Source: Runella rosea (GTDB lineage Bacteria; Bacteroidota; Bacteroidia; Cytophagales; Spirosomataceae). From it: a DNA stretch of 64,000 bases. The position numbers and the translations under genes were made by a program. Below are positions 1 to 64,000 of the stretch, piece after piece (the stretch's first letter is position 1; every line of letters begins with the position of its first letter). The stretch covers positions 3,906,001-3,970,000 of the forward strand of contig NZ_CP030850.1 in NCBI RefSeq assembly GCF_003325355.1, written 5' to 3'. The notes under the pieces are model-generated. The model saw nothing but the letters and a program-made list of their open reading frames with translations. It was not told where the DNA came from and made no database searches.

Positions 1-377
1 CGAAAACGGGTATTAAGTTGTTGGCCGTTGCTGACTACTTTGGCGGCACATACCCCCGTAATAATAGCCGTTTTATCGTAAATCCTTACTTTCAGCTCGT
101 CGGCTGTCATTTCATTGTAGACCAATTTACCGTCCTTTATAGATTGAATGAAAGAGGCTTTCGTGTCAATCAATCCGTTGGAGTGGCAGTAAATTATATC
201 TTCACCCATTACTTGGTTCAGGTACGCATAATCTTTGCTAACCAATGCGGCAAAGCGTTTTTTCTCAATGTCGGCAACCAATGTCTCTTTGGATGTTTGA
301 GACAATGCCACGTAACTTTTAAATACCCAGAGCAGCAATATGGCCCCGATGAGGGTGAACCTTGATATATTTTTCAT
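1..377 (-). CDS. DUF4440 / SnoaL-like protein, secreted, 3'-truncated by window edge
   Basis: The reading frame opens at the ATG at 377 and runs off the left edge, giving about 125 residues without a stop. It begins with a signal peptide (MKNISR, then a hydrophobic run ending near VALSQ). The mature part (ADIEKKRFAALVSKD, then GEDIIYCHSNG, then KLVYNEM and DKTAIITGVCAAK) is the pattern of the DUF4440/NTF2-like fold, a small cone-shaped domain used by many enzymes and by stand-alone proteins of unknown job. Export to the periplasm is inferred from the signal peptide. It lies 35 bases upstream of the end of the GMC oxidoreductase on the same strand and could be co-transcribed with it. The fold assignment is fairly safe; the function is unknown. 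Confidence 0.75.
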   Translation of the reverse strand, partial: MKNISRFTLIGAILLLWVFKSYVALSQTSKETLVADIEKKRFAALVSKDYAYLNQVMGEDIIYCHSNGLIDTKASFIQSIKDGKLVYNEMTADELKVRIYDKTAIITGVCAAKVVSNGQQLNTRF

Positions 378-412
378 TTTCAATCAAATTATTGGAAAAC
401 TAATGCACAAAA

Positions 413-2125
413 CTACAAATTCTTTTTCTTCATTTCCTCAACGGCATGGTTGGCCGCCCGGGCTGTAAACGCCATAAACGTCAAGGAGGGGTTTTGGGTG
501 CCGATGGACGTCATGGCCGCCCCGTCGGTGACAAATACATTTTTACAGGCGTGCAATTGATTCCATTTATTGACCAGCGAGTTTTTGGGGTCAGCGCCCA
601 TCCTTACACCGCCCATTTCGTGAATATCCAGTCCAGGATTACGTTTATCATCTACCAAACGAATATTTTTAAAACTTGCTTTGTCCAACATTTCGGCCAC
701 TGTGGTATGAAAGTGTTTAATGATTTTCAGGTCATTGTCATCATATCCTACCGATGTAATCAGCTGCGGAATACCGTATTTATCTTTGTGGTCTGGGCTG
801 AGCCGTAAATGGTTTTCAAACTTAGGGATCGTTTCGGCCTGAATCTGCACGTACAAATGCCATGGCCCAGGTTGACTGTTTTTGTCTTTCCAATCAGCCC
901 CAAACCCTTCTTGTCCCGCCGCATTTCCCCAGCCACCACGGGCCGCGCTCAGCGCCACGAGATACCCCCGCAAAAAGTCGGTTTCTTGTTTATGCACATT
1001 CTGATAACGCGGCATAAATCCCGACGTTGGCCGCCTACCAAAATAATATTGATCTTCAAAGCCATCAATATCAGCATAAACGTTCCCGCGATAATTGTGA
1101 AAAGCCACAAAATGGCCGAGCAGCCCATTGTCATTTCCCAACCCTGCCGAAAAGCGGTTGGAGGTTGAATTGAGCAAAATCTGGTTGCTTGCCAAACAAG
1201 AAGCATTCAGAAAGATGATTTTTGCGTAATATTCAATCACCTCTTTGGTATTAGCATCAATAATCCGGACGCCTGAGGCTTTGCCCAGTTTTTCGTCATA
1301 AATAATGGAATGAACCACCGAATGTGGCCTCAGCGTGAGCTTCCCTGTTTTACGCGCGGCTGGCAAGGTAGATGATTGAGAACTAAAATACGCACCAAAA
1401 GGACAACCCCGATAGCACAAATGCCGCGCCTGACACTGCGCCCGGCCAAGGGCCGTATGCCAGGGTTGTGGCTTGGTGAGGTGCGCACAGCGACCAATGA
1501 TAAGGTGGCGGTCAGTGTAGTTAGCGTTCAGCGATTTTTGCAGGTGCTTCTCAACGCAGTTTAATTCCCACGGGGGTAAAAATTCCCCATCGGGCAACCC
1601 CTCCAGTCCATCTTTATTGCCACTGATGCCCGCAAATCGTTCAACATAACTGTACCAAGGGGCCATTTCATCGTAGGTGACGGGCCACGGAACCGCGAAG
1701 CCATCGCGGGCGGGCCCTTCGAAGTCAAACTTACTCCAACGCTGCACCTGCCGAGCCCATAAAAGGGATTTCCCCCCTACCTGATACGCCCGAATCCAGT
1801 CAAAGGGCTTTTCTTGAATGTAGGGTTGTTCGGCGTCTTTGGTAAAAAACTGCTGCGTGGCTTCGTCTAATGCGTAACACTTGCTTGCAATAGGATTTTC
1901 TTCTCTAAACGACGGTGGAAGGCGGTTATGGTGCTCAAATTCCCACGGATTTTTCATGGCCGTGGGGTAATCTGTGATGTGGTTTACATCGCGCCCGCGC
2001 TCCAACACCAACGTACGCAAGCCTTTTTCACAGAGTTCTTTAGCCGCCCAGCCACCCGATATACCCGACCCGATAACGATGGCGTCGTAAGTGTTTTGTT
2101 TTTGAGCATTGATATTCAAATACAT
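413..2125 (-). CDS. GMC family FAD-dependent oxidoreductase
   Basis: A 570-residue GMC (glucose-methanol-choline) oxidoreductase, which oxidises an alcohol or sugar using FAD. The dinucleotide-binding motif GSGISGG is at residues 19-25, followed by the E of LVLERG that binds the FAD ribose. A cysteine-containing stretch (HLCYRGCPFGAY) lies mid-protein, as in the sugar-dehydrogenase branch of the family. The C-terminal GMC domain carries HEMGG and ends with GTQNPSLT, the usual second FAD contact. No signal peptide is seen at the N-terminus. Relatives in Bacteroidota often sit next to a gluconate-2-dehydrogenase subunit-3-like gene; none is beside this one. The substrate cannot be told from sequence alone. 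Confidence 0.9.
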   Translation of the reverse strand: MYLNINAQKQNTYDAIVIGSGISGGWAAKELCEKGLRTLVLERGRDVNHITDYPTAMKNPWEFEHHNRLPPSFREENPIASKCYALDEATQQFFTKDAEQPYIQEKPFDWIRAYQVGGKSLLWARQVQRWSKFDFEGPARDGFAVPWPVTYDEMAPWYSYVERFAGISGNKDGLEGLPDGEFLPPWELNCVEKHLQKSLNANYTDRHLIIGRCAHLTKPQPWHTALGRAQCQARHLCYRGCPFGAYFSSQSSTLPAARKTGKLTLRPHSVVHSIIYDEKLGKASGVRIIDANTKEVIEYYAKIIFLNASCLASNQILLNSTSNRFSAGLGNDNGLLGHFVAFHNYRGNVYADIDGFEDQYYFGRRPTSGFMPRYQNVHKQETDFLRGYLVALSAARGGWGNAAGQEGFGADWKDKNSQPGPWHLYVQIQAETIPKFENHLRLSPDHKDKYGIPQLITSVGYDDNDLKIIKHFHTTVAEMLDKASFKNIRLVDDKRNPGLDIHEMGGVRMGADPKNSLVNKWNQLHACKNVFVTDGAAMTSIGTQNPSLTFMAFTARAANHAVEEMKKKNL

Positions 2126-2326
2126 ATAGAAACGGTTTCTTTTGTAAACAACTATACAAGTAAATTCAGGAACTCGAAGGTACTAAGATTTATGATGGGA
2201 AGAAAAAGTGTTGATGTGTAAATAATTCCACACTTTCCTTTCCTACTGGCACACTTTTTTAAGCATTGCCTGTACAGCATTATTCATTCGCTGTATTATT
2301 CGAAATTCACTAATCTCTACATCAAA

Positions 2327-3181
2327 ATGAAACGATTCATAATTGCTTCTCTCGCATCGTTGGTTTTCGTGGTTGCGTGCCAAAAAGTGCCGCTCACGGG
2401 CCGTAATCAGTTGATGCTTATCAACAGTAAAGAACTGTTACCCATGAGTTTTACCAGCTACAAAGAGGTGCTCGACACCAGCAAAGTGCTACGAAGCGGC
2501 TCTCAGGTGGAAATGGTCAAACGCGCTGGGCAACGCATCAGAAAATCCGTTGAAGCCTATTTGACTGCTAATAACTACAGTCAGGTATTGGAAGGATTTC
2601 AGTGGGAGTTTAACGTCATCGAAAACAAAGCCGTCAACGCTTGGTGTATGCCCGGTGGAAAAGTGGTTTTTTACACAGGTATTTTGCCCATCTGCCGCGA
2701 CGAAACGGGTATTGCCGTGGTTATGGGTCACGAAATATCACACGCCATTGCCAGTCACGGCGCTGAACGCATGAGTCAGGGATTGCTCGCACAAGGAGCG
2801 CTCACTGCTGGTCAAGTGGGCTTGGGTGTTGCGATGGCCAACAAGCCCCAAGAAACCCAAAATATTTGGATGGGACTGTACGGGATAGCGGCCCCAGCAG
2901 CGGCCAGTGTGGGGTATATTTTACCCAATAGCCGCAATCAGGAAAGTGAAGCCGACCGTTTGGGACTTACGTTTATGGCTATGGCCGGCTATGACCCACG
3001 CGCTGCCGTTGACTTTTGGCAACGGATGGCACAGGCAAGTGGTGGTCAGAAACCTCCACAGTGGCTCTCCACTCACCCTGCTGACAATAGTCGCGTGTCC
3101 AACCTTCAGAAGTTGATGCCCGATGCGGTCAAGCTTTATAATAAATCAACCGGAAATACTAAATCAACGGGAAGACGATAG
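2327..3181 (+). CDS. M48 family zinc metalloprotease, lipoprotein
   Basis: A 284-residue M48 peptidase of the LoiP/BepA-like group. A lipobox ends at Cys18 (VVAC), so the mature protein should be anchored in a membrane facing the periplasm. The zinc motif HEISH is at residues 135-139, and the third ligand is in the downstream NQESEADRLG segment near residue 206. These proteins cleave misfolded envelope proteins, and this one is short, without the TPR tail of BepA. The gene stands alone between a divergent oxidoreductase and a convergent thioesterase gene. The family call is firm; the substrates are unknown. Confidence 0.92.
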   Translation: MKRFIIASLASLVFVVACQKVPLTGRNQLMLINSKELLPMSFTSYKEVLDTSKVLRSGSQVEMVKRAGQRIRKSVEAYLTANNYSQVLEGFQWEFNVIENKAVNAWCMPGGKVVFYTGILPICRDETGIAVVMGHEISHAIASHGAERMSQGLLAQGALTAGQVGLGVAMANKPQETQNIWMGLYGIAAPAAASVGYILPNSRNQESEADRLGLTFMAMAGYDPRAAVDFWQRMAQASGGQKPPQWLSTHPADNSRVSNLQKLMPDAVKLYNKSTGNTKSTGRR

Positions 3182-3193
3182 TTAATACAATAC

Positions 3194-3226
3194 AACGTCG
3201 GCGAGGTTTTGAACCTCGCCGACGTT
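3194..3226. terminator. Perfect 15-bp inverted repeat between convergent genes
   Basis: The arms 3194-3208 and 3212-3226 are perfect reverse complements (AACGTCGGCGAGGTT and its complement) with a three-base loop. The element lies between the convergent M48 peptidase gene (ends 3181) and thioesterase gene (ends 3238). The stem is very stable and GC-rich, but no long T run follows on either side. It may act as a two-way terminator, or be a copy of a dispersed palindromic repeat. Confidence 0.6.
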
Positions 3227-3237
3227 GCGACATTCTC

Positions 3238-3669
3238 TTAACCTTTCAAAAGTCGTGCTCTGATGGCCTCCGGAATGGGGGCTTTCTTTTTTTGGGCATA
3301 GTCATAAAATACCACCCGGGCAACACCTTCGGCAGCGATACGCTCATGGCGCGTACTGATGACCAGTTGTTGCAATTGAATACTGAATTCATCTACCGAC
3401 TCAGGTTTGACCCGCGACGCAACCACAACCGTATCAGGATACGTGACGGGAAACTTATAACGGCAGTTTATTTCGGCCAAAATAGGTCCAATTCCTTCTG
3501 GTAAGGCCGCTAATTGCAAAAAATCACTAAAAAAACGAATTCGGCCAGACTCCATGTAACGTAGGTACGAAACATTGTTTACATGCTGCATGGCATCCAT
3601 ATCCCCCCACTGAACGGGTAGTTCGAGGTAAGAAGGATAGTCTTTGATAAATTCCTGAATAAAAAGCAT
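3238..3669 (-). CDS. Acyl-CoA thioesterase, hotdog fold (4HBT/YbgC-like)
   Basis: A 143-residue single-hotdog thioesterase that should hydrolyse an acyl-CoA to free acid and CoA in the cytoplasm. The N-terminal motif WGDMDAMQHVNNVSYLRYME is the 4HBT signature with the catalytic Asp and the HVNN loop. The length matches the YbgC/FadM type. The neighbouring RDD-protein gene lies 34 bases upstream on the same strand, so co-transcription is possible. Chain-length preference cannot be read from the sequence. Confidence 0.88.
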   Translation of the reverse strand: MLFIQEFIKDYPSYLELPVQWGDMDAMQHVNNVSYLRYMESGRIRFFSDFLQLAALPEGIGPILAEINCRYKFPVTYPDTVVVASRVKPESVDEFSIQLQQLVISTRHERIAAEGVARVVFYDYAQKKKAPIPEAIRARLLKG

Positions 3670-3702
3670 GTTTTTAGGGGCGTTTCAGTATTGTAAATTC
3701 AA

Positions 3703-4413
3703 TCAATTATTTTCCTGGGCGGCCAAATACGTATAATCGTTGAGGATAGTTAGCAAAAAAGTACGTGGCTCGGCAATATTATTAATACTGAGCACATTAG
3801 ACACCTTTTCGGCCGTTTGGGCCGTCAATTCTTCATTACGTCTGGCCAGTACTTGCCGAATTGTTTCAATATCACGGTCAGTTAATTGGCTCACTTCTGC
3901 ATACGTAACTTTATAATCTTCGGGAAGTTCTTGATAAACTACTTGGCTAAGCTGTACGCGCTTGGTCGTTTTTATGACGGTTGTACCCGCCGCAATGTCA
4001 CCTATTCGCTGGCCTTTTCCATTGGCCGCTATCGCAATAATGGCCACAATCGGCGTAAAAATACCCGTATCAATAATCAACAATAACCACCGCAACAGGT
4101 ACGCACTCAGCGTTGGTTTGTTACCATCTAAGCGCACCACCCGAATATTCATGGCCCGTTTTCCCAACGTTTGCCCATTTAAAAAATATTCAGCAAGCAA
4201 AGGATAAAGTAAAACGGGTAGTATAATGGTTAAAACCATCAAAAACATAGATTGATCATCGCCCAATTTGAGCAAAGAAAACAACCCAAACCACGCCATG
4301 GCCCACCCCAAATAAATCAATCGATCGATGATGGTCGCCAAGATACGGTCTCCCACACTGGCTGGTTCATATTCTAATTCAACATTTTGGGAAGTTTGGA
4401 TACGGACAGACAT
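3703..4413 (-). CDS. RDD family membrane protein
   Basis: The start is placed at the ATG at 4413 (MSVRIQTSQNVELEYEPASVG), giving 236 residues; an upstream in-frame start at 4485 would add an unlikely 24-residue basic leader. The protein carries the RDD signature (ASVGDRILATIIDRLI) followed by membrane segments near residues 30-50, 60-85 and 115-145, with NGQTLGKRAMNIRVVR between them. The C-terminal third (VTYAEVSQLTDRDIETIRQVL) is soluble. It is divergent from the SpoIIM-family gene at 4523. In many Bacteroidota, RDD and SpoIIM genes sit together with MoxR/DUF58 genes; those partners are not seen here. The function is unknown, perhaps transport. Confidence 0.85.
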   Translation of the reverse strand: MSVRIQTSQNVELEYEPASVGDRILATIIDRLIYLGWAMAWFGLFSLLKLGDDQSMFLMVLTIILPVLLYPLLAEYFLNGQTLGKRAMNIRVVRLDGNKPTLSAYLLRWLLLIIDTGIFTPIVAIIAIAANGKGQRIGDIAAGTTVIKTTKRVQLSQVVYQELPEDYKVTYAEVSQLTDRDIETIRQVLARRNEELTAQTAEKVSNVLSINNIAEPRTFLLTILNDYTYLAAQENN

Positions 4414-4522
4414 TTTTTCGGGTGGAAAAGGATGAATTTGTGAATGAGTGAATAGTTTTTTATAACTTTTCCGCAAAATAGACAATTCGTTTATTTACTC
4501 ATTCTATCATTTATTCATTTTA

Positions 4523-5470
4523 ATGAAAGAAGCTGTTTTTGTCAAACGAAATACGGAAAAGTGGCAGGAATATGAGTCCACCCCCGCCCACGACCCCGAC
4601 CGACTTACGGAGCGATTCATTGAATTGACCGATGACCTTTCGTACGCCCGAACGTTCTATCCCAAATCCACTGTGACGCGTTATCTCAACGGGGTGGCGG
4701 CTCAGTTTCATCAGAAACTCTATTCCAACCGCCAAGAAGACCGCAACCGTATTGCCGCTTTTTGGAAACACGAACTGCCCCTTTTGATGTTTGAATCGCG
4801 GTTTAAGTTGCTGTATTCATTCCTGTTTTTTTTCGGTGCTTGTATTCTGGGCTGGCTATCGGCGGCTCACGACGACACTTACGTCAGACTCATCATGGGC
4901 GATGCGTACGTAAACCAAACCCTTGAAAATATTAAGAATGGGGACCCATTGGCTATTTATGGTGGTACGGGTCAAGCCGATATGTTCATGCAAATCACCG
5001 TCAACAACATTAAAGTTTCGTTTGTTGCGTTTGCGCTGGGTTCTTTTTTTTCGTTTGGCACCATCGCTATTCTGTTTCAAAACGGCGTTATGTTGGGTTC
5101 TTTTCAGTACTTTTTCTTCGAACGCGACCTACTATTAGCTTCTATTTTGAAAATATGGATTCACGGTACGCTCGAAATATCGGCCATAGTCATTGCGGGA
5201 GCTGCTGGATTGGTAATGGGACACAGTTTACTTTTCCCTGGCACCTACAGCCGACTAGAATCCTTTAAACTGGGCGCAAAAAAGGGCATGAAAATTGTCA
5301 TTGGCCTGGTACCCGTCTTTATTGCTGCGGGATTTTTAGAAAGTTTTATTACCCGGCTTACCCTGCATCCTGTAGTCAGTAGCAGCATCATTATTGCTTC
5401 GGCCCTGTTTATCGTGTGGTATTTTGTTGTTTACCCACGAAAAATTTACCACCAAATGACCTTCTCTTAA
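4523..5470 (+). CDS. SpoIIM-family (stage II sporulation protein M) integral membrane protein
   Basis: A 315-residue protein with a soluble N-terminal half (about 90 residues rich in Arg/Asp/Glu) followed by several membrane segments, including LLYSFLFFFGACILGWLSA, VSFVAFALGSFFSFGTIAILF and a C-terminal pair. The text GTLEISAIVIAGAAGLVMGHSL matches the SpoIIM/DUF95 core. In Firmicutes SpoIIM works with SpoIID/P in engulfment; this organism does not look like a spore former, and homologues in Bacteroidota have no established role. The gene is divergent from the RDD gene (110-base gap) and is followed 30 bases later by another membrane-protein gene, probably in one operon. Confidence 0.85.
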   Translation: MKEAVFVKRNTEKWQEYESTPAHDPDRLTERFIELTDDLSYARTFYPKSTVTRYLNGVAAQFHQKLYSNRQEDRNRIAAFWKHELPLLMFESRFKLLYSFLFFFGACILGWLSAAHDDTYVRLIMGDAYVNQTLENIKNGDPLAIYGGTGQADMFMQITVNNIKVSFVAFALGSFFSFGTIAILFQNGVMLGSFQYFFFERDLLLASILKIWIHGTLEISAIVIAGAAGLVMGHSLLFPGTYSRLESFKLGAKKGMKIVIGLVPVFIAAGFLESFITRLTLHPVVSSSIIIASALFIVWYFVVYPRKIYHQMTFS

Positions 5471-5500
5471 TTTCCTACTAACGCCCAATCTTTCTTTACC

Positions 5501-6388
5501 ATGAAACCACCTATCCAATTACAACAGGAGCGCGATTTTGGACAAAAAATCAATGTAACATTTGAGTTTATTATCCAAAATTTCAAGCCGTTGATGCTTT
5601 CTCTTTTGTACATTGCAGGCCCGCCAGCACTGATTGGCGGCTTTTTTATGGGAGCATATCAATCCAATATGCTCTCGCTCCAACAGCAAATCTTAGGCTC
5701 CGACGACGTCGACAGTTCGCTTTCGAGTATTTATTCCATGGGTTCATCCATGTTACTACTGTTCATCTTCTTGGGAGCGGCGAGTCTGGCCGCCACGTTA
5801 GTGGTCAATGCTTACTTGATTGAGTATGAAAAAGGGAACCGAGATATTACCCCCGAAATCATGTGGAATCGGGTGAAAGAATACATCGGTAAAGGCGTAG
5901 GATTCAGCATTGTGATGGTAGCCGCGGTCATTGTAGCAACGATGTTTTTTCTCCTTCCGGGCATCTACGTGGGGGTTACGCTCTCGCTGATGTACATGGT
6001 CATGATGCGCGAAAACCTCGGTTTGGAAGCTACGTTTCGGCGGTGTTTTTATCTCATTAATGATAAATGGTGGTCTACATTCGGTCTGCTGATGATTATG
6101 GGAATCATCTCGGGCATTATCGGTTATGTGTTTCAGATTCCGACAATGATTATCACCTTTTCTTCTATTCTTCAAATTGGAGACGGCATCAATACTTTTT
6201 GGACTACTGTGGGCGGGGTTATCGGAACCGTGGGTTCTGTCCTTGTGAGGTCATTGGTATTGGTAGCATTGGGATTTCAGTATTATAATTTAGTAGAACG
6301 TCGGGATGGTTCGGGGATTTTGGGCGCGATTGAAGACATTGGTAAAAACGACACACCGAGAATTGACCGGCGGGAAGAAGAATTTTAA
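5501..6388 (+). CDS. Six-helix integral membrane protein of unknown function
   Basis: A 295-residue protein that I do not recognise beyond a general resemblance to membrane proteins found beside RDD/SpoIIM genes in Bacteroidota. It has a short soluble N-terminus (KPPIQLQQERDFGQKINVTF), about six hydrophobic segments, and a charged cytoplasmic tail (DIGKNDTPRIDRREEEF). The gene follows the SpoIIM-family gene by 30 bases on the same strand, which suggests a shared transcript and perhaps a shared membrane complex. No catalytic motif is visible. Confidence 0.75.
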   Translation: MKPPIQLQQERDFGQKINVTFEFIIQNFKPLMLSLLYIAGPPALIGGFFMGAYQSNMLSLQQQILGSDDVDSSLSSIYSMGSSMLLLFIFLGAASLAATLVVNAYLIEYEKGNRDITPEIMWNRVKEYIGKGVGFSIVMVAAVIVATMFFLLPGIYVGVTLSLMYMVMMRENLGLEATFRRCFYLINDKWWSTFGLLMIMGIISGIIGYVFQIPTMIITFSSILQIGDGINTFWTTVGGVIGTVGSVLVRSLVLVALGFQYYNLVERRDGSGILGAIEDIGKNDTPRIDRREEEF

Positions 6389-6530
6389 TAATCATGAGAG
6401 GAGAAGTTTTGTCAGAAGAATTAAGGACTTCACTCCTTCGATACCTTGATTTGTCAAAAACAAACCGCCTGTTTGCTTATTGATTTTTATTTTTATTGAA
6501 ATACATGCACCCCGAATCCTTTGTACAGAA

Positions 6531-7967
6531 ATGAAATCGGCCTCGCGCGACCAAATTTACGAAGACCTCAAAAATGCCCGTTCCAATTTTCGTAAAACAG
6601 AGTTGGAAGGCATTGATTTGAGCGGAATGGATTTGTCGGGGGCAGATTTTCGGTTTTCTGATTTGTCAGGGGTTAATTTCAGCAATTCAATCTTAAAAAA
6701 AACAAACCTCAGTTTTTCCAATCTTGACGATGCCAATTTTGAAAATGCCGATTTGACAGATGCCAATTTGAGCTTTTCATCGTTGGTCGAGACCAACCTC
6801 ACCAACGCCAAGATTGCGGGGGCAAATTTCAGTTTCTCAGGCATCAGCAAACGAAACCCCGCTGACCGTTTTGCCTCTCTCACCCATTTTTTATACCGAA
6901 CAGGCTGGTTTGGGACAGTCATTGGGATTTTTATCGGGGCGTTTATTTTCTACGGAGTCAGTGCAGTCATTTATTTTACGCACCAGATTCTGACCGCCTC
7001 CGACCCGCGCTTGGCCATGCTCAACCAATACATTGTTGGAAATAATATTTCGGGTGGAATCATCACGGTTCTAATTACCAATTGGCTATCTAGCCCGCTG
7101 GAAAAGTACTTCAAAGCTGCATGGCTTCAGCACTTTGCACTCTCGTTGATTGTGGGAATTGGCTATTTGGGCTTAATAACATTTTCTTATTTTCAATTCG
7201 GCGACAAAATCATCACCGATGTGCTGGAGAAGTTTCCCAATCAAGTCACCAACAGCGCTCCCTGGTACGTGTATGTTCTTTGCCCCATTTTTGTCGCCAA
7301 CGTTTTTCATTATTTTCAAAAACAGGGCAAACAGCTTACGCTCATCATTACCGAGCAAGAACTGCAACTTTCGGAATTAGAAAAATCAAAGACCAAAGCC
7401 GAATTGGAAGCACTTCAGGCCAAGATCAATCCTCATTTTTTGTACAACTCTCTCAACAGCATCGCGAGTTTGGTTCATATTGACCCCGATAAAGCTGAAC
7501 AGATGACGTTGCTGTTATCGAAATTATTCCGATACGTGACCAATAAAAAAGCGGATTATTTTGATTCGCTCGACAACGAATTGGAAATGGTCGCGACCTA
7601 CCTCGAAATTGAGCAAGTGCGCTTCGGAGACCGTCTGTCTTTTAAAATCATTGTTCGCGACGAAACACTCCGAAACCTACCCGTTCCCCGTTTTTTAATT
7701 CAGCCCGTGGTTGAAAATGCCATCAAGCACGGCATTGCGCGTATTGCCGACCGTGGCGTGATTGAAGTCCGGGTCACTAAAGAACAAAATCTGCTACGAA
7801 TTACGGTCCACGACAACGGCCCGAGCTTTCCCGAACCCATCAGTGGCGGGTATGGCTTGCAAAGTGTTCAGAACAAGCTCAAGCTGCTGTATGGCGATAA
7901 AGCAGCGGTGTCCCTCCAAAATCTTCCCCTCAAACAAGTCATTCTTGAGTTGCCTTTTGCGCCGTAA
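6531..7967 (+). CDS. Pentapeptide-repeat sensor histidine kinase, LytS-type
   Basis: The start at ATG 6531 (MKSASRDQIYEDLKNAR) gives 478 residues; the upstream in-frame TTG at 6480 is less likely. Residues about 25-105 are pentapeptide repeats of the A(D/N)LxF type (LSGADFRFSDLSGVNFSN and so on), which fold as a right-handed beta-helix. Residues about 120-265 carry about four membrane helices. A coiled linker leads to a His_kinase domain with the phospho-acceptor in INPHFLYNSLNSIASL (His near 302), an N-box QPVVENAIKHG, and a short C-terminal ATPase end (GGYGLQSVQNKL). LytS-type kinases normally signal to a LytTR response regulator, but none is adjacent. The repeat domain in the place of a sensor is unusual. 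Confidence 0.88.
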   Translation: MKSASRDQIYEDLKNARSNFRKTELEGIDLSGMDLSGADFRFSDLSGVNFSNSILKKTNLSFSNLDDANFENADLTDANLSFSSLVETNLTNAKIAGANFSFSGISKRNPADRFASLTHFLYRTGWFGTVIGIFIGAFIFYGVSAVIYFTHQILTASDPRLAMLNQYIVGNNISGGIITVLITNWLSSPLEKYFKAAWLQHFALSLIVGIGYLGLITFSYFQFGDKIITDVLEKFPNQVTNSAPWYVYVLCPIFVANVFHYFQKQGKQLTLIITEQELQLSELEKSKTKAELEALQAKINPHFLYNSLNSIASLVHIDPDKAEQMTLLLSKLFRYVTNKKADYFDSLDNELEMVATYLEIEQVRFGDRLSFKIIVRDETLRNLPVPRFLIQPVVENAIKHGIARIADRGVIEVRVTKEQNLLRITVHDNGPSFPEPISGGYGLQSVQNKLKLLYGDKAAVSLQNLPLKQVILELPFAP

Positions 7968-8102
7968 TTGGTAAGTCGTCAAATAAAAGGCTAATTTTGT
8001 GGCAATTACTAAAAAACGCACCATTCTAAGCAAGGTTCGGAATTCCCAACCGCTTCTTTTGGTTTTGATTTTATCCTCCCACAATAGCAGGACTCCCAAT
8101 AA

Positions 8103-8873
<771 letters not shown>

Positions 8874-8924
8874 AAACAAAGTTTTGTATTAATTACTGCC
8901 TACTGTAAACTGAAGACTGATTAC

Positions 8925-10211
8925 TTATAAATAGAGAGGCACTTTTGCCATCCAGTCGTTTACTTCCTGTTTTACGGCTTCGATTTTTGCATCGTTGTCG
9001 GCATTCATTAAGACGGTATCCATCAAATCAACAATGCGCTCCATATCGGCTTCTTTGAGGCCGCGAGTGGTCATGGCGGGCGTTCCCACGCGCATTCCCG
9101 AAGTCACCATCGGTGATTTAGTATCAAACGGAACCATGTTTTTGTTTACCGTAATATCTGCTTTGATAAGGGTATTTTCGGCCAACTTACCCGTCAGCCC
9201 TTTCGAGCTCAAATCAATCAGCATCAAGTGATTATCTGTGCCTCCTGAAATAATTTTATAGCCTTTTCCTACAAACGCGGCGGCCATAGCCTGCGCGTTT
9301 TTACGTACCTGAACGGCATATTCGGTATAATCATCGCTCAACGCTTCGCCAAAAGCTACGGCTTTGGCCGCAATTACATGCTCCAACGGACCGCCCTGTG
9401 TACCGGGAAATACGCCAGAGTCAAGCAACGACGACATCATACGAATATCTCCTTTGGGCGTAGTGATACCAAACGGGTTAGGAAAATCATTCCGCAACAT
9501 AATCACCCCGCCACGCGGTCCGCGCAGGGTTTTGTGCGTAGTTGTAGTAACGATGTGGCAATGCTCAAGCGGATCATTCAATAACCCTTTGGCAATCAGA
9601 CCCGCTGGGTGCGAAATATCCGCCAAAAGAACCGCACCGATTTGGTCAGCTATGGCCCGCAGACGTACATAATCCCAATCGCGGCTGTAAGCAGAAGCAC
9701 CGCAAATCATCATTTTAGGACGCTCTTTGAGGGCTGTAGCCTCTACTTTGTCCCAATCAATCAGTCCAGTTTCTTGCTCTACACCGTAGAAAAACGGCTG
9801 AAAATACTTACCAGAAATGTTGACTGGTGAGCCGTGGGTCAAGTGACCGCCATGCGCTAAGTTGAAGCCTAAAATTTTATCACCGGGCTGCAAGCACGCC
9901 AAAAACACGGCCGTGTTGGCCTGAGCTCCCGAGTGGGGCTGTACATTGGCCCAAGAGGCTCCAAACAATTCTTTAAGGCGGTCAATCGCAATCTGCTCAA
10001 TTTGATCCACTACTTCGCAGCCACCGTAGTAACGTTTGCCGGGCAAGCCCTCGGCGTATTTATTGGTCAACACGCTTCCCTGAGCTTCCATTACTTGCTT
10101 AGAAGTAAAGTTTTCAGAAGCAATCAGTTCAATACCCGACTCTTGGCGGTGGTGTTCTTTAGCGATCAAATCAAATATTTGGGTGTCGCGCCCTGTTGTC
10201 GTAGCAACCAT
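8925..10211 (-). CDS. glyA: Serine hydroxymethyltransferase
   Basis: A 428-residue PLP enzyme that converts serine and tetrahydrofolate to glycine and 5,10-methylene-tetrahydrofolate, the main source of one-carbon units. Diagnostic segments are [43 protein letters not shown] and [14 protein letters not shown], where the Lys near residue 228 forms the PLP aldimine. The length is standard for the bacterial enzyme. A Bacteroidota-type promoter element lies about 50 bases upstream of the start, so the gene is probably transcribed on its own although rnhB lies upstream on the same strand. Confidence 0.98.
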
Positions 10212-10261
10212 TGGATTTACAATTTGGGATTTACGAAATACAAAATGGGGAAATGTTTCGG

Positions 10262-10269
10262 CAAAGGTA
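10262..10269 (-). promoter_or_regulatory. Putative -7 element upstream of glyA
   Basis: Read on the minus strand, this is TACCTTTG, a match to the Bacteroidota -7 consensus TAnnTTTG, about 50 bases before the glyA start codon. The -33 box at the expected distance is weak, so only the -7 element is claimed. Confidence 0.5.
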
Positions 10270-10316
10270 CAAAGACGCGTTAAAACTTACAGTGTTATTC
10301 TGTAAACCTTTGAAAT

Positions 10317-10892
10317 TCATATTAACTTAAATGACATCCGATGGTAATGGCAGGGACCAAACGCCTCAATGGCGCGCCGGTGAACAGGAGTCGGATAACC
10401 CACATTTCTAGCCCAACCGTAATGCGGAAATTCTTCGGAAAGCCGCTCCATGAGGTCGTCACGATAGGTTTTTGCCAGCACCGACGCCGCCGCGATGCTC
10501 ATAAATTTGGCATCTCCTTTCACAATACAAGTATGCGCTACAAAAGGGTAAGGTGTAAAACGATTTCCATCCACCAGCAAATGTTCGGGGCGCAGTGTCA
10601 GCTGGTCCAACGCGCGATGCATGGCCAAAAAACTAGCTTTTAGAATATTGATTTGGTCAATTTCTTGATTAGAGACCTCCGCTACGGCCCAAGCTAATGC
10701 CACTTCGGTGATTTCGTTACGCAGTTGATTGCGCTGCACTTTGGTGAGCTGCTTGGAATCATTGAGCAAAGGATTCGTGTACTCTTTGGGTAAAACAACG
10801 GCCGCCGCTACCACGGGGCCCGCCAAACACCCACGGCCTACTTCGTCGAGTCCAGCTTCAATGAGATGGGGATGATAAAAAGGTTTCAGCAT
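10317..10892 (-). CDS. rnhB: Ribonuclease HII
   Basis: A 191-residue RNase HII when started at ATG 10892 (MLKPFYHPHLIEAGLDEVGRG); a longer frame from 10931 adds residues without family similarity. The enzyme cuts the RNA strand of RNA-DNA hybrids and removes single ribonucleotides. The first two acidic catalytic residues are in LDEVGRG (Asp16, Glu17); others lie in HLLVDGN and in the SIAAASVLAKTYRDD region. The gene is divergent from the exopolysaccharide operon. Confidence 0.95.
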   Translation of the reverse strand: MLKPFYHPHLIEAGLDEVGRGCLAGPVVAAAVVLPKEYTNPLLNDSKQLTKVQRNQLRNEITEVALAWAVAEVSNQEIDQINILKASFLAMHRALDQLTLRPEHLLVDGNRFTPYPFVAHTCIVKGDAKFMSIAAASVLAKTYRDDLMERLSEEFPHYGWARNVGYPTPVHRRAIEAFGPCHYHRMSFKLI

Positions 10893-10965
10893 GTTGTTTT
10901 TAGAAAATAAAACGTTTGCAATAACAGACATTCACCTTAAAACAGACGTATATAATTTAAGGTCA

Positions 10966-10973
10966 TATCTTTG
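10966..10973 (+). promoter_or_regulatory. Putative -7 element of the exopolysaccharide operon
   Basis: TATCTTTG matches the Bacteroidota -7 consensus TAnnTTTG and lies about 80 bases before the ATG of the Wza-like gene at 11052. The -33 region is weak. No other candidate is seen in the divergent gap with rnhB. Confidence 0.5.
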
Positions 10974-11051
10974 ACGTCGGCCGCAATTTGGGTCTGGCGG
11001 GCAATTTACTTAATTTTGTTTCGAGGTTATATCTCCTTTTCTATTTTTGCC

Positions 11052-11840
11052 ATGCGTTTAACATTGTTATTTATATTGTTGTGTTTTCAGGTTGTGGCCC
11101 AAAAAAGTGCCGCTGACACCCTAAAAACAGGCGGAATTATCAGTACAAACTATTTTGGGATTCCCAAAGATACCTCCGTTTATCGCATTAAAGTGGGCGA
11201 TAAACTCCGTATCCAGAGTCTAAATGCCCTCGAAATCATCTATCCGCAAGGTGGAAATATCTCGGTGGGAAATTCCCCTATGACTGGCGGACAGGCAAGC
11301 GGTACGCCCGCGTATCTCGCTACGGTAGATTTAAAAGGCCAAATCATTCTGCCTCAGGTAGGACGCATCAGCGTGACTGGACTTACCAAATCAGAAGTGG
11401 CAACTGAAATAGAAAGGCAATATCAACAATTGATAAATAATCCCGTTTTTGACGTTGAAATCACCAACCGTCGTATTCAGGTGTTAGGGGCGGTGGCTAA
11501 GCAGGGAGTCATTACGATGGATATGGAAAAAGTAACCCTGGGAGAAGTCATTGCGATGTCGGGAGGGATTGATTTCACAACCGCCGACAATTCCATTAAG
11601 CTGATTCGCACACGCTCAGGCATACAACAAGAAATCAGTTATGATGTTCGAAATCTGAGTGACCCAGCCGTGGCTAACATCCCGATTTTTGATGGCGACT
11701 ATGTGTTTGTGCCCCCATCTAAAAGCAGTTTAAGGGTGATAAAAAATCAAAAATTCTCTAGCATTGTACAACCCATTGCCCTGACTTTAAATGCCATAGC
11801 CATATTGCTGGGGCTTTACATAACCATCAGCCGAAACTGA
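11052..11840 (+). CDS. Polysaccharide export outer-membrane protein (Wza/BexD-like)
   Basis: The start at ATG 11052 gives 262 residues with a clean signal peptide (MRLTLLFILLCFQVVAQ); the frame open from 10971 has no signal at its front. A Poly_export domain (YRIKVGDKLRIQSLN) is followed by an SLBB-like region (VLGAVAKQGVITMD) and a C-terminal hydrophobic segment (SIVQPIALTLNAIAILLGLY). The family forms the outer-membrane channel or its periplasmic adaptor for exopolysaccharide. It is shorter than E. coli Wza and carries a terminal membrane helix, as is common in Bacteroidota. It heads a four-gene operon with a phosphatase, a BY-kinase and an acyltransferase. Confidence 0.88.
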   Translation: MRLTLLFILLCFQVVAQKSAADTLKTGGIISTNYFGIPKDTSVYRIKVGDKLRIQSLNALEIIYPQGGNISVGNSPMTGGQASGTPAYLATVDLKGQIILPQVGRISVTGLTKSEVATEIERQYQQLINNPVFDVEITNRRIQVLGAVAKQGVITMDMEKVTLGEVIAMSGGIDFTTADNSIKLIRTRSGIQQEISYDVRNLSDPAVANIPIFDGDYVFVPPSKSSLRVIKNQKFSSIVQPIALTLNAIAILLGLYITISRN

Positions 11841-11851
11841 TCCCACCCGCT

Positions 11852-12592
11852 ATGTTTTCGTTTTTAAAAGGTTCCAAAAGCAAATCTCCGCAGGCCGTAT
11901 CGCTGGCTGCCATCGAAAGCGATTGGCATTGCCACATCCTGCCTGGAATTGACGATGGCAGTCAGAACGAAGAACAGAGTTTAGAAATGCTGCATTATTA
12001 TGTACAAATGGGTATCAAAAAAATCGTCGCCACCCCTCACGTACGAGCCGATTTTTATAAAAACACCCACGAAACAATCACGGCCGCTTGTCAAAAAGTA
12101 CAAAAACTGATTCAATCGCATAACTTACCGTTGGTTTTGGAAGCTTCGGCAGAGTATTATGCAGATGAAAACTTTTTTGAGCTCATCACACACGGTCAAT
12201 TATTACCCATTGAAAATCAATACATTTTGTTTGAATTACCCATGCAAAACGCCAGTCTCTGGGGCGTTAAGTTGGCCGAAATGCTTCAGAAGAAGGGTTA
12301 TACGCCCCTCTTAGCCCATCCTGAGCGCTATCGTTATTGGCACAACAAACCGAAAGAATGGAGCCTTTGGAAAAACAACGGGGTCTGTTTTCAACTCAAT
12401 CTATTATCATTGACGGGGTTTTACGGCGCGGCCGAACGGCGAGCCGCCGAGCAATTGCTGGAAGCAGATTATATTGATGCCGTCGGAACGGACGCCCACG
12501 GGCTACGACATTTGCAAAAATTAAGCGAATTGACGCAAAATCCTCTCTTTGAGAACATACAACAATTACCTTTGCTCAACCGTCTGGGCTAA
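11852..12592 (+). CDS. Tyrosine-protein phosphatase, PHP type (CpsB/YwqE-like)
   Basis: A 246-residue metal-dependent phosphatase of the PHP superfamily. The first metal site is in DWHCHILPGIDDGS (His26, His28), followed by VATPHVRADFY, LLAHPERYRYW and GTDAHGLRH, the other conserved blocks. In capsule systems such enzymes remove phosphate from the tyrosine tail of the BY-kinase, letting polymerisation cycle. It lies 11 bases after the export-protein gene and 20 bases before the kinase gene, which fits that role. Confidence 0.9.
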   Translation: MFSFLKGSKSKSPQAVSLAAIESDWHCHILPGIDDGSQNEEQSLEMLHYYVQMGIKKIVATPHVRADFYKNTHETITAACQKVQKLIQSHNLPLVLEASAEYYADENFFELITHGQLLPIENQYILFELPMQNASLWGVKLAEMLQKKGYTPLLAHPERYRYWHNKPKEWSLWKNNGVCFQLNLLSLTGFYGAAERRAAEQLLEADYIDAVGTDAHGLRHLQKLSELTQNPLFENIQQLPLLNRLG

Positions 12593-12612
12593 AAAGTTTT
12601 GGTGACGCCTCT

Positions 12613-15063
12613 ATGCAGAATGAGAATAAATCGCGGGATAGATATGTAGAAGTATCCGCAGACATTGACGTAAAGCGCATCTTGCGGGTCCTTTGGAGTC
12701 GTTGGTACTGGGTTTTGGGGGCTTTAACCGTCACAACCGTTAGCTGTATTATCTTTTTACAGGTAGCCAAGCCGCGCTATGTGGCCGAAGTACTTTTGAG
12801 ATACAATGAAAAACAAACCGAAATAGATGAACTAAATAAACTCATCCAACCTGACGCCAGTGTTCAGGAATACCTAACCGAAAAATACGTTATCAAATCA
12901 GAAGAGGTCATCAACGGTGCCGTAGAGCGCCTGAAATACCCTTTTACGTTTTATAGTGAATCTACCTTCCTAACCGAAGATGTTTATCCGTTTAAGCCCT
13001 TTACGGCCGAAATCATCTCGTATGAATCGAGCGAATATGAGTACGGCAAGTTTGAAATCCAGCCCAGCGGCGTAATTACGTATAAAACAGAATTCAGCGA
13101 AGAAATCAGTCGTTTTGACTTGGCCAAAGATACCCTGATTGCGGTCAAAGGCCTTTCGTTCAAAGTCAATTCAGTGGCTACATTCACCCAAGATTACGGG
13201 TTTACTTACAATGATATTTACGCCATGCGAGAACGCATGGACAACCTGATTTACGTGGATGAAGCCGAGCATAACATGCCGATTCTGACTATTTCTTTTA
13301 CGTACCACAATCGAAAATTTACACAGGATTTTTTGCAAAACCTGATTGAATCCTACCAAAAATACAACCTCGAACAAAAGAAACGTTCTTCCAATCTGAC
13401 CATCGATTTTATTCGTGAACAAATCAAAATCTACTTTGATGCGTTGCGAAAATCATCTTCGGAACTGGAAAAGTACAAACAGGGCCGGTCAGTGCCCAAT
13501 TTACAGGCGTCGATGTCGGACGTAATGAGTCAGATTACGGGTTTCAAAACCCAAAAAAATATGCTCGAAATCCAGAAATCCTACATTAATCTTCTGGAAC
13601 AAAGCCTTTCCAACCGTTTTGAACCTATCAATATTGGCAACATTGGCCTTGACAACAACAGCGACGGCGTGCTCGTAAGGTTGGTGACGGAGCTAAACAA
13701 ACTGATTTTGGACCGAAAGGGACTCACCATAGGCAAGAACCTGAGCGTAAACAACCCCGTTGTCAAAGCCACCGACGATGAAATTGAGCACCTGCGCGAG
13801 CAAATTTTGAGTAATATCAAACTCCAACGCCAAAAAAACGAAGGCACCCTCAAAATCATCAACGAGAATTTATCCCTGCTCGAAAGCCGTATGAATGCGC
13901 TGCCTTCTGTGGAGCGCGAGTTGAGCTACCTTCAAAACGACCGCGACGTCAACGAAAAGATCTACCTTCTTCTAATCAACAAAGAAATCGAAACCTCCAT
14001 CGTGAAGGCAGGAATGCTGCCTTCCTTTACGGTGTTAACCAGAACCGATTCCTACAAAGTATATCCCCGAGCTGCCCGACTCTTATTATTATCTATTATG
14101 CTTGGTTTGCTCATAGGCATGGGCTCCATCTTTCTGGCCCGCTATCTCAACGGAAAGTTTACCGAAATTCCCAAAATCGGTCAGAATAGCAACGTCAATT
14201 TACTGGGCACTATTCATCGTTACGGGGAAAAAGTACAAAACAACGAAAAAGACCTTTTACACTTTTTAGACAATCGCTCGCTCTTTGCCGAGTCGGTCAA
14301 TAGCGTACGAACCAATCTCAATTTCCTTATCACCAGTGAGGATACGAAAGGGAAATTAATCGTGATTACCTCGGAAGTATCGGGCGAAGGAAAATCTTTT
14401 GTGACAATTAATCTGGCAACCTCGCTGACCAAAGTAGGCAAGAAAGTCTTAATTATTGTCTCAGATTTACGTCGCTCAAAACTGCATCGTTTTTTCAACA
14501 ACCCCAATAAAGTTGGACTCAGCACCTTTCTGACTGGGAAAGCCGAAGATTACCAAAAGGTGATTCAACACTCTGTGATTGAAGGTTTAGACTACATTCC
14601 TGCGGGTCCAGTGCCTTTTAATCCCACGGAACTCATTCAGAATGAACGCTTCGAAAATATGATTGAAGCCTGCCAAGAAGAATATGATTTTGTATTGATT
14701 GACACAGCTCCCATTGGTTTAGTTTCCGACAATATTCCGTTATTGAGAAAAAGTGATTTGGTGATTTTCATCATCCGTTGGCTGTATTCAAACGAAGAAT
14801 CGTATTTGCTCGCTGACCAAATCACGGAAGAATTTGACCTCAAGTCAGTGGGCGTTATTGTCAACGATTTTTACAGAGATGACCTTTATGCATCATTGGC
14901 TTCAGCTTCTTACTATGCTTCCAAGGGCTATGGTTACAGTTATAAGTACACGTATGATTACTATGGAAAATCCAACGGCTATTACACCGATGAAGGCGAA
15001 AAAGGCAAGTCGCTGTTCAAAAGAGCAGGGCAATGGATAAGAAAGCTATTCAGTCGTACCTAA
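12613..15063 (+). CDS. Polysaccharide co-polymerase and tyrosine autokinase (Wzc-like BY-kinase)
   Basis: An 816-residue fusion of a Wzz chain-length regulator and a cytoplasmic BY-kinase. Membrane helix one is near residues 33-52 (YWVLGALTVTTVSCIIFLQ), followed by a large periplasmic coiled-coil region (about 260-460) and helix two near 485-505. The kinase has Walker A in SEVSGEGKSF (near 590), Walker A-prime in VLIIVSDLRR, and Walker B in FVLIDTAPIG. The C-terminus is tyrosine-rich (SYYASKGYGYSYKYTYDYYG), the site of autophosphorylation. The adjacent PHP phosphatase is the likely partner. The stop codon abuts the start of the acyltransferase gene. Confidence 0.95.
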   Translation: MQNENKSRDRYVEVSADIDVKRILRVLWSRWYWVLGALTVTTVSCIIFLQVAKPRYVAEVLLRYNEKQTEIDELNKLIQPDASVQEYLTEKYVIKSEEVINGAVERLKYPFTFYSESTFLTEDVYPFKPFTAEIISYESSEYEYGKFEIQPSGVITYKTEFSEEISRFDLAKDTLIAVKGLSFKVNSVATFTQDYGFTYNDIYAMRERMDNLIYVDEAEHNMPILTISFTYHNRKFTQDFLQNLIESYQKYNLEQKKRSSNLTIDFIREQIKIYFDALRKSSSELEKYKQGRSVPNLQASMSDVMSQITGFKTQKNMLEIQKSYINLLEQSLSNRFEPINIGNIGLDNNSDGVLVRLVTELNKLILDRKGLTIGKNLSVNNPVVKATDDEIEHLREQILSNIKLQRQKNEGTLKIINENLSLLESRMNALPSVERELSYLQNDRDVNEKIYLLLINKEIETSIVKAGMLPSFTVLTRTDSYKVYPRAARLLLLSIMLGLLIGMGSIFLARYLNGKFTEIPKIGQNSNVNLLGTIHRYGEKVQNNEKDLLHFLDNRSLFAESVNSVRTNLNFLITSEDTKGKLIVITSEVSGEGKSFVTINLATSLTKVGKKVLIIVSDLRRSKLHRFFNNPNKVGLSTFLTGKAEDYQKVIQHSVIEGLDYIPAGPVPFNPTELIQNERFENMIEACQEEYDFVLIDTAPIGLVSDNIPLLRKSDLVIFIIRWLYSNEESYLLADQITEEFDLKSVGVIVNDFYRDDLYASLASASYYASKGYGYSYKYTYDYYGKSNGYYTDEGEKGKSLFKRAGQWIRKLFSRT

Positions 15064-16146
15064 ATGCTTAGCAAACCCAATAATTTTCATTTGATTCGCT
15101 TGTTTGCCGCCACACAAGTGGTGCTTTTGCATGCACGGTATCATTTAGCGATTGGGCTTCCACAAGGTTGGGAAATAAGTATTGACTTTCTGAAACATTT
15201 CAGTGGCGTCCCCATTTTTTTTACGGTCAGCGGTTTTTTGATTCTTTGGAGTTTTGACCGGCAGCCATCTCAATGGCTCATTTATGTCAGAAACCGGCTG
15301 TTGCGTATCTTTCCAGGATTATACGTATGCTTGTTGGTAACGATTCTTGTACTGTTGTATTTTTTAGGCACAGAACCCTTTCAACAAAACCCGCTCGGCT
15401 CGGTTATTTGGATGGTGGGGCAACTCACCCTGTTTCAATTTTACACCCCTACTTTTTTGCATGATTTTGGCGTTGGCGTTCCCAATGGTGCCCTTTGGAC
15501 CATCCCTATCGAGCTTCAGTTTTATGTTTTAGTTCCCTTCATTTGGTACGCTTGGCAGCGATGGAAGCGATGGGTTATCTGGGTTATCCTTGGGGTCTCT
15601 GTACTGTTTTACAGTCTTTTAAATACTTTTAGTTTACCCAATTCTATGCTGCATCAGCTAGCCAAAGTGAGCGTTTTTCCTTATTTATATAATTTTGGAT
15701 TTGGAATGTTATTTTATGTCTACAACCGCCAATTAAGTCCTTGGATAAAAGACCAGTTTCTCGTTTGGTTAGGCATTTATGTACTCTATATCGGCGTTTT
15801 TTTCTACACGTTCGGTTTTTATATCCCGAGCTATACGCCCAACGCTTGGGGGATGGTGGCCAATATTCTGCTTTCGTGCGTCACCATCAGCTTTGCTTTT
15901 AGTTTTCGAGCTCTTTCAACCCGCCTTTTGGGAGAAGAAGACATCTCTTACGGCATCTACATTTATCACATGATTATCATAAACATATTTGTGGAATTGG
16001 GTCTAGTAAAACAAGTTCAGTTTTATTTGGCAGCATTGCTCTGCACGTTTTTGGCAGGATTGATTTCATGGAAATGGTTTGAAAAACCTGCTTTACGGCT
16101 AAAAAACCACATTAATCCACAGGACGTTGATACATTAGGAAGTTAA
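15064..16146 (+). CDS. Acyltransferase 3 family membrane protein (O-acetylase-like)
   Basis: A 360-residue integral membrane acyltransferase with about ten helices. The family motif near the N-terminus, FHLIRLFAATQVVLLHARYH, contains the conserved His, and the R/D-containing loops (VRNRLLRIFPGLY) are typical. These enzymes acetylate or succinylate sugars of surface polysaccharides on the outer face of the inner membrane. The gene starts at the base after the kinase stop codon, so translation is probably coupled and its substrate is likely the exopolysaccharide made by this operon. The exact acyl group is not predictable. Confidence 0.9.
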   Translation: MLSKPNNFHLIRLFAATQVVLLHARYHLAIGLPQGWEISIDFLKHFSGVPIFFTVSGFLILWSFDRQPSQWLIYVRNRLLRIFPGLYVCLLVTILVLLYFLGTEPFQQNPLGSVIWMVGQLTLFQFYTPTFLHDFGVGVPNGALWTIPIELQFYVLVPFIWYAWQRWKRWVIWVILGVSVLFYSLLNTFSLPNSMLHQLAKVSVFPYLYNFGFGMLFYVYNRQLSPWIKDQFLVWLGIYVLYIGVFFYTFGFYIPSYTPNAWGMVANILLSCVTISFAFSFRALSTRLLGEEDISYGIYIYHMIIINIFVELGLVKQVQFYLAALLCTFLAGLISWKWFEKPALRLKNHINPQDVDTLGS

Positions 16147-16192
16147 AAAACCTTTTTTATTTGTTTTGGCATTGTTGTTGTTCCGCTTTTAG

Positions 16193-16212
16193 CAAGCTTG
16201 AATAAAAGCTTG
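16193..16212 (+). terminator. Small hairpin after the exopolysaccharide operon
   Basis: CAAGCTT (16193-16199) and AAGCTTG (16206-16212) form a 7-bp stem with a six-base loop, about 50 bases past the acyltransferase stop. No T run follows, so this is only a possible transcript end. The remainder of the roughly 290-base gap to the TPR gene is A/T-rich and shows no reading frame, apart from the promoter at its end. Confidence 0.3.
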
Positions 16213-16393
16213 TCAATGACTTGTCAAAAAATAAAGAAAAAAGGCGTAATTAGTCCATTTTAGCCCTTTAAGCAACCAAAAAAGACAGGGCAGCGCTAAA
16301 TAGACGAAATGACTTAACACCAAGCGGTTAAGAAAATAATTAAAAAAATTAGTGATAAATGGATAGAATTCAGGAAAAAAATAAATAGTTCTT

Positions 16394-16422
16394 TTTGACT
16401 TCCAACAGTTTTCCTAATTTTG
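16394..16422 (+). promoter_or_regulatory. Bacteroidota-type promoter of the TPR gene
   Basis: TTTG at 16394-16397 and TAATTTTG at 16415-16422 are separated by 17 bases and match the TTTG / TAnnTTTG pattern of the main Bacteroidota sigma factor. Transcription would begin near 16429, leaving a leader of only 10-20 bases. Confidence 0.65.
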
Positions 16423-16440
16423 CAGTCCAATTTGAAATCA

Positions 16441-17142
16441 ATGGTAATGAGCAACAAAGACACAGATTCTGGTTTAGAGTTCTTGGAGAGCCCGGAAGGC
16501 TTAGCGGGGGAGTTAACCAAGTTCGAGAAAAACCTCGAAAAAAACCGTAATATCTTTTTTATTGTAGGTGGCGTAATAGTAGCAGCTTTGGCAGGATGGT
16601 TGGGCTATCACTGGTATGTAAACAGCCAAGATGAGCAAGCACAAGCGGTTTTGTTCAACCCAGTATTTGCCGTAGAATCTGACTCTCTCAATAAAGCCCT
16701 CAAAGGCAGCGGCGGAAATCCTGGTTTACTGGCCATCGCTGACGAATACAGTGTTACGCCTGCGGGAAATCTGGCCAACTTTTATGCGGGTACTGCTCTT
16801 CTGAAGCAAGGTAAGTTTGACGAAGCCATTGAGCGTTTAAAATCGTTCAGTTCTTCTGATTTGCTTGTACAGGCTCGCGCTTACTCACTCATTGGCGATG
16901 CTTATATGGAAAAAAACAACGCCGAAGAAGCCATCAGCTATTATCAAAAAGCCGTTGATTATAAGCCGAATGCCTATTTTACACCTATGTACATGGTCAA
17001 GTTAGGTATCGCGTACGAAAAAGCGAAGAAGAATCAGGAGGCCATCGATGTATACGGCAAACTGATCGAAAAATATCCACAATCGTCCGAAGTTCTTAAC
17101 GCGAAGAAGTTTAAGGGCTTGCTCGAAAGTGCAGCAGAATAA
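16441..17142 (+). CDS. Tetratricopeptide repeat membrane protein
   Basis: The start is ATG 16441 (MVMSNKDTDSG); ATG 16447 is equally possible, and the short leader from the promoter slightly favours it. About 233 residues: a cytoplasmic N-terminus (LEFLESPEGLAGELTKFEKNLEKN), one membrane helix (IFFIVGGVIVAALAGWLGY), then TPR units (LLKQGKFDEAIERLKSF, SLIGDAYMEKNNAEEAISYY, KLGIAYEKAKKNQEAIDVYG). The layout resembles YfgM/BamD-like periplasmic scaffolds; similar proteins are widespread in Bacteroidota without a fixed role. A strong hairpin terminator follows. Confidence 0.85.
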   Translation: MVMSNKDTDSGLEFLESPEGLAGELTKFEKNLEKNRNIFFIVGGVIVAALAGWLGYHWYVNSQDEQAQAVLFNPVFAVESDSLNKALKGSGGNPGLLAIADEYSVTPAGNLANFYAGTALLKQGKFDEAIERLKSFSSSDLLVQARAYSLIGDAYMEKNNAEEAISYYQKAVDYKPNAYFTPMYMVKLGIAYEKAKKNQEAIDVYGKLIEKYPQSSEVLNAKKFKGLLESAAE

Positions 17143-17167
17143 TCATTTCATTATGAAATAAAACAGT

Positions 17168-17200
17168 AAGGGATAAGACTCATCGGTTTTATCCCTTTTG
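17168..17200 (+). terminator. Intrinsic terminator after the TPR gene
   Basis: AAGGGATAA at 17168-17176 pairs with TTATCCCTT at 17189-17197, with a 12-base loop, and is followed by a T-rich run (TTTTGCTTTTT). It lies 25 bases after the TPR stop codon. Confidence 0.8.
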
Positions 17201-17246
17201 CTTTTTCAACACACTTTGTCCCACATTTAACACCCCAACATTTCCC

Positions 17247-18161
17247 ATGAGTTTACTTACGGTTGGTTCCGTTGCTTTTGATGCGCTCGAAACTCCTTTT
17301 GGCAAAACGGATAAAATTATCGGCGGCGCCGCTACTTATATCACCCTTTCGGCTTCTTATTTTTCTACAAAAAACAATTTGGTCGCCGTTGTGGGAGACG
17401 ATTTCCCACAAGAAATGATTGGGTTACTCCAAGATCATGGAGTTGACACCGAAGGATTACAAATCAAACAGGGCGAGAAAACGTTCTTCTGGTCGGGCAA
17501 ATACCACAACGACATGAACAGCCGCGATACCGTTGAAGTACAACTCAACGTAATGGCAGAATTTAATCCCATCATCCCTGATTCTTACCAAGACTGTCAA
17601 TACCTGATGCTTGGCAATACCGCCCCGGCCATTCAACAAATGGTGTTGGAGCGTATCACAAAGCGCCCCAAATTGGTCATGCTCGATACCATGAATTTTT
17701 GGATGGATATCGCCATGGATGACCTTAAGTCAGTTTTGAAAATGGTAGACGTATTGACCATCAACGACGAAGAAGCACGCATCCTTTCGGGCGACTACTC
17801 ACTGCGCCGCGCCGCCAAAACCGTAATGGCGATGGGCCCTAAAACATTGATTATCAAGAAAGGAGAACACGGCGCACTGTTATTCCAAGGCGACCAAGTC
17901 TTTTTCTGTCCTGCATTGCCGTTGGAAGATGTTTTTGACCCAACGGGTGCAGGCGACACATTTGCGGGTGGTTTTATCGGTTATCTTGCCAGTACCGACG
18001 ACATCAGTTTTGAAAACATGAAACGTGCCATCGTATACGGTTCAGCAATGGCCTCTTTTTGCGTAGAAAAATTTGGTTCCGAGCGAATCGTTGGCCTGAC
18101 TCAGGAGGAGATCACCGCTCGTGTGCAGGAATTTGTACAGTTAGCACATTTCCAGATATAA
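17247..18161 (+). CDS. PfkB family carbohydrate/nucleoside kinase
   Basis: A 304-residue ribokinase-fold kinase that transfers phosphate from ATP to a sugar or nucleoside. The N-terminal GGAATYITLSASYF segment and the C-terminal signature DPTGAGDTFAGGF (near residues 232-244), with the catalytic Asp in GAGD, are clear. Bacteroidota members of this subgroup are simply labelled sugar kinase or PfkB. The substrate is not predictable from these motifs. It is followed 65 bases later by hemB, with unusual overlapping stem-loops in the gap. Confidence 0.9.
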   Translation: MSLLTVGSVAFDALETPFGKTDKIIGGAATYITLSASYFSTKNNLVAVVGDDFPQEMIGLLQDHGVDTEGLQIKQGEKTFFWSGKYHNDMNSRDTVEVQLNVMAEFNPIIPDSYQDCQYLMLGNTAPAIQQMVLERITKRPKLVMLDTMNFWMDIAMDDLKSVLKMVDVLTINDEEARILSGDYSLRRAAKTVMAMGPKTLIIKKGEHGALLFQGDQVFFCPALPLEDVFDPTGAGDTFAGGFIGYLASTDDISFENMKRAIVYGSAMASFCVEKFGSERIVGLTQEEITARVQEFVQLAHFQI

Positions 18162-18171
18162 AAAATCAGTA

Positions 18172-18216
18172 CTCTCAAGTCTGATTAAGGTCGGGCTTGA
18201 GAGATTTACCTTAATC
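18172..18216 (+). promoter_or_regulatory. Two interlocking stem-loops in the hemB leader
   Basis: Stem 1 pairs CTCTCAAG (18172-18179) with CTTGAGAG (18196-18203). Stem 2 pairs GATTAAGGT (18183-18191) with ACCTTAATC (18208-18216). Both are perfect. Because the arms interleave, only one stem can form as a simple hairpin, or both as a compact pseudoknot. The last arm ends 10 bases before the hemB ATG. No T run follows either stem, so a plain terminator is not convincing; a switch on hemB translation or the end of the pfkB transcript are both possible. Confidence 0.55.
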
Positions 18217-18226
18217 GTTCGATGTT

Positions 18227-19207
18227 ATGAATTACCCCATCATTCGCCGTCCGCGTCGCAATCGACAGTCGGAGGCCATTCGAGCCTTAGTACAAGAAAC
18301 GGCCGTATCGGTCAATGACCTCATTTATCCTATGTTTATTATGGAGGGTCAAGGCATTAAGAGTGAAGTCAAATCAATGCCAGGTATTTATCGATACTCC
18401 CTCGATACGTTGTTGGAAGAACTCAAAGAAGTAACGGATTTGGGTATCAAATGCATTGATTTATTTCCCAATTACTCAGAAGACAAAAAAGACACTTTTG
18501 CGACCGAAAGCTACCGCGAAGGCACCTTTTATCTGGACGCTCTGAAGGCGGTAAAAGACAATTTCCCCGAGTTGGCCTTGATGACCGACGTGGCGATGGA
18601 CCCATACAGCAGCGACGGGCATGATGGCTTGGTTAAAAATGGAAAAATCCTTAACGACGAAACCCTCGATATTCTCGCAAAAATGGCTGTGGCGCAAGCC
18701 CGCGCTGGCGCTGACATTCTCGGTCCGAGCGATATGATGGACGGGCGCGTTGGGTATATCCGTCAGGCATTGGATGCAGAAGGTTTTACCGACGTCAGCA
18801 TTATGTCGTATTCGGTCAAATTTGCCAGTGCTTTTTACGGCCCTTTCCGCGACGCGCTCGACTCCGCACCGCGTTTTGGCGACAAAAAAACCTATCAGAT
18901 GAACCCCGCCAACGTACGCGAAGCTCTAATCGAAGCAGCACTTGATTACGAAGAAGGTGCTGATTTTCTGATGGTTAAACCCGCATTGGCGTATTTGGAT
19001 GTTATCAAAACCTTAAATCAGAATTTTGATTTGCCCATTGCTGCCTATAATGTATCTGGAGAGTATGCCATGATTAAAGCAGCGGCCCAAAACGGATGGT
19101 TGGACGGCAACCGCGCCATGCTCGAAACTCTACTATCTATTCGTCGAGCGGGAGCCAAAATTATCCTGACGTATTTTGCCAAAGAATTTGCCCTTTTGCA
19201 AGCGTAA
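18227..19207 (+). CDS. hemB: Delta-aminolevulinic acid dehydratase (porphobilinogen synthase)
   Basis: A 326-residue enzyme that condenses two 5-aminolevulinate molecules into porphobilinogen in haem synthesis. The two active-site lysines are in SYSVKFASAFYG (near 199) and DFLMVKPALAY (near 252). The metal-binding loop reads TDVAMDPYSSDGHDG, with Asp in place of the cysteines of zinc enzymes, so this is the magnesium-type form. The gene sits alone rather than with other hem genes. Its leader holds the interlocking stems at 18172-18216. Confidence 0.97.
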   Translation: MNYPIIRRPRRNRQSEAIRALVQETAVSVNDLIYPMFIMEGQGIKSEVKSMPGIYRYSLDTLLEELKEVTDLGIKCIDLFPNYSEDKKDTFATESYREGTFYLDALKAVKDNFPELALMTDVAMDPYSSDGHDGLVKNGKILNDETLDILAKMAVAQARAGADILGPSDMMDGRVGYIRQALDAEGFTDVSIMSYSVKFASAFYGPFRDALDSAPRFGDKKTYQMNPANVREALIEAALDYEEGADFLMVKPALAYLDVIKTLNQNFDLPIAAYNVSGEYAMIKAAAQNGWLDGNRAMLETLLSIRRAGAKIILTYFAKEFALLQA

Positions 19208-19247
19208 AGTGCAACAATTTTCGGCTTTTCTAAGCGTTTAGACATGT

Positions 19248-19291
19248 ATTAAGGTTAAAGGCTACGGTCATTTTATTTTTTTAACCTTAAT
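19248..19291. repeat. 12-bp inverted repeat downstream of hemB
   Basis: ATTAAGGTTAAA (19248-19259) and TTTAACCTTAAT (19280-19291) are perfect reverse complements with a 20-base spacer, between the hemB stop and the fasciclin gene. The word ATTAAGGT / ACCTTAAT is shared with stem 2 in front of hemB. It could be a weak terminator or a protein-binding site. Confidence 0.55.
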
Positions 19292-19327
19292 AACGTTTAT
19301 TTTACACCTAATCATTGTTTTAGTGTA

Positions 19328-20281
19328 ATGAAAAAACTCATTGGTGTTTTTTTACTCGCAGGGTTTTTAGCAGCGGGCTGTCGTCAGGATGAGCCACAAC
19401 CCAAAAGCATTTCAGATATTTTACTCGAACAGGACGACCTCGGAATGCTGCGCGCGGCAATTACCCACGCAGGCTTGCAGGATGCCTTCAAAACCAGTAC
19501 TGTAACGCTTTTTGCGCCGACCGATGAGGGTTTCAAAGCGGCGGGGTTTGCCGATGCTTCCGCTATTACAGCCTTACCCGCCGAGCAAGTCAGGGCGTTG
19601 ATTACGAACCATGTCATTACTTCCAACTACCCATCGACAAGCATGTCGCTTGGCACGCACAATCCCGTTAGCATGATGTCAAAATCCAGACTTTATCTAA
19701 CGTACAACGATGGAATTGCGTACTTGAATCAGGCGCGAGCCAGCAAATTGGATTTGAATGCCACAAACGGCGTTGTTCACGTAATCAACGGTCTCGTCCG
19801 GATTCCTCAACAGACCATAGGCCAACTCCTAAAAAATACGCCTGAATTCAGTCTGTTCCGGGCGGCACTCTTAAAAGCCGTAGCCAGCGAAGCTCGTTTG
19901 AGAATCTTTACTGATTCTACAGGCGCTAACCCCATTGATCCTTCCTACACGTTATTCGTGCCCACCAATCAAGCTATGGAAGCTGCTGGACTCAATTTAG
20001 CAAGAATCAATTCATCGGCAGTTTCTTCCGCTGCTTTGGCCAATTTAGTCTCATATCACATTGCATTGAGTCGGTATTTTTCACCGACACTGCCTTCTGG
20101 CAGCCTGCCAATGTTTAATGCCGTGTACGTAACCCGTATTGTAAAGTCAGCCACAGGGATAAAAATTGCGGACGAGCTAACCGCTGCCCCCGCCACCACG
20201 GCCAATGTTGTGAGAGCAGATATAACGGCTACCAATGGCGTCATTTTTGCCATTGATCATGTTTTATATACTAAACCCTAA
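19328..20281 (+). CDS. Fasciclin (FAS1) domain lipoprotein
   Basis: A 317-residue lipoprotein with the lipobox ending at Cys near residue 18 (FLAAGC). Two FAS1 domains follow: residues about 28-155 (FKTSTVTLFAPTDEGF, then ATNGVVHVINGLV) and about 160-317 (SYTLFVPTNQAMEAAG, then ATNGVIFAIDHVL). FAS1 domains mediate adhesion or carbohydrate binding at cell surfaces. The gene is 62 bases upstream of a small exported protein on the same strand. Placement on the outer membrane is inferred. Confidence 0.9.
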   Translation: MKKLIGVFLLAGFLAAGCRQDEPQPKSISDILLEQDDLGMLRAAITHAGLQDAFKTSTVTLFAPTDEGFKAAGFADASAITALPAEQVRALITNHVITSNYPSTSMSLGTHNPVSMMSKSRLYLTYNDGIAYLNQARASKLDLNATNGVVHVINGLVRIPQQTIGQLLKNTPEFSLFRAALLKAVASEARLRIFTDSTGANPIDPSYTLFVPTNQAMEAAGLNLARINSSAVSSAALANLVSYHIALSRYFSPTLPSGSLPMFNAVYVTRIVKSATGIKIADELTAAPATTANVVRADITATNGVIFAIDHVLYTKP

Positions 20282-20342
20282 ATCGGGAACATAATTACCC
20301 TAAAAATTGTATTAAACTTGTTGCCAATCAATCAATAAACGC

Positions 20343-20843
20343 ATGAAAAGTTTAGTCGCTGCCCTAGTCCTGTTTTCGGTTGTCCTCACAGGATTTGTAA
20401 AATCTGAACAACCTTCTGAATCGGGTGATAAATTTCGCTATCGGGCACTTACTGGAAATAACCCCGTGAAAATCACTTGGGAAACCCTGCGTGATGTTAC
20501 TTTTAAGAAAAAATGGTACCCCGAGGAGTCCGTTTACATGCTTTACCCTACGTTTGGTCCCAATGTCAATAAACTCAATGGTAAGGAAGTATTGTTGACT
20601 GGGTATATTTTGCCGATTGATGTAGAATCAAATCTGTACGCGCTTTCGGCCTTTCCGTTCAGTGCGTGTTTCTTCTGCGGCGGGGCGGGTCCAGAATCGG
20701 TAGTTGGCTTGAAGTTCAAGAAAAACGGACGTAAATTCAAAACCGACGAACGGCATACCCTACGCGGCGTGATGAAGCTCAATGCCGATAATATCTACGA
20801 ATTGAACTACAATATCGAAGGGGCCGAAATAGCGGAAGAGTAA
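20343..20843 (+). CDS. Exported DUF3299-like protein
   Basis: A 166-residue exported protein with an N-terminal hydrophobic signal (SLVAALVLFSVVLTGFV). The core YILPIDVESNLYALSAFPFSACFFCGGAGPESV, with its CFFCGGAGPESV motif, resembles the DUF3299 family, periplasmic proteins of unknown role that often occur near lipoprotein or metal-handling genes. The two nearby cysteines may bind a metal or form a disulfide. The gene is convergent with pbpC, separated by only five bases. Confidence 0.7.
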   Translation: MKSLVAALVLFSVVLTGFVKSEQPSESGDKFRYRALTGNNPVKITWETLRDVTFKKKWYPEESVYMLYPTFGPNVNKLNGKEVLLTGYILPIDVESNLYALSAFPFSACFFCGGAGPESVVGLKFKKNGRKFKTDERHTLRGVMKLNADNIYELNYNIEGAEIAEE

Positions 20844-20848
20844 TTCTT

Positions 20849-23191
20849 TTACCGACTCAGCACTTTTATAAATACGTCCACGTTTCGGCCCTTATCGTCG
20901 CTACAGGATATTTTTACTTTTCCCACAGGGGGCTTTACAAACAAAGCTGTCTGTGGGTTTGTTTTTTGAATCAATTTATCATTGATGTACCAGTAGACCT
21001 CCCGTACGTCGTTGCTGGCCTGACAGGCCAACTGCAACTCCTGATTTTCGAGGAAATATTCACTCCCATCATTCGGGCTCGTAATTACGGGGGCACCTAC
21101 CTCAAACACGCGTGTACATTTCGGATTATGCGGCGGAATTCGTTGGAAAGGAATATGGTTTAATTCGTTGTAGGCAATTAATTCGGGGGCCATGTTTGGG
21201 TATAATTTCCGCACGTAGCCGCTGTCGGGAATACACTGAGTACAGTACGAAATTTCAGCGTTTTTATCGGTCAATACCCATTTCAAATGTTGGCATTTAC
21301 GCGTGGACGAGATGCCCATGATGGCGTAGTCGAGGATTTGGTGCGTACAAAAATCGCTCGGTACGTCGCCGCTTTCAGCGCATACTTTTCGGCGCGTAAT
21401 ATCGGCGGCGGGTTTGAACCAGCCCGTAGGCGAATTATAATCAACAGCGTTGAAGACATCAAACAATAGCGGGGTGGCAATGTTGGCCCCATTGAGTTCG
21501 GGGACGCCCACACCCGAAAAATTTCCTACCCACACGCCGACAGTATAACGGCGGTTGTAGCCAATGCTCCAAGCGTCTTTTTTACCATAGGAAGTCCCTG
21601 TCTTCCACGCAATACGCGGCAAATGGTAGGTATTATCAAAATTGTTGGGCAAATCAGGACGAGTAATTTGGGTTAAAATCCCGTTAATCAAATAGGCCGA
21701 TTCGGGAGAAATAAGTACTTCTCCTTTTGATTTTTTGGTATCTGCCGAATAATTTAAACCGTGTATTTTTCCTCCATTGGCAAAACTTGTAAAAAGGCGC
21801 GTCAGCTCTTCTAACGTGACTCCACAACCGCCCAAAATCATGGAAAGCCCCAAGTCTTTGGACTGTTTTTTCACGGTTTGAAAATCTGATTTTTTCAGAT
21901 AACCAATCAAAACACTCGGGGTCAGTTCTTTTAACACCTTCACGGCCGGAATATTGAGCGAATTGGCCAAAGCAAACTCAATCGTCACTTTTCCATTGAA
22001 ACGACGGTCAAAGTTTTCTGGCTCAAAACCACCGAAATTGGTCGGCACATCATTGATGGCTGACTTGGGCGTAATCATTCCTTTGTCAAACGCAATGGCG
22101 TAGAGCAGGGGCTTTAGGGTACTACCCGGCGAGTGTACCGCTCTGATACCATCCACCTGTCCGCCATCGTACGGATTGTTAAAATCAGCCGAGCCTACGT
22201 AGGCTTCCACGCGCATGGTTTCATTATTGACCACAATGACCGCAGCATTGTGAATGTCCATACTTTGCAGTCGATTGACATAATTTCGGGTCATTTGCTC
22301 TACCTGTGCCTGCCGGGTCGGCAAAATTGCAGTTCGGATAATGGGCGTATTTTTATGCTCTTTTCTCAAACGAAATGCCAAATGAGGAGCCAACTTGGGC
22401 GCTTCGCGACGATAGGCATTCAGGGGTTCGTTGATGGCATCGGCAATGACTTGTTTATCAAACAAGGCGGCTTTTTCAAATCGACGAAGCCATTTGTTTC
22501 GTTCCTGAACAATAAAGACATTTTTTCGACCCAATCGCAAACTTGAAGGGCGATTAGGAATGATGGTCAACGTTGTGATTTCGGCCAAACTCAGCAACTG
22601 CGGTAGTTTTCCAAAATACAGTAAAGACGCTGATTTCATGCCTTCAATATTGCCACCGTAAGGAATTAGATTGAGGTAGAGTTGCAAAATTTCGTCTTTG
22701 GAATAATGCAATTCCAACTGCATCGCCCTGAAAAGCTCAATTGCTTTGCTCAAATACGTGCGCTGTCGAGGCTCCAACAAACGCACTACCTGCATCGTAA
22801 TTGTAGAAGCGCCTGAGCTTCTACGCCCTGTCATTGTATTTTTAAGGAAAGCCCGCCCTAAGGCAAAGGGGTTAAATCCAGGATGATAATAAAAATAACG
22901 GTCTTCTTTTTGGAGAATAGTTTGTCGAAGTACGGGCGTAATCTCCTCCAACTCCGTATACAATCTCCATTTGTCATCATCATTCAGAAAGGCGTGCAGA
23001 ATCGTCCCATCTGAAGCAGTAATAAGCGTTGAGTAGCGCGGAGAAACCTTAAAAGGAATCGCAACATCTAACAGTAAAAAAAGCAGAAAAGGGGTTATAA
23101 ATAGCCAAAAACGGGAAGGACGAAGCCATTTTTTCAGTACGTTAGAAGATTTTTGGCCACCTTCTTTCATTAACTTGAATGCCTTCCACAT
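20849..23191 (-). CDS. pbpC: Penicillin-binding protein 1C
   Basis: A 780-residue bifunctional peptidoglycan synthase. A membrane anchor near residues 30-50 is followed by a GT51 glycosyltransferase domain (LQKEDRYFYYHPGFNPFALG) and a transpeptidase domain with SPGSTLKP (active-site Ser), ANSLNIPAVK (SxN) and WKTGTSYGKKDAW (KTG). The C-terminal 90 residues form the BiPBP_C domain special to PBP1C. In many bacteria pbpC is next to a large alpha-2-macroglobulin gene; here that partner is absent and a DUF4286 gene precedes it by 20 bases. Confidence 0.96.
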   Translation of the reverse strand: MWKAFKLMKEGGQKSSNVLKKWLRPSRFWLFITPFLLFLLLDVAIPFKVSPRYSTLITASDGTILHAFLNDDDKWRLYTELEEITPVLRQTILQKEDRYFYYHPGFNPFALGRAFLKNTMTGRRSSGASTITMQVVRLLEPRQRTYLSKAIELFRAMQLELHYSKDEILQLYLNLIPYGGNIEGMKSASLLYFGKLPQLLSLAEITTLTIIPNRPSSLRLGRKNVFIVQERNKWLRRFEKAALFDKQVIADAINEPLNAYRREAPKLAPHLAFRLRKEHKNTPIIRTAILPTRQAQVEQMTRNYVNRLQSMDIHNAAVIVVNNETMRVEAYVGSADFNNPYDGGQVDGIRAVHSPGSTLKPLLYAIAFDKGMITPKSAINDVPTNFGGFEPENFDRRFNGKVTIEFALANSLNIPAVKVLKELTPSVLIGYLKKSDFQTVKKQSKDLGLSMILGGCGVTLEELTRLFTSFANGGKIHGLNYSADTKKSKGEVLISPESAYLINGILTQITRPDLPNNFDNTYHLPRIAWKTGTSYGKKDAWSIGYNRRYTVGVWVGNFSGVGVPELNGANIATPLLFDVFNAVDYNSPTGWFKPAADITRRKVCAESGDVPSDFCTHQILDYAIMGISSTRKCQHLKWVLTDKNAEISYCTQCIPDSGYVRKLYPNMAPELIAYNELNHIPFQRIPPHNPKCTRVFEVGAPVITSPNDGSEYFLENQELQLACQASNDVREVYWYINDKLIQKTNPQTALFVKPPVGKVKISCSDDKGRNVDVFIKVLSR

Positions 23192-23211
23192 CGCTACTGC
23201 CCCAATTAAAA

Positions 23212-23514
23212 TTATACTTCCTCCAACAACGTTCGGAAAGAAACATATCTATTCAGAAAACGTAGGTGATGTTTATCCTGAAATTCTTTTGCGTGGAGTT
23301 GGTCGAAAGTAAAATAATCTTCCATGGTCTGAAAATAGTACTGACACGAGAAGGTCGTTCCTTCGTTGTCTATTTCGGTCAACAGCTTTAATACCTTATT
23401 GCCCATCGGCAATCCTGTGGCCATAATCTCGGGGATATGAACGTTTTTCATCCATTGCAGCCATTCCAACTCCAAGGCCTTATCTATGTTTACAGTAACA
23501 CTGTGAAGAATCAT
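23212..23514 (-). CDS. DUF4286 family protein
   Basis: A 100-residue cytoplasmic protein of the DUF4286 family, common in Bacteroidota: MILHSVTVNIDKALELEWLQ, then HIPEIMATG and the C-terminal FLNRYVSFRTLLEE. The predicted fold is a ferredoxin-like dimeric alpha-beta barrel. Its function is unknown. It is just upstream of pbpC on the same strand and probably shares its transcript. Confidence 0.85.
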   Translation of the reverse strand: MILHSVTVNIDKALELEWLQWMKNVHIPEIMATGLPMGNKVLKLLTEIDNEGTTFSCQYYFQTMEDYFTFDQLHAKEFQDKHHLRFLNRYVSFRTLLEEV

Positions 23515-23600
23515 ATCAATTGTTTTTTTGTTCTCTAATTAGCGCAATATTTAAAAAAATGAGCGATTATTCGTCACAACAAAAAAATAATCTTGATTTC

Positions 23601-23631
23601 TTTGGCGTTTCAGGAGAAACTGGTAGCTTTA
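23601..23631 (+). promoter_or_regulatory. Possible promoter of the AlbA_2 gene
   Basis: TTTG at 23601-23604 and TAGCTTTA at 23624-23631 are spaced by 19 bases; the last base departs from the TAnnTTTG consensus. Start of transcription near 23638 would support the start codon at 23682 over the earlier ATG at 23559. Confidence 0.35.
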
Positions 23632-23681
23632 TCAACTGCTCAGGCAGTCTAAAGCGTCCCTCCAATTTTAAGACCTGTCCA

Positions 23682-24386
23682 ATGGACTATAAGGCACTCA
23701 AAGAATTGGTCAGACAGGGTGAAGGCAAACGGGTAGAGTTTAAACTCAAAAGCAATCACCCCGAGAAAATCGTCCGAGAAGTGGTGGCTTTTGCCAATAC
23801 TGACGGCGGGCGTCTCCTCATCGGCATCGGCGATGACCGCACTATTAAAGGCCTCAAATACGTCGACGAAGACGAGTACCTTCTGACACGGGCCATCGAA
23901 AAATACTGCTCCCCTGGCATTGAATACTCCATTGACCGCATTCCCGTTGGCGAAGAGCGCGACGTGCTTGTGTTTACGGTGTATCCCAGCAAAGGGCGCC
24001 CGCACTACGTATTGCAAGAAGCGGAACACCCACGCGTGAATACGACCTTTGTCCGCAAAAAATACGTCCCCCAAAAAAATACCAATCAGGTGCGTAAAGC
24101 CTATGTACGCGTTGCCGACAAGTCCATTCAGGCGAGTTGGGAAATGCGGGAGATTTTACGCCGTAAGAGCGACGACCGCAATGTTCAGTTCAGATACGGA
24201 GAAAAAGAGCGCAAGCTCATGCAGCATTTAGATCAACACCAAAGCGTAACGGTCGATGTATTTGCCAACATTGCCAACATTCCCCGAAATTTAGCCTCCA
24301 AAACCCTTGTGTTATTGGTCCTCGCCAATGTGCTGGAAGTACATCCCGACGAAATGGTTGACCGTTTTACCGTCGCAGGATTTTAA
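23682..24386 (+). CDS. AlbA_2 (Schlafen-type) ATP-binding / helix-turn-helix protein
   Basis: The start at ATG 23682 (MDYKALKELVRQGEGKRVEFK) fits the family, giving 234 residues; an ATG at 23559 would add about 40 residues of unmatched sequence. The AlbA_2 domain has EFKLKSNHPEKIVREVVAFANTDGGRLLIGIGDD, the classical core, then ALEKYCSPGIEY-like and VFTVYPSKGRPHYV blocks. The C-terminal 60 residues (KLMQHLDQHQSVTVDVFANIANIPRNLASK) look like a winged helix. These proteins are seen in regulation and in some defence settings; no defence neighbours are visible here. Confidence 0.82.
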   Translation: MDYKALKELVRQGEGKRVEFKLKSNHPEKIVREVVAFANTDGGRLLIGIGDDRTIKGLKYVDEDEYLLTRAIEKYCSPGIEYSIDRIPVGEERDVLVFTVYPSKGRPHYVLQEAEHPRVNTTFVRKKYVPQKNTNQVRKAYVRVADKSIQASWEMREILRRKSDDRNVQFRYGEKERKLMQHLDQHQSVTVDVFANIANIPRNLASKTLVLLVLANVLEVHPDEMVDRFTVAGF

Positions 24387-24395
24387 TAAACCAAA

Positions 24396-24426
24396 AATCC
24401 ATCACCCTCAGAAAGGATGATGGATT
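24396..24426 (+). terminator. Hairpin after the AlbA_2 gene
   Basis: AATCCATCA (24396-24404) pairs with TGATGGATT (24418-24426) around a 13-base loop, ten bases past the stop codon. A proper T run is missing. Confidence 0.5.
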
Positions 24427-24566
24427 GTATACTACCTAAACCTCTACCATTATATTTTTTTTCGGAAAGCTCCGAAATTAAAAATACTTGGTTGTACCTC
24501 TTATAACTTCCGTACAGCCAAATTTGTTCCGTAAAAACAAAAAACACCCCTTTTTGTTATCAAAAG

Positions 24567-24600
24567 CCTCAAATTATTGGTTTTTGAGGGGATTTATTTT
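24567..24600 (+). terminator. Hairpin with T-rich tail between convergent genes
   Basis: CCTCAAA (24567-24573) pairs with TTTGAGG (24583-24589), followed on the + strand by a T-rich stretch up to 24610. It lies between the AlbA_2 gene and the end of the convergent permease gene. The remaining 220-base gap shows no gene. Confidence 0.5.
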
Positions 24601-24610
24601 TTGATTTTTT

Positions 24611-26263
24611 CTACGCTATTTTACTTCTACGGTATCCATAACCAAAATAAATGATTAGCCCCGCCGCCATCCATGCAAAAAATACAAACCATGAATTAAC
24701 AGGAATTTCAATCATCAAGTAGCTGCAACAAAGCACTCCCAACACGGGAATCAAAGACCATTTGCGCAGAAAACTAAAAACAGAAAAGGCAAAAGAGAGA
24801 AATACAAAAATCAAAAACAGGTATTCTTGGTGTTGTTCATTGCCAAAATGCGAAAAGCCTCCAAAGATTCTTTCTCGAGTAAGAAAGGCAAACACAATCC
24901 ATAAGGCTGGCACAATAAATTGGCCATTGATGTAAGGTAAACTAAAGGATTTTTTAACCGTACGGCTTTCTCTTGGCAACACCAACACACCACCGCACAC
25001 CAACACAAACGCAAACAACGTACCGATGCTAGTCAAATCTGTTACCAAAGAAGCATCCATAAACAACGCGGGAATTGCCACCAAAAAGCCCGTCATAATC
25101 GTTGCAAAAGAGGGCGTACTGTATTTGGGGTGAATTTTACTGAAAGCCTTCGGCAGCAGTCCGTCCCGACTCATGCTCATCCAAATACGCGGCTGACCTA
25201 TCTGAAATACCAACAATACACTCGTAGCCGCCACAACGGCACTAACTGAAACAAAATAACCTACTTTCGGCTGACCAATCTTATCAAATACATACGCCAA
25301 TGGGTCGGCTACGCCCTGAAACTCCGAATAATTGACCATGCCCGTAATAACCAACGCAATAACGATATAAATCACGGTACAAATAATCAACGAATAAATC
25401 ATTCCTCGGGGTAAATCGCGCTGCGGATTGGCGCATTCTTCCGCCGTGGTTGAAATGGCATCAAAGCCGATGTAAGCAAAAAACACCGCCGATACGCCTT
25501 TCAACACGCCTCCAAATTCGTTGGGAAAGAAAGGCGTCCAGTTGTCGGTATTGATAAAAAATACACCGACCACTACCACTACCAACAGCACAAGAAGCTT
25601 TAAACCAACCATTGCATTGGCACTTTTCTTGCTTTCTTTGATGCCAATATAGGCTAAAATCGTGACCAAAATCACAATGACAAAAGCGGGTAAATTAAAG
25701 ATCAGCCTTGTATCTCCCACCATAGGAGCGGCCGTCCAAGCCAGATTTTCGAGCGGCTTACCTGCTGCCTGTGCTGCTTCATAGAGTTTAAGTGCCGTTG
25801 TGGTATCGGTGACCATCCAGCGCGGCAAAACGATGCCGATTCCCTGTAAAATATTATCGAAATAACTACTCCACGATATTGCGACCACGATATTGCCGAT
25901 GGCATATTCTAAAATCAATGCCCAGCCGATAATCCAAGCGACCACTTCGCCAAAGGTGACGTAAGAATAGGTATAGGCACTCCCTGATACGGGAACACGG
26001 GAAGCAAATTCGGCGTAACACAGGGCCGTAAATCCACAAGTAATCGCCGTAATGACAAATAAGAAAATAACGCCCGGCCCTCCGTCATAAGCGGCAGCGC
26101 CAATCGTTGAAAAAATCCCTGCTCCGATAACCGCCGCAATTCCCATCGATACCAAATCACGAACCCCAAGGATTTTTGACATTCCGCCGTTGGAATGGCT
26201 CTCAGCTTCGGCATTTTTCAGAATTTGCTCTAATGATTTTTTTCGAAAAAGGGAATTGTTCAT
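24611..26263 (-). CDS. APC superfamily amino acid permease
   Basis: A 550-residue transporter with about 13-14 hydrophobic segments. The N-terminal soluble stretch (SKILGVRDLVSMGIAAVIGAGIFST) contains the GAGIF-type substrate loop of amino-acid/polyamine/organocation permeases. The text FFAYIGFDAISTTAEECANPQRDLPRGM is the classical motif of cationic amino acid transporter-like members. Length and the two extra C-terminal helices resemble the CAT/YfnA type. The substrate is probably an amino acid, cationic or neutral. The gene stands alone. Confidence 0.92.
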   Translation of the reverse strand: MNNSLFRKKSLEQILKNAEAESHSNGGMSKILGVRDLVSMGIAAVIGAGIFSTIGAAAYDGGPGVIFLFVITAITCGFTALCYAEFASRVPVSGSAYTYSYVTFGEVVAWIIGWALILEYAIGNIVVAISWSSYFDNILQGIGIVLPRWMVTDTTTALKLYEAAQAAGKPLENLAWTAAPMVGDTRLIFNLPAFVIVILVTILAYIGIKESKKSANAMVGLKLLVLLVVVVVGVFFINTDNWTPFFPNEFGGVLKGVSAVFFAYIGFDAISTTAEECANPQRDLPRGMIYSLIICTVIYIVIALVITGMVNYSEFQGVADPLAYVFDKIGQPKVGYFVSVSAVVAATSVLLVFQIGQPRIWMSMSRDGLLPKAFSKIHPKYSTPSFATIMTGFLVAIPALFMDASLVTDLTSIGTLFAFVLVCGGVLVLPRESRTVKKSFSLPYINGQFIVPALWIVFAFLTRERIFGGFSHFGNEQHQEYLFLIFVFLSFAFSVFSFLRKWSLIPVLGVLCCSYLMIEIPVNSWFVFFAWMAAGLIIYFGYGYRRSKIA

Positions 26264-26449
26264 TTGAAGTGTTGTTTAGGGTTTAGCTTGCTTTTAAAGC
26301 GGGTAAAAATAGGAATTATTACGACAAATCTCGCCAAAAACTGATTTTTTGGTGTAAAAGACACTTTTTTATCAATAACATTAAAAGGTATAGCAGAGAA
26401 GATAAAATGGATTTTCAGCCTACAAAAACGTTCATTAATCCCAGCTGAT

Positions 26450-27082
26450 TCACCGACTTTTAGCCGCTATGTAGTCTTCCCACGTATCAATATCCGACAA
26501 TGTCTCTAACAGATAATAACCCGCAGAATCATTGTTATGTTGACTCATTTGCGCTAAATCAGTGATGGTTTCTTGTAGGAGCGTTGGTTGACTCCATGAT
26601 TTGTTTTCAAACAAACTTCGATGCAGGTCTTTCATTCCCAATAAGTAATAACCTCCGTCGTCGGCTGGGCCGATGACCACCTCATGGGTTTCCAATGCGG
26701 CAAATGCACTTGATAAATGCTCAGACCGAATGGCCAAACAATCACTTCCTACAATAACGACACAATCAGCGATTTTCAATTCTGTTTCAAATGCCGCTTT
26801 CATTCGGTCGCCTAAATCGGGGCTTTCACATTGTAGTTTCTTTTCAAAAAAAGGCGCATTCCACAGATCATTGTCGTTGATAAAATCCCCGTAGTAAACA
26901 CAAACCCGTTTTTGGGTAAATTCAACGGCATCTCCTATCCATTCTTTCATGACATTTTTAGTATGTTGAAGCAACTCTACGTATACGTTCACAGCTTTTT
27001 CATTGCCTACCGTAGCCGCCACACGCGTCTTCACTTTACCTAAAATCGGGTTTTTAACAAAAACAATAACTGAGTAAATCAT
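26450..27082 (-). CDS. DUF2064 / TIGR04282-type glycosyltransferase-like protein
   Basis: The start at ATG 27082 (MIYSVIVFVKNPILGKVKTR) gives 210 residues. The GT-A-like fold is indicated by IVFVKNPILGKVKTRVA, then VVIVGSDCLAIRSEHL and IGPADDGGYYLLGM, the family signature. The relatives named TIGR04282 are found in arsenosugar-type gene clusters with a second transferase and a radical SAM enzyme; those partners are absent, so its role is open. It is divergent from the DUF3857 gene (78-base gap). Confidence 0.85.
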   Translation of the reverse strand: MIYSVIVFVKNPILGKVKTRVAATVGNEKAVNVYVELLQHTKNVMKEWIGDAVEFTQKRVCVYYGDFINDNDLWNAPFFEKKLQCESPDLGDRMKAAFETELKIADCVVIVGSDCLAIRSEHLSSAFAALETHEVVIGPADDGGYYLLGMKDLHRSLFENKSWSQPTLLQETITDLAQMSQHNNDSAGYYLLETLSDIDTWEDYIAAKSR

Positions 27083-27160
27083 TCGTTTGGGTTGGATAGT
27101 TGAAAGAAAGATAGTAAGATTGATAAAAAAATAGAACAATTGAGCAGTTCATACGCATTT

Positions 27161-29113
27161 ATGAAACATTTCCTTTGGATAGCCCTTATCCTGATCACCG
27201 CCACATCATACGCCCAAGACGTTGCCTTTAAGAAAATCATTGCCAATCAAAAAGTTGACCCCACGCTAGCTACCCTCACCGAAGCTGAACAAAGTGAGTC
27301 GGGCGTCGTGCTCAAAAATCAACTTTTCATCGAATATACGTTTGATTCATTGGGGCAGTTTTCCTGCATTCAGGGAATTTATAAGCGGATTCGTATCAAT
27401 GACTCCAAAGCCATTGAAATGTACAACAAAATCATCCTTCCCGTTCCCAACACCAATGACCTCCTTTATCTGAAAGCCAGAAGTATCAGCAAAAACGGCA
27501 CCGTCAAGGAAGTCGGACTGGAAGCCGTGAAAGAATTGGAAGAACAGGGCCGGGTGTATAAAATTCTAGCCGTTGAAGGCATCGAGGCGGGCGGAGAACT
27601 AGAGTACATCAGCTTATTCAGACGTAACAGCACACTTTTTGGCTCCGAAATCCTGCAAAGCGACATTCCAGTTCGTACGTCTGAATTGAAAATCATTACG
27701 CCTTCTTACCTACAATTTGAGGCCAAAGTGTACAATGCGCCCGCTACCATTGGGACAGACACCTTGAATGAAAAAAGAACCACTACCGTTTTGGTTAATA
27801 ATCTAAAACCCATTCACGAAGAAAAATACGCCAACATAAAGGCCAATTTGGTACGAGCCGATTACAAATTATCGTACAACCTCAGCCGAGGCGAAGAACG
27901 ACTGTATACTTGGCAAAGCGCCGCCGAAACGTTTTTTGATTATTTAAGAACGGGGCTCGAAGAATCTAAAAAGGCCGTAGATGCGGTATTGGTCAAGGAA
28001 AAAATCAAAGGGCTTGCCCCCGAAATGGCGATTAAGAAATTTGAAAATTACGCCAAAACCAACATTGCAGTCAAAGAAGAGGAAGATGCCGAAACGGCTT
28101 CCGCTATTTTACAAAAGCAATACGCATCCAAAGCGGGCATGATGCGCCTGTACATCACGGCGTTGGAATCGCTCAATATTCCGTACGAGATTGTCGTAGG
28201 AACTAGTCGTGCCAGCGCGGTTTTTGACAAAGAGTTTGACTCTTGGAGTTTTTTGGATGAATATTTACTTTATTTTCCTACCACCAAAAAGTTTCTCGAC
28301 CCTGGCAGTCCTATTCTACGGTATGGTATGGTTGACCAATTTATGGAAGGAAACTACGCACTCTTTATCAAAAAGAAAAAAGCGGGCACCGAAACAATTC
28401 CAGAAGGAGAAATTCGGCTCATTCCTTTTTCCACAATCGCCGACAACCACGACGACTTGGCCATGGAGGTATCTTTTTCTCCCACTATGGATCAGGTTCA
28501 GGGGAAAGTAACTCGCCAAATGACGGGGCATCAGGCGGCACAATTACGCCCTTACTACCATTTTGTAAAAGCTGAAGAAGAGCGCAAAAACCTGACCAAT
28601 GAAATCATCAAATCGACACTCAAGCCCGATGTAACCTACACCAACGTCCAAATCAAAAACACCAATCTCAACAGCGACGAAGTATTTAAACCATTTATTT
28701 TATCTACCGATATGGTACTTAAAAGCGTTTTGGAACGCGCTGGTAAAAAGTATTTATTTAAAGTAGGCGAGTTGATTGGGCCACAGGTTGAAATGTACAA
28801 CGAAGGCGCTCGTCAGTTTTCGATTGATATGGGCAATGCCCACTCTTACAAACGGGTGATGAAGATTCGGATTCCGGAGGGTTATAAAGTAAGCGGCTTA
28901 GAAAGCCTAAAACGTTCTATCACTGATGGAAAGGCCGATCCCATCATGGGTTTTGTTTCTGACTATAAGATGGAAGGAAATTTATTGACCGTTACGATTG
29001 ATGAGTACTACAAGCAGGTTTTACAGCCGCTTGAAACGTACGATATTTTCCAAAAGATTATCAATGCTGCGGCAGATTTCAACAAAGTGACGCTCTTATT
29101 AGAGAAAAAATAA
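27161..29113 (+). CDS. DUF3857 and transglutaminase-like domain protein, exported
   Basis: The start at ATG 27161 exposes a signal peptide (KHFLWIALILITATSYAQ) and gives 650 residues. The first half is the DUF3857 beta-sandwich (FTFDSLGQ-like region, then GEELEYISLFRR), the middle a transglutaminase-like segment (AGMMRLYITALESLNIPYEIV), and the end a beta-rich DUF2569/DUF3858-like part. The middle lacks an obvious Cys-His-Asp triad, so enzymatic activity is doubtful. Members are frequent in Bacteroidota and are of unknown function in the periplasm. Confidence 0.82.
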   Translation: MKHFLWIALILITATSYAQDVAFKKIIANQKVDPTLATLTEAEQSESGVVLKNQLFIEYTFDSLGQFSCIQGIYKRIRINDSKAIEMYNKIILPVPNTNDLLYLKARSISKNGTVKEVGLEAVKELEEQGRVYKILAVEGIEAGGELEYISLFRRNSTLFGSEILQSDIPVRTSELKIITPSYLQFEAKVYNAPATIGTDTLNEKRTTTVLVNNLKPIHEEKYANIKANLVRADYKLSYNLSRGEERLYTWQSAAETFFDYLRTGLEESKKAVDAVLVKEKIKGLAPEMAIKKFENYAKTNIAVKEEEDAETASAILQKQYASKAGMMRLYITALESLNIPYEIVVGTSRASAVFDKEFDSWSFLDEYLLYFPTTKKFLDPGSPILRYGMVDQFMEGNYALFIKKKKAGTETIPEGEIRLIPFSTIADNHDDLAMEVSFSPTMDQVQGKVTRQMTGHQAAQLRPYYHFVKAEEERKNLTNEIIKSTLKPDVTYTNVQIKNTNLNSDEVFKPFILSTDMVLKSVLERAGKKYLFKVGELIGPQVEMYNEGARQFSIDMGNAHSYKRVMKIRIPEGYKVSGLESLKRSITDGKADPIMGFVSDYKMEGNLLTVTIDEYYKQVLQPLETYDIFQKIINAAADFNKVTLLLEKK

Positions 29114-29132
29114 AAGAATCATCCGGAAACTA

Positions 29133-29140
29133 TAACTTTG
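29133..29140 (+). promoter_or_regulatory. Putative -7 element upstream of the SPOR lipoprotein gene
   Basis: TAACTTTG is an exact TAnnTTTG match, 68 bases before the ATG at 29208. The -33 region is weak. Confidence 0.45.
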
Positions 29141-29207
29141 TTTTCTAATCATACCAGCGCAATTCTGGGCGATTTTGACCTAAACATTCATTTTTCCATC
29201 GCTTCCA

Positions 29208-29741
29208 ATGAACTTGAAATTTTTTGTCTTACTGCTCATTTCGGGGTCTGTTTTCATGGGTTGTGTATCTTCCAAACCTGTACGCTCCACCACCGTTGAT
29301 GCTTACAGCAATTACGACGAGGATTTGTCCGCAGTAAGGCCCAAATACAAAGAATCTTCCCCTGTCGAAACGGCCAAAAAGCCCGAAGTAAAACGGGTTT
29401 TGTCGGACCAACCCCTGCACGTAAATCGTAAATTGGATGCCGTAGTGGACACCATCGCTTCCAAAAACCGCGCCATTCGTTTTGCTTCAGGGTATCGTAT
29501 CCAAATTTATGTGGGCAATACGCGCAAAGAAGCCGACGACGCGCGCCTGTTTACCTATCAAACTTTCCCAGAATTAAACCCCTACTTGGTCTACAGCCAA
29601 CCCACTTACCGCGTCAGAATCGGCGATTTTATGACACGTTTGGAAGCCGAACGTTATCTACAACAGGTACGCAGCCGTTACGAAAGTGCGGTCATTTTGG
29701 CTGAAAAGATTGATTTAAAGAAAAGTTTAATGGTAAAATAG
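29208..29741 (+). CDS. SPOR domain lipoprotein
   Basis: A 177-residue lipoprotein with the lipobox ending at Cys19 (VFMGC). A disordered Pro/Lys-rich linker (residues about 35-90) leads to a C-terminal SPOR domain: GYRIQIYVGNTRKEADDARL, then YRVRIGDFMTRLEAERYLQQ. SPOR domains bind denuded glycan strands of peptidoglycan at the division site. The gene precedes gmd by 34 bases on the same strand. Confidence 0.9.
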   Translation: MNLKFFVLLLISGSVFMGCVSSKPVRSTTVDAYSNYDEDLSAVRPKYKESSPVETAKKPEVKRVLSDQPLHVNRKLDAVVDTIASKNRAIRFASGYRIQIYVGNTRKEADDARLFTYQTFPELNPYLVYSQPTYRVRIGDFMTRLEAERYLQQVRSRYESAVILAEKIDLKKSLMVK

Positions 29742-29775
29742 CTAAGTTTGCTGTTTCGTTGTTCAATAATTCTAT

Positions 29776-30891
29776 ATGAGAAAACGCGCACTAATTACAG
29801 GGATTACGGGTCAAGATGGTGCTTATCTGGCCGAATTTTTACTACAAAAGGGATACGAAGTACACGGTATCAAGCGCCGGAGTTCTTTGTTTAATACCCA
29901 GCGGATTGACCACCTTTATGCCGACCCGCACGAAACCGATGTTCGTCTTTTTCTTCACTACGGCGACCTTTCTGATTCTACCAATATCATTCGTTTGATT
30001 CAGGAAATTCAGCCCGATGAAATCTATAACCTTGGGGCACAGTCGCACGTTCGGGTGAGTTTTGAAGAACCAGAATACACCGCACAAGTGGATGGATTGG
30101 GTACTATGCGCATTTTAGAGGCCGTTCGTTTGTTGGGTATGACGCAAAAAACGCGCATCTATCAGGCTTCCACTTCTGAGCTATATGGCTTGGTACAAGC
30201 CGTTCCGCAGTCAGAAACCACTCCTTTTTACCCACGTTCTCCGTATGCCGTTGCCAAGTTGTACGGATATTGGATAACGGTCAATTACCGCGAAGCCTAC
30301 AACATGTACGCCGTCAACGGGATTTTATTCAACCACGAATCTCCTTTGCGCGGCGAGACGTTTGTGACCCGTAAAATCACCCGTGCCGTAGCGCGGATTG
30401 CATTGGGCTTACAAGAAAAAGTATTTTTGGGCAATCTAGACGCGCAGCGCGACTGGGGCCACGCCAAAGACTATATAGAAGCCATGTGGCTGATGCTTCA
30501 GCAAGATACGCCCGAGGATTTTGTAATTGCCACGGGAGTCACAACACGCATCCGCGATTTTGTGCGTATGGCGTTTGATGAAGTAGGCATTGAACTTGAT
30601 TTTGTGGGCGAAGGCGTTGATGAAAAAGCAATTGTTTCTAAATGCAACAACCCCGATTATCAGCTACCGATTGGAAAAGAAGTGGTGGGAATTGACCCGC
30701 GTTATTTCCGTCCTACCGAAGTGGAGTTGCTCATCGGCGACCCAACCAAGGCAAATACAAAATTAGGCTGGATTCCTAAATATGATTTGCCTGCTTTGGT
30801 AAAAGAAATGATTGAATCAGACTTAGATATATTCAAACGCGACCAGATTTTGGAACGCGAAGGGCACCGTCCGCTAAATTACTTCGAATAA
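29776..30891 (+). CDS. gmd: GDP-mannose 4,6-dehydratase
   Basis: A 371-residue short-chain dehydrogenase that converts GDP-D-mannose to GDP-4-keto-6-deoxy-D-mannose. The Rossmann motif [11 protein letters not shown] is at residues 8-18, followed by IKRRSS; STSELYG supplies the catalytic Ser/Thr and Glu, and [12 protein letters not shown] holds Tyr and Lys of the YxxxK pair. The usual next gene, for GDP-L-fucose synthase, is absent: a terminator and the convergent rlmB follow. The product may feed the glycan genes elsewhere in this window or genome. Confidence 0.97.
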
Positions 30892-30901
30892 TTTTTCAGA
30901 A

Positions 30902-30950
30902 AACCGTTCACAGTCAAGTAGTTTAGCCTTTTACTGTGAACGGTTTTTAT
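30902..30950. terminator. Bidirectional terminator between gmd and rlmB
   Basis: AACCGTTCACAGT (30902-30914) and ACTGTGAACGGTT (30933-30945) are perfect arms, followed by a T run (TTTTTATTTT) on the + strand and preceded by A residues for the minus strand. The stem lies between the two convergent genes. Confidence 0.88.
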
Positions 30951-30951
30951 T

Positions 30952-31755
30952 TTAACCAATCTCCTGCATCCGCTGCCGTGCAGCTTCATAAATCACCATT
31001 CCCGCCGCTACCGATACATTCAGCGAAGCGACTTTACCTTTCATCGGAATTTTGATGTTCATATTCGACCGGCGAATTAGTTCAGGCGAGACCCCGTCTT
31101 CTTCCGAGCCCATGATGATGGCCGTAGGCGTTGTAAAATCAACATTGGTCAAAATTTGGGCGGCTTTCTCAGTACAGGCAATCACCTGCACCCCGCTGTC
31201 CTGTAGATACTGTACGGTGTCCATCAAATTATTTTCACGACAAACAGGCAAGTGACTCAGCGCGCCCGAGGAAGTTTTGATGGCATCGCTATTGATTTGA
31301 GCCGCCCCACGCATCGGAACGACAATTGCATGAACGCCCATGCACTCTGCCGAACGGGCAATGGCACCAAAATTGCGCACATCCGTAATTCGGTCTAGCA
31401 TTAATAACAATGGCACTTCGCCTTTTTCAAAAATCCCTGCCAGTATATTATGCAGCGATACATAACGAATGGCTGACACAAAGGCAATAACGCCCTGATG
31501 GTTTTTACGCGTAATCTGGTTCAACTTTTCCATCGGAACGCGCTGAACGGGAATACCCCGCTCAATGGCCATTTCCAGAATGTCGGCAAAACTTTGCTCC
31601 CGAAACACGATTATTTTGTCAATTTCCTGTCCTGCCTTTAGTGCTTCAATCACTGGCTGAGTACCGAAAACCAGTTCTTTCTCCCGCGTTTTATCGACGG
31701 GTTTTGTAGTATGAATTGTCCTTTTTTTAGGATATTCGTTTCTTTCAAATGCCAT
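30952..31755 (-). CDS. rlmB: 23S rRNA (guanosine-2'-O-)-methyltransferase, RlmB-like SPOUT enzyme
   Basis: The start at ATG 31755 (MAFERNEYPKKRTIHTTKP) gives 267 residues. A substrate-binding domain (ELVFGTQPVIEALKAGQEIDKIIV) is followed by the SPOUT knot: RNFGAIARSAECMG (motif 1), IIMGSEEDGVSPELI (motif 2) and KIPMKGKVASLNVSVAAGM (motif 3). The RlmB/TrmH group methylates ribose of 23S rRNA G2251 or tRNA G18; overall form favours RlmB. Four bases separate its start from the stop of the upstream methyltransferase gene, suggesting one transcript. Confidence 0.92.
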   Translation of the reverse strand: MAFERNEYPKKRTIHTTKPVDKTREKELVFGTQPVIEALKAGQEIDKIIVFREQSFADILEMAIERGIPVQRVPMEKLNQITRKNHQGVIAFVSAIRYVSLHNILAGIFEKGEVPLLLMLDRITDVRNFGAIARSAECMGVHAIVVPMRGAAQINSDAIKTSSGALSHLPVCRENNLMDTVQYLQDSGVQVIACTEKAAQILTNVDFTTPTAIIMGSEEDGVSPELIRRSNMNIKIPMKGKVASLNVSVAAGMVIYEAARQRMQEIG

Positions 31756-31759
31756 TTTA

Positions 31760-32797
31760 TTAACTTTTTTTAGCAATCACCATCGCCATTCCGGGGATGG
31801 TAAAATATCGAATCGTTTTATATATTTTTAATCCTGCGGCCCGTTGCCACGCCTGAATTTCCTGCACTGTCCAATTTCCAGACGTGCTGGTCAGCCCAAA
31901 AAATAGGCTGCTTGAACTGCCCACTAATTCGGGCGTACTATCCAACGCAGGACGAATAAATTCATTGACAATAAAAATGCCGTCTTTGCGCAAACTACGC
32001 GCTACCCGCGCGGTTAACTCCTGATTTTGTGCCTCCGTAAAATGGTGGGCCACGTTAGACAAAAGAACGGCATCGTATTGGTTTTCCCCCAAATCATCCG
32101 TCAGTGCGTTACCTGCCCGGCAGGTAATCCTACTCCGAACATCCTCTGGAAGCGATGAATTTTCGATAGCTTCGGGCAAATCCAAAATGATTGCTTCAAG
32201 ATTAGGCAATTTACGACAAAGTGCAGCGGCATATTGACCGTTGGCTCCGCCAATATCCAGCAAACGCGTCGCTTTTTTGGAAATAGGAACTCTTTTTTCA
32301 AACTCCCTTACCTCCGACTTGGCCACCGATTGCATGGCATCCTGATACAGCTGCCATTGTTTTTCGTCAAACACCTCATGTGATTCCATTCCCTGCCCAG
32401 TACGAAGGTAATTCCCTAAATTGCTCACCCAATCCCAAGCTACACGATTATTATAAACCGCAATGGCATGTACCGAATGAGGACTTTCTGATACAATCCA
32501 TTTTTGGGCCATCGACGTTAAGCGAAATTGGTCATTATCAAATGACAGATACTCCATCGACACCAACAATGTCAGCAATTGTGCAGTAGGTCTCGGATGT
32601 AAATGGCAGGCTTTGGCAATGGTCTCCGACGTATTTTTTCCCTGATGAATGGCATCAAACACGCCCGCGTCCGCCGCTTCCATCACGGCTTTAGCCATGA
32701 TAAAATACATCTGAACGTGCAACAGCGGAATGGGCACCTGATTGGTTTTCAGGGCTAGCCATTCCAACGGATTTTCGGGAGCGACGCGGAGTTGCAT
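31760..32797 (-). CDS. SAM-dependent O-methyltransferase (family 2, dimerisation domain)
   Basis: A 345-residue methyltransferase with an N-terminal winged-helix dimerisation domain (residues about 20-100) and a Rossmann domain with motif I LLDIGGANGQYAAAL, motif II ILDLPEAIE and the catalytic-region stretch VLLSNVAHHFTE. This architecture is shared with acetylserotonin- and hydroxyneurosporene-O-methyltransferases acting on small hydroxylated compounds. The motif HHF near the expected catalytic His supports O-methylation. It is upstream of rlmB on the same strand. The substrate is unknown. Confidence 0.85.
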   Translation of the reverse strand: MQLRVAPENPLEWLALKTNQVPIPLLHVQMYFIMAKAVMEAADAGVFDAIHQGKNTSETIAKACHLHPRPTAQLLTLLVSMEYLSFDNDQFRLTSMAQKWIVSESPHSVHAIAVYNNRVAWDWVSNLGNYLRTGQGMESHEVFDEKQWQLYQDAMQSVAKSEVREFEKRVPISKKATRLLDIGGANGQYAAALCRKLPNLEAIILDLPEAIENSSLPEDVRSRITCRAGNALTDDLGENQYDAVLLSNVAHHFTEAQNQELTARVARSLRKDGIFIVNEFIRPALDSTPELVGSSSSLFFGLTSTSGNWTVQEIQAWQRAAGLKIYKTIRYFTIPGMAMVIAKKS

Positions 32798-32855
32798 ATA
32801 GTACTGGTTAGCAGTAAGCAGTTTTCAATAAGCAGAAAAATTATTTTTCAGCAAA

Positions 32856-32885
32856 AAACCCGTCTGAATAGTTTCAGACGGGTTT
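32856..32885 (-). terminator. Terminator of the rplU-rpmA operon
   Basis: AAACCCGTCTGAA (32856-32868) and TTCAGACGGGTTT (32873-32885) form a perfect 13-bp stem with a four-base loop; read on the minus strand it ends in a T run. It follows the rpmA stop at 32912 by 27 bases. Confidence 0.9.
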
Positions 32886-32911
32886 ATGCCAAGTTTTTTC
32901 TGTAAAAATGC

Positions 32912-33181
32912 TTATGCTTCGGCCAGTTCAGGCAATTCAATATGAACGAATGACTTGTTGTCACGTCCGCGAGAGAATTTCACTGTACCGTTTGCCAATG
33001 CAAACAACGTATAGTCACGGCCAACACCTACGTTGCGGCCTGGGTGGTATTTAGTACCACGCTGACGCACGATGATGTTACCGGCTGTAGCAGGCTGGCC
33101 ACCGTAGATTTTAACGCCAAGGCGCTTACTTTCCGATTCACGACCGTTTTTAGAACTACCTACACCTTTCTTGTGTGCCAT
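32912..33181 (-). CDS. rpmA: 50S ribosomal protein L27
   Basis: An 89-residue L27: [20 protein letters not shown], then [20 protein letters not shown] and [19 protein letters not shown]. No N-terminal extension of the type cleaved in Firmicutes is present. L27 lies at the peptidyl-transferase centre. It follows rplU by 44 bases in the usual rplU-rpmA operon. Confidence 0.98.
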
Positions 33182-33225
33182 TTCTTTGGGTATTTTAAAA
33201 TTTTAAGATGCGATTAATTAAGGAA

Positions 33226-33537
33226 TTAGCCGACAATTGCGTCAATTTTCACTTTCGTTAATGACTGACGGTGACCGTTTTTCTTCACGTAGCCTTTGCG
33301 ACGCTTTTTCTTGAAAACAATCACTTTTTCACCTTTAAGGTGCTCAACGATTGTGGCTTTTACACTAGCACCGGTTACCGTCGGTGCGCCAATGCTGATG
33401 GTTCCTTCGTTGTCCACCAACAATACTTTTTCAAATACGAGCGCAGCGTCCACATCTCCTTCCAAACGATTGGTAAAGATTTGTTGGCCCTCTTCAACTT
33501 TAAATTGCTGTCCCGCGATTTCTACGATTGCGTACAT
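33226..33537 (-). CDS. rplU: 50S ribosomal protein L21
   Basis: The start at ATG 33537 (MYAIVEIAGQQFKVEEGQQI) gives the standard 103 residues; an upstream frame to 33567 adds ten residues with no family support. The C-terminal KKKRRKGYVKKNGHRQSLTKVKI is typical. The promoter at 33578-33585 lies 40 bases upstream of this start, and the ten extra codons would overlap the leader. Confidence 0.98.
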   Translation of the reverse strand: MYAIVEIAGQQFKVEEGQQIFTNRLEGDVDAALVFEKVLLVDNEGTISIGAPTVTGASVKATIVEHLKGEKVIVFKKKRRKGYVKKNGHRQSLTKVKIDAIVG

Positions 33538-33577
33538 GTTATTTTCGATTAAAACAGTTTTTTCCAAAAATGGAGTG

Positions 33578-33608
33578 CAAAAATAGCGGTTTCGGAAAAA
33601 ATTACCAA
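33578..33608 (-). promoter_or_regulatory. Promoter of the rplU-rpmA operon
   Basis: On the minus strand TATTTTTG (33578-33585) matches TAnnTTTG. A TTG (33606-33608) lies about 20 bases upstream at the -33 position. The distance to the rplU start (about 40 bases) is reasonable. Confidence 0.6.
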
Positions 33609-33653
33609 GCTATTTTAAAAAAATATCGGGTCATTACCCAGATTTCCCTCTAT

Positions 33654-34469
33654 TTATCTTAAAACCTGACACTCAGGGCAATAATACGTTGTGCGCCCTC
33701 CTACCTGTGTCTGCGCAATTTCCACTTTATTGCACGGGCAGCGTTTGTGTCGCAGTGCGTCTTCGTAGGGAGATACGTCCCATTCGCGGGAGTGAATGAG
33801 GAAGTGTTGGGGAAAACGTCCGTAGTTGGCCTCGTGCTCAATGGCCGTTTCGAGTACGAAGCGCGTAGCAGTGAAAATCCGCTCTATTTCCTCGTCCGTT
33901 AGCCGATTACTCAGTATTTCAGGATGAATTTTGGCCTGAAACAGTACCTCATCCACAATCCAGTTTCCAATACCTGCCACCGTACTTTGGTCAAGCAAAA
34001 CGGGTTTGATAAAACTCTTCCGTTTTCTGATATTGTACGTCAACTCTTCTAGACTTATATCAAGCGCGTCGGGTGCGATTTTTTTCTTTTTGAGATAAGC
34101 CTCTATGTTTTCTACCAATCCAATGCGCTCAAATTTGCGCGGACAGATAAACCCCAAATTGAATCCTGACTTAAAAATAAACACAATCCGCGCATGGCGC
34201 GGTCGGTCGAGCGACGAATGATAATACTCCAAATCACCCGTCATGCCGAAATGCATGTGTAGCGTACTGCCGCCGTCGGTATAAATAAAGAGATTTTTCC
34301 CTACGCGTTTGGTACTGACAAAGGCCTGACCAATAAGCTTTTCGGTAAGCGTAGCGTAATCGGTGGTGAGGAGTTTCTGGTCTTCTACGTCGATGGCTTC
34401 GATGGGCTGGTGAAGAGAGGTAGCTTCAAAATAGCGTCGATAGGTTTCTACTTCGGGAAGTTCGGGCAT
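33654..34469 (-). CDS. mutM: Formamidopyrimidine-DNA glycosylase (Fpg/MutM-type)
   Basis: A 271-residue DNA repair glycosylase/AP lyase for oxidised purines. The N-terminus is the canonical PELPEVETYRR, with Pro2 as nucleophile and Glu3 in catalysis. Lys in VSTKRVGKNLF and the helix-two-turn-helix DQSTVAGIGNWIVDEVLF are present. The C-terminal zinc finger reads RCPCNKVEIAQ then GGRTTYYCPEC: the first cysteine pair is spaced C-x-C rather than the usual C-x2-C, while the second is C-x2-C. The catalytic Arg is in GGRTTYY. The cysteine spacing merits a check, but the fold assignment is firm. Confidence 0.93.
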   Translation of the reverse strand: MPELPEVETYRRYFEATSLHQPIEAIDVEDQKLLTTDYATLTEKLIGQAFVSTKRVGKNLFIYTDGGSTLHMHFGMTGDLEYYHSSLDRPRHARIVFIFKSGFNLGFICPRKFERIGLVENIEAYLKKKKIAPDALDISLEELTYNIRKRKSFIKPVLLDQSTVAGIGNWIVDEVLFQAKIHPEILSNRLTDEEIERIFTATRFVLETAIEHEANYGRFPQHFLIHSREWDVSPYEDALRHKRCPCNKVEIAQTQVGGRTTYYCPECQVLR

Positions 34470-34564
34470 GGCATAACTTAAAAATAAGTGCTGATATATA
34501 TCAAACTCAAATTTCCGCCATTTTGATTAAGATATCCAACTCTTTTTTACTTTCCAATTCCTGC

Positions 34565-34852
34565 TTATTCGATCACTTTAGGCACCCTGAAATAGGTTCC
34601 ATCTTGTGAGGGAGCATTGTACAAGCCCTGCTCACGGGGCAGGTGATTTCCAACCACATCTTCACGCATGACATTGATTTCGGACGAAATATGCGTCAAC
34701 GGGGCTACATTATCGGTGTCAAGTTCATTCAGATGCTCCATCCACGAAAGTACATTTTCTAGGCTTTGGAGTAAGGGGGCTTCTTCTTCGGGGGTGATTT
34801 CCAAACGTGCCAAGTTGGCAATCTTGTGAAGGGTGGCTTTATCGATTTGCAT
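34565..34852 (-). CDS. gatC: Aspartyl/glutamyl-tRNA amidotransferase subunit C
   Basis: A 95-residue GatC, the small subunit that clamps GatA and GatB in the tRNA-dependent amidotransferase making Gln- and Asn-tRNA. The N-terminal IDKATLHKIANLARLEITPEE and the C-terminal DGTYFRVPKVIE are conserved. gatA and gatB are not adjacent, as is common in Bacteroidota. It is the last gene before a 306-base gap. Confidence 0.93.
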   Translation of the reverse strand: MQIDKATLHKIANLARLEITPEEEAPLLQSLENVLSWMEHLNELDTDNVAPLTHISSEINVMREDVVGNHLPREQGLYNAPSQDGTYFRVPKVIE

Positions 34853-35059
34853 TGCTTAATTTTTTTACAAAATTAGGACTTTATCCACAATTTGGGTGGA
34901 TAAGTATTAAATTCCACGGAAAACGGTCTCCTTGGGTTTACATTATAGGGTCAATCTATTTTGTGTTTGCAAACAGCATACAGCATTTACGCCCAAAAAA
35001 CACATCACACAAGGAGTAGTTTATGTCTGTTTGTACGGTGCGGATTAAGGAGTTTATTG

Positions 35060-35067
35060 TATTTTTG
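35060..35067 (+). promoter_or_regulatory. Putative -7 element in the gatC-to-unknown-gene gap
   Basis: TATTTTTG is an exact TAnnTTTG match, 92 bases before the ATG at 35159. A TTTG at 35030 is too far upstream (26-base spacer) for a standard -33, so only the -7 is claimed. The rest of the gap 34853-35158 contains a small palindrome (GTTTGCAAAC) and no gene. Confidence 0.45.
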
Positions 35068-35158
35068 TAAATACGGCAAGACCATTTAGGTTTTCAGGCT
35101 TTTGTTACAAAAAAACTTGGAAACGTTAAACCCGCTGCTTTCAACAAACGACTTTTTC

Positions 35159-36625
35159 ATGAATATTAAATACGATAAAAACCTCGGTACCAAACAAAAA
35201 GCCCTTCGCATCAATTTAGACCGGCGTATTTATGGCTCTTTTGCCGAAATCGGCGCAGGGCAGGATACTGCAGCCAATTTTTTTAAGGCAGGCGGCGCTT
35301 CAGGAACCATCGCTAAGACTATGTCGGCCTATGACATGAAATTCAGCGATGAAATTTACGGCCCTGAGCCAAGTGGTCGCTACGTGGTTGAATCGCGATT
35401 AATGAAAATGATTCAACACGAGTACGACCTTGTGGAGCAACGACTCGCCGAAAAACGTGGTGCCGACAGTTTATTTTTTGCTTTTGCCAATACCGTCGTT
35501 GCCCTCAATTACCAGAAAAGCAATGAAGGTCATGGCTGGCTTGGTCTGCGGTTTCAGCTTACTCCCCGCGCTCCCTACAACGATGTGGTTATCCACATTA
35601 AAATGCTTGATAACGACAGCATTCTGCAACAGCAGGCCTTGGGAATCATCGGCGTCAACTTGATTTATGGCTGTTTTTTTTACCATAAATCACCCGAAAC
35701 TCTTTTGATTTCTTTGATGGACGACCTCAGCCCTGACCGTATCCAAATTGACATGATTCGTGTTCAGGGACCTGATTTTCAAAAAGTTGACAATCGGCTC
35801 ATGAGCCTTTACCTCGTCAAACACGGGTTTACCGAAGTAGCGATGTTTGGCCCTGATGGCCACGTTTTACAACCGTCGGAAGCACTTTATAAGAAAAATA
35901 TTTTACTCTTGCGTGGACGCTTGCGGCCCATCACCAATGTACACGTAGATATGCTACGCAACGGCCTCAAGCAGTTCAAGGCAGAACCTGACGTGGACGA
36001 AAAAAAAGTGATTATGGTGGCTGAACTCACGCTTCACAACCTGCGCGGAGGCGATCAGGACATCAACGAAAAAGACTTTCTGGACCGCGTGGATATTCTC
36101 ATTTCGTTGGGACAAACCGTACTGATTTCAAACTACTACGAATATCATCGTTTGGTAGCTTTTCTGGCAAAAACAACTCGCCTCAAAATCGGACTGGTGT
36201 TGGGGATTCCTAATTTAGAATACATTTTTGAAGAAAGTTACTACCAAAAACTACCGGGCGGAATCTTGGAGTCGTTTTCGACTTTATTCAGCCGAAATGT
36301 CAAACTCTTTGTTTATCCAACTTTCAAAGACGGAAGGCTTTCTACCTGTCAAAACTTTGCGTTGCCCACCAATCTACAACCCCTTTTTAACTTCCTACTT
36401 TGCAACGACAAAATCGAAGACATTCGTGATTTCGATGAAGATAATCTCCGAATCTCAACCGATAGTGTGTTAGACCTTATCAAACGCGGCGAACCTGGCT
36501 GGGAGGATAAAGTGCCCGTCGAAGTTGCTCAAATGATCAAGGATAAATGTTTGTTTGGATTTCCCTGCGTGGTATTTGAACCCAAACAAGCAGCACACAT
36601 CCATCAGGCAGTGGGGAATTTATAA
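35159..36625 (+). CDS. Conserved Bacteroidota protein of unknown function, 488 residues
   Basis: The start at ATG 35159 (MNIKYDKNLGTKQKALRIN) is preferred over the frame open from 35102. I recognise this as a protein conserved in Cytophagales that carries conflicting automatic names (nicotinate-nucleotide adenylyltransferase, TonB-dependent receptor), none of which the sequence supports: there is no HIGH-type nucleotidyltransferase motif and no signal peptide or beta-barrel signature. Conserved-looking stretches are YGSFAEIGAGQDTAANFF, KAGGASGTIAKTMSAYDM and GQTVLISNYYEYHRL. It appears cytoplasmic and mixed alpha/beta. The next gene follows by 37 bases. Confidence 0.8.
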   Translation: MNIKYDKNLGTKQKALRINLDRRIYGSFAEIGAGQDTAANFFKAGGASGTIAKTMSAYDMKFSDEIYGPEPSGRYVVESRLMKMIQHEYDLVEQRLAEKRGADSLFFAFANTVVALNYQKSNEGHGWLGLRFQLTPRAPYNDVVIHIKMLDNDSILQQQALGIIGVNLIYGCFFYHKSPETLLISLMDDLSPDRIQIDMIRVQGPDFQKVDNRLMSLYLVKHGFTEVAMFGPDGHVLQPSEALYKKNILLLRGRLRPITNVHVDMLRNGLKQFKAEPDVDEKKVIMVAELTLHNLRGGDQDINEKDFLDRVDILISLGQTVLISNYYEYHRLVAFLAKTTRLKIGLVLGIPNLEYIFEESYYQKLPGGILESFSTLFSRNVKLFVYPTFKDGRLSTCQNFALPTNLQPLFNFLLCNDKIEDIRDFDEDNLRISTDSVLDLIKRGEPGWEDKVPVEVAQMIKDKCLFGFPCVVFEPKQAAHIHQAVGNL

Positions 36626-36635
36626 GAGATTGTCT

Positions 36636-36643
36636 TAACTTTG
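36636..36643 (+). promoter_or_regulatory. Putative -7 element before the repeat-protein gene
   Basis: TAACTTTG matches TAnnTTTG, 19 bases before the ATG at 36663. The -33 region is weak; the distance leaves a short leader. Confidence 0.45.
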
Positions 36644-36662
36644 CGGGTCAATCGGAAGAGGT

Positions 36663-38519
36663 ATGTATCATAAATTCATTATTAGTTGTTTCGTGGTGAC
36701 TTGGACGAGTCTCGGGCTGTGGTTAGGGAATGAAAATATCGGCCAATTGAACTCCACTCAAAACGCCTTGCGTGCAGATACGATTCGCAAAGACACGCTT
36801 AAGCCCACGCTCCTTGGCTTGCAGCGTGACACGACTTTCAAGCCAGATACGGTGATTAAAACCGAGGTTCGTATCGGTGACCTCTCCTACTTGTCAGTTT
36901 GTCCGGGGAGTCCCGTTCTGATTCCTTTTACAACCGCCGGGACTTTTAAAGAAGACAATAAATTCATTGTCCAGATAACCAATGCTTCGGGTAAGTTTAT
37001 CAACCTTTCTGAGCCTGTAAAAGAAGGTCCAGTTGCAGTCACTCTGCCAACCAATCGCTCGGGGAGTGTATTAGTTAGGGTCGTATCCACCAATCCTGAA
37101 ATTATTAGTAAACCTACGAGACTGACGATTTTGCCCTTGCCTCACGCCCGCATGGAGCTGATTGACGGCAGTACAAATACCAAAATCGGCCCAGGACAAG
37201 CCGCCTCCTACCGCGTGATGCTCACAGGTGCTGCCCCTTGGTCGTTTACCGTTTCTGACGGTACTACGGTCACTAATACGTTAGTGAATCCGTTTACGGC
37301 GCAAGTGGCTCCCGAGCAAACGAGTTCTTTTAAAGTAACAAGCGTCAATAATACCTGCGGAAGCGGCACCACCTCAGGCGAAGTTGTGGTTCAGGTAAGT
37401 CAGGATACACTCCCCGTCATTGCCCTCAAGGCCATTCCTCGCGTCGGTTTTAGGCTTTGTACCGCCACACCTTTTCAAATTAATTTCAGTGCAACGGGAA
37501 AATACGAGGCTGGCAACGGTTTCATCGTTCAATTGAGCGATACGACTGGGCAGAATTTTAAGAATATTTCCGAGTTGATTCCGCAAAGCCCCATCATGGC
37601 CAAAACACCTGCAGGCTTAGAGCCAGGGATTTATAAACTGCGCGTTGTTTCGACCTTTCCGACCATCATGAGCGACACCGTCGACGTGGCTATTTCGGCC
37701 CCTGCCAAAACAGTTTTACGACGCGATACACTTCAAATCGCCGAAGGTGAATCCACCAACCTAACCTTGGATTTCAGCGGTGGAGGACCTTGGTTTGTAT
37801 TGCTTTCGGATGGAACCTACCAAAATGACATTCGGACAACCCCTTATACCGTAAAAGTATCACCGCTTAACCCCACGGCATACACAATCACCTCAGCTGG
37901 TGGATTTTGCGGCGTAGGCGATTTGTCGGGAACGGCATTTGTTAACGTAAAAATACCACCGCCAACGATTGCCACTGGAAATTTATCAGATAAAACGATT
38001 TGTTCGGGCACTGAAATTACGGTTCCTTTCAGTACCACTGGTCGTTTCAACAACGCCAATAAATTCTTGGTACAAATCAAAGATACAAGCGGGCGTTGGG
38101 TGTATTTACCCACCATCGGCGGCACTAGTTCACTACGGGCCAAGATTTTGCCACCCTACTTAAAAGACACACTTTCAACACAACAGGTACGAGTTATTTC
38201 TACCGACCCACTCATTGAAGGAACCCCAACTACCCTTCAAGTGATGATGCCCAACGCAGCCCAAGCCCTCGTGACGGGCGGGGCCGTTATTCGTCCCGGT
38301 GGAGCGGCACGCCTGCGCGTATCGTTCAAAAATGGACTCCCTCCTTGGTCATTTGTGCTTTCTGACGGCACGACTATCAACGGAACATTTATTAATCCGT
38401 ACCAACTCACGGTAAATCCCCGCACCACAACCGAGTATAAAGTTGTGATGGTCAACAATACTTGTGGTACCGGAACCACGGACACGGTACCAGCGGTCAT
38501 TCGAGTGGAAACGAATTAA
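36663..38519 (+). CDS. Secreted protein with three paired Ig-like repeats
   Basis: A 618-residue exported protein with an N-terminal hydrophobic signal (KFIISCFVVTWTSLGLWLG). Two module types alternate three times. Module A, for example VCPGSPVLIPFTTAGTF then KFIVQITNASGKF, recurs near residues 75, 260 and 440. Module B, for example PWSFTVSDGTT then VNNTCGSGTTSG, recurs near 190, 375 and 560. Each module has a pair of cysteines or one conserved Cys (CPGS, CTAT, CSGT; TCGSG, FCGVG, TCGTG). The pattern suggests six beta-sandwich domains on the cell surface. No C-terminal sorting tail is visible. The function, perhaps adhesion or glycan binding, is not known. Confidence 0.78.
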   Translation: MYHKFIISCFVVTWTSLGLWLGNENIGQLNSTQNALRADTIRKDTLKPTLLGLQRDTTFKPDTVIKTEVRIGDLSYLSVCPGSPVLIPFTTAGTFKEDNKFIVQITNASGKFINLSEPVKEGPVAVTLPTNRSGSVLVRVVSTNPEIISKPTRLTILPLPHARMELIDGSTNTKIGPGQAASYRVMLTGAAPWSFTVSDGTTVTNTLVNPFTAQVAPEQTSSFKVTSVNNTCGSGTTSGEVVVQVSQDTLPVIALKAIPRVGFRLCTATPFQINFSATGKYEAGNGFIVQLSDTTGQNFKNISELIPQSPIMAKTPAGLEPGIYKLRVVSTFPTIMSDTVDVAISAPAKTVLRRDTLQIAEGESTNLTLDFSGGGPWFVLLSDGTYQNDIRTTPYTVKVSPLNPTAYTITSAGGFCGVGDLSGTAFVNVKIPPPTIATGNLSDKTICSGTEITVPFSTTGRFNNANKFLVQIKDTSGRWVYLPTIGGTSSLRAKILPPYLKDTLSTQQVRVISTDPLIEGTPTTLQVMMPNAAQALVTGGAVIRPGGAARLRVSFKNGLPPWSFVLSDGTTINGTFINPYQLTVNPRTTTEYKVVMVNNTCGTGTTDTVPAVIRVETN

Positions 38520-38527
38520 GAAGAAAA

Positions 38528-39271
38528 TTATTTCTGCGTTTTTTTGCGATAATCACCGCGCGAAAACGTTTTTTCAATGAAGCAATACATCAGAATAAAG
38601 AAATAGCGACTGCCCATTTCTTTGATTTTCAGCTTTGACTCCCCGTATTTTCGGTTGGTCCAGCTATTGGGGACGATGGCAAATGAATAGCCTCGTACAA
38701 TGGTTTTGAGCGGTAGTTCAACCGTGAGGTTAAAGTGGGCAGAAAGAAAGGGTTTCAATCCTTCCATCGTTTCTCTTTTATAAAGCTTAAACGCATTGGT
38801 TGTATCGTTGTACTTAACGCCCATAAAGAGCCGTATGATAAAATTTGCCATCCGGTTAATTACTTTCTTGACCGTTGGATAATCGTATACCTTGCCACCT
38901 TTGCTCCAGCGCGTACCGAAAACTGCATCATAATTCCCCTCAACCATTTTCTTATAAAACTTCACTAAATCTTCGGGGTCGTCCGACAGGTCTGCCATAA
39001 AAACCGCCACACAATCGCCCGAAAAACGTTCTAAGCCATAGCGCACCGCATAACCAAACCCGTTGGGCCCAAGATTCGTTTCGTAAACCAACGTTGGAAT
39101 TTCTTTTGACAAATTTGCCAATACCTCTAACGTATTGTCTTTAGAGTTATCATTTGTCACCCAAATCTCGTGGGGCACAGCATGTTTAGACAAAGTTGCG
39201 TACAGAGTCTGCAACGTTTGTGGTAAAGATTCCTGTTCGTTATAGGCGGGAATGACAACGCTAAGCTTCAT
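38528..39271 (-). CDS. Family 2 glycosyltransferase, DPM1-like
   Basis: A 247-residue GT2 enzyme. The N-terminal SVVIPAYNEQESLPQTLQTL begins the nucleotide-sugar site, VTNDNSKDNT is the second block, and FMADLSDDPEDLVKF holds the metal-binding DxSDD. The size and DDP motif are like dolichyl-phosphate-mannose synthases, which load a sugar onto a polyprenyl phosphate, so a lipid-linked sugar donor is likely. It is the last gene of the minus-strand glycan island and is convergent with the repeat-protein gene (8-base gap). Confidence 0.88.
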   Translation of the reverse strand: MKLSVVIPAYNEQESLPQTLQTLYATLSKHAVPHEIWVTNDNSKDNTLEVLANLSKEIPTLVYETNLGPNGFGYAVRYGLERFSGDCVAVFMADLSDDPEDLVKFYKKMVEGNYDAVFGTRWSKGGKVYDYPTVKKVINRMANFIIRLFMGVKYNDTTNAFKLYKRETMEGLKPFLSAHFNLTVELPLKTIVRGYSFAIVPNSWTNRKYGESKLKIKEMGSRYFFILMYCFIEKTFSRGDYRKKTQK

Positions 39272-39355
39272 TTAGTGGCGGAATGACCGGGAGGCCGGTG
39301 CGATTAGGGAATTGTTAAATTAATGACCGTGAGGGCAAAATTGGTTTGTTTTGCT

Positions 39356-40171
39356 TTAATTTCCAATTTCTTCTACTAACTGGTCGTATTTTCGGAGCGT
39401 TTCTTGCACAATATCATTGTATTTATAAGACAGCCATTCATTGACATCGGCAAACATCTGGCGGCGATTACGGAGAAAATAAGCATTTGTTACGGCATGA
39501 ATGTTACTTAAACCACCGTGGTGTTTTCGATAGTTCCCCATTACTTCGGGAATATAACCGATGCATCCCCGTGCTGCCAATTGAATCACCAACGCCCAAT
39601 CGCCAGCGGCGGCCCGATGGTGCCAATCGGCAAACTCTTCTTCCCGAAAAAAATTGCGATACATCAGACTGGCAGTACCTACAAACCAACGGTCTTCCAA
39701 TAAATCTTCAATCCCCGAAATCAACTTTTGTGTTTTGGGGTTAAATGAATGGCTTTCCGAGCCATCCTCATAAATTACCTCTAAATCGTGGTGGCAAATG
39801 GCAAAGTCGTGGTGGGCTTCCAAAAAATCAACCTGTTTTTGAAGTTTAAACGGGTCGGTCCAGTAGTCATCTCCTTCGCAAAGCGCCACATATTGGCCCT
39901 TACAGGCTTTTAACAAAAAGAGAACGTTGTTGCGCCCTCCAAATTCTTTGGGCTCTTGAGGACCTAAATTTTGGGGATGAAGATAGGCACGAATTTTATC
40001 AGGAAAACGCTGGGCATATTCTTCAATGATGGCTGGGGCTGAGTCAGTCGATGCATCGTCGCCGACAACAATCTCAAATGCAAAATCGGTTTGCTGCATG
40101 AGCGCCCCATCAAGCATCTGAGCAATGTATTTTTCATGGTTGTAGGTAGGAACGCAGACGCTTACTTTCAT
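39356..40171 (-). CDS. Family 2 glycosyltransferase, paralogue A
   Basis: A 271-residue cytoplasmic GT2 enzyme: SVCVPTYNHEKYIAQMLDGAL, GDDASTDSAPAII and ALCEGDDYWTDPFKLQKQ, the latter holding the DDY/DxD-type metal motif followed by W. The domain organisation and several motifs (VCVPTYNHE, VVGDDAST, DYWTDP) are shared with the gene at 40168, so the two look like a tandem duplication. It overlaps that gene by four bases (ATGA). The sugar and acceptor are unknown. Confidence 0.9.
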   Translation of the reverse strand: MKVSVCVPTYNHEKYIAQMLDGALMQQTDFAFEIVVGDDASTDSAPAIIEEYAQRFPDKIRAYLHPQNLGPQEPKEFGGRNNVLFLLKACKGQYVALCEGDDYWTDPFKLQKQVDFLEAHHDFAICHHDLEVIYEDGSESHSFNPKTQKLISGIEDLLEDRWFVGTASLMYRNFFREEEFADWHHRAAAGDWALVIQLAARGCIGYIPEVMGNYRKHHGGLSNIHAVTNAYFLRNRRQMFADVNEWLSYKYNDIVQETLRKYDQLVEEIGN

Positions 40172-41139
40172 CGAGATGATTCTTTCAAACGGTGGGGCAA
40201 CAGCGCAAAAAAACTATACACCTGCAACAGCCACTTGGGCAAAATATAGTCGCGAATTGTCTCTTTTGTGGTCTCTTTATCGGGCTTTCCCAGATACAAG
40301 TATTTTAACGCCAATCCAGCCCGTTGAAAATACCGCTTTTGGTATTGGCGAGCATCCAACAACATACGATAATAGCGGGCAATGTTTCGTTTGAGCAACG
40401 CATCGTATTGGCGACCAAGTTCTTTATTGATTCCTTCATACATCCGAATACGGTTGTATAAAAATCGAGCATCCTGATAATGATCCCTAAAACTAGCACC
40501 GCCCCGGTTTTTACGATATACCGACATAACACCTGGCACATAACCGATTGGCCCCTGTTTTGCCAAAATCACATAGCGTGGAATATCCCCACTGGTTGAT
40601 TGCAAGAACCAGTCAGGATAGTGCATAAGCCCGTTTTTAAACATCACCGCGGAGGTGGCCATAAACCAAATTTCATCCTCCCCCACGAGGTCTTCAACGC
40701 TAATAACGGCTTTTTGATCGGGCGGATTCAACACATGAGATGAGCTACCATCTTCGTAGGTAATTAATGCATTATGAAAACAGGCCGAAAAATCGGGATG
40801 AGCTTCCATAAAGTCAACCTGCTTCTGAAGCTTCGAGGTATCGGTCCAGTAATCGTCGCCATCCATGGGAGCGATGTAGCGCCCTTGGGCCAGTTTGAGG
40901 GTTTCTATTGTATTGAAAAGGCCATTTTGACCCAAATTTTTGGAGTGCAAAACAGCCTTTACTTGGTTTGGATATTTGTCCTGATATGCTTGAATCACTT
41001 CTTGCGCACCATCTGTTGAGCAATCGTCGCCCACTAAAATTTCAAAATCGAAATCAGTTTCCTGAGCAAGGGCACTATCTATGGCCTTACCGATGAAATT
41101 CTTTTGGTTGTACGTAAGAATCGCGACGCTTACTTTCAT
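40168..41139 (-). CDS. Family 2 glycosyltransferase, paralogue B
   Basis: A 323-residue GT2 enzyme: SVAILTYNQKNFIGKAIDSAL, VGDDCSTDGAQEVI and APMDGDDYWTDTSKLQKQVDF. It is the closest relative of its downstream neighbour at 39356 (the same DYWTDxxKLQKQVDFxEAH block) but has a longer C-terminus. It overlaps both neighbours by four bases, so translation is coupled through three genes. Two such enzymes with one ancestor usually add successive sugars to one acceptor. Confidence 0.9.
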   Translation of the reverse strand: MKVSVAILTYNQKNFIGKAIDSALAQETDFDFEILVGDDCSTDGAQEVIQAYQDKYPNQVKAVLHSKNLGQNGLFNTIETLKLAQGRYIAPMDGDDYWTDTSKLQKQVDFMEAHPDFSACFHNALITYEDGSSSHVLNPPDQKAVISVEDLVGEDEIWFMATSAVMFKNGLMHYPDWFLQSTSGDIPRYVILAKQGPIGYVPGVMSVYRKNRGGASFRDHYQDARFLYNRIRMYEGINKELGRQYDALLKRNIARYYRMLLDARQYQKRYFQRAGLALKYLYLGKPDKETTKETIRDYILPKWLLQVYSFFALLPHRLKESSR

Positions 41140-41978
41140 TGTACTGCCGGGGCTGGTGAAGACGCAAAAACCGTTTCCAACTGTTCCACTGACGGGAAGT
41201 TTGGCGTAACCAATTCAGCTTCTGGTTTGTAAATATATGCCATCGGGTATCCCCTTTCAATAAAAGTAGGCTCGGCTAAGTTATTGAAACGTAGTTGTAC
41301 CGACCAACGAATGTTGCGGGTAATATTATTTCCCGATTGGTGTACCAGAAAAGCCGAGAAAATCAACAAATCTCCTAGCTGAAACTCTGTTTGTATAAAA
41401 TCCTCGTCTTTCAAGTCGGCCGTAATTCCTCCCTGATAGCCTGAAGTAGTTGATTCCAACAATCCCGTTTTATGACTGCGTGGAATAACCTGCAAAGCAC
41501 CTAAATCCGCACCAGCATCCACCATCGGAAACCAGATAACAGTGCTATCTAGCGAGCCTTGGCCCGTTCTCCAGTCTTGGTGGGCGTCGAGTTTCCAGTG
41601 TTTGCTACCATCTTTTGACAAAAAACGACTGTTGAATTGCATGGCTGGACGAGCCCCAATAACGGGTTGATCAATACCAACTTCTTTTAGCAAATCACTG
41701 ATTTTTTCGCTGACCGCAAAACGGTGAAGCGACAGGCTGTGTTGAACTGTCACACCTGTATTGCGAAAAGCTGGAAAGTCTTTTTCAAAAAACTCAAACA
41801 TTGCACTTTCAAACTCATCTCGATTGTCAATATCAACCACACGGCCTGTTACACGCTTGATTTGAACAGCAAATATTTCACGAGCCTCACGGTAAATATT
41901 TTCTACCACGCTCTTGTCTAAGAAATTACGAAGGAGTAAAAAACCCTCTTGGCGAAACTGCTCTGCTAATGTTGCCAT
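41136..41978 (-). CDS. Phytanoyl-CoA dioxygenase-like Fe(II)/2-oxoglutarate oxygenase
   Basis: A 280-residue protein of the PhyH family, which uses Fe(II) and 2-oxoglutarate to hydroxylate a substrate. The metal motif HQDWRTGQG (H-x-D), the distal His in SAFLVHQSGNNITRN and the 2-oxoglutarate Arg in RWSVQLRF are all in place. It overlaps the glycosyltransferase gene downstream by four bases. In glycan islands such oxygenases often hydroxylate a lipid or sugar; the target is unknown. Confidence 0.88.
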   Translation of the reverse strand: MATLAEQFRQEGFLLLRNFLDKSVVENIYREAREIFAVQIKRVTGRVVDIDNRDEFESAMFEFFEKDFPAFRNTGVTVQHSLSLHRFAVSEKISDLLKEVGIDQPVIGARPAMQFNSRFLSKDGSKHWKLDAHQDWRTGQGSLDSTVIWFPMVDAGADLGALQVIPRSHKTGLLESTTSGYQGGITADLKDEDFIQTEFQLGDLLIFSAFLVHQSGNNITRNIRWSVQLRFNNLAEPTFIERGYPMAYIYKPEAELVTPNFPSVEQLETVFASSPAPAVQ

Positions 41979-42086
41979 TTTACTTATTTGTTTGGTTTAA
42001 CACCCAATTCTAACACACAACTCCTTTTGAAATAATGACATTGGTCAAAAATCAAAAGGTAAAATTACAACAATCGTTCCAATCCT

Positions 42087-43022
42087 TTAATCTTCCCATA
42101 CCGCATACCCAAAGCCTGCCGCACCAAAGCCATTGCCATTGTAAAGCAAGTACTTTTTGCCATTATGGGTATAGTAATTTGCATAATCAATCATCTGATA
42201 ATCAAAATCTTCTGGATTTTCAGACTTATGAATTCCGACCAAATTATCCTTCCGCTCCCAATGCTCTCCATCAACCGACTCGGCGTATCCGAGGCGATAA
42301 CTTTGATTGCGGTCGGTACGATAATCGCGGGTATGACGATACGAATAGTACATTTTGTAGATTCCGTCTTCTTTAAAAACGCTCGGACGACCTACTGCGT
42401 GTAAAAAATCGTCAAAATCTAGGGTAGGCACATCGCTGATTTTCCAGTGAATACCGTCGGTCGACGTTGCTGACTGCCCCCGGTAATAAGGTTCTGGATA
42501 GCCATGTATGTACTCACATTTGTGTCCCGAAATGTACCACATCCGCCACGTGCCATCGTCTTCACGAATGACTGACGGTTGAGCGGCCCACAACGGATTT
42601 TCAATGCTGCGGTCCATGATAGGTCCTCTAAACATTTTGGTAAAAGAAAGCCCTCCGTCATGACTTACGGCTAATCCCATCGAAAGCCGGTATGAGTTCC
42701 ACGTACGGTTCCAACCCGTATAATACAGCCAAATATCGCCGTTGGGCATATCGACAAACCACGCAGGCATCGCCCCTGTTTCATCGTATTCTCCCGGACC
42801 GCCAAGCTCCAGTACTGGACGGTCATGGATGTATAATATCTTGGTAGGGTCCTCGTAATCAACATCAATAAAGGTGGGACGTGAATACCCATTATCGTCG
42901 CGCGAGGAAAAATATACCCGTAAAAAATCGGGATGCTTGTATGCAAACGGTACCTGTGCGTGCGAGCGACTGTGCGCCAACGAACCATCAGGTTTATAAA
43001 TTACTCCTTTTTTTTGCCACAT
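42087..43022 (-). CDS. Five-bladed beta-propeller protein (GH43/GH32-clan fold)
   Basis: A 311-residue protein made of repeated blades: PFAYKHPDFLRVYFSSRDD, NGDIWLYYTGWNRTWNSYR, DDGTWRMWYISGH, EDGIYKMYYSYRHTRDY and NGKKYLLYNGNGFG. The pattern matches glycoside-hydrolase clan families 43/32/130 and related transferases. No signal peptide is present, so it works in the cytoplasm, which speaks against polymer degradation and for a role in making or trimming a precursor. I cannot identify the catalytic acid pair with certainty. Confidence 0.72.
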   Translation of the reverse strand: MWQKKGVIYKPDGSLAHSRSHAQVPFAYKHPDFLRVYFSSRDDNGYSRPTFIDVDYEDPTKILYIHDRPVLELGGPGEYDETGAMPAWFVDMPNGDIWLYYTGWNRTWNSYRLSMGLAVSHDGGLSFTKMFRGPIMDRSIENPLWAAQPSVIREDDGTWRMWYISGHKCEYIHGYPEPYYRGQSATSTDGIHWKISDVPTLDFDDFLHAVGRPSVFKEDGIYKMYYSYRHTRDYRTDRNQSYRLGYAESVDGEHWERKDNLVGIHKSENPEDFDYQMIDYANYYTHNGKKYLLYNGNGFGAAGFGYAVWED

Positions 43023-43106
43023 AATTTATCGGTATTTGTCCTGCTAAAAGCGCCTAAAATCTAACTAACACGATTCTTAGAAGGCTCTTCCAGGCTGACA
43101 AAACAT

Positions 43107-43988
43107 TTATTTTGAACTTCCTTCCGCACGAATACGCCAGTTATCAATAAAATCTTTGCCCGGAATCGGCAACTCAACGTCAATTTCAGGCGCTTTCGCC
43201 GCTACGGTATACTCCATCACGTAGAAGCAATTCCCAAAAATGTAATGAAGCTTGAAATTTTCAACGGTCGCCGGCAAATCTTCGTACGGTATTTCTGCCC
43301 GGAAGAGTGGGTTGGCTTTCCAAAGAATCTCGTAGGTCGGTTGATTACGCAACCAAGGAGCCATGCTTTCATCTCCGATAACCACCTTACCGCCTACTTT
43401 CACCACGCGTGTAAGTTCAGCAAACGCTTTTTTACGCTCTGAGAAAGTGTTGATACCACCAAAGTGAAATACCGAGTCAAAGGTTCCGTCGGCAAAGGGC
43501 AAATAAGAGCCATTTCCTAGAAAAAAATGAACATCTACGTCTTTTGGTTGCAGTTTTTGCGTAGCCAGACGCAACATATTGGGCGATAAATCTGACAACA
43601 CTGCCGTGCCACCAGGGCTAATTTGGTCGATAATCAAAGCCGAATCTTTGCCAGTTCCCGCTCCCACTTCCAACACCGTTTGCCCAGGTTTAAGCCCCAT
43701 CAAACCAATCATAAATTCACGCGTAGCGGCTTCGTCGGAGTGATTGAGGGTTTCAAACACCCACGACACGCCACGGTCATAGCGCTGATAGGCTTGGTCG
43801 TACAGGTATTGCTCGCGGGCATCGTCTTCAAACAATTCGCGCGGATGAACCATATCTACAATTCCCGAATCCAATACTGGATAAATGGTACCATCGGGAG
43901 CGGTAAGAGATAAGCCATTGTCGGCTACTTTCAGCGGTTCTCCTGTTTTTGGGGAAACCAGCGATTCGAGGAATTGATTATGTGTCAT
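43107..43988 (-). CDS. SAM-dependent methyltransferase with Trm112-like N-terminus
   Basis: A 293-residue protein. The N-terminal 50 residues (LVSPKTGEPLKVADNGLSLTA) resemble the Trm112-like domain but without zinc cysteines. A class I methyltransferase follows: VLEVGAGTGKDSALI (motif I), VLSDLSPNML (motif II), and DSVFHFGGINTFSERKKAF. It lies between a membrane glycosyltransferase and the propeller gene on the same strand. A sugar or lipid methylation is plausible. Confidence 0.85.
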   Translation of the reverse strand: MTHNQFLESLVSPKTGEPLKVADNGLSLTAPDGTIYPVLDSGIVDMVHPRELFEDDAREQYLYDQAYQRYDRGVSWVFETLNHSDEAATREFMIGLMGLKPGQTVLEVGAGTGKDSALIIDQISPGGTAVLSDLSPNMLRLATQKLQPKDVDVHFFLGNGSYLPFADGTFDSVFHFGGINTFSERKKAFAELTRVVKVGGKVVIGDESMAPWLRNQPTYEILWKANPLFRAEIPYEDLPATVENFKLHYIFGNCFYVMEYTVAAKAPEIDVELPIPGKDFIDNWRIRAEGSSK

Positions 43989-44068
43989 TATGTATTACTA
44001 TTCAAGATTCAAAATTAGCGTAACTTTCATAAAGTTAGCGCAAAAGTCAGCGGTTAACATTTTCAAAT

Positions 44069-45673
44069 TTATTGTTCGGTATTTCGTAAGTAGACGCGTG
44101 TACTTTCTACCTCCCCTACAAAACGATAGTTCTTTGTTATAAAATCGTTTAATTCAGCAAATGCCTCATGCGCCTGTGTGGAGCGATCATTGAGCCATAA
44201 ACTGTTTCCAACGGCATCCACAAATACTTTGGGATGATTCTTTTTCAGGTCATCCAAATAACGCTGGTAATATTTTTGGCGCAATGGGTGGGGATAAATA
44301 GACCGTTCGGAGTGATTCTCGGCCGTCCCCTGCGGCATTTGGGTTTCAACGTGGTAGCGACACATCCAACCCCAAACCACCAAACGGTCTGTGGGTTGAG
44401 CGTATTTAAGAATTAGTTTAGAAACATCACTCACTGGCACTCGATGGTCATTTCCAGAAACATACGCATTGAGCGGACGATGCAGAATGGCTTTCAAACC
44501 AAAACTCACCAGAAAGGGCATTACTAGCACCAAAGCAGCTACGGGCACAAGTGAGCCATTTTTTTGACTCTTATAAATGAATAATGCTCCTAAAAGCGCC
44601 AATGGATAGATGCAGAGATTAAGATAATGGACAAAGTCATTACCCGTTTTTGTGGCCGCATACAGCGCCGCTACCAACCATAATAAAACAAAACCTCCTA
44701 TTTGGTTAAGAGTAGAAAGCCGTTTGTCTTTTTGAAAAAAACTAAGCACACTAAGCAGTCCTAGGCTTCCCAAATACAATAAAAAGTCGGTACTTTTCGC
44801 AAAAAAGGAGGGCAATCGAAAAATGGCATCCACCAATGAGCTACCTCCCGCGTAGATGAGGTTTCCGAGCACATAATAATCCCACAAATCATCTAATACC
44901 CCAAATACCCCCGCCAATGCAACAATAAAAATAGGCACCGCCAAACCACCCACGACCAAAGCTAACACAGACTTCAAGAAGTATTTATGTTGATAAAGGC
45001 TTACCACCGCCCAAAGGCCAATTACGGCTACCTGCGGCACGACTTGTATCTTAGCAAAAGGGTTCAGTCCCAATACTACTCCCAGCAAAAAAATGCCCGC
45101 AAAACCGTTTGAGCGAGCAACGTTTATTTTTGATACGCTCCACAACGCAACATTCAACAAAAAAAGCGGCAATTGTTCACTCGAATAGTGAACAAAATCT
45201 GGGTCTTGGGTAAACGCAAGAAAAAACAAGGGGGGAAGAAGGCTCAACTGAGCAGTGGGTGCATCAAAAAAGTTTTTAACACTTTGATAGAAAAACCACA
45301 AACTCCCAATAATCCATACCAAACCCAACAATCGAATAGCCGTATAATCAAAGCCTAGCCCCAAAAAAGCAGGCAACAAAAGCATATAGTTATTAATAGG
45401 GCCAATAGTCGTCCCATCCACTGATTCCCAATAGGTTGGATATTGGCTTAGGGTAAGGGCATGGGCAATAATCTGACTCTCATCTGGATTGATTTCCTGA
45501 TTGAAAAGCAGAATCGGCAAACGCATAAATACCACCAAAACGGCACCGAGAACCAAGAGAAGGGTAGAAAAAAAGGGGATATTTTTTCGAAGAAAAAAAA
45601 GCAATACGACTCCAACGGCCAATGCATAGCCCAGTGCAAAATAAACTACAGGGAAATCATCGAAGCTTATCAC
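44069..45673 (-). CDS. Polytopic membrane protein, glycosyltransferase 39/ArnT-like
   Basis: A 534-residue membrane protein with about 11 helices and a soluble tail. The start codon is GTG (45673), since no ATG is available upstream of ISFDDFPVVYFALGY. The first periplasmic loop contains NQEINPDESQIIAHAL; the DE pair is where the metal/acid site of GT-C enzymes (PMT, ArnT) lies. GT-C enzymes use polyprenyl-phosphate sugars, which fits the DPM1-like gene in the same island. The identity as a GT39-family enzyme is an inference; flippase or polymerase roles are less likely. Confidence 0.72.
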   Translation of the reverse strand: MISFDDFPVVYFALGYALAVGVVLLFFLRKNIPFFSTLLLVLGAVLVVFMRLPILLFNQEINPDESQIIAHALTLSQYPTYWESVDGTTIGPINNYMLLLPAFLGLGFDYTAIRLLGLVWIIGSLWFFYQSVKNFFDAPTAQLSLLPPLFFLAFTQDPDFVHYSSEQLPLFLLNVALWSVSKINVARSNGFAGIFLLGVVLGLNPFAKIQVVPQVAVIGLWAVVSLYQHKYFLKSVLALVVGGLAVPIFIVALAGVFGVLDDLWDYYVLGNLIYAGGSSLVDAIFRLPSFFAKSTDFLLYLGSLGLLSVLSFFQKDKRLSTLNQIGGFVLLWLVAALYAATKTGNDFVHYLNLCIYPLALLGALFIYKSQKNGSLVPVAALVLVMPFLVSFGLKAILHRPLNAYVSGNDHRVPVSDVSKLILKYAQPTDRLVVWGWMCRYHVETQMPQGTAENHSERSIYPHPLRQKYYQRYLDDLKKNHPKVFVDAVGNSLWLNDRSTQAHEAFAELNDFITKNYRFVGEVESTRVYLRNTEQ

Positions 45674-45712
45674 TTACTGTTTTTTACCAAGTTATAACTC
45701 GTATTAATTCGT

Positions 45713-46654
45713 TTACAATTCTTCCACTTTTTCAATAAAATCACGGTATTGAAGTACGGGGATAAACTGTTGTTGGGTACGGTATTGCAGTACCATAAAA
45801 ACTAAAAACAATGAAATCAGAAAAGATTGCAGCACCACAATCAGCAACGCCGAACTCAGCGTAGAGGCCCACCCAGGCGTGGCATGGTCCATCCATTTCA
45901 AAAATAATACCACAAAAATGATGAACAACGCGACCAAAGACATTCCGATAGAAAATATCAATATTCGGACCGCTGCCACATCAATCAAAACCGACACCGT
46001 ACTTAATCCGTGCAACACCAGCGACACAAAATTCATTTTGCTTTCGCCAGCCAAGCGTTTTCCTCGCTCGGTGGGTATTGCTTCGTACGGAATCCGAGAG
46101 CGAATGATACCTCCCGGAAAATTATTCCAGATTTCGGAGACGCGTACCAAGTTTTGCAAGCGACGCTGAGGAATAAGCGAAAAGTTACCAAACGTAATTA
46201 CTTTTCCAGTCAATTGCCTGAAAATGAACTTATAAATACCGTAAAAAAACCTAAAAAGAAAACTTTCCTGCCGCTTGGTCCGCTGGGCAAAAATAACTTT
46301 GTCGGGCCATTTTTCGGAGGCAGCTACTAGCGCATTGATATCCTTTGGTGCATCCTCTCCATCGGCATCCATGACAATGACCTTCTCGCAGGGCAACTCT
46401 TTGGCGATGTACGATAACCCGATAGTAATGGCGCGCTGATGGCCTAGGTTACGGTAAAGCCGCACGATTTGGGTTTTTTGTCCAGCAAAAGGCGCTATTT
46501 TTTCCATTTCCTGACTCGAACAGTCATCCACTATAACCAAAGACGTAGCGGCCAGTGTGTCGGTCGCTACGTCTTGATTAATGCGTTCGATGAGCAGGTT
46601 TAACGCCTCCCAATCGTTGTATTGTGGTATGAGTATGACGTATTTTGGGGTCAT
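45713..46654 (-). CDS. Family 2 glycosyltransferase with C-terminal membrane helices
   Basis: A 313-residue GT2 of the GtrB/ArnC type: YVILIPQYNDWEALNLLI, VIVDDCSSQEMEKI, KVIVMDADGEDAPKDI with the DxD pair, then two helices near residues 230-260 and 270-295. Such enzymes move a sugar onto undecaprenyl phosphate at the inner membrane. The island thus holds two polyprenyl-sugar-type transferases and one GT-C-like protein, a coherent set for decorating a surface polymer. Confidence 0.9.
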   Translation of the reverse strand: MTPKYVILIPQYNDWEALNLLIERINQDVATDTLAATSLVIVDDCSSQEMEKIAPFAGQKTQIVRLYRNLGHQRAITIGLSYIAKELPCEKVIVMDADGEDAPKDINALVAASEKWPDKVIFAQRTKRQESFLFRFFYGIYKFIFRQLTGKVITFGNFSLIPQRRLQNLVRVSEIWNNFPGGIIRSRIPYEAIPTERGKRLAGESKMNFVSLVLHGLSTVSVLIDVAAVRILIFSIGMSLVALFIIFVVLFLKWMDHATPGWASTLSSALLIVVLQSFLISLFLVFMVLQYRTQQQFIPVLQYRDFIEKVEEL

Positions 46655-46707
46655 TTCTTTCGTTATCAGTTATCTATCGAGCATAAGCTGTAGTTACCCG
46701 ATAACAA

Positions 46708-47781
46708 TTACGCAGGCAGTGCCAAGCGAGCAGCAATACCATCGTGAATTTGAACCAATGTCTGCTCAAGGTTGTAACTCCAATCCCAACCTGGATAGTG
46801 GCTCTTAAATTTAGTTAAGTCGCTCACGTACCAGATATGGTCGCCGATACGGTTGGTTTCTGAATAATGATAGGTCAATTTCTTACCCGCAATTTGTTCA
46901 CAAATGGCGATGGCCTCCAACATAGAACAGTTGGCATGACGTCCGCCACCAGCATTGTAGGCTTCACCTGGACGTGGGTTCTGATAAAAATGCCAGAACA
47001 TATTTACCAAGTCATAGCTGTGAATGTTGTCGCGTACCTGCTTTCCTTTGTATCCAAAGATAGTGTAAGGATTGCCCGTAATGGTACACTTCATAAGGTA
47101 AGCCAAAAATCCGTGCAACTGGGCTCCTGAATGGTTAGGTCCCGTCAAACAGCCTCCACGGAATACTCCTACTTTCATGCCAAAATAACGGCCATATTCT
47201 TGGCACATAATATCCGCCGCTACTTTAGACGCACCAAAAATAGAGTGCTTGGTATGGTCAAGGCTGTGGTGCTCATCAATCCCGTTTTTGTAATAAACGT
47301 GGTCTTCCGAAATTTCCCAGCGAGTTTCCAACTCTACCAACGGCAGATAGTTAGGATTATCACCATATACTTTATTGGTGGAAGTAAAGATGAACACGGC
47401 ATCAGGGCTATGCAAACGCGTCATTTCGAGCATATTGAGCGTACCTACGGCATTCACTCCAAAGTCAGTAAACGGCTCACGGGCCGCCCAGTCGTGGCTC
47501 GGTTGCGCAGCAGCGTGTACAATAAGCTTAATATCGGTGCCGTATTCTTTAAAAATGGGCTCCAATTGGCTCACTTCCCGAATATCAGCGCTGTAGTGTT
47601 TATAATTGGCAAAACCATCTTGGAGGCGGTTGCGATTCCATTCGGTGTTTCCGTCCTGTCCAAAGAAATATTGACGTAAATTGTTATCTACCCCAATCAC
47701 GAGGTCAAATTTATCAGCAAAAAAAGCGACAGATTCGCTCCCAATCAATCCAGCCGAACCGGTGACAAGTGCAATGTTCAT
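46708..47781 (-). CDS. NAD-dependent nucleotide-sugar epimerase/dehydratase (CDP-paratose 2-epimerase-like)
   Basis: A 357-residue short-chain dehydrogenase. The NAD motif is [16 protein letters not shown] and [13 protein letters not shown] follows. The region of the YxxxK active-site pair reads [15 protein letters not shown], so Phe stands where Tyr is expected (near residue 182), with the Lys in place; [20 protein letters not shown] is the downstream substrate block. Overall form resembles CDP-paratose/tyvelose epimerases. The Phe seems a trait of a subfamily I recall from cyanobacterial and other genomes, but that needs an alignment. This is the first gene of the island in transcription order. 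Confidence 0.85.
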
Positions 47782-47942
47782 AGAAGAATCGTCTTTTTGA
47801 AGTGTGATTAATATTGGAAAATTTCTATTTTTCTTGAATTAAGGGCGTAAAATAAGTCAAAAAAGTTCAATCAGCCTAATCCGTAAAATAAGTCATTCGT
47901 TTAAAGACCATGTTTCTGAATAGGACAAATAGTGTCTTTAAA

Positions 47943-48977
47943 TCAATCCGCTTTGTCTAATTTAAACGTAAACGTAGTTCCTTTATCTATCTTGCTCGTA
48001 ACCGTAATTTTTGAACCGTGAGCGTTAATTATGTGCTTTACAATGGCTAATCCCAGACCAGTTCCCCCTTTTTCTTTGGAGCGACTTTTGTCTACCCGAT
48101 AAAATCGTTCAAAAATCCGCGATAAATGTTCAGGCGGAATACCTGGGCCATTATCACGCACGGTTATGAGAAAATGTTTTTTATCTTCCTCAAAATGTAC
48201 AATTACCTTGCCATTATCATTTCCGTATTTAATGGCATTTTCAATGAGGTTTGTCATGACCTGACTTATCCGCTGCGGGTCTGCTTTCACCCACACGTGC
48301 AGCATTCGGTCGGGTTTTATTTTAAGAACTGTATTCCGCTGATTGGCCTTGTTTTCGAGCTGCTCGCACACTTCTAAGGTAATTAGCCGCAAATCGACGC
48401 GGTCTTTACGCATTCTGATTTCGCCTGTTTCCATTTGTGAAAGTGCCACCAAATCTTTGACCAAGGCATCTAGTCCGTCCAAACTTTTAGCGGCTTTTTG
48501 CAGAAATTTATCCCGCACTTTCTCGTCATCCATCGCCCCGTCTAATAAGGTGTGAATGAACCCCTGCGCGGCAAAAATGGGGGTTTTCAGCTCGTGCGAA
48601 ACATCGGCCAGAAACTCCCGTCTAAAAACCTCCATTTTCTTCAATTCATCTATTTCCTGCTGTTTGCGCGCCACATAAACAAAAATCTCTTGATTCAGTT
48701 TTTTGAGAGGATTAGGGTCACTGACAATGTTTTTCCGAGGAAAACTAAAGTCCTTCAATTTAAGCCGCTGAATGGTTTCGTGCATTTTGGTTACTTCCCG
48801 GTACACCAAAATCTCAATAGCGTATAAAATCAGAAAAAATGCGCCAAAAAAACCAGCAACTCCCGACACAAAAAGCATGCTCAGCGTGGTGCCGCTGACA
48901 AACGAAAGGAAGGCAACTGTTATGCCTGAAATAGCAAAAGCCAGCAATAAAGCGGTGATACGCGGATTGATACGCAT
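47943..48977 (-). CDS. PhoR-like sensor histidine kinase
   Basis: A 344-residue kinase with two N-terminal helices (residues about 8-30 and 35-58), a short linker, a HisKA domain (FLADVSHELKTPIFAAQGFIH), and a HATPase domain with NLIENAIKYG, RDNGPGIPPEH, IFERFYRVDKSRS and GGTGLGLAIVKHI. The region between the helices is only a few residues, so it has no sizeable periplasmic sensor. The matching response regulator gene is not beside it: the upstream neighbour is divergent rpmG. Confidence 0.93.
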   Translation of the reverse strand: MRINPRITALLLAFAISGITVAFLSFVSGTTLSMLFVSGVAGFFGAFFLILYAIEILVYREVTKMHETIQRLKLKDFSFPRKNIVSDPNPLKKLNQEIFVYVARKQQEIDELKKMEVFRREFLADVSHELKTPIFAAQGFIHTLLDGAMDDEKVRDKFLQKAAKSLDGLDALVKDLVALSQMETGEIRMRKDRVDLRLITLEVCEQLENKANQRNTVLKIKPDRMLHVWVKADPQRISQVMTNLIENAIKYGNDNGKVIVHFEEDKKHFLITVRDNGPGIPPEHLSRIFERFYRVDKSRSKEKGGTGLGLAIVKHIINAHGSKITVTSKIDKGTTFTFKLDKAD

Positions 48978-49037
48978 AATGAATGATTTTCAGCGCAAAG
49001 GTAGATAAATATTTTTGCTGAAATTTTAAGAAATTAT

Positions 49038-49068
49038 TTTGTCTTCTGATTGACTATCTGTAACTTTG
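49038..49068 (+). promoter_or_regulatory. Strong Bacteroidota-type promoter of the rpmG gene
   Basis: TTTG (49038-49041) and TAACTTTG (49061-49068) with a 19-base spacer give a near-perfect match to the TTTG / TAnnTTTG pattern, 30 bases before the rpmG start. Confidence 0.75.
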
Positions 49069-49097
49069 CACTCCGTTTTCAAATTTGACGTAAAGCA

Positions 49098-49280
49098 ATG
49101 GCAAAGAAAGGTAACAGAATACAAGTAATTTTGGAATGCACAGCGCAGAAAGAATCGGGCGTTCCAGGGATGTCACGTTACATCACAACTAAGAACCGCA
49201 AAAATACTCCAGGACGTATGGAGTTTAAGAAATACAATCCGTATTTGAAAAAAGTAACGGTTCATAAAGAAATTAAATAA
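49098..49280 (+). CDS. rpmG: 50S ribosomal protein L33
   Basis: A 60-residue L33: [15 protein letters not shown], then [20 protein letters not shown] and [15 protein letters not shown]. The two zinc cysteine pairs of other L33 forms are absent, so this is the Cys-minus type. In most Bacteroidota rpmB (L28) stands directly in front; here a promoter stands instead. It is followed by the DUF4295 gene and ftsY. Confidence 0.97.
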
Positions 49281-49364
49281 TTCGTTATTTGTTCATCGTT
49301 AATAGTCAACAAGTGCTGTTAACTGACTGACCGTTAACAATTAACAATTTTAACTTATACAACA

Positions 49365-49517
49365 ATGGCAAAGAAAGTAGTTGCAACCCTGAAAAAAGAA
49401 GGTGGTAAGACTTACGCCAAAGTGATTCAAGCAATTAAATCACCAAAGACAGGCGCTTACACATTTAAGGAGGTTATCGTTCCTACCGACGAAGTACAGG
49501 CTGCGTTGAAAAACTAA
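49365..49517 (+). CDS. DUF4295 small protein next to ftsY
   Basis: A 50-residue protein, MAKKVVATLKKEGGKTYAKV then TFKEVIVPTDEVQAALKN, found next to rpmG and ftsY in Bacteroidota. It is basic and probably ribosome-associated, but its function is unproven. It starts 84 bases after the rpmG stop, and is followed by a strong hairpin terminator, so it belongs with rpmG rather than ftsY. Confidence 0.9.
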   Translation: MAKKVVATLKKEGGKTYAKVIQAIKSPKTGAYTFKEVIVPTDEVQAALKN

Positions 49518-49550
49518 TCCGCAACCTCTGTTACCATAACGATATTTGAT

Positions 49551-49575
49551 AAAGTCCCGATAAGGGACTTTTTTT
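49551..49575 (+). terminator. Terminator after the DUF4295 gene
   Basis: AAAGTCCC (49551-49558) pairs with GGGACTTT (49564-49571) around a five-base loop and leads into a run of T. ftsY begins beyond it, implying its own promoter or read-through. Confidence 0.88.
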
Positions 49576-49690
49576 GTTTTTATATTTGTGCGTTTTCTAT
49601 TTGTGTTCTCCAGCAACCCTCCGAATTTGTCTATTCTGCCGAGCGTTGCTGGCCGTAAACTATAAACTGCCGCACGGGCCGCTACGTACT

Positions 49691-50647
49691 ATGGGTTTAT
49701 TTGATTTCTTCTCTAAAGAGAAAAAAGAATCGCTTGATAAAGGGCTGGAAAAATCTAAGGAAAGTATCTTCGGAAAAATCAGCCGGGCAATTGTAGGGAA
49801 ATCTACCGTTGATGAAGACGTACTCGATGAATTGGAAGATATTCTGATCAGTTCTGACGTGGGAGTCGGTACAACGGTCAAGATTATAAAGCGAATTGAA
49901 GAGCGCGTAGCACGCGACAAATACACTGGCACCTCAGAACTTGACAGTATCCTGCGCGACGAAATCGCCACTTTACTGACAGAAAATAAATCGCTCGATT
50001 TTAAGGATAGTTTTGAGACCGACAACTTGCCAAAGCCATACGTCATTATGGTCGTAGGTGTCAACGGTGCTGGCAAAACCACCACCATCGGCAAACTCGC
50101 CCATCAGTTTACAAAACGGGGCAAAAAGGTGGTTTTAGGTGCGGGCGATACATTTCGAGCGGCTGCCGTCGACCAGCTTAAAACCTGGGGTCAGCGCGCT
50201 GGCGTATTGGTCATCGACCACGGCATGAACACCGACCCTGCCGCTGTGGCCCACGATGCCGTGAAAAAAGGCGTGGAAATGAACGCCGATGTGGTCATTA
50301 TTGATACCGCAGGCCGTTTGCATACCAAGGTCAACCTGATGAACGAGCTATCGAAAATCAAACGCGTCATGCAGAAGTTTCTGCCCGAAGCACCGCATGA
50401 AGTACTGTTGGTGTTGGACGGAAGTACGGGCCAAAATGCCGTTATTCAAGCCCGTGAGTTTACCAAAGCCACCGACGTAACGGCCTTAGCCATTACCAAA
50501 CTGGACGGCACGGCCAAAGGTGGCGTAGTAATCGGCATTTCGGATGAGTTCAAAATCCCCGTCAAATACATTGGAGTAGGTGAGAAAATGGATGATTTAC
50601 AGGTATTTGACCGCGCTCAATTTGTAGATTCGCTGTTCAAAAAGTAA
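49691..50647 (+). CDS. ftsY: Signal recognition particle receptor FtsY
   Basis: The start at ATG 49691 (MGLFDFFSKEKKESLDKGLEK) gives 318 residues; the in-frame extension from 49574 is unlikely. The N domain is followed by the G domain with GVNGAGKTTTIG (near residue 122), DTFRAAAVDQL, DTAGRLHTK and TKLDGTAKGG. FtsY docks ribosomes with SRP to the Sec translocon. The acidic A domain of E. coli FtsY is reduced to about 15 charged residues, as usual in Bacteroidota. Confidence 0.97.
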   Translation: MGLFDFFSKEKKESLDKGLEKSKESIFGKISRAIVGKSTVDEDVLDELEDILISSDVGVGTTVKIIKRIEERVARDKYTGTSELDSILRDEIATLLTENKSLDFKDSFETDNLPKPYVIMVVGVNGAGKTTTIGKLAHQFTKRGKKVVLGAGDTFRAAAVDQLKTWGQRAGVLVIDHGMNTDPAAVAHDAVKKGVEMNADVVIIDTAGRLHTKVNLMNELSKIKRVMQKFLPEAPHEVLLVLDGSTGQNAVIQAREFTKATDVTALAITKLDGTAKGGVVIGISDEFKIPVKYIGVGEKMDDLQVFDRAQFVDSLFKK

Positions 50648-50665
50648 GCAATAGTCATTAGATAC

Positions 50666-50719
50666 TTCTAACAAAAGAGAGCAGGCACTCAATTGAGTGC
50701 CTGCTCTCTTTTGTTAGAA
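50666..50719. terminator. 54-bp perfect palindrome behind ftsY
   Basis: The arms 50666-50692 and 50693-50719 are perfect reverse complements with no loop (core GAGCAGGCACTC / GAGTGCCTGCTC). The right arm overlaps the last codon and stop (50714-50716) of the convergent outer-membrane protein gene. It likely ends both transcripts: the arms have T-rich ends in both directions (CTTTTGTTAG and its mirror). Confidence 0.8.
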
Positions 50720-51877
50720 TACGTAGGATAAACGTAGATTGGGTCGAAGACCACCACTTAGGTTTGCGCTCCAGTTTTTATACTCTGAATTGGCTTGGGT
50801 ACCATAACTGACCAATAGGTCAGCCAACTGGGTTTCCACTAAAAAATGATTACTGATCAAATAGGCCAATCCTAGATTCGGTCGTAGTTCAAAGGTATTA
50901 AAGTGAGTAGTTGAAAAATTAGAAGCATCTTTTTGTTCCTGATTATTGCGTATATAGTTGAGTTCCACTTCCCAATAAGGGGTAAGACGCGTAGCAAAAA
51001 GATATTTCTTCCTAAAAATACCTACTCGGTACATACTTCTTTTAGTGCTAATTTGGGGCGTCGAAATAACTTCAGAATAATTTTTACTATATCCCATTCT
51101 TACTCCAATCATCGTTTTATTCTTGATAAACTTTCCTACCTGCAGAGATATATTCGTCTCACTTTCACCAGTTTGCATTGGATTCGAGGATTGGTTAGCA
51201 AGATTATTTCTTAATCGACGCGTATCCACATCAAAACCTGCACCCGATGTCCATCTCCCTTTATTTAAAATAGAAAGTTCTTTGGTCTCAGCCTCAAATG
51301 AAGTAGGCTTAATCCAGTAAAGTAATCCCGTAGAAAAACCATAACTGTTGAGAGGAAAAGTATTGGAGGATGTGGCAAGTTGTATAGCTAAATGTTTATT
51401 GAAAAAATAGAGTGCACCTGCTTCAAAAATAGGCTGAATTGAAAAATTTCGTTCTTTAGACGTCAGATCCTGTCTACCATCAACGCTTTGCTTAATGTTA
51501 AAAAAGCTTCCAGAAATACTAAGCCCCCCTCCTACAAATCCTCTCCAACGTTCTTTCCCAAAGAAATAAAGCCCGCTCGAACTAATTGAAAGTGAACCAT
51601 AAGGATTCGTAAATTTTGCATTATTACTTTCCAAACGGTACCTACTAAAGGTTTCAGATACTCCGATACGCCATAGAATATCATCTTTGATAAATTTCCC
51701 GTAGGAAATTCCCGAGGACAGCGAAAAGGTACCAGATTTATTAGGATTGTCCTTAGGGTAGATATTTGCAGAATACCCCGTCGAAATATTCCCAGAAACA
51801 AAAGAATTGCCTTTTTCGGTTTGGGCAAAAGCCGCAGTGGCAAGCAACAGAAGGCTTAATGTAAAGCTGTGTTTCAT
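50714..51877 (-). CDS. Outer-membrane beta-barrel protein
   Basis: A 387-residue exported protein with a signal peptide (KHSFTLSLLLLATAAFAQTEK). The rest is full of alternating polar/hydrophobic strands ending in aromatic residues (WRGFVGGGLSISGSF, GVRMGYSKNYSEV, WEVELNYIRNN) and finishes with LRPNLRLSYVF, a terminal strand with C-terminal Phe, typical of outer-membrane barrels. No specific family is recognised. The stop codon falls inside the palindrome at 50666-50719. Confidence 0.75.
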   Translation of the reverse strand: MKHSFTLSLLLLATAAFAQTEKGNSFVSGNISTGYSANIYPKDNPNKSGTFSLSSGISYGKFIKDDILWRIGVSETFSRYRLESNNAKFTNPYGSLSISSSGLYFFGKERWRGFVGGGLSISGSFFNIKQSVDGRQDLTSKERNFSIQPIFEAGALYFFNKHLAIQLATSSNTFPLNSYGFSTGLLYWIKPTSFEAETKELSILNKGRWTSGAGFDVDTRRLRNNLANQSSNPMQTGESETNISLQVGKFIKNKTMIGVRMGYSKNYSEVISTPQISTKRSMYRVGIFRKKYLFATRLTPYWEVELNYIRNNQEQKDASNFSTTHFNTFELRPNLGLAYLISNHFLVETQLADLLVSYGTQANSEYKNWSANLSGGLRPNLRLSYVF

Positions 51878-51957
51878 GGCGTAATGAGATTAGAGTGGAT
51901 AAATTCACTCTAACAACGCCCGTTTGAAGAAATTATTGACTCCTAAACGTCTAAAAA

Positions 51958-52003
51958 AATGTTAAAAAAGCACAAGAATACACCTTGTGCTTTTTAACAT
52001 TTG
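51958..52003 (-). terminator. Hairpin terminator after the DUF1501 gene
   Basis: TGTTAAAAAAGCACAAG and CTTGTGCTTTTTAACA are near-perfect arms with a short loop (about 51960-52000), differing by one A in the run. It follows the DUF1501 stop at 52016 on the minus strand, and its T run suits that direction. Confidence 0.75.
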
Positions 52004-52015
52004 AGCGTGAGAAAG

Positions 52016-53476
52016 TTACGCCAAAATAGGCTTTACAACTTTTCCGTGTACATCGGTTAGGCGGTAGCGCCGGCCCTGTGACTTGAAGGTAAGCTGCTCG
52101 TGGTCAATTCCCAACAAGTGCATGACCGTAGCCTGAAAATCATGAACGTGGACTGGGTCACGCACAATATTATAACTAAAATCGTCGGTTTCTCCGTGAA
52201 TATAGCCCTTCCTCACCCCTGCGCCAGCCATCCAAATGGTAAAGCAACGCGGGTGGTGGTCGCGGCCGTAGTTTTCTTTGGTGAGTTTCCCCTGTGAATA
52301 GGAGCCTCGACCAAATTCTCCGCCCCAAATAATGAGGGTATCATCTAATAAACCGCGCTGTTTCAAGTCCATCACCAACGCCGCCGAAGGTTGGTCGACC
52401 GACTTCGCCATGGTTTTAATGTCGTTAGGAAGGTTGCCGTGTTGGTCCCAGCCCTGATGATAAAGCTGAATAAACTTTACGCCTTTCTCTGCCAATTTCC
52501 TGGCTAATAAACAGTTTGCGGCAAATGTCCCCGCTTTTTTTGCTTCAGGACCGTACATATCAAAAATGTAGTCGGGTTCTTTGGAAATGTCCATCGTTTC
52601 GGGCACTGCCGTTTGCATCCTATAAGCCATTTCGTACTGCGCCATGCGGCTGTTGATCTCGGGGTCCAAAATCTGCTTATATTGTTCCTGATGCATTTTG
52701 GCCAAATAATCCAACATCCGTCGGCGGCTTGTGCGGTCGATGCCTGCGGGATTGTTCAGGTAAAATACTGGGTCAGGCCCTGAGCGAAAAACCACACCCT
52801 GATGCACGGAAGGCAGAAAACCGTTTGACCATAACTTAGCATATAAAGGCTGATCGCCGCCACGTCCTTTTGACAGCAATACCACAAACGAAGGCAGATT
52901 TTGATTGTCTGACCCTAACCCATAACTTACCCAAGAACCAAAAGAAGGCCTTCCGCCCTGCTGACTGCCCGTCTGAAAAAACGTAATGGCAGGGTCGTGG
53001 TTGATGGCCTCGGTATGCATGGAACGGATAAACGTGGCCTCATCAGTGACTTTAGAAATGTAAGGCAACAACTCACTAACCCACATTTTGCTTTGGCCGT
53101 GTTGGGCAAATTTATAGTACGATGCCGCCAGCGGAAAGCTGCTTTGCCCCGCTGTCATTCCCGTAAGGCGTTGACCCTTCCGAACCGATTCGGGCAAATC
53201 TTGCCCCCACATTTGTTCCAGCTTAGGCTTATAATCAAATAGTTCCAATTGCGAAGGCGCCCCGCTTTGATGCAAGTAAATGACGCGCTTTACCTTGGGG
53301 GGAAAATGGGGTTTTCCCAAAGCTCCGCCAGGACCAGTCGCGGCCTGTGCTTGATTTGTTCCCAACAACGACGAAAACGCCGCTGCGCCTAAGCCCATGC
53401 TAGTACGCGACAGAAAATTCCGACGACTGAGTTGGTCGTGGGTCAATTGTTCGATTTCTTCCAGTGCGTTTTTCAT
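52016..53476 (-). CDS. DUF1501 domain protein with Tat signal
   Basis: A 486-residue exported protein. The N-terminus has a twin-arginine signal: LSRRNFLSRTSMGLGAAAF, ending near AQA. The body is DUF1501, an alkaline-phosphatase/sulfatase-like fold (YLHQSGAPSQLELFDYKP, then QLYHQGWDQHGNLP and GRDHHPRCFTIWMAGAG). Paired genes with PSCyt1/DUF1553 proteins are frequent in Planctomycetota and some Bacteroidota, where they are suspected to degrade sulfated or complex polysaccharides, but the reaction is unproven. It overlaps the upstream gene by four bases. Confidence 0.93.
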   Translation of the reverse strand: MKNALEEIEQLTHDQLSRRNFLSRTSMGLGAAAFSSLLGTNQAQAATGPGGALGKPHFPPKVKRVIYLHQSGAPSQLELFDYKPKLEQMWGQDLPESVRKGQRLTGMTAGQSSFPLAASYYKFAQHGQSKMWVSELLPYISKVTDEATFIRSMHTEAINHDPAITFFQTGSQQGGRPSFGSWVSYGLGSDNQNLPSFVVLLSKGRGGDQPLYAKLWSNGFLPSVHQGVVFRSGPDPVFYLNNPAGIDRTSRRRMLDYLAKMHQEQYKQILDPEINSRMAQYEMAYRMQTAVPETMDISKEPDYIFDMYGPEAKKAGTFAANCLLARKLAEKGVKFIQLYHQGWDQHGNLPNDIKTMAKSVDQPSAALVMDLKQRGLLDDTLIIWGGEFGRGSYSQGKLTKENYGRDHHPRCFTIWMAGAGVRKGYIHGETDDFSYNIVRDPVHVHDFQATVMHLLGIDHEQLTFKSQGRRYRLTDVHGKVVKPILA

Positions 53477-56400
53477 CTCTTTATCACAAACTCATCAAAG
53501 TTCATTACGGTGCTTGCTACGATGGTCATGGCAGCCAATTCATTTTTATCCAATAACTTATCCACAGGATATTCACCAACACCCAACAATTCATCCGCGC
53601 GTTTGGGGTTCTTCACAAAGTCTTGGTATTCCTCTTGATACAACTGTGTCATGGCTTCCAACTCACCCGCTCGCGGCGGGCGGGACGTAAGGGCAGTAAA
53701 AATGCGAATGATAGATTTGGAATTACTGTCCGACCCTTTGTTGAACAATAAACTTCGTTGCGCTAATACTCTCGCGGCTTCTACAAACTGTGGGTCGTTG
53801 AGCGTGACCAAGGCCTGCAACGGAGTACTGGTTTTTTGGCGCTTGACACTGCAAAAATGCCGCTCGGACGCATCAAAATTAAGCATCATTGGTGGTGGAG
53901 AGCTACGCTTCCAAATGGTATACATACTTCGACGATAAAGTGTGTCGCCATGATTTTGAACGTATTGTACCGCATTTCGTGTGGCTAAAGCCTCCCAAAT
54001 ACCGTCGGGTTGGTAAGGGTGTACACTTGGCCCACCGATGTGGGCGCTTAATAAGCCACTCGACGCCAAGGCAGCATCCCGCACTTGCTCAGCTGAAATA
54101 CGATAGCTTGGGCCTCGGGCATATAATAAATTATTAGGGTCTAATTCTAATAATTCAGGTTTAGCAACCGATGATTGTCGATACGTCGCCGACATGACTA
54201 TTTCCTTTTGCAGCAATTTGTAATTCCAGCCGTGCGACGGACCGCCGTGCGACGGGCCGCCAGAATTTCTGAATTTGACTGCCAGATAATCTAACAATTC
54301 GAGATGCGTGGGCAAATCTCCCTGATTTCCAAAATCTTCGGCCGATACCACCAAGCCTTTGCCAAAATACCGCTGCCACATCCGATTCACCATCACACGC
54401 GCAAAGAGCGGGTTTTCTTCGTGAACGAGCCATTGAGCTAACCCTAGGCGATTGCGGGGCAATTCTTTCGGAATCTTAAAAAATTGGTCGGGCGTATCGG
54501 CCGTTACTTCTTCATCAATAGCATCGTAGGCTCCGCGTTTGAGTATATGCGCTTTGCGAGGATATTTGCGTTCTCGCATCACCATCACGTCAATTTCTTT
54601 ATTAAGCAACTCCGTTTCTTCCGCCAGCAATTGCTTCCGCTCGGCCAACAGTTCCTGGTTTTCGGTATCAATGTTGGTAACAAAATACTCAAAAAGGCCC
54701 TCTTTTTGAAAATCATTACGTTTATTGGCAGGAGTTTGAAGGGCGATTTTTACAAAATCTTTTTGGCCTATCACACTGTGGACTTCCAGCGGTGTCAGCT
54801 CACGGGCAAAGACCTTCAGTTCATCTACCGCGTAGCCTTTATAATTATAATCGTGGCGCTGTCCAATGGAAAAATTAGGTGCGCCCGCTCCCCAATTGGT
54901 ATGATTTTTTCCCAAAAGCATACTTTCCCGCAGTCCATCCGACATGACCCGACCCGTGGCTCGTTTTCCATTTATATATACTTTCAGGCCATTGGCTTTG
55001 CTTGAACCATCGTAAGTCATGGTAAGGTGTGCCCAACGATTGGCTTTCAGCACGTAGTCTGTCTCAAAATCAATGGCATTATCGGGCCAAACATTGCTCA
55101 AACGAAACGCCAGCCGCCCGTCTTCCAAACGCTCACATTCGTAGCCTCGAAAGCCGTTGAACGGCCCTAAATTACGGTTAAAGAGCGGGCCTTTGAATTT
55201 TGGGTCAGTGACGCCTACCCACAAACTGACGGTAAAAGGTTGATTTCGTTCAAAAAAGCCCGAAATGGTCGGCACTTCTTTGTATTGACCCCAACCATTG
55301 ATACCGCGCATTTGCATAAAGCTCTCTCCCACCAAGCGCACGCCTTTTCCGCGTGGGCTTTTGATACGTACGGGCAGAAAATCCAGATCCCCATTGGTTT
55401 CAAAATTAAGGGTATCATTGGCCAAATTTGTAAATATGGGCCGTCTTTTGTCTTTCTTTTCTCCCGCAGGGCGCACCGTCATGGAGTCAAATGGCACATC
55501 AATCATCAAAGCCGTTTGGGGTGAAATTAGTGGTGCTTGTGCAGACTTAGCCACCCATTTTTCAAACCTCTGACGAAGGGCAGATGCATTTTGCAACTGC
55601 GTTTTTTCAACGATAGAAAGCTTCTCTTTGATAAATCGCAGTTGCTTTTCCGTTGCGGGCTTTGGAAGGGTGATGCTCGGACTGGGTTCACCGTTGTAGG
55701 GGATTTGGCCGTATTCATTGTTGTTATTAAAAAACGCAAACAATGAATAATAATCTTTCTGACTGATGGGGTCGTATTTGTGGTCATGACAACGAGCGCA
55801 TTCAACCGTCAGCCCCAAAAATGCCTTTCCAAAAGTATTGGTACGGTCGGCTACGTATTCTACAAAATATTCTTGTGGCACAATTCCTCCCTCCTGGCTC
55901 TGCTGATGATTGCGATTGAACGCCGTAGCTATCAGATGTTCTTTTTGTGGATTGGGCAACATATCGCCCGCCAATTGCCAAGTCACAAAGCGGTCAAACG
56001 CTAGATTTCGATTGAAAGATTTAATGACCCAATCGCGGTAAGGCCACATGGTGCGTAGGCCATCGTCCTGATAACCGTGGGTATCAGCGTAGCGCGCCAC
56101 ATCGAGCCAGTCGACGGCGTGATGTTCGCCAAAATGCGGGTTTTTCAATAATTCATTAACGACTTTTTCGTAAGCATTGGGAGAGGTATCATTTACAAAG
56201 GCTTCGACTTGTTCGGGCGTTGGGGGCAATCCGATTAAATCCAGATAAACGCGTCGAAGCAGGGTGGTTTTGGGCGCTTCGGCGCTGCCAGTCAGCTTTT
56301 TATCTTCTAATTTTTTAAGAATAAATCGGTCGATGTCATTTTTGACCCAACCTTCATTTTTTACTTTTGGCAACGCTGGTTTAACTGGGGCCACAAATGA

Positions 56401-56838
56401 CCAATGCGGCTTGTATTCAGCTCCCTGCTCAATCCATTTGATAAGAATGGCTTTCTCTTCTACCGACAGCGTCAGGTGAGAAGCTGGCTCAGGCATCACG
56501 TACTCAGGATCTTCTGACAAAATCCGATGCACTACGTCGCTTTTGGCAGGATTGCCCGCTACGATGGCTTTCAGGCCGCTTTCGCATTCTTTGTCGTAGG
56601 CGGCATCGGCAATATCCAAACGCAAATCAGCTTTTTGTTTATTCTTATCGGGGCCATGACACGCAAAACAGCGGTCCGACAGAATAGGCTTTACGTGGAG
56701 ATTATAATCCAACTTTTCGGGTAAGTTCGCCGCCGCCTTTTCGACGTCCTGCGGTACCTCAATGCTACCACCGCAGGCACTTACCAACGCCATTATTACG
56801 ATTCCAAAACTCCAATGATAGAAAGCTCTTTTTTCCAT
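53473..56838 (-). CDS. PSCyt1 - DUF1549 - LamG - DUF1553 lipoprotein
   Basis: A 1121-residue multidomain lipoprotein (lipobox ending Cys22). A planctomycete-type cytochrome c domain holds the haem motif CFACH at residues 57-61, followed by DUF1549 (about 160-370), a concanavalin/LamG-like domain (about 500-680, for example WGQYKEVPTISGFF and FSIGQRHDYNYKG) and DUF1553 (about 780-1110). The family is thought to act at the outer surface or periplasm. Near residues 861-870 the sequence GGPSHGGPSHG comes from a 15-base direct repeat (54230-54259) that is not expected in DUF1553. It is translationally coupled to the DUF1501 gene. Confidence 0.93.
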   Translation of the reverse strand: MEKRAFYHWSFGIVIMALVSACGGSIEVPQDVEKAAANLPEKLDYNLHVKPILSDRCFACHGPDKNKQKADLRLDIADAAYDKECESGLKAIVAGNPAKSDVVHRILSEDPEYVMPEPASHLTLSVEEKAILIKWIEQGAEYKPHWSFVAPVKPALPKVKNEGWVKNDIDRFILKKLEDKKLTGSAEAPKTTLLRRVYLDLIGLPPTPEQVEAFVNDTSPNAYEKVVNELLKNPHFGEHHAVDWLDVARYADTHGYQDDGLRTMWPYRDWVIKSFNRNLAFDRFVTWQLAGDMLPNPQKEHLIATAFNRNHQQSQEGGIVPQEYFVEYVADRTNTFGKAFLGLTVECARCHDHKYDPISQKDYYSLFAFFNNNNEYGQIPYNGEPSPSITLPKPATEKQLRFIKEKLSIVEKTQLQNASALRQRFEKWVAKSAQAPLISPQTALMIDVPFDSMTVRPAGEKKDKRRPIFTNLANDTLNFETNGDLDFLPVRIKSPRGKGVRLVGESFMQMRGINGWGQYKEVPTISGFFERNQPFTVSLWVGVTDPKFKGPLFNRNLGPFNGFRGYECERLEDGRLAFRLSNVWPDNAIDFETDYVLKANRWAHLTMTYDGSSKANGLKVYINGKRATGRVMSDGLRESMLLGKNHTNWGAGAPNFSIGQRHDYNYKGYAVDELKVFARELTPLEVHSVIGQKDFVKIALQTPANKRNDFQKEGLFEYFVTNIDTENQELLAERKQLLAEETELLNKEIDVMVMRERKYPRKAHILKRGAYDAIDEEVTADTPDQFFKIPKELPRNRLGLAQWLVHEENPLFARVMVNRMWQRYFGKGLVVSAEDFGNQGDLPTHLELLDYLAVKFRNSGGPSHGGPSHGWNYKLLQKEIVMSATYRQSSVAKPELLELDPNNLLYARGPSYRISAEQVRDAALASSGLLSAHIGGPSVHPYQPDGIWEALATRNAVQYVQNHGDTLYRRSMYTIWKRSSPPPMMLNFDASERHFCSVKRQKTSTPLQALVTLNDPQFVEAARVLAQRSLLFNKGSDSNSKSIIRIFTALTSRPPRAGELEAMTQLYQEEYQDFVKNPKRADELLGVGEYPVDKLLDKNELAAMTIVASTVMNFDEFVIKR
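54230..54259. repeat. 15-bp in-frame direct repeat in the DUF1553 gene
   Basis: CCGTGCGACGGACCG (54230-54244) and CCGTGCGACGGGCCG (54245-54259) differ in one base. In the minus-strand protein this gives a doubled GPSHG, a length polymorphism caused by slippage. Confidence 0.9.
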
Positions 56839-56980
56839 TTTTACAATAATGATACAGCCCTTGAAGCCACTTATTATAAAAAGTTGTCACCGAAGTAAAA
56901 GTACTTAAAAAAGCGCGAAAAATTTAAGGATTATAACCAATGAAAAATTTAAAGTGTTTGCCCAGCTGCGTCGTAGTCTG

Positions 56981-57343
56981 TTACACTTTTTGAAAAAAAA
57001 CTAATCCAATAATGATACTAGACAACATCATTGAAACCCAAATGATGAACCACTGCTTTCGCAGGCTCATCGGTCTAATCAATTGAAAACTAATCAATCC
57101 CGAACTACCTTGCAGGAGTAGATAAACCGTTCCTAATGGCACCATTAGTTCTTCTAAGCTGGATTCACTATTGGCATCAATCTTTCTTAACATATCTCCA
57201 TTTGTCAAATAATACCAATAGACCAAGCAACAACATCCCAAGCCCACTATCACCGCATTTAAGTAGTTTAACTGCCGAATTTGTTTGGGGGTGAAGGGGT
57301 CATTGGAAAATTTACTGAAATCAGGCATAACATTTGTTTGCAT
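56981..57343 (-). CDS. Small integral membrane protein of unknown function
   Basis: The start at ATG 57343 gives 120 residues; an upstream in-frame TTG at 57394 is less likely. A soluble N-terminus (MPDFSKFSNDPFTPKQIRQL) is followed by about three or four hydrophobic segments (NAVIVGLGCCCLVYWYYL, PLGTVYLLLQGSSGLI, WFIIWVSMMLSSIIIGLVFF). No family is recognised. It lies 128 bases behind the catabolic operon on the same strand and may or may not belong to it. Confidence 0.55.
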   Translation of the reverse strand: MQTNVMPDFSKFSNDPFTPKQIRQLNYLNAVIVGLGCCCLVYWYYLTNGDMLRKIDANSESSLEELMVPLGTVYLLLQGSSGLISFQLIRPMSLRKQWFIIWVSMMLSSIIIGLVFFQKV

Positions 57344-57470
57344 TGAATATGTCTTTGATGGAGTTGCCAAACTACCAATCGAAGATAAAGTCAATACCCA
57401 TTTATTGATAAAGTACCCAAAATGAGGATATTCGGCTATTTTTGAGTACTCGTGATTTAATTTATGCTGT

Positions 57471-58583
57471 TTAAGAGATAAACACTTCTCCTTTACTCAA
57501 CAATCGAGCCGTACGAATTACGCCTGACTTATAAACGATAATCTGATTATCAACGAGTTCATACTCAAGATTTACCGTAAATTCACCCGAAGGATGCTCA
57601 ACACTTAGTGAGGTGTGCATATCGTTGAGCGTATTCAATTTATAACTCATCACACCTCGTTCATCATTTATCACTGTATCAGGAACCACGCAAGCAGTAG
57701 CGACCGAAACCGCCGCCAAAACACCGATGGCTTCGTGAACGACGTGAGGAATGAACATTCGTGTATTAACAACTCCGCCATTTTCAGGGGGCGAAACCAA
57801 ACACATTTTGGGAATGGTTTGGTCTTTGACATCGCCCAAATTCATCAAATGCCCCGCTTTCAAGCGGATTGCTTCAATTTGTTGTCTGAGAGGCTCATTG
57901 GCTTCAAGCACTTCTTTGGTTTCATTGCCTACCAAACCAAAATCTTGCGCTCGCATTATCACAATGGGCATACCATTGTCTATACAAGTAGCTTCTACTC
58001 CGTCAATTACATCCTTTGCGTGGCCCGTGGGCAGCAAAGCGCCGCAGGTTGAGCCTACGGTTTCTAAATAATTACAAATAATCGGGGCAGCCGTGCCAGA
58101 GACGCCATCTACTTTGGCATTACCTTGAGTTTCGATTTGACCGTTGGGGGTTTGTACCACTACTTCACAAATTCCGCCCGTATTGACGATATTAATGCGG
58201 GCAGAAGTGACAGGATGCGTCGCCTCAATCATTCCCGATTCGATGGCAAAAGGCACAATACCCGCCAAAATGTTGCCGCAAGTTTGGGTAGTCGATACTT
58301 TTCCTTTACCTACAACCACTTGTACAAAGAGATAGTCTAAATCGGCTGGGCGGCATCCCGCTTCGGGCGTTATTGATTTGCTGACAATGGCTACTTTGCT
58401 GGTCAAAGAAGTAGCACCGCCTAAGCCGTCAATCTGGCGAGGGTCGCCCTCAGTAGTTCCTTCCATTGCTAGAAGAAGCCAACGGTTTCGCTCGTTTTCA
58501 TCGGTAGGCAGGTCTTCGGCTTTGAAGAAAAGCCCTTTGGAGCTTCCACCCCGAAGCTGCATAAATGGAATGGCCGTTTGCAT
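57471..58583 (-). CDS. galD: PrpF-family isomerase, 4-oxalomesaconate tautomerase-like
   Basis: A 370-residue PrpF-fold isomerase. Blocks that match GalD of Pseudomonas are MQLRGGSSKGLFF, RQIDGLGGATSLTSKVAI, CGNILAGIVPFAIESG, CGALLPTGHAKDVIDGVEATC and HPSGEFTVNLEYE. GalD turns the keto form of 4-oxalomesaconate into the enol form during gallate breakdown. Its stop end of the operon directly follows the dehydrogenase gene with no gap (58583/58584). The family similarity is strong; the substrate is inferred from gene context as well. Confidence 0.85.
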   Translation of the reverse strand: MQTAIPFMQLRGGSSKGLFFKAEDLPTDENERNRWLLLAMEGTTEGDPRQIDGLGGATSLTSKVAIVSKSITPEAGCRPADLDYLFVQVVVGKGKVSTTQTCGNILAGIVPFAIESGMIEATHPVTSARINIVNTGGICEVVVQTPNGQIETQGNAKVDGVSGTAAPIICNYLETVGSTCGALLPTGHAKDVIDGVEATCIDNGMPIVIMRAQDFGLVGNETKEVLEANEPLRQQIEAIRLKAGHLMNLGDVKDQTIPKMCLVSPPENGGVVNTRMFIPHVVHEAIGVLAAVSVATACVVPDTVINDERGVMSYKLNTLNDMHTSLSVEHPSGEFTVNLEYELVDNQIIVYKSGVIRTARLLSKGEVFIS

Positions 58584-59348
58584 TTAGTTCATCAGTTTTG
58601 CCAAATTATCTCTCGTGGCACGGGTGACAATCGGGTCCAGATTGCGTTCTTCCAGCATTTCAATCACGGCTTCCATTTCGTGCATTCGGCGCAGGGCGTG
58701 GGTTTTGCTGCCTTCCACAAAACGGTCAATCAAGTCGTCGTTTCCGCCAATAATCGAACTGATTTGTTTGCGGATATACGCAGGCATCCCGAATGCCTCC
58801 CCCGCTTCTACGGCCTCACAGATAACTGCCGCCACGCCTTTGTAGACAATCGAGCGCAGCAATTTCATGGTTGCGGCATCGCCTACTTGGCCATTTTCGA
58901 CGAGCGAAAGGTCTAACTTTAGCGGTTTCATTTTCTCCAAAAAAGCAAAACCCTCCTCTCCCGCTGCTAAAAACGGGGTTTTAATGCCCTTGGTCGGCAC
59001 AGGTGCCATGATGGCCAAATCAATAAATTGGACACCCGTTGGCTTCAAAATCATGTCAATCTTCTTCTTCTTGTCGGGCGAAGAAGTATTCATTTCCAGA
59101 AAAAACTGCGTGTTTTTTAGGACTGGAAAAATATCCTGTGCCACTTCTTCTGATACCGACGATAGGTTGACGCTGAAAATCACATCAACGTCTTTGACCG
59201 CTTCGGCATTGTTTGAGGCAAGCGTAACAGAAGGGTGTAATTCTCGAAGGGGATTGGGGTCGTAGCCCGTCACGGTCACGCCCATTTCAGCCAAATCATT
59301 GGCAAAACGAGAACCTGCTTCGCCTAAACCCAAAATGGCAATTTTCAT
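58584..59348 (-). CDS. 6-phosphogluconate dehydrogenase-like NAD(P) oxidoreductase, DUF1932
   Basis: The start at ATG 59348 (MKIAILGLGEAGSRFANDL) gives 254 residues. The NAD(P)-binding motif GLGEAGSRF is at residues 7-15 and YDPNP follows. The C-terminal half is the DUF1932 helical domain (MKLLRSIVYKGVAAVICEAVE). This family reduces or oxidises beta-hydroxyacids. In the pathway it might oxidise a ring-cleavage product or reduce a side product; its exact step is unknown. No equivalent is part of the classical gallate pathway. Confidence 0.85.
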   Translation of the reverse strand: MKIAILGLGEAGSRFANDLAEMGVTVTGYDPNPLRELHPSVTLASNNAEAVKDVDVIFSVNLSSVSEEVAQDIFPVLKNTQFFLEMNTSSPDKKKKIDMILKPTGVQFIDLAIMAPVPTKGIKTPFLAAGEEGFAFLEKMKPLKLDLSLVENGQVGDAATMKLLRSIVYKGVAAVICEAVEAGEAFGMPAYIRKQISSIIGGNDDLIDRFVEGSKTHALRRMHEMEAVIEMLEERNLDPIVTRATRDNLAKLMN

Positions 59349-59410
59349 AATAATAAATGATAAATGATAAGTAATGAGCACAACCAGATGAGTTTTTGCC
59401 CATTATTGTA

Positions 59411-60028
59411 CTAATACCCAAACTTTTCATCCCAGCCATAAATCTGAAGAGAAGTTCTTCCTTTTCTGAGTTCGGCTCTTGTTCTTGCTTCTTTGGCTTC
59501 TCTTGCGGCAGCTTTTTCGATGGTTTCTTCCAGTTTATTGAACGGAACGACCACGACGCCATCACGGTCACCCACCACAATATCGCCCGGATGAATCAGT
59601 ACGTCACCGATTATAATGGGTTCATTGAGGGTTCCGTCGCCGTGATTTGACGTACCTCGAATGCATAACCCTCTTGAAAAAATAGGGAAGCCCATCGCCT
59701 CAATATCGTCGGCATCGCGCACGCAGGCATCGATAACTAAGCCATTGATTCCTTTGGTTTGAGCCCCCAAACTCATCAAATCGCCCCAGTAACCTGCTTC
59801 ATAAAAACCTGAACAATTGGCAATTAAGACATCTCCTGCTTTAGCATACGCATACGCCCGATGCAACAAAACATTGTCACGAGGCATGGTTTGAACCGTG
59901 TAAGCAGGGCCGCAGACTTTCATGCTTGCGGCGATTGGTTTGATGGTCGAAGGCAAATTACCTTTGTTTCCAAGGGCTTCACAAATCGTAGCGGCTGAAA
60001 ATTTCGAAAGTTCTTTTATTAACTCCAT
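59411..60028 (-). CDS. RraA-family aldolase, 4-carboxy-4-hydroxy-2-oxoadipate aldolase-like
   Basis: The start at ATG 60028 (MELIKELSKFSAATICEALG) gives 205 residues; a TTG at 60037 is also in frame. The RraA fold is shown by GDVLIANCSGFYEAGYWG, LVIDACVRDADDIEAMGFPI, CIRGTSN and GDRDGVVVVP. In GalC/LigK-type members the RD of VRDADDI binds the metal and pyruvate. The enzyme would split 4-carboxy-4-hydroxy-2-oxoadipate into pyruvate and oxaloacetate. Context with GalB- and GalD-like genes makes this more likely than the RNase E inhibitor role of RraA. Confidence 0.82.
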   Translation of the reverse strand: MELIKELSKFSAATICEALGNKGNLPSTIKPIAASMKVCGPAYTVQTMPRDNVLLHRAYAYAKAGDVLIANCSGFYEAGYWGDLMSLGAQTKGINGLVIDACVRDADDIEAMGFPIFSRGLCIRGTSNHGDGTLNEPIIIGDVLIHPGDIVVGDRDGVVVVPFNKLEETIEKAAAREAKEARTRAELRKGRTSLQIYGWDEKFGY

Positions 60029-60099
60029 ATTTTGCAATGGCTTATCAGTGGTAATTGCAGGAGGTTTTCTGATGCGAAAACCTCCTAGAATTCAAAAAA

Positions 60100-61758
60100 T
60101 TATGCCAATGATTTTCGGGCATCGCGGTCTGGGTCGTTTACCAGTGCAGAGGTATCATCCAAAATCATCGTTTCACCATTTTGGGTGGTATATGATTTCC
60201 AAGGGGGCAAGCCTCCACCGTTAGGATTTCCTGTTTTGACAAAACTGAGAAATGATTTTGCCATTTTTTCCGATAAAGCCCGAGGGCGTTTTCCACCGCC
60301 AGTATGGGTAAGCATCAAATCGGTGTTGTAAAACCAAAAACAAATATCATCGCAGTGGAAGGCCCGCATTCTGCCGTCAAAAAGGGGTGGTTGCCAGCCA
60401 AACCAAGCCAAATAGACCGGAGCTTTTCGTTGCGACGTCTTAGCATCGGCGATGGCAACGGCATTTTTTCGGTTTGAAAGTATCAAAGACCAAATCTCAA
60501 TGGGACGGGCCTTCGGAAAACTCCGGGCATACGCATCGGCTATTTCGCCCGATTTTTCCCCGAATCGCGGTTTGAGTCTTTCTTTTACATCGGTCAGGGT
60601 CAGTTTCTCCAACGTCGCATCTGTTCGACTTGGGCTTTGCTCATTAAATGTTGAGCAAATAATCAGTGGAATATCGCTTGAGAAATGCGTTGCGTCGCTG
60701 AAAAACGGGCTACTGTTTAGGTATTCTCCATCGGCTACGGGTGAGAACCCTCCTCTTTGCACGTTGAGACGTTTGGCTTCGTCAGCCATTTTGACAACGG
60801 CTCTGTCGGCGATGTCTATGTATTCTCTCCACGGAATTTGTTGTAACTTTTCTATCTCCCCAGCTTTCAGCCCTGCTTCCTCCATTATTTTCAGCCCTAG
60901 TTTTTCGGCATATTCTTTATTGACACCCGCCAATGAACCGCCGCTCAACACTACGGCCTTATGAAATAATCCTTTAGCCGCCGGCATATTCATCAAGGTT
61001 GTTACTTTAGAGCCTCCCCCCGACTGGCCGATGATGGTCACATTGCTTGCATCACCCCCAAAATTGGCAATGTTATTTTTGACCCATTCGAGGGCGGCTA
61101 CCATGTCCAAATTACCTACATTCCCCGAGGCGGGATATCCACCTGCCGCTTTTAAATGGCTATATCCCAATGACCCGAGTCGGTGGTTGAGCGAACAAAA
61201 TACGATATTGCCAAGGCGCGAGATATTTTCGCCGTGATAGCCGTCTTGCTCAATGCCATTTCCATTTACAAATCCGCCGCCATGTAGCCAAACAACCACT
61301 GGGCGTTTTTGGGTATCTAGGGCAGGTGTCCAGACGTTGATTTTCAAGCAATCTTCCGATACGTCGTCGTAGTTCCAGTGATCCACAAACGACGCATAGG
61401 TGTTTGCATATCGTTTTTCCATGATTTGCGGGGCCGTGTTTCCCCACCAAAGTGCAGGTCGAATTTCTGGCCAAGGGGCAGGTTTTTGAGGCGGCATAAA
61501 ACGATTTTTACCCGACGTATCTGCGCCGTAGGGTACTCCTAAAAAAGTATGAATTCCGCGAAGGATGAAACCTCTCACTTTGCCATACTCGGTATTGGCA
61601 ACCGCGATGCTGTCGCCCACAAATAAAATCTGGTCATCCGCGTTTGGCTTTGATGATTTGGGGGGCTCGTACGCATGGGCCGTTGATTGATGCGCAACCC
61701 CCAAACTGGCGGCCCCAATCCCTAAAGACTGAATAAAATTACGTCTTGATGATTTCAT
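60100..61758 (-). CDS. Tat-exported type-B carboxylesterase
   Basis: A 552-residue alpha/beta hydrolase of the carboxylesterase type-B family. A Tat signal (SSRRNFIQSLGIGAASLG) is at the front. The oxyanion loop VVWLHGGGFVNGNG and the nucleophile elbow IIGQSGGGSK (Ser in GQSGG) are clear; the catalytic His is in the FHCDDICFWFY region near the C-terminus. Export suggests it cuts an ester outside the cytoplasm, such as an alkyl or galloyl ester, to free the aromatic acid handled by the rest of the operon. The 147- and 71-base gaps around it are the longest in the operon. Confidence 0.9.
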   Translation of the reverse strand: MKSSRRNFIQSLGIGAASLGVAHQSTAHAYEPPKSSKPNADDQILFVGDSIAVANTEYGKVRGFILRGIHTFLGVPYGADTSGKNRFMPPQKPAPWPEIRPALWWGNTAPQIMEKRYANTYASFVDHWNYDDVSEDCLKINVWTPALDTQKRPVVVWLHGGGFVNGNGIEQDGYHGENISRLGNIVFCSLNHRLGSLGYSHLKAAGGYPASGNVGNLDMVAALEWVKNNIANFGGDASNVTIIGQSGGGSKVTTLMNMPAAKGLFHKAVVLSGGSLAGVNKEYAEKLGLKIMEEAGLKAGEIEKLQQIPWREYIDIADRAVVKMADEAKRLNVQRGGFSPVADGEYLNSSPFFSDATHFSSDIPLIICSTFNEQSPSRTDATLEKLTLTDVKERLKPRFGEKSGEIADAYARSFPKARPIEIWSLILSNRKNAVAIADAKTSQRKAPVYLAWFGWQPPLFDGRMRAFHCDDICFWFYNTDLMLTHTGGGKRPRALSEKMAKSFLSFVKTGNPNGGGLPPWKSYTTQNGETMILDDTSALVNDPDRDARKSLA

Positions 61759-61905
61759 AATCTAACTGATATTAATAGGTTAAAGAAAAAAATAGACAGG
61801 ACAATAATACCTTAAAATAGAGCGCCTTTAGGGGACTTTTTTCTCAAAATCATTGAATCAGTCTTTTTAATCTATCAATAGTTCAAAATAGTCGACATTC
61901 TGCTT

Positions 61906-62625
61906 TTAAAAAATAGATGAAACCACCCTCGGTACCTGACTCTGGTGAGCTTCGGCAAATTTGATATCTTTCTTTCCCGAAATGCGGCGCGCATGATTGG
62001 CGCGTCGAGAGGCCAATTCTGCATAATAATCTTTCAAATAAGTTTGCGCGCCCATACAGCTCATAGCCTCCAATTTTTTGTCCATAACCGATGAAATATC
62101 AATGAAAGTATCGGGTACAAAGCCGCAAAGTTCGGGCTGATGGGGTTCAAACGAATACCAAACGGGCGGGTCAATATTTTTGAAAGCACTCGGCACACCC
62201 GCCCCTGACGACAACAATCGTGCACGTTGGGTGGCCTGAAAAGCCAACGGATGGTCGGGATTGAAGGGGTCTTTTTCGGAATGGGTCAGAATCACCGTAG
62301 GCTCAAAATCTCCGATTATTTTAGTCAGTTGCGTAATACGTTCGTCAGAAATCAACATCGGATAATCGCCCCAATCCAGAAATTGAATCGGCGTTCCGAG
62401 AATATCAGCAGCTTTTTGCGCTTGCTCGTGGCGAATGATTTTCACGCTTTCTTCGGTACGATTGGGATTTTCTTTCCACAATTCGCCTGATTCGCCCCGT
62501 TCTCCGTACGACAAGGCAATCACCAAGGTATCAGCTCCTTCTTCAATGGCTTTGGCGAGGGTGCCGGCGGCTCGCCACACAAAATCGCCCGAATGCGCTC
62601 CGATGACTAATAATTTCTTCTTCAT
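61906..62625 (-). CDS. galB: PIG-L-fold hydratase, 4-oxalomesaconate hydratase (GalB)-like
   Basis: A 239-residue protein of the PIG-L/LmbE superfamily. The usual HPDDE motif reads GAHSGDFVWRAAG, as in GalB of Pseudomonas putida rather than in N-acetylglucosamine deacetylases. Other GalB-like blocks are LSYGERGESGELW, DWGDYPM, LTHSEKDPFNPDHPLA and FEPHQPELCGFVPD. GalB adds water to 4-oxalomesaconate to form 4-carboxy-4-hydroxy-2-oxoadipate. It follows the dioxygenase gene by 27 bases on the same transcript. Strong similarity is recalled, not computed. Confidence 0.82.
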   Translation of the reverse strand: MKKKLLVIGAHSGDFVWRAAGTLAKAIEEGADTLVIALSYGERGESGELWKENPNRTEESVKIIRHEQAQKAADILGTPIQFLDWGDYPMLISDERITQLTKIIGDFEPTVILTHSEKDPFNPDHPLAFQATQRARLLSSGAGVPSAFKNIDPPVWYSFEPHQPELCGFVPDTFIDISSVMDKKLEAMSCMGAQTYLKDYYAELASRRANHARRISGKKDIKFAEAHQSQVPRVVSSIF

Positions 62626-62652
62626 AAGTACTTAAAAATGGGTCATATAAAA

Positions 62653-63618
62653 TCAATCCAATTCCTCTGGCATGGGGGTACCTTTTGTATGAAAACTCGG
62701 CACAGTAGCCAAGCCCCATGCCTGCCCTTTTTTACGCTCTTCCAACGTCCAGACGACGGTTTCATAATCAGGATCAACAATCAGTCGGGCGGTGGTATTG
62801 GCAATTTCTATCCGGTTGCCGCCGGGTTCATACACATACAGAAAAAATGTTTGCTGGATGGTGTGCTTGTGAGGCCCTGTTTCGATAAAAATGCCGTTTT
62901 CAAGACAAATATCGGCGGCAATCAAGACTTCTTCGCGACTGTTGACGGCATAAGTAACGTGATGAAAACGGTCATTCATTCCTAAATAATCTTCAGTCAC
63001 TGCCAAATCGTAGGATTTAGAATTGACCATAAACCAAACCGCTTTGGGGTTCAAATCCTCCAGATTATCGACAATGGTCTCGGTCAAAATCCCTCCTAAG
63101 TTGTTCAGTTGAAAATCCCGAAAAGCCCTAACATCTTTGGCAAACAAATTCAGATGGTCTATTCGTCTGACGTTGATGCCTCGGGCAGGAAACTTACTGG
63201 CCGTATTTTTCAAGGCCGAAGTATCAGCCGCGCCCGATTTATATTTTTCTGTTTCAAAATAGATTTCTGTCAAATGCCCACTTGGCGAATGATATTCATA
63301 CGCGGGCCCGTGGCCCATATCTCCGTTGTTCCAACCCATGCCATAGCCACTTTTTTGAAGGGCCGCCACGCGACGTTGGAGCGCCTCTGGACTTTTGGCT
63401 CGCCACGCAAAGTGCTTCATACCAGCGTGTTTGTGAGCGGTCAGCTTCAGCGTATGGTGTTCATAGTCATCGTATGCTCTCAGATAAACCGAATCGCCTT
63501 TGACGGCCGAGATGGACATGCCCATAATGTCGGTAAAAAAGCGCGTACTAGCCTCCAATTTGGGCGTAAATAGTTCTACGTGCGCAATATGGGCCAAATC
63601 CCAAAGGTGATTTTTCAT
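62653..63618 (-). CDS. VOC-family extradiol ring-cleavage dioxygenase
   Basis: The start at ATG 63618 (MKNHLWDLAHIAHVELFTPK) gives 321 residues, the size of catechol 2,3-dioxygenases. Two VOC domains repeat: residues about 8-130 (LAHIAHVELFTPKLEASTRFF) and about 150-300 (IDHLNLFAKDVRAF). The likely iron ligands are His in RIDHLNLF, His in RFHHVTYAV and Glu in GNRIEIAN, the H-H-E triad of type I extradiol enzymes. It is the first gene of the aromatic operon and divergent from an AraC-type regulator. The ring substrate is unknown, perhaps gallate-like. Confidence 0.88.
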   Translation of the reverse strand: MKNHLWDLAHIAHVELFTPKLEASTRFFTDIMGMSISAVKGDSVYLRAYDDYEHHTLKLTAHKHAGMKHFAWRAKSPEALQRRVAALQKSGYGMGWNNGDMGHGPAYEYHSPSGHLTEIYFETEKYKSGAADTSALKNTASKFPARGINVRRIDHLNLFAKDVRAFRDFQLNNLGGILTETIVDNLEDLNPKAVWFMVNSKSYDLAVTEDYLGMNDRFHHVTYAVNSREEVLIAADICLENGIFIETGPHKHTIQQTFFLYVYEPGGNRIEIANTTARLIVDPDYETVVWTLEERKKGQAWGLATVPSFHTKGTPMPEELD

Positions 63619-63728
63619 TGATTTTGAGAACAGAAACAAAGTGATTTTTCAGTTTGCAATGTTAGGCAGTGATGGCTACTGTTTTTGGATATTATTTTTA
63701 ATATTGCAGATAAAAATCAAACATTCTT

Positions 63729-64000
63729 ATGGGCAGCAGCAAACCCATTCTCAACTTTGAAGGACTGTATGGAGACCTAAACAGCCGCAATCCGTCAGAA
63801 TACATTTTTCTCGAACTGATTACCACCCGCAGCCAAACTTTCAACTGGGTGATTCAGCCTCACATTCATACCCATCTATTTCAGGTATTTATCGTTAATA
63901 GCGGTCAGGTTAAGTTTCAGGGAAGCATCAGAATTGACACCTACACCGCCCCTTGTATTTTCCTCATTCCTCCCACTGCCCTGCATGGTTTAACCTACAC
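63729..64000 (+). CDS. AraC-family regulator with cupin sensor, 3'-truncated by window edge
   Basis: The reading frame opens at ATG 63729 and runs to the right edge, giving 90 residues. It begins MGSSKPILNFEGLYGDL and includes the cupin-like block WVIQPHIHTHLFQVFIVNSG, then PCIFLIPPTALHGLTY, which is the ligand-binding N-terminus of AraC regulators such as HpaA and PobR-like activators of aromatic catabolism. The DNA-binding domain lies outside the window. Being divergent from the dioxygenase gene (110-base gap) it probably controls the operon and itself. Confidence 0.8.
   Translation, partial: MGSSKPILNFEGLYGDLNSRNPSEYIFLELITTRSQTFNWVIQPHIHTHLFQVFIVNSGQVKFQGSIRIDTYTAPCIFLIPPTALHGLTY

Follow-up and report, generated by a model that had tools for sequence, protein, structure and literature searches.

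A candidate gallate catabolic operon with a VOC-fold dioxygenase in Runella rosea

Gallate is a tannin building block and a major plant-derived aromatic compound. The gal pathway of Pseudomonas putida comprises GalA, GalB, GalC and GalD, and GalA has the LigB fold. A six-gene operon in Runella rosea resembles this pathway in its PIG-L hydratase, RraA-fold aldolase and PrpF-family tautomerase, but its dioxygenase has the VOC fold, and an exported esterase and a DUF1932 protein are encoded in addition. Which ring, then, does this dioxygenase open? Judging from sequence comparisons, we consider it quite probable that the operon serves gallate catabolism, with a VOC-fold dioxygenase in place of LigB-fold GalA/DesB and with a substrate released from an ester.

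Gene content of the operon

The operon occupies positions 57471–63639 on the minus strand of the window, that is, the whole 64,000-nucleotide stretch of contig NZ_CP030850.1 that was analyzed. Open reading frames, family profiles and a structure search bore out the positions and the shared strand of the six genes given in the preliminary description, and three starts (dioxygenase, DUF1932 gene and aldolase) were moved. In order of transcription, the genes encode a VOC-fold (type I) dioxygenase, the proposed gallate dioxygenase (62653–63618; PF00903, 75.8 bits), which probably starts at ATG 63618 (321 aa) rather than at TTG 63639; a GalB-like 4-oxalomesaconate hydratase of the PIG-L family (61906–62625; PF02585); a carboxylesterase with GQSGG at residue 244 (60100–61758; PF00135, 282.2 bits, and carboxylesterase structures); a GalC/LigK-like CHA aldolase of the RraA fold (59411–60028), for which we chose ATG 60028 as the probable start within a longer frame reaching 60037; a DUF1932/beta-hydroxyacid-dehydrogenase-like NAD(P) oxidoreductase (58584–59348), probably starting at ATG 59348, again our choice; and GalD, a 4-oxalomesaconate tautomerase of the PrpF family (57471–58583). 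The gaps between the longest frames, in the same order, are 27, 147, 62, 29 and 0 bp; with the preferred starts, the third becomes 71 bp and the fourth 62 bp.

Family assignments for the later steps were consistent with a gal pathway, with GalB, GalD and a CHA aldolase (GalC/LigK) all present. The PIG-L protein matched PDB 5cgz, '4-oxalmesaconate hydratase', with an E value of 3.7e-62, the next match being at 2.5e-8. GalD scored 464.5 bits against NF033377 (4-oxalomesaconate tautomerase; cut-off 440), and the aldolase scored 196.3 bits against NF006731 (cut-off 179), while its 186.2 bits against the narrower TIGR02798 did not reach the cut-off of 304.5. Searches with the DUF1932 protein, which carries NAD_binding_2 and DUF1932 domains, led to the beta-hydroxyacid dehydrogenase superfamily only; our guess is that it acts on an intermediate or side product, probably multi-carboxylated. 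No transporter gene is present among the operon genes, and an MFS gene adjoins the cluster in several relatives.

A divergent AraC-family regulator, missing from the earlier gene list, begins at 63729 on the plus strand, runs to the window end at 64000 and continues for 607 bases beyond it. It was recognized from open reading frames and from an HTH_18 match (Pfam, 71.3 bits) on the Runella ortholog (locus L006). Three occurrences of a promoter-like pattern were found in the 64-kb window, against 1.69 expected, none of them at the operon start.

The dioxygenase and its active site

The predicted model of the dioxygenase aligned with 3lm4 at a TM score of 0.92 (by query length). Residue correspondences rest on sequence alignment, by which the enzyme has a 2-His-1-Glu site in a VOC fold, with His155 (63154–63156), His220 (62959–62961) and Glu271 (62806–62808) as predicted metal ligands. 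The enzyme shares the fold, the ligand positions and the equivalents of Tyr257 and His248 with 3lm4, AphC (7q2a) and the catechol 2,3- and homoprotocatechuate 2,3-dioxygenases; it differs from them in its gal-pathway context and in having Tyr for His200. In homoprotocatechuate dioxygenase, His200 is the second-sphere catalytic histidine. The aligned position is taken by Tyr203 (63010–63012) in the window protein, and Tyr was found there in all 91 aligned sequences, a set that includes the window protein and many close kin, so this histidine is not kept. In the alignment, the Tyr is a mark of this enzyme family and not of gal linkage, because it is also present in rows without such linkage. Neither Arg243 (Thr or Ser in the family, Thr in the window protein) nor Arg293 (Gly) nor Trp304 of homoprotocatechuate 2,3-dioxygenase is kept. 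In two paralogs (L007 and L149), the column of the Glu ligand holds Phe; L007 has a Glu one residue further on, which probably reflects an alignment slip.

The closest solved sequence was PDB 9wgj (444.2 bits, A2 profile), deposited as 'Catechol 1,2-dioxygenase'. It likewise has Tyr at the His200 position; it differs from the window enzyme in that Ser replaces His250 within the GPHKH motif and Leu replaces Thr247. Against TIGR03211 (catechol 2,3-dioxygenase; cut-off 320.2), the window protein scored 301.4 bits, whereas a Thermus relative (332.2) and a Bradyrhizobium relative (358.7) exceeded the cut-off; against TIGR02295 (homoprotocatechuate 2,3-dioxygenase; cut-off 321.4), the window protein reached 193.7 bits.

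The preliminary description had stated that a LigB-fold enzyme is absent. This holds for the operon; genome-wide, a PF02900 (LigB) search returned a single match, about 162 kb away, which is of the 4,5-DOPA-extradiol-dioxygenase type (335.7 bits, cut-off 233) and not a GalA/DesB gallate dioxygenase. Across 15 operon-bearing Bacteroidota genomes, all 16 PF02900 matches were DOPA-type and none was LigAB/GalA-type, while two Roseomonas controls were non-DOPA. PF07746 (LigA) gave no match in the R. rosea genome, and none in the control genomes either. Together with the gal-gene linkage described below, the PF02900 results support the earlier proposal that the role of the LigB-fold gallate dioxygenase is taken by a VOC enzyme.

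Conservation of the gene cluster

We then compared the locus with its relatives. Among 16 Bacteroidota loci, the VOC gene is followed by GalB in every case, by RraA in 14 and by GalD in 13, the shortfalls arising because contigs end; the order VOC–GalB–RraA–GalD was present in all 13 fetched loci that reach GalD. The order is partly conserved in Chloroflexi, Acidobacteria, Alphaproteobacteria and Thermus. VOC orthologs (at least 78% identity) and GalD have identical distributions, each occurring in 4 of the 194 genomes of the order and in 2 of the 295 genomes of the class, all near kin.

The wider family is less uniform. At a loose threshold, at least 588 stretches encode a relative, which does not imply a shared function for all. 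Of the 91 tree rows, 46 lack GalB within 6 kb, and 36 of these 46 fall in a single Bradyrhizobium-type clade. Within the stretch viewed around the VOC relative, plasmids of Pantoea and Chimaeribacter carried no gal gene; the plasmid relatives are publicly annotated as 'catechol 2,3-dioxygenase'. Roseomonas encodes a LigB-type dioxygenase alongside the VOC enzyme. In Thermus, genes for a 4-hydroxybenzoate hydroxylase (3-monooxygenase) and an aldehyde dehydrogenase lie nearby and GalD is not annotated, which suggests that some family members may use protocatechuate.

Substrate and proposed pathway

The strongest alternative, which we nevertheless regard as unlikely, is protocatechuate 4,5-cleavage. 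The VOC enzyme would then produce CHMS, the DUF1932 protein would act as CHMS dehydrogenase to give PDC, and a hydrolase would yield 4-oxalomesaconate for GalD, GalB and the aldolase. The protocatechuate 4,5-cleavage and gallate routes have a common lower pathway. This alternative also draws on the Thermus neighborhood, on the presence, in 21 of 90 labelled relatives, of a DUF1932 relative no more than 6 kb from the VOC gene, and on the 4 of 15 operon-bearing Bacteroidota genomes in which PcaH did not pass its cut-off. However, PcaH did pass in the other 11, R. rosea included, and one locus (L030) has a pobA–pcaDC–pcaH set within 10 kb upstream. No LigI-like (PDC) hydrolase was found in any of the 15 genomes by a single Amidohydro_2-type query (E 1e-10), which covers one hydrolase family and was positive in the Bradyrhizobium control. 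Moreover, the Jiulongibacter locus (L028) has no DUF1932 gene between RraA and GalD. Protocatechuate is thus an unlikely substrate, given PcaH in most of these genomes and neither a LigI-like hydrolase nor a LigAB/GalA-type dioxygenase found among them by these searches.

The earlier suggestion of an ester as the outer substrate gained support from neighboring genes. Eight of the 16 Bacteroidota loci have esterase-family genes within or close to the cluster, and tannases flank two clusters: in Arcicella aurantiaca, a subtype-B tannase lies immediately upstream (NF041556, 650.2 bits, cut-off 300), and an Agrobacterium plasmid has a PF07519 tannase downstream (437.9 bits). True subtype-B tannases occur in 3 of the 15 operon-bearing Bacteroidota genomes, R. 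rosea not among them; its genome has none over the cut-off (best 47.9 bits, NF041556), and the window esterase, a PF00135 protein, has no NF041556 match at E 0.001. By eye, the window esterase has a twin-arginine-type signal, and those of L021, L027 and L014 also begin with signal-like stretches, so cutting of the ester is expected before uptake. This argues against 3-O-methylgallate or an intact gallate ester as the ring substrate, with the esterase cutting the opened half-ester, a version in favor of which the esterase-family genes of the 8 loci count. The operon includes no O-demethylase gene, and the subtype-B tannase of Arcicella is an enzyme that frees gallate; we consider this version quite improbable. 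An ordinary catechol 2,3- or homoprotocatechuate dioxygenase lying beside gal genes by chance is scarcely credible: the public plasmid annotation, the TIGR03211 scores and the roughly half of relatives without nearby GalB point that way, but the linkage to gal genes spans several phyla, the window protein falls below both family cut-offs, semialdehyde-processing partners are absent among the operon genes, and Arg243, Arg293 and His200 are lost.

In the gallate pathway that we favor, the exported esterase would release gallate from plant gallate esters, and gallate would be taken up into the cell. The VOC-fold metal(II) dioxygenase, as its linkage suggests, would open the 4,5 bond to give 4-oxalomesaconate. 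By family assignment, GalD would tautomerize this product, GalB would hydrate the tautomer, and the RraA-fold aldolase would form pyruvate and oxaloacetate; regulation probably falls to the AraC-type protein. The route had been described as convergent or hybrid; the word 'convergent' fits the first step, a putative non-homologous replacement, while the later steps resemble the ordinary gal pathway.

In the passages concerned, AromaDeg assigns gallate dioxygenases to the LigB superfamily (PMC4250580), and DesB of Sphingobium SYK-6 is a type II extradiol dioxygenase (PMC3962378); the gallate dioxygenases named there are of the LigB type. DesB and the window enzyme would have gallate opening in common, as a proposal for the latter, which belongs instead to type I (VOC). 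No VOC gallate dioxygenase was found among the literature matches listed, from a search that left most subscription journals outside. A broader reading, to which we give about even weight on sequence grounds, is that a second, widespread group of gallate dioxygenases exists, of VOC fold, with an origin independent of GalA/DesB and a fixed second-sphere His-to-Tyr exchange. The Tyr would suit a trihydroxylated ring, in which a break between hydroxyl-bearing carbons would give an acid directly; an enzyme built on an extradiol scaffold would then have a natural outcome of intradiol-like kind.

If the VOC enzyme opens gallate, surveys based on GalA/DesB would miss such degraders, whose enzyme annotation files as catechol 2,3-dioxygenase. 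The fixed tyrosine would also offer a direct test of the role of the second-sphere histidine in a much-mutated enzyme class.

Operon organization and lower pathway

The window spans contig positions 3906001–3970000 of the 7.16 Mb genome. All six minus-strand genes that the preliminary description placed at 57471–63639 were recovered by ORF reading and family searches. In transcription order, they encode a VOC dioxygenase (62653..63618), a PIG-L protein (GalB), a carboxylesterase, an RraA-fold protein (the aldolase), a DUF1932 oxidoreductase, and a PrpF-family protein (GalD). The longest ORFs are separated by 27, 147, 62, 29, and 0 bp; use of the preferred ATG starts (63618, 60028, and 59348) changes the third gap to 71 bp and the fourth to 62 bp. 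Divergent from the operon, a gene for an AraC-type regulator, identified from ORFs and by Pfam analysis of its Runella ortholog, runs from 63729 to 607 bases past the window end. Downstream of the operon lies a separate gene pair (52016–56838) encoding a PSCyt1/PSCyt2/PSD1 protein and a DUF1501 protein. The DUF1932 protein (58584–59348) resembles beta-hydroxyacid dehydrogenases and recurs near VOC and GalB genes in several phyla; it has no obvious step in gallate breakdown.

GalD passed the cut-off of NF033377 (464.5 vs 440), and the aldolase passed that of NF006731 (196.3 vs 179) but not that of the narrower TIGR02798 (186.2 vs 304.5). A PDB search matched the PIG-L protein to the solved 4-oxalomesaconate hydratase 5cgz (E 3.7e-62), its other six matches having E values of 2.5e-8 or worse. 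Together, the predicted GalB, aldolase, and GalD steps point to a route via 4-oxalomesaconate, a compound that 4,5-cleavage of gallate yields directly and that protocatechuate yields through CHMS and PDC.

Linkage of the VOC and gal genes

At least 588 stretches encoding relatives of the VOC enzyme were confirmed, and the best 80 loci of these were kept, 16 of which (L016–L031) were assigned to Bacteroidota by title. GalB follows the VOC gene in all 16; RraA is present in 14 (contigs L020 and L029 end first), GalD in 13 (contigs L019, L020, and L029 end first), and DUF1932 in 11. L028 lacks DUF1932 between RraA and GalD, and none was found in L025. The gene-order comparison proposed earlier showed that those genes that are present keep the same order at all 16 loci, with extra genes interrupting it in L017, L025, and L027. 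The Runella aurantiaca locus L017 (14278–15447) has, by eye, an AAA-ATPase-like gene between the aldolase and DUF1932 genes. In an order-level sample of 194 genomes, VOC orthologs (≥78% identity) and GalD occurred in the same four genomes, and three others had only 33–40% identical VOC paralogs, without GalD; in a class-level sample of 295 genomes, both occurred in the same two genomes. As these genomes are near kin, they represent few independent events. In a quick tree of 91 rows, the window protein and 17 further Bacteroidota rows form one group (SH-aLRT 100), and each of these rows has GalB.

Beyond this phylum, VOC, GalB, and RraA genes occur together in Chloroflexi (L032–L034, L047), Alphaproteobacteria (L013–L015, L035, Bradyrhizobium-type loci), and an Acidobacteria MAG (L082), which also has GalD. 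Among 81 plasmid records with a match, 11 were inspected; their gene tables are incomplete, and one carries no annotation. Four of the 11 (Roseibium, Agrobacterium, Paracoccaceae, Thioclava) have the full set of GalB, aldolase, and GalD annotations next to the VOC gene. The Rhizobium etli record shows GalB and GalD, the Thermus record PIG-L and aldolase, and those of Methylobacterium and Roseomonas a nearby aldolase without PIG-L; Chimaeribacter and Pantoea show none of the three. In the tree, GalB lies within 6 kb of the VOC gene in 45 of 91 rows; 36 of the other 46 fall in one Bradyrhizobium-type clade. Many VOC genes of the Bradyrhizobium-type loci among L036–L095 have no gal genes within 6 kb, yet are very near linked ones in sequence. 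By these locus, plasmid, and tree counts, the VOC–gal association is strong within Bacteroidota and is partial outside this phylum.

The proposed ring-opening enzyme

The dioxygenase is a VOC protein by PF00903 and shares 98% identity with the Runella aurantiaca and Runella sp. CRIBMP proteins. Its AlphaFold model (mean pLDDT 84.8, with blocks of 53–80 at residues ~121–150 and most of 241–318) found its best PDB fold match in 3lm4 (TM 0.92). The protein scored under the curated cut-offs for catechol 2,3-dioxygenase (301.4 vs 320.2) and homoprotocatechuate dioxygenase (193.7 vs 321.4). The former is passed by homologs from Thermus (332.2) and Bradyrhizobium L036 (358.7), which probably explains the public annotation as catechol 2,3-dioxygenase. 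A second VOC dioxygenase of the genome (L007, 1474–3681; contig ~5.575 Mb; 36% identity) is followed by an FrsA-like alpha/beta hydrolase.

As had been claimed, a LigB-fold enzyme is absent from the operon, and the one PF02900 match of the genome, ~162 kb away, is a 4,5-DOPA-extradiol-dioxygenase (335.7 vs 233). By eye, its gene adjoins HpaB-type hydroxylase-, enoyl-CoA hydratase-, and HMG-CoA reductase-like genes (L004, 1502–6045). Across 15 operon-bearing Bacteroidota genomes (this genome plus those behind 14 of the 16 loci, all except L020 and L029), 13 have PF02900 matches; all 16 matches fit a DOPA-type query and none a Roseomonas gallate-dioxygenase-like query, whereas two Roseomonas controls gave the opposite pattern. 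The two types coexist on the Roseomonas gilardii plasmid L011 (7408–9960), where a single alpha/beta hydrolase gene lies between the VOC gene and the gene of a LigB-type dioxygenase that scores 387.3 bits against the gallate dioxygenase model (cut-off 412). No report of a VOC-fold gallate dioxygenase was found in the literature searched, the coverage of which was limited.

Residue equivalences were assigned by sequence alignment to homoprotocatechuate dioxygenase 1f1x. The predicted metal ligands are His155, His220, and Glu271, and Tyr261 and His252 correspond to Tyr257 and His248. The three residues of homoprotocatechuate dioxygenase that bind the tail of its substrate (Arg243, Arg293, and Trp304) are replaced by Thr/Ser, Gly, and Phe. 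Its second-sphere His200, a much-mutated residue (E, N, Q, and C substitutions appear in PDB titles), aligns with Tyr203. Tyr occupies this position in 90 of 91 aligned rows, the window included, and also in row L146 on direct reading, as well as in 9wgj, deposited as 'catechol 1,2-dioxygenase'; His is kept in 1f1x, 3lm4, and the VOC paralogs L007, L147, and L149, whereas paralog L148 could not be read. Since rows without gal linkage also have Tyr and most of the 91 are close kin, Tyr is, judging from the alignment, a marker of the family and not of the gal link. His200 changes in homoprotocatechuate dioxygenase are reported to lead to intradiol cleavage of a poor substrate. As gallate cleavage breaks the bond between two hydroxylated carbons, the replaced His200 would be suggestive of such a reaction.

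The ring substrate and its esters

Protocatechuate is unlikely to replace gallate as the ring substrate. Although four of the 15 operon-bearing Bacteroidota genomes have no PcaH over the cut-off, the other 11 do, including this genome (351.6 vs 296.4); L030 has a pobA-pcaDC-pcaH set within 10 kb upstream, and a LigI-like amidohydrolase query matched none of the 15, with a positive Bradyrhizobium control. On the Thermus oshimai plasmid L009 (7342–15355), VOC, PIG-L, RraA, and DUF1932 genes occur with DUF6282, aldehyde dehydrogenase, and 4-hydroxybenzoate 3-monooxygenase genes, a set that may represent a protocatechuate variant of the route.

The ester substrate envisaged in the preliminary description is consistent with linked tannases and other esterases; eight of the 16 Bacteroidota loci have one of three esterase clusters (subtype-B tannase, PF00135 esterase, or BD-FAE-type hydrolase). 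Directly upstream of the VOC gene in Arcicella aurantiaca (L027) lies a subtype-B tannase (650.2 vs cut-off 300) that matches solved tannases (E 1.2e-135); an Arcicella MAG (L029) has a homolog, by clustering only, separated from the VOC gene by a gene of an MFS cluster. A true subtype-B tannase was found in only three of the 15 genomes, and not in this one. A walnut-derived Agrobacterium plasmid, pAt, carries a gene for a PF07519 tannase/feruloyl esterase (437.9 bits) after the cluster. The window esterase belongs to PF00135, with an 82% identical esterase inside the L025 cluster, and a BD-FAE-type hydrolase lies nearby instead in L019, L021, and L023 (by clustering; Pfam on L021 only). Because the three clusters belong to distinct alpha/beta-hydrolase-fold families, esterases appear to have been recruited repeatedly, which would fit an ester of the ring acid as substrate. 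We consider gallate likely to be the ring substrate of the VOC enzyme. The operon is gal-type, but its ring-opening enzyme is non-homologous to GalA and DesB.
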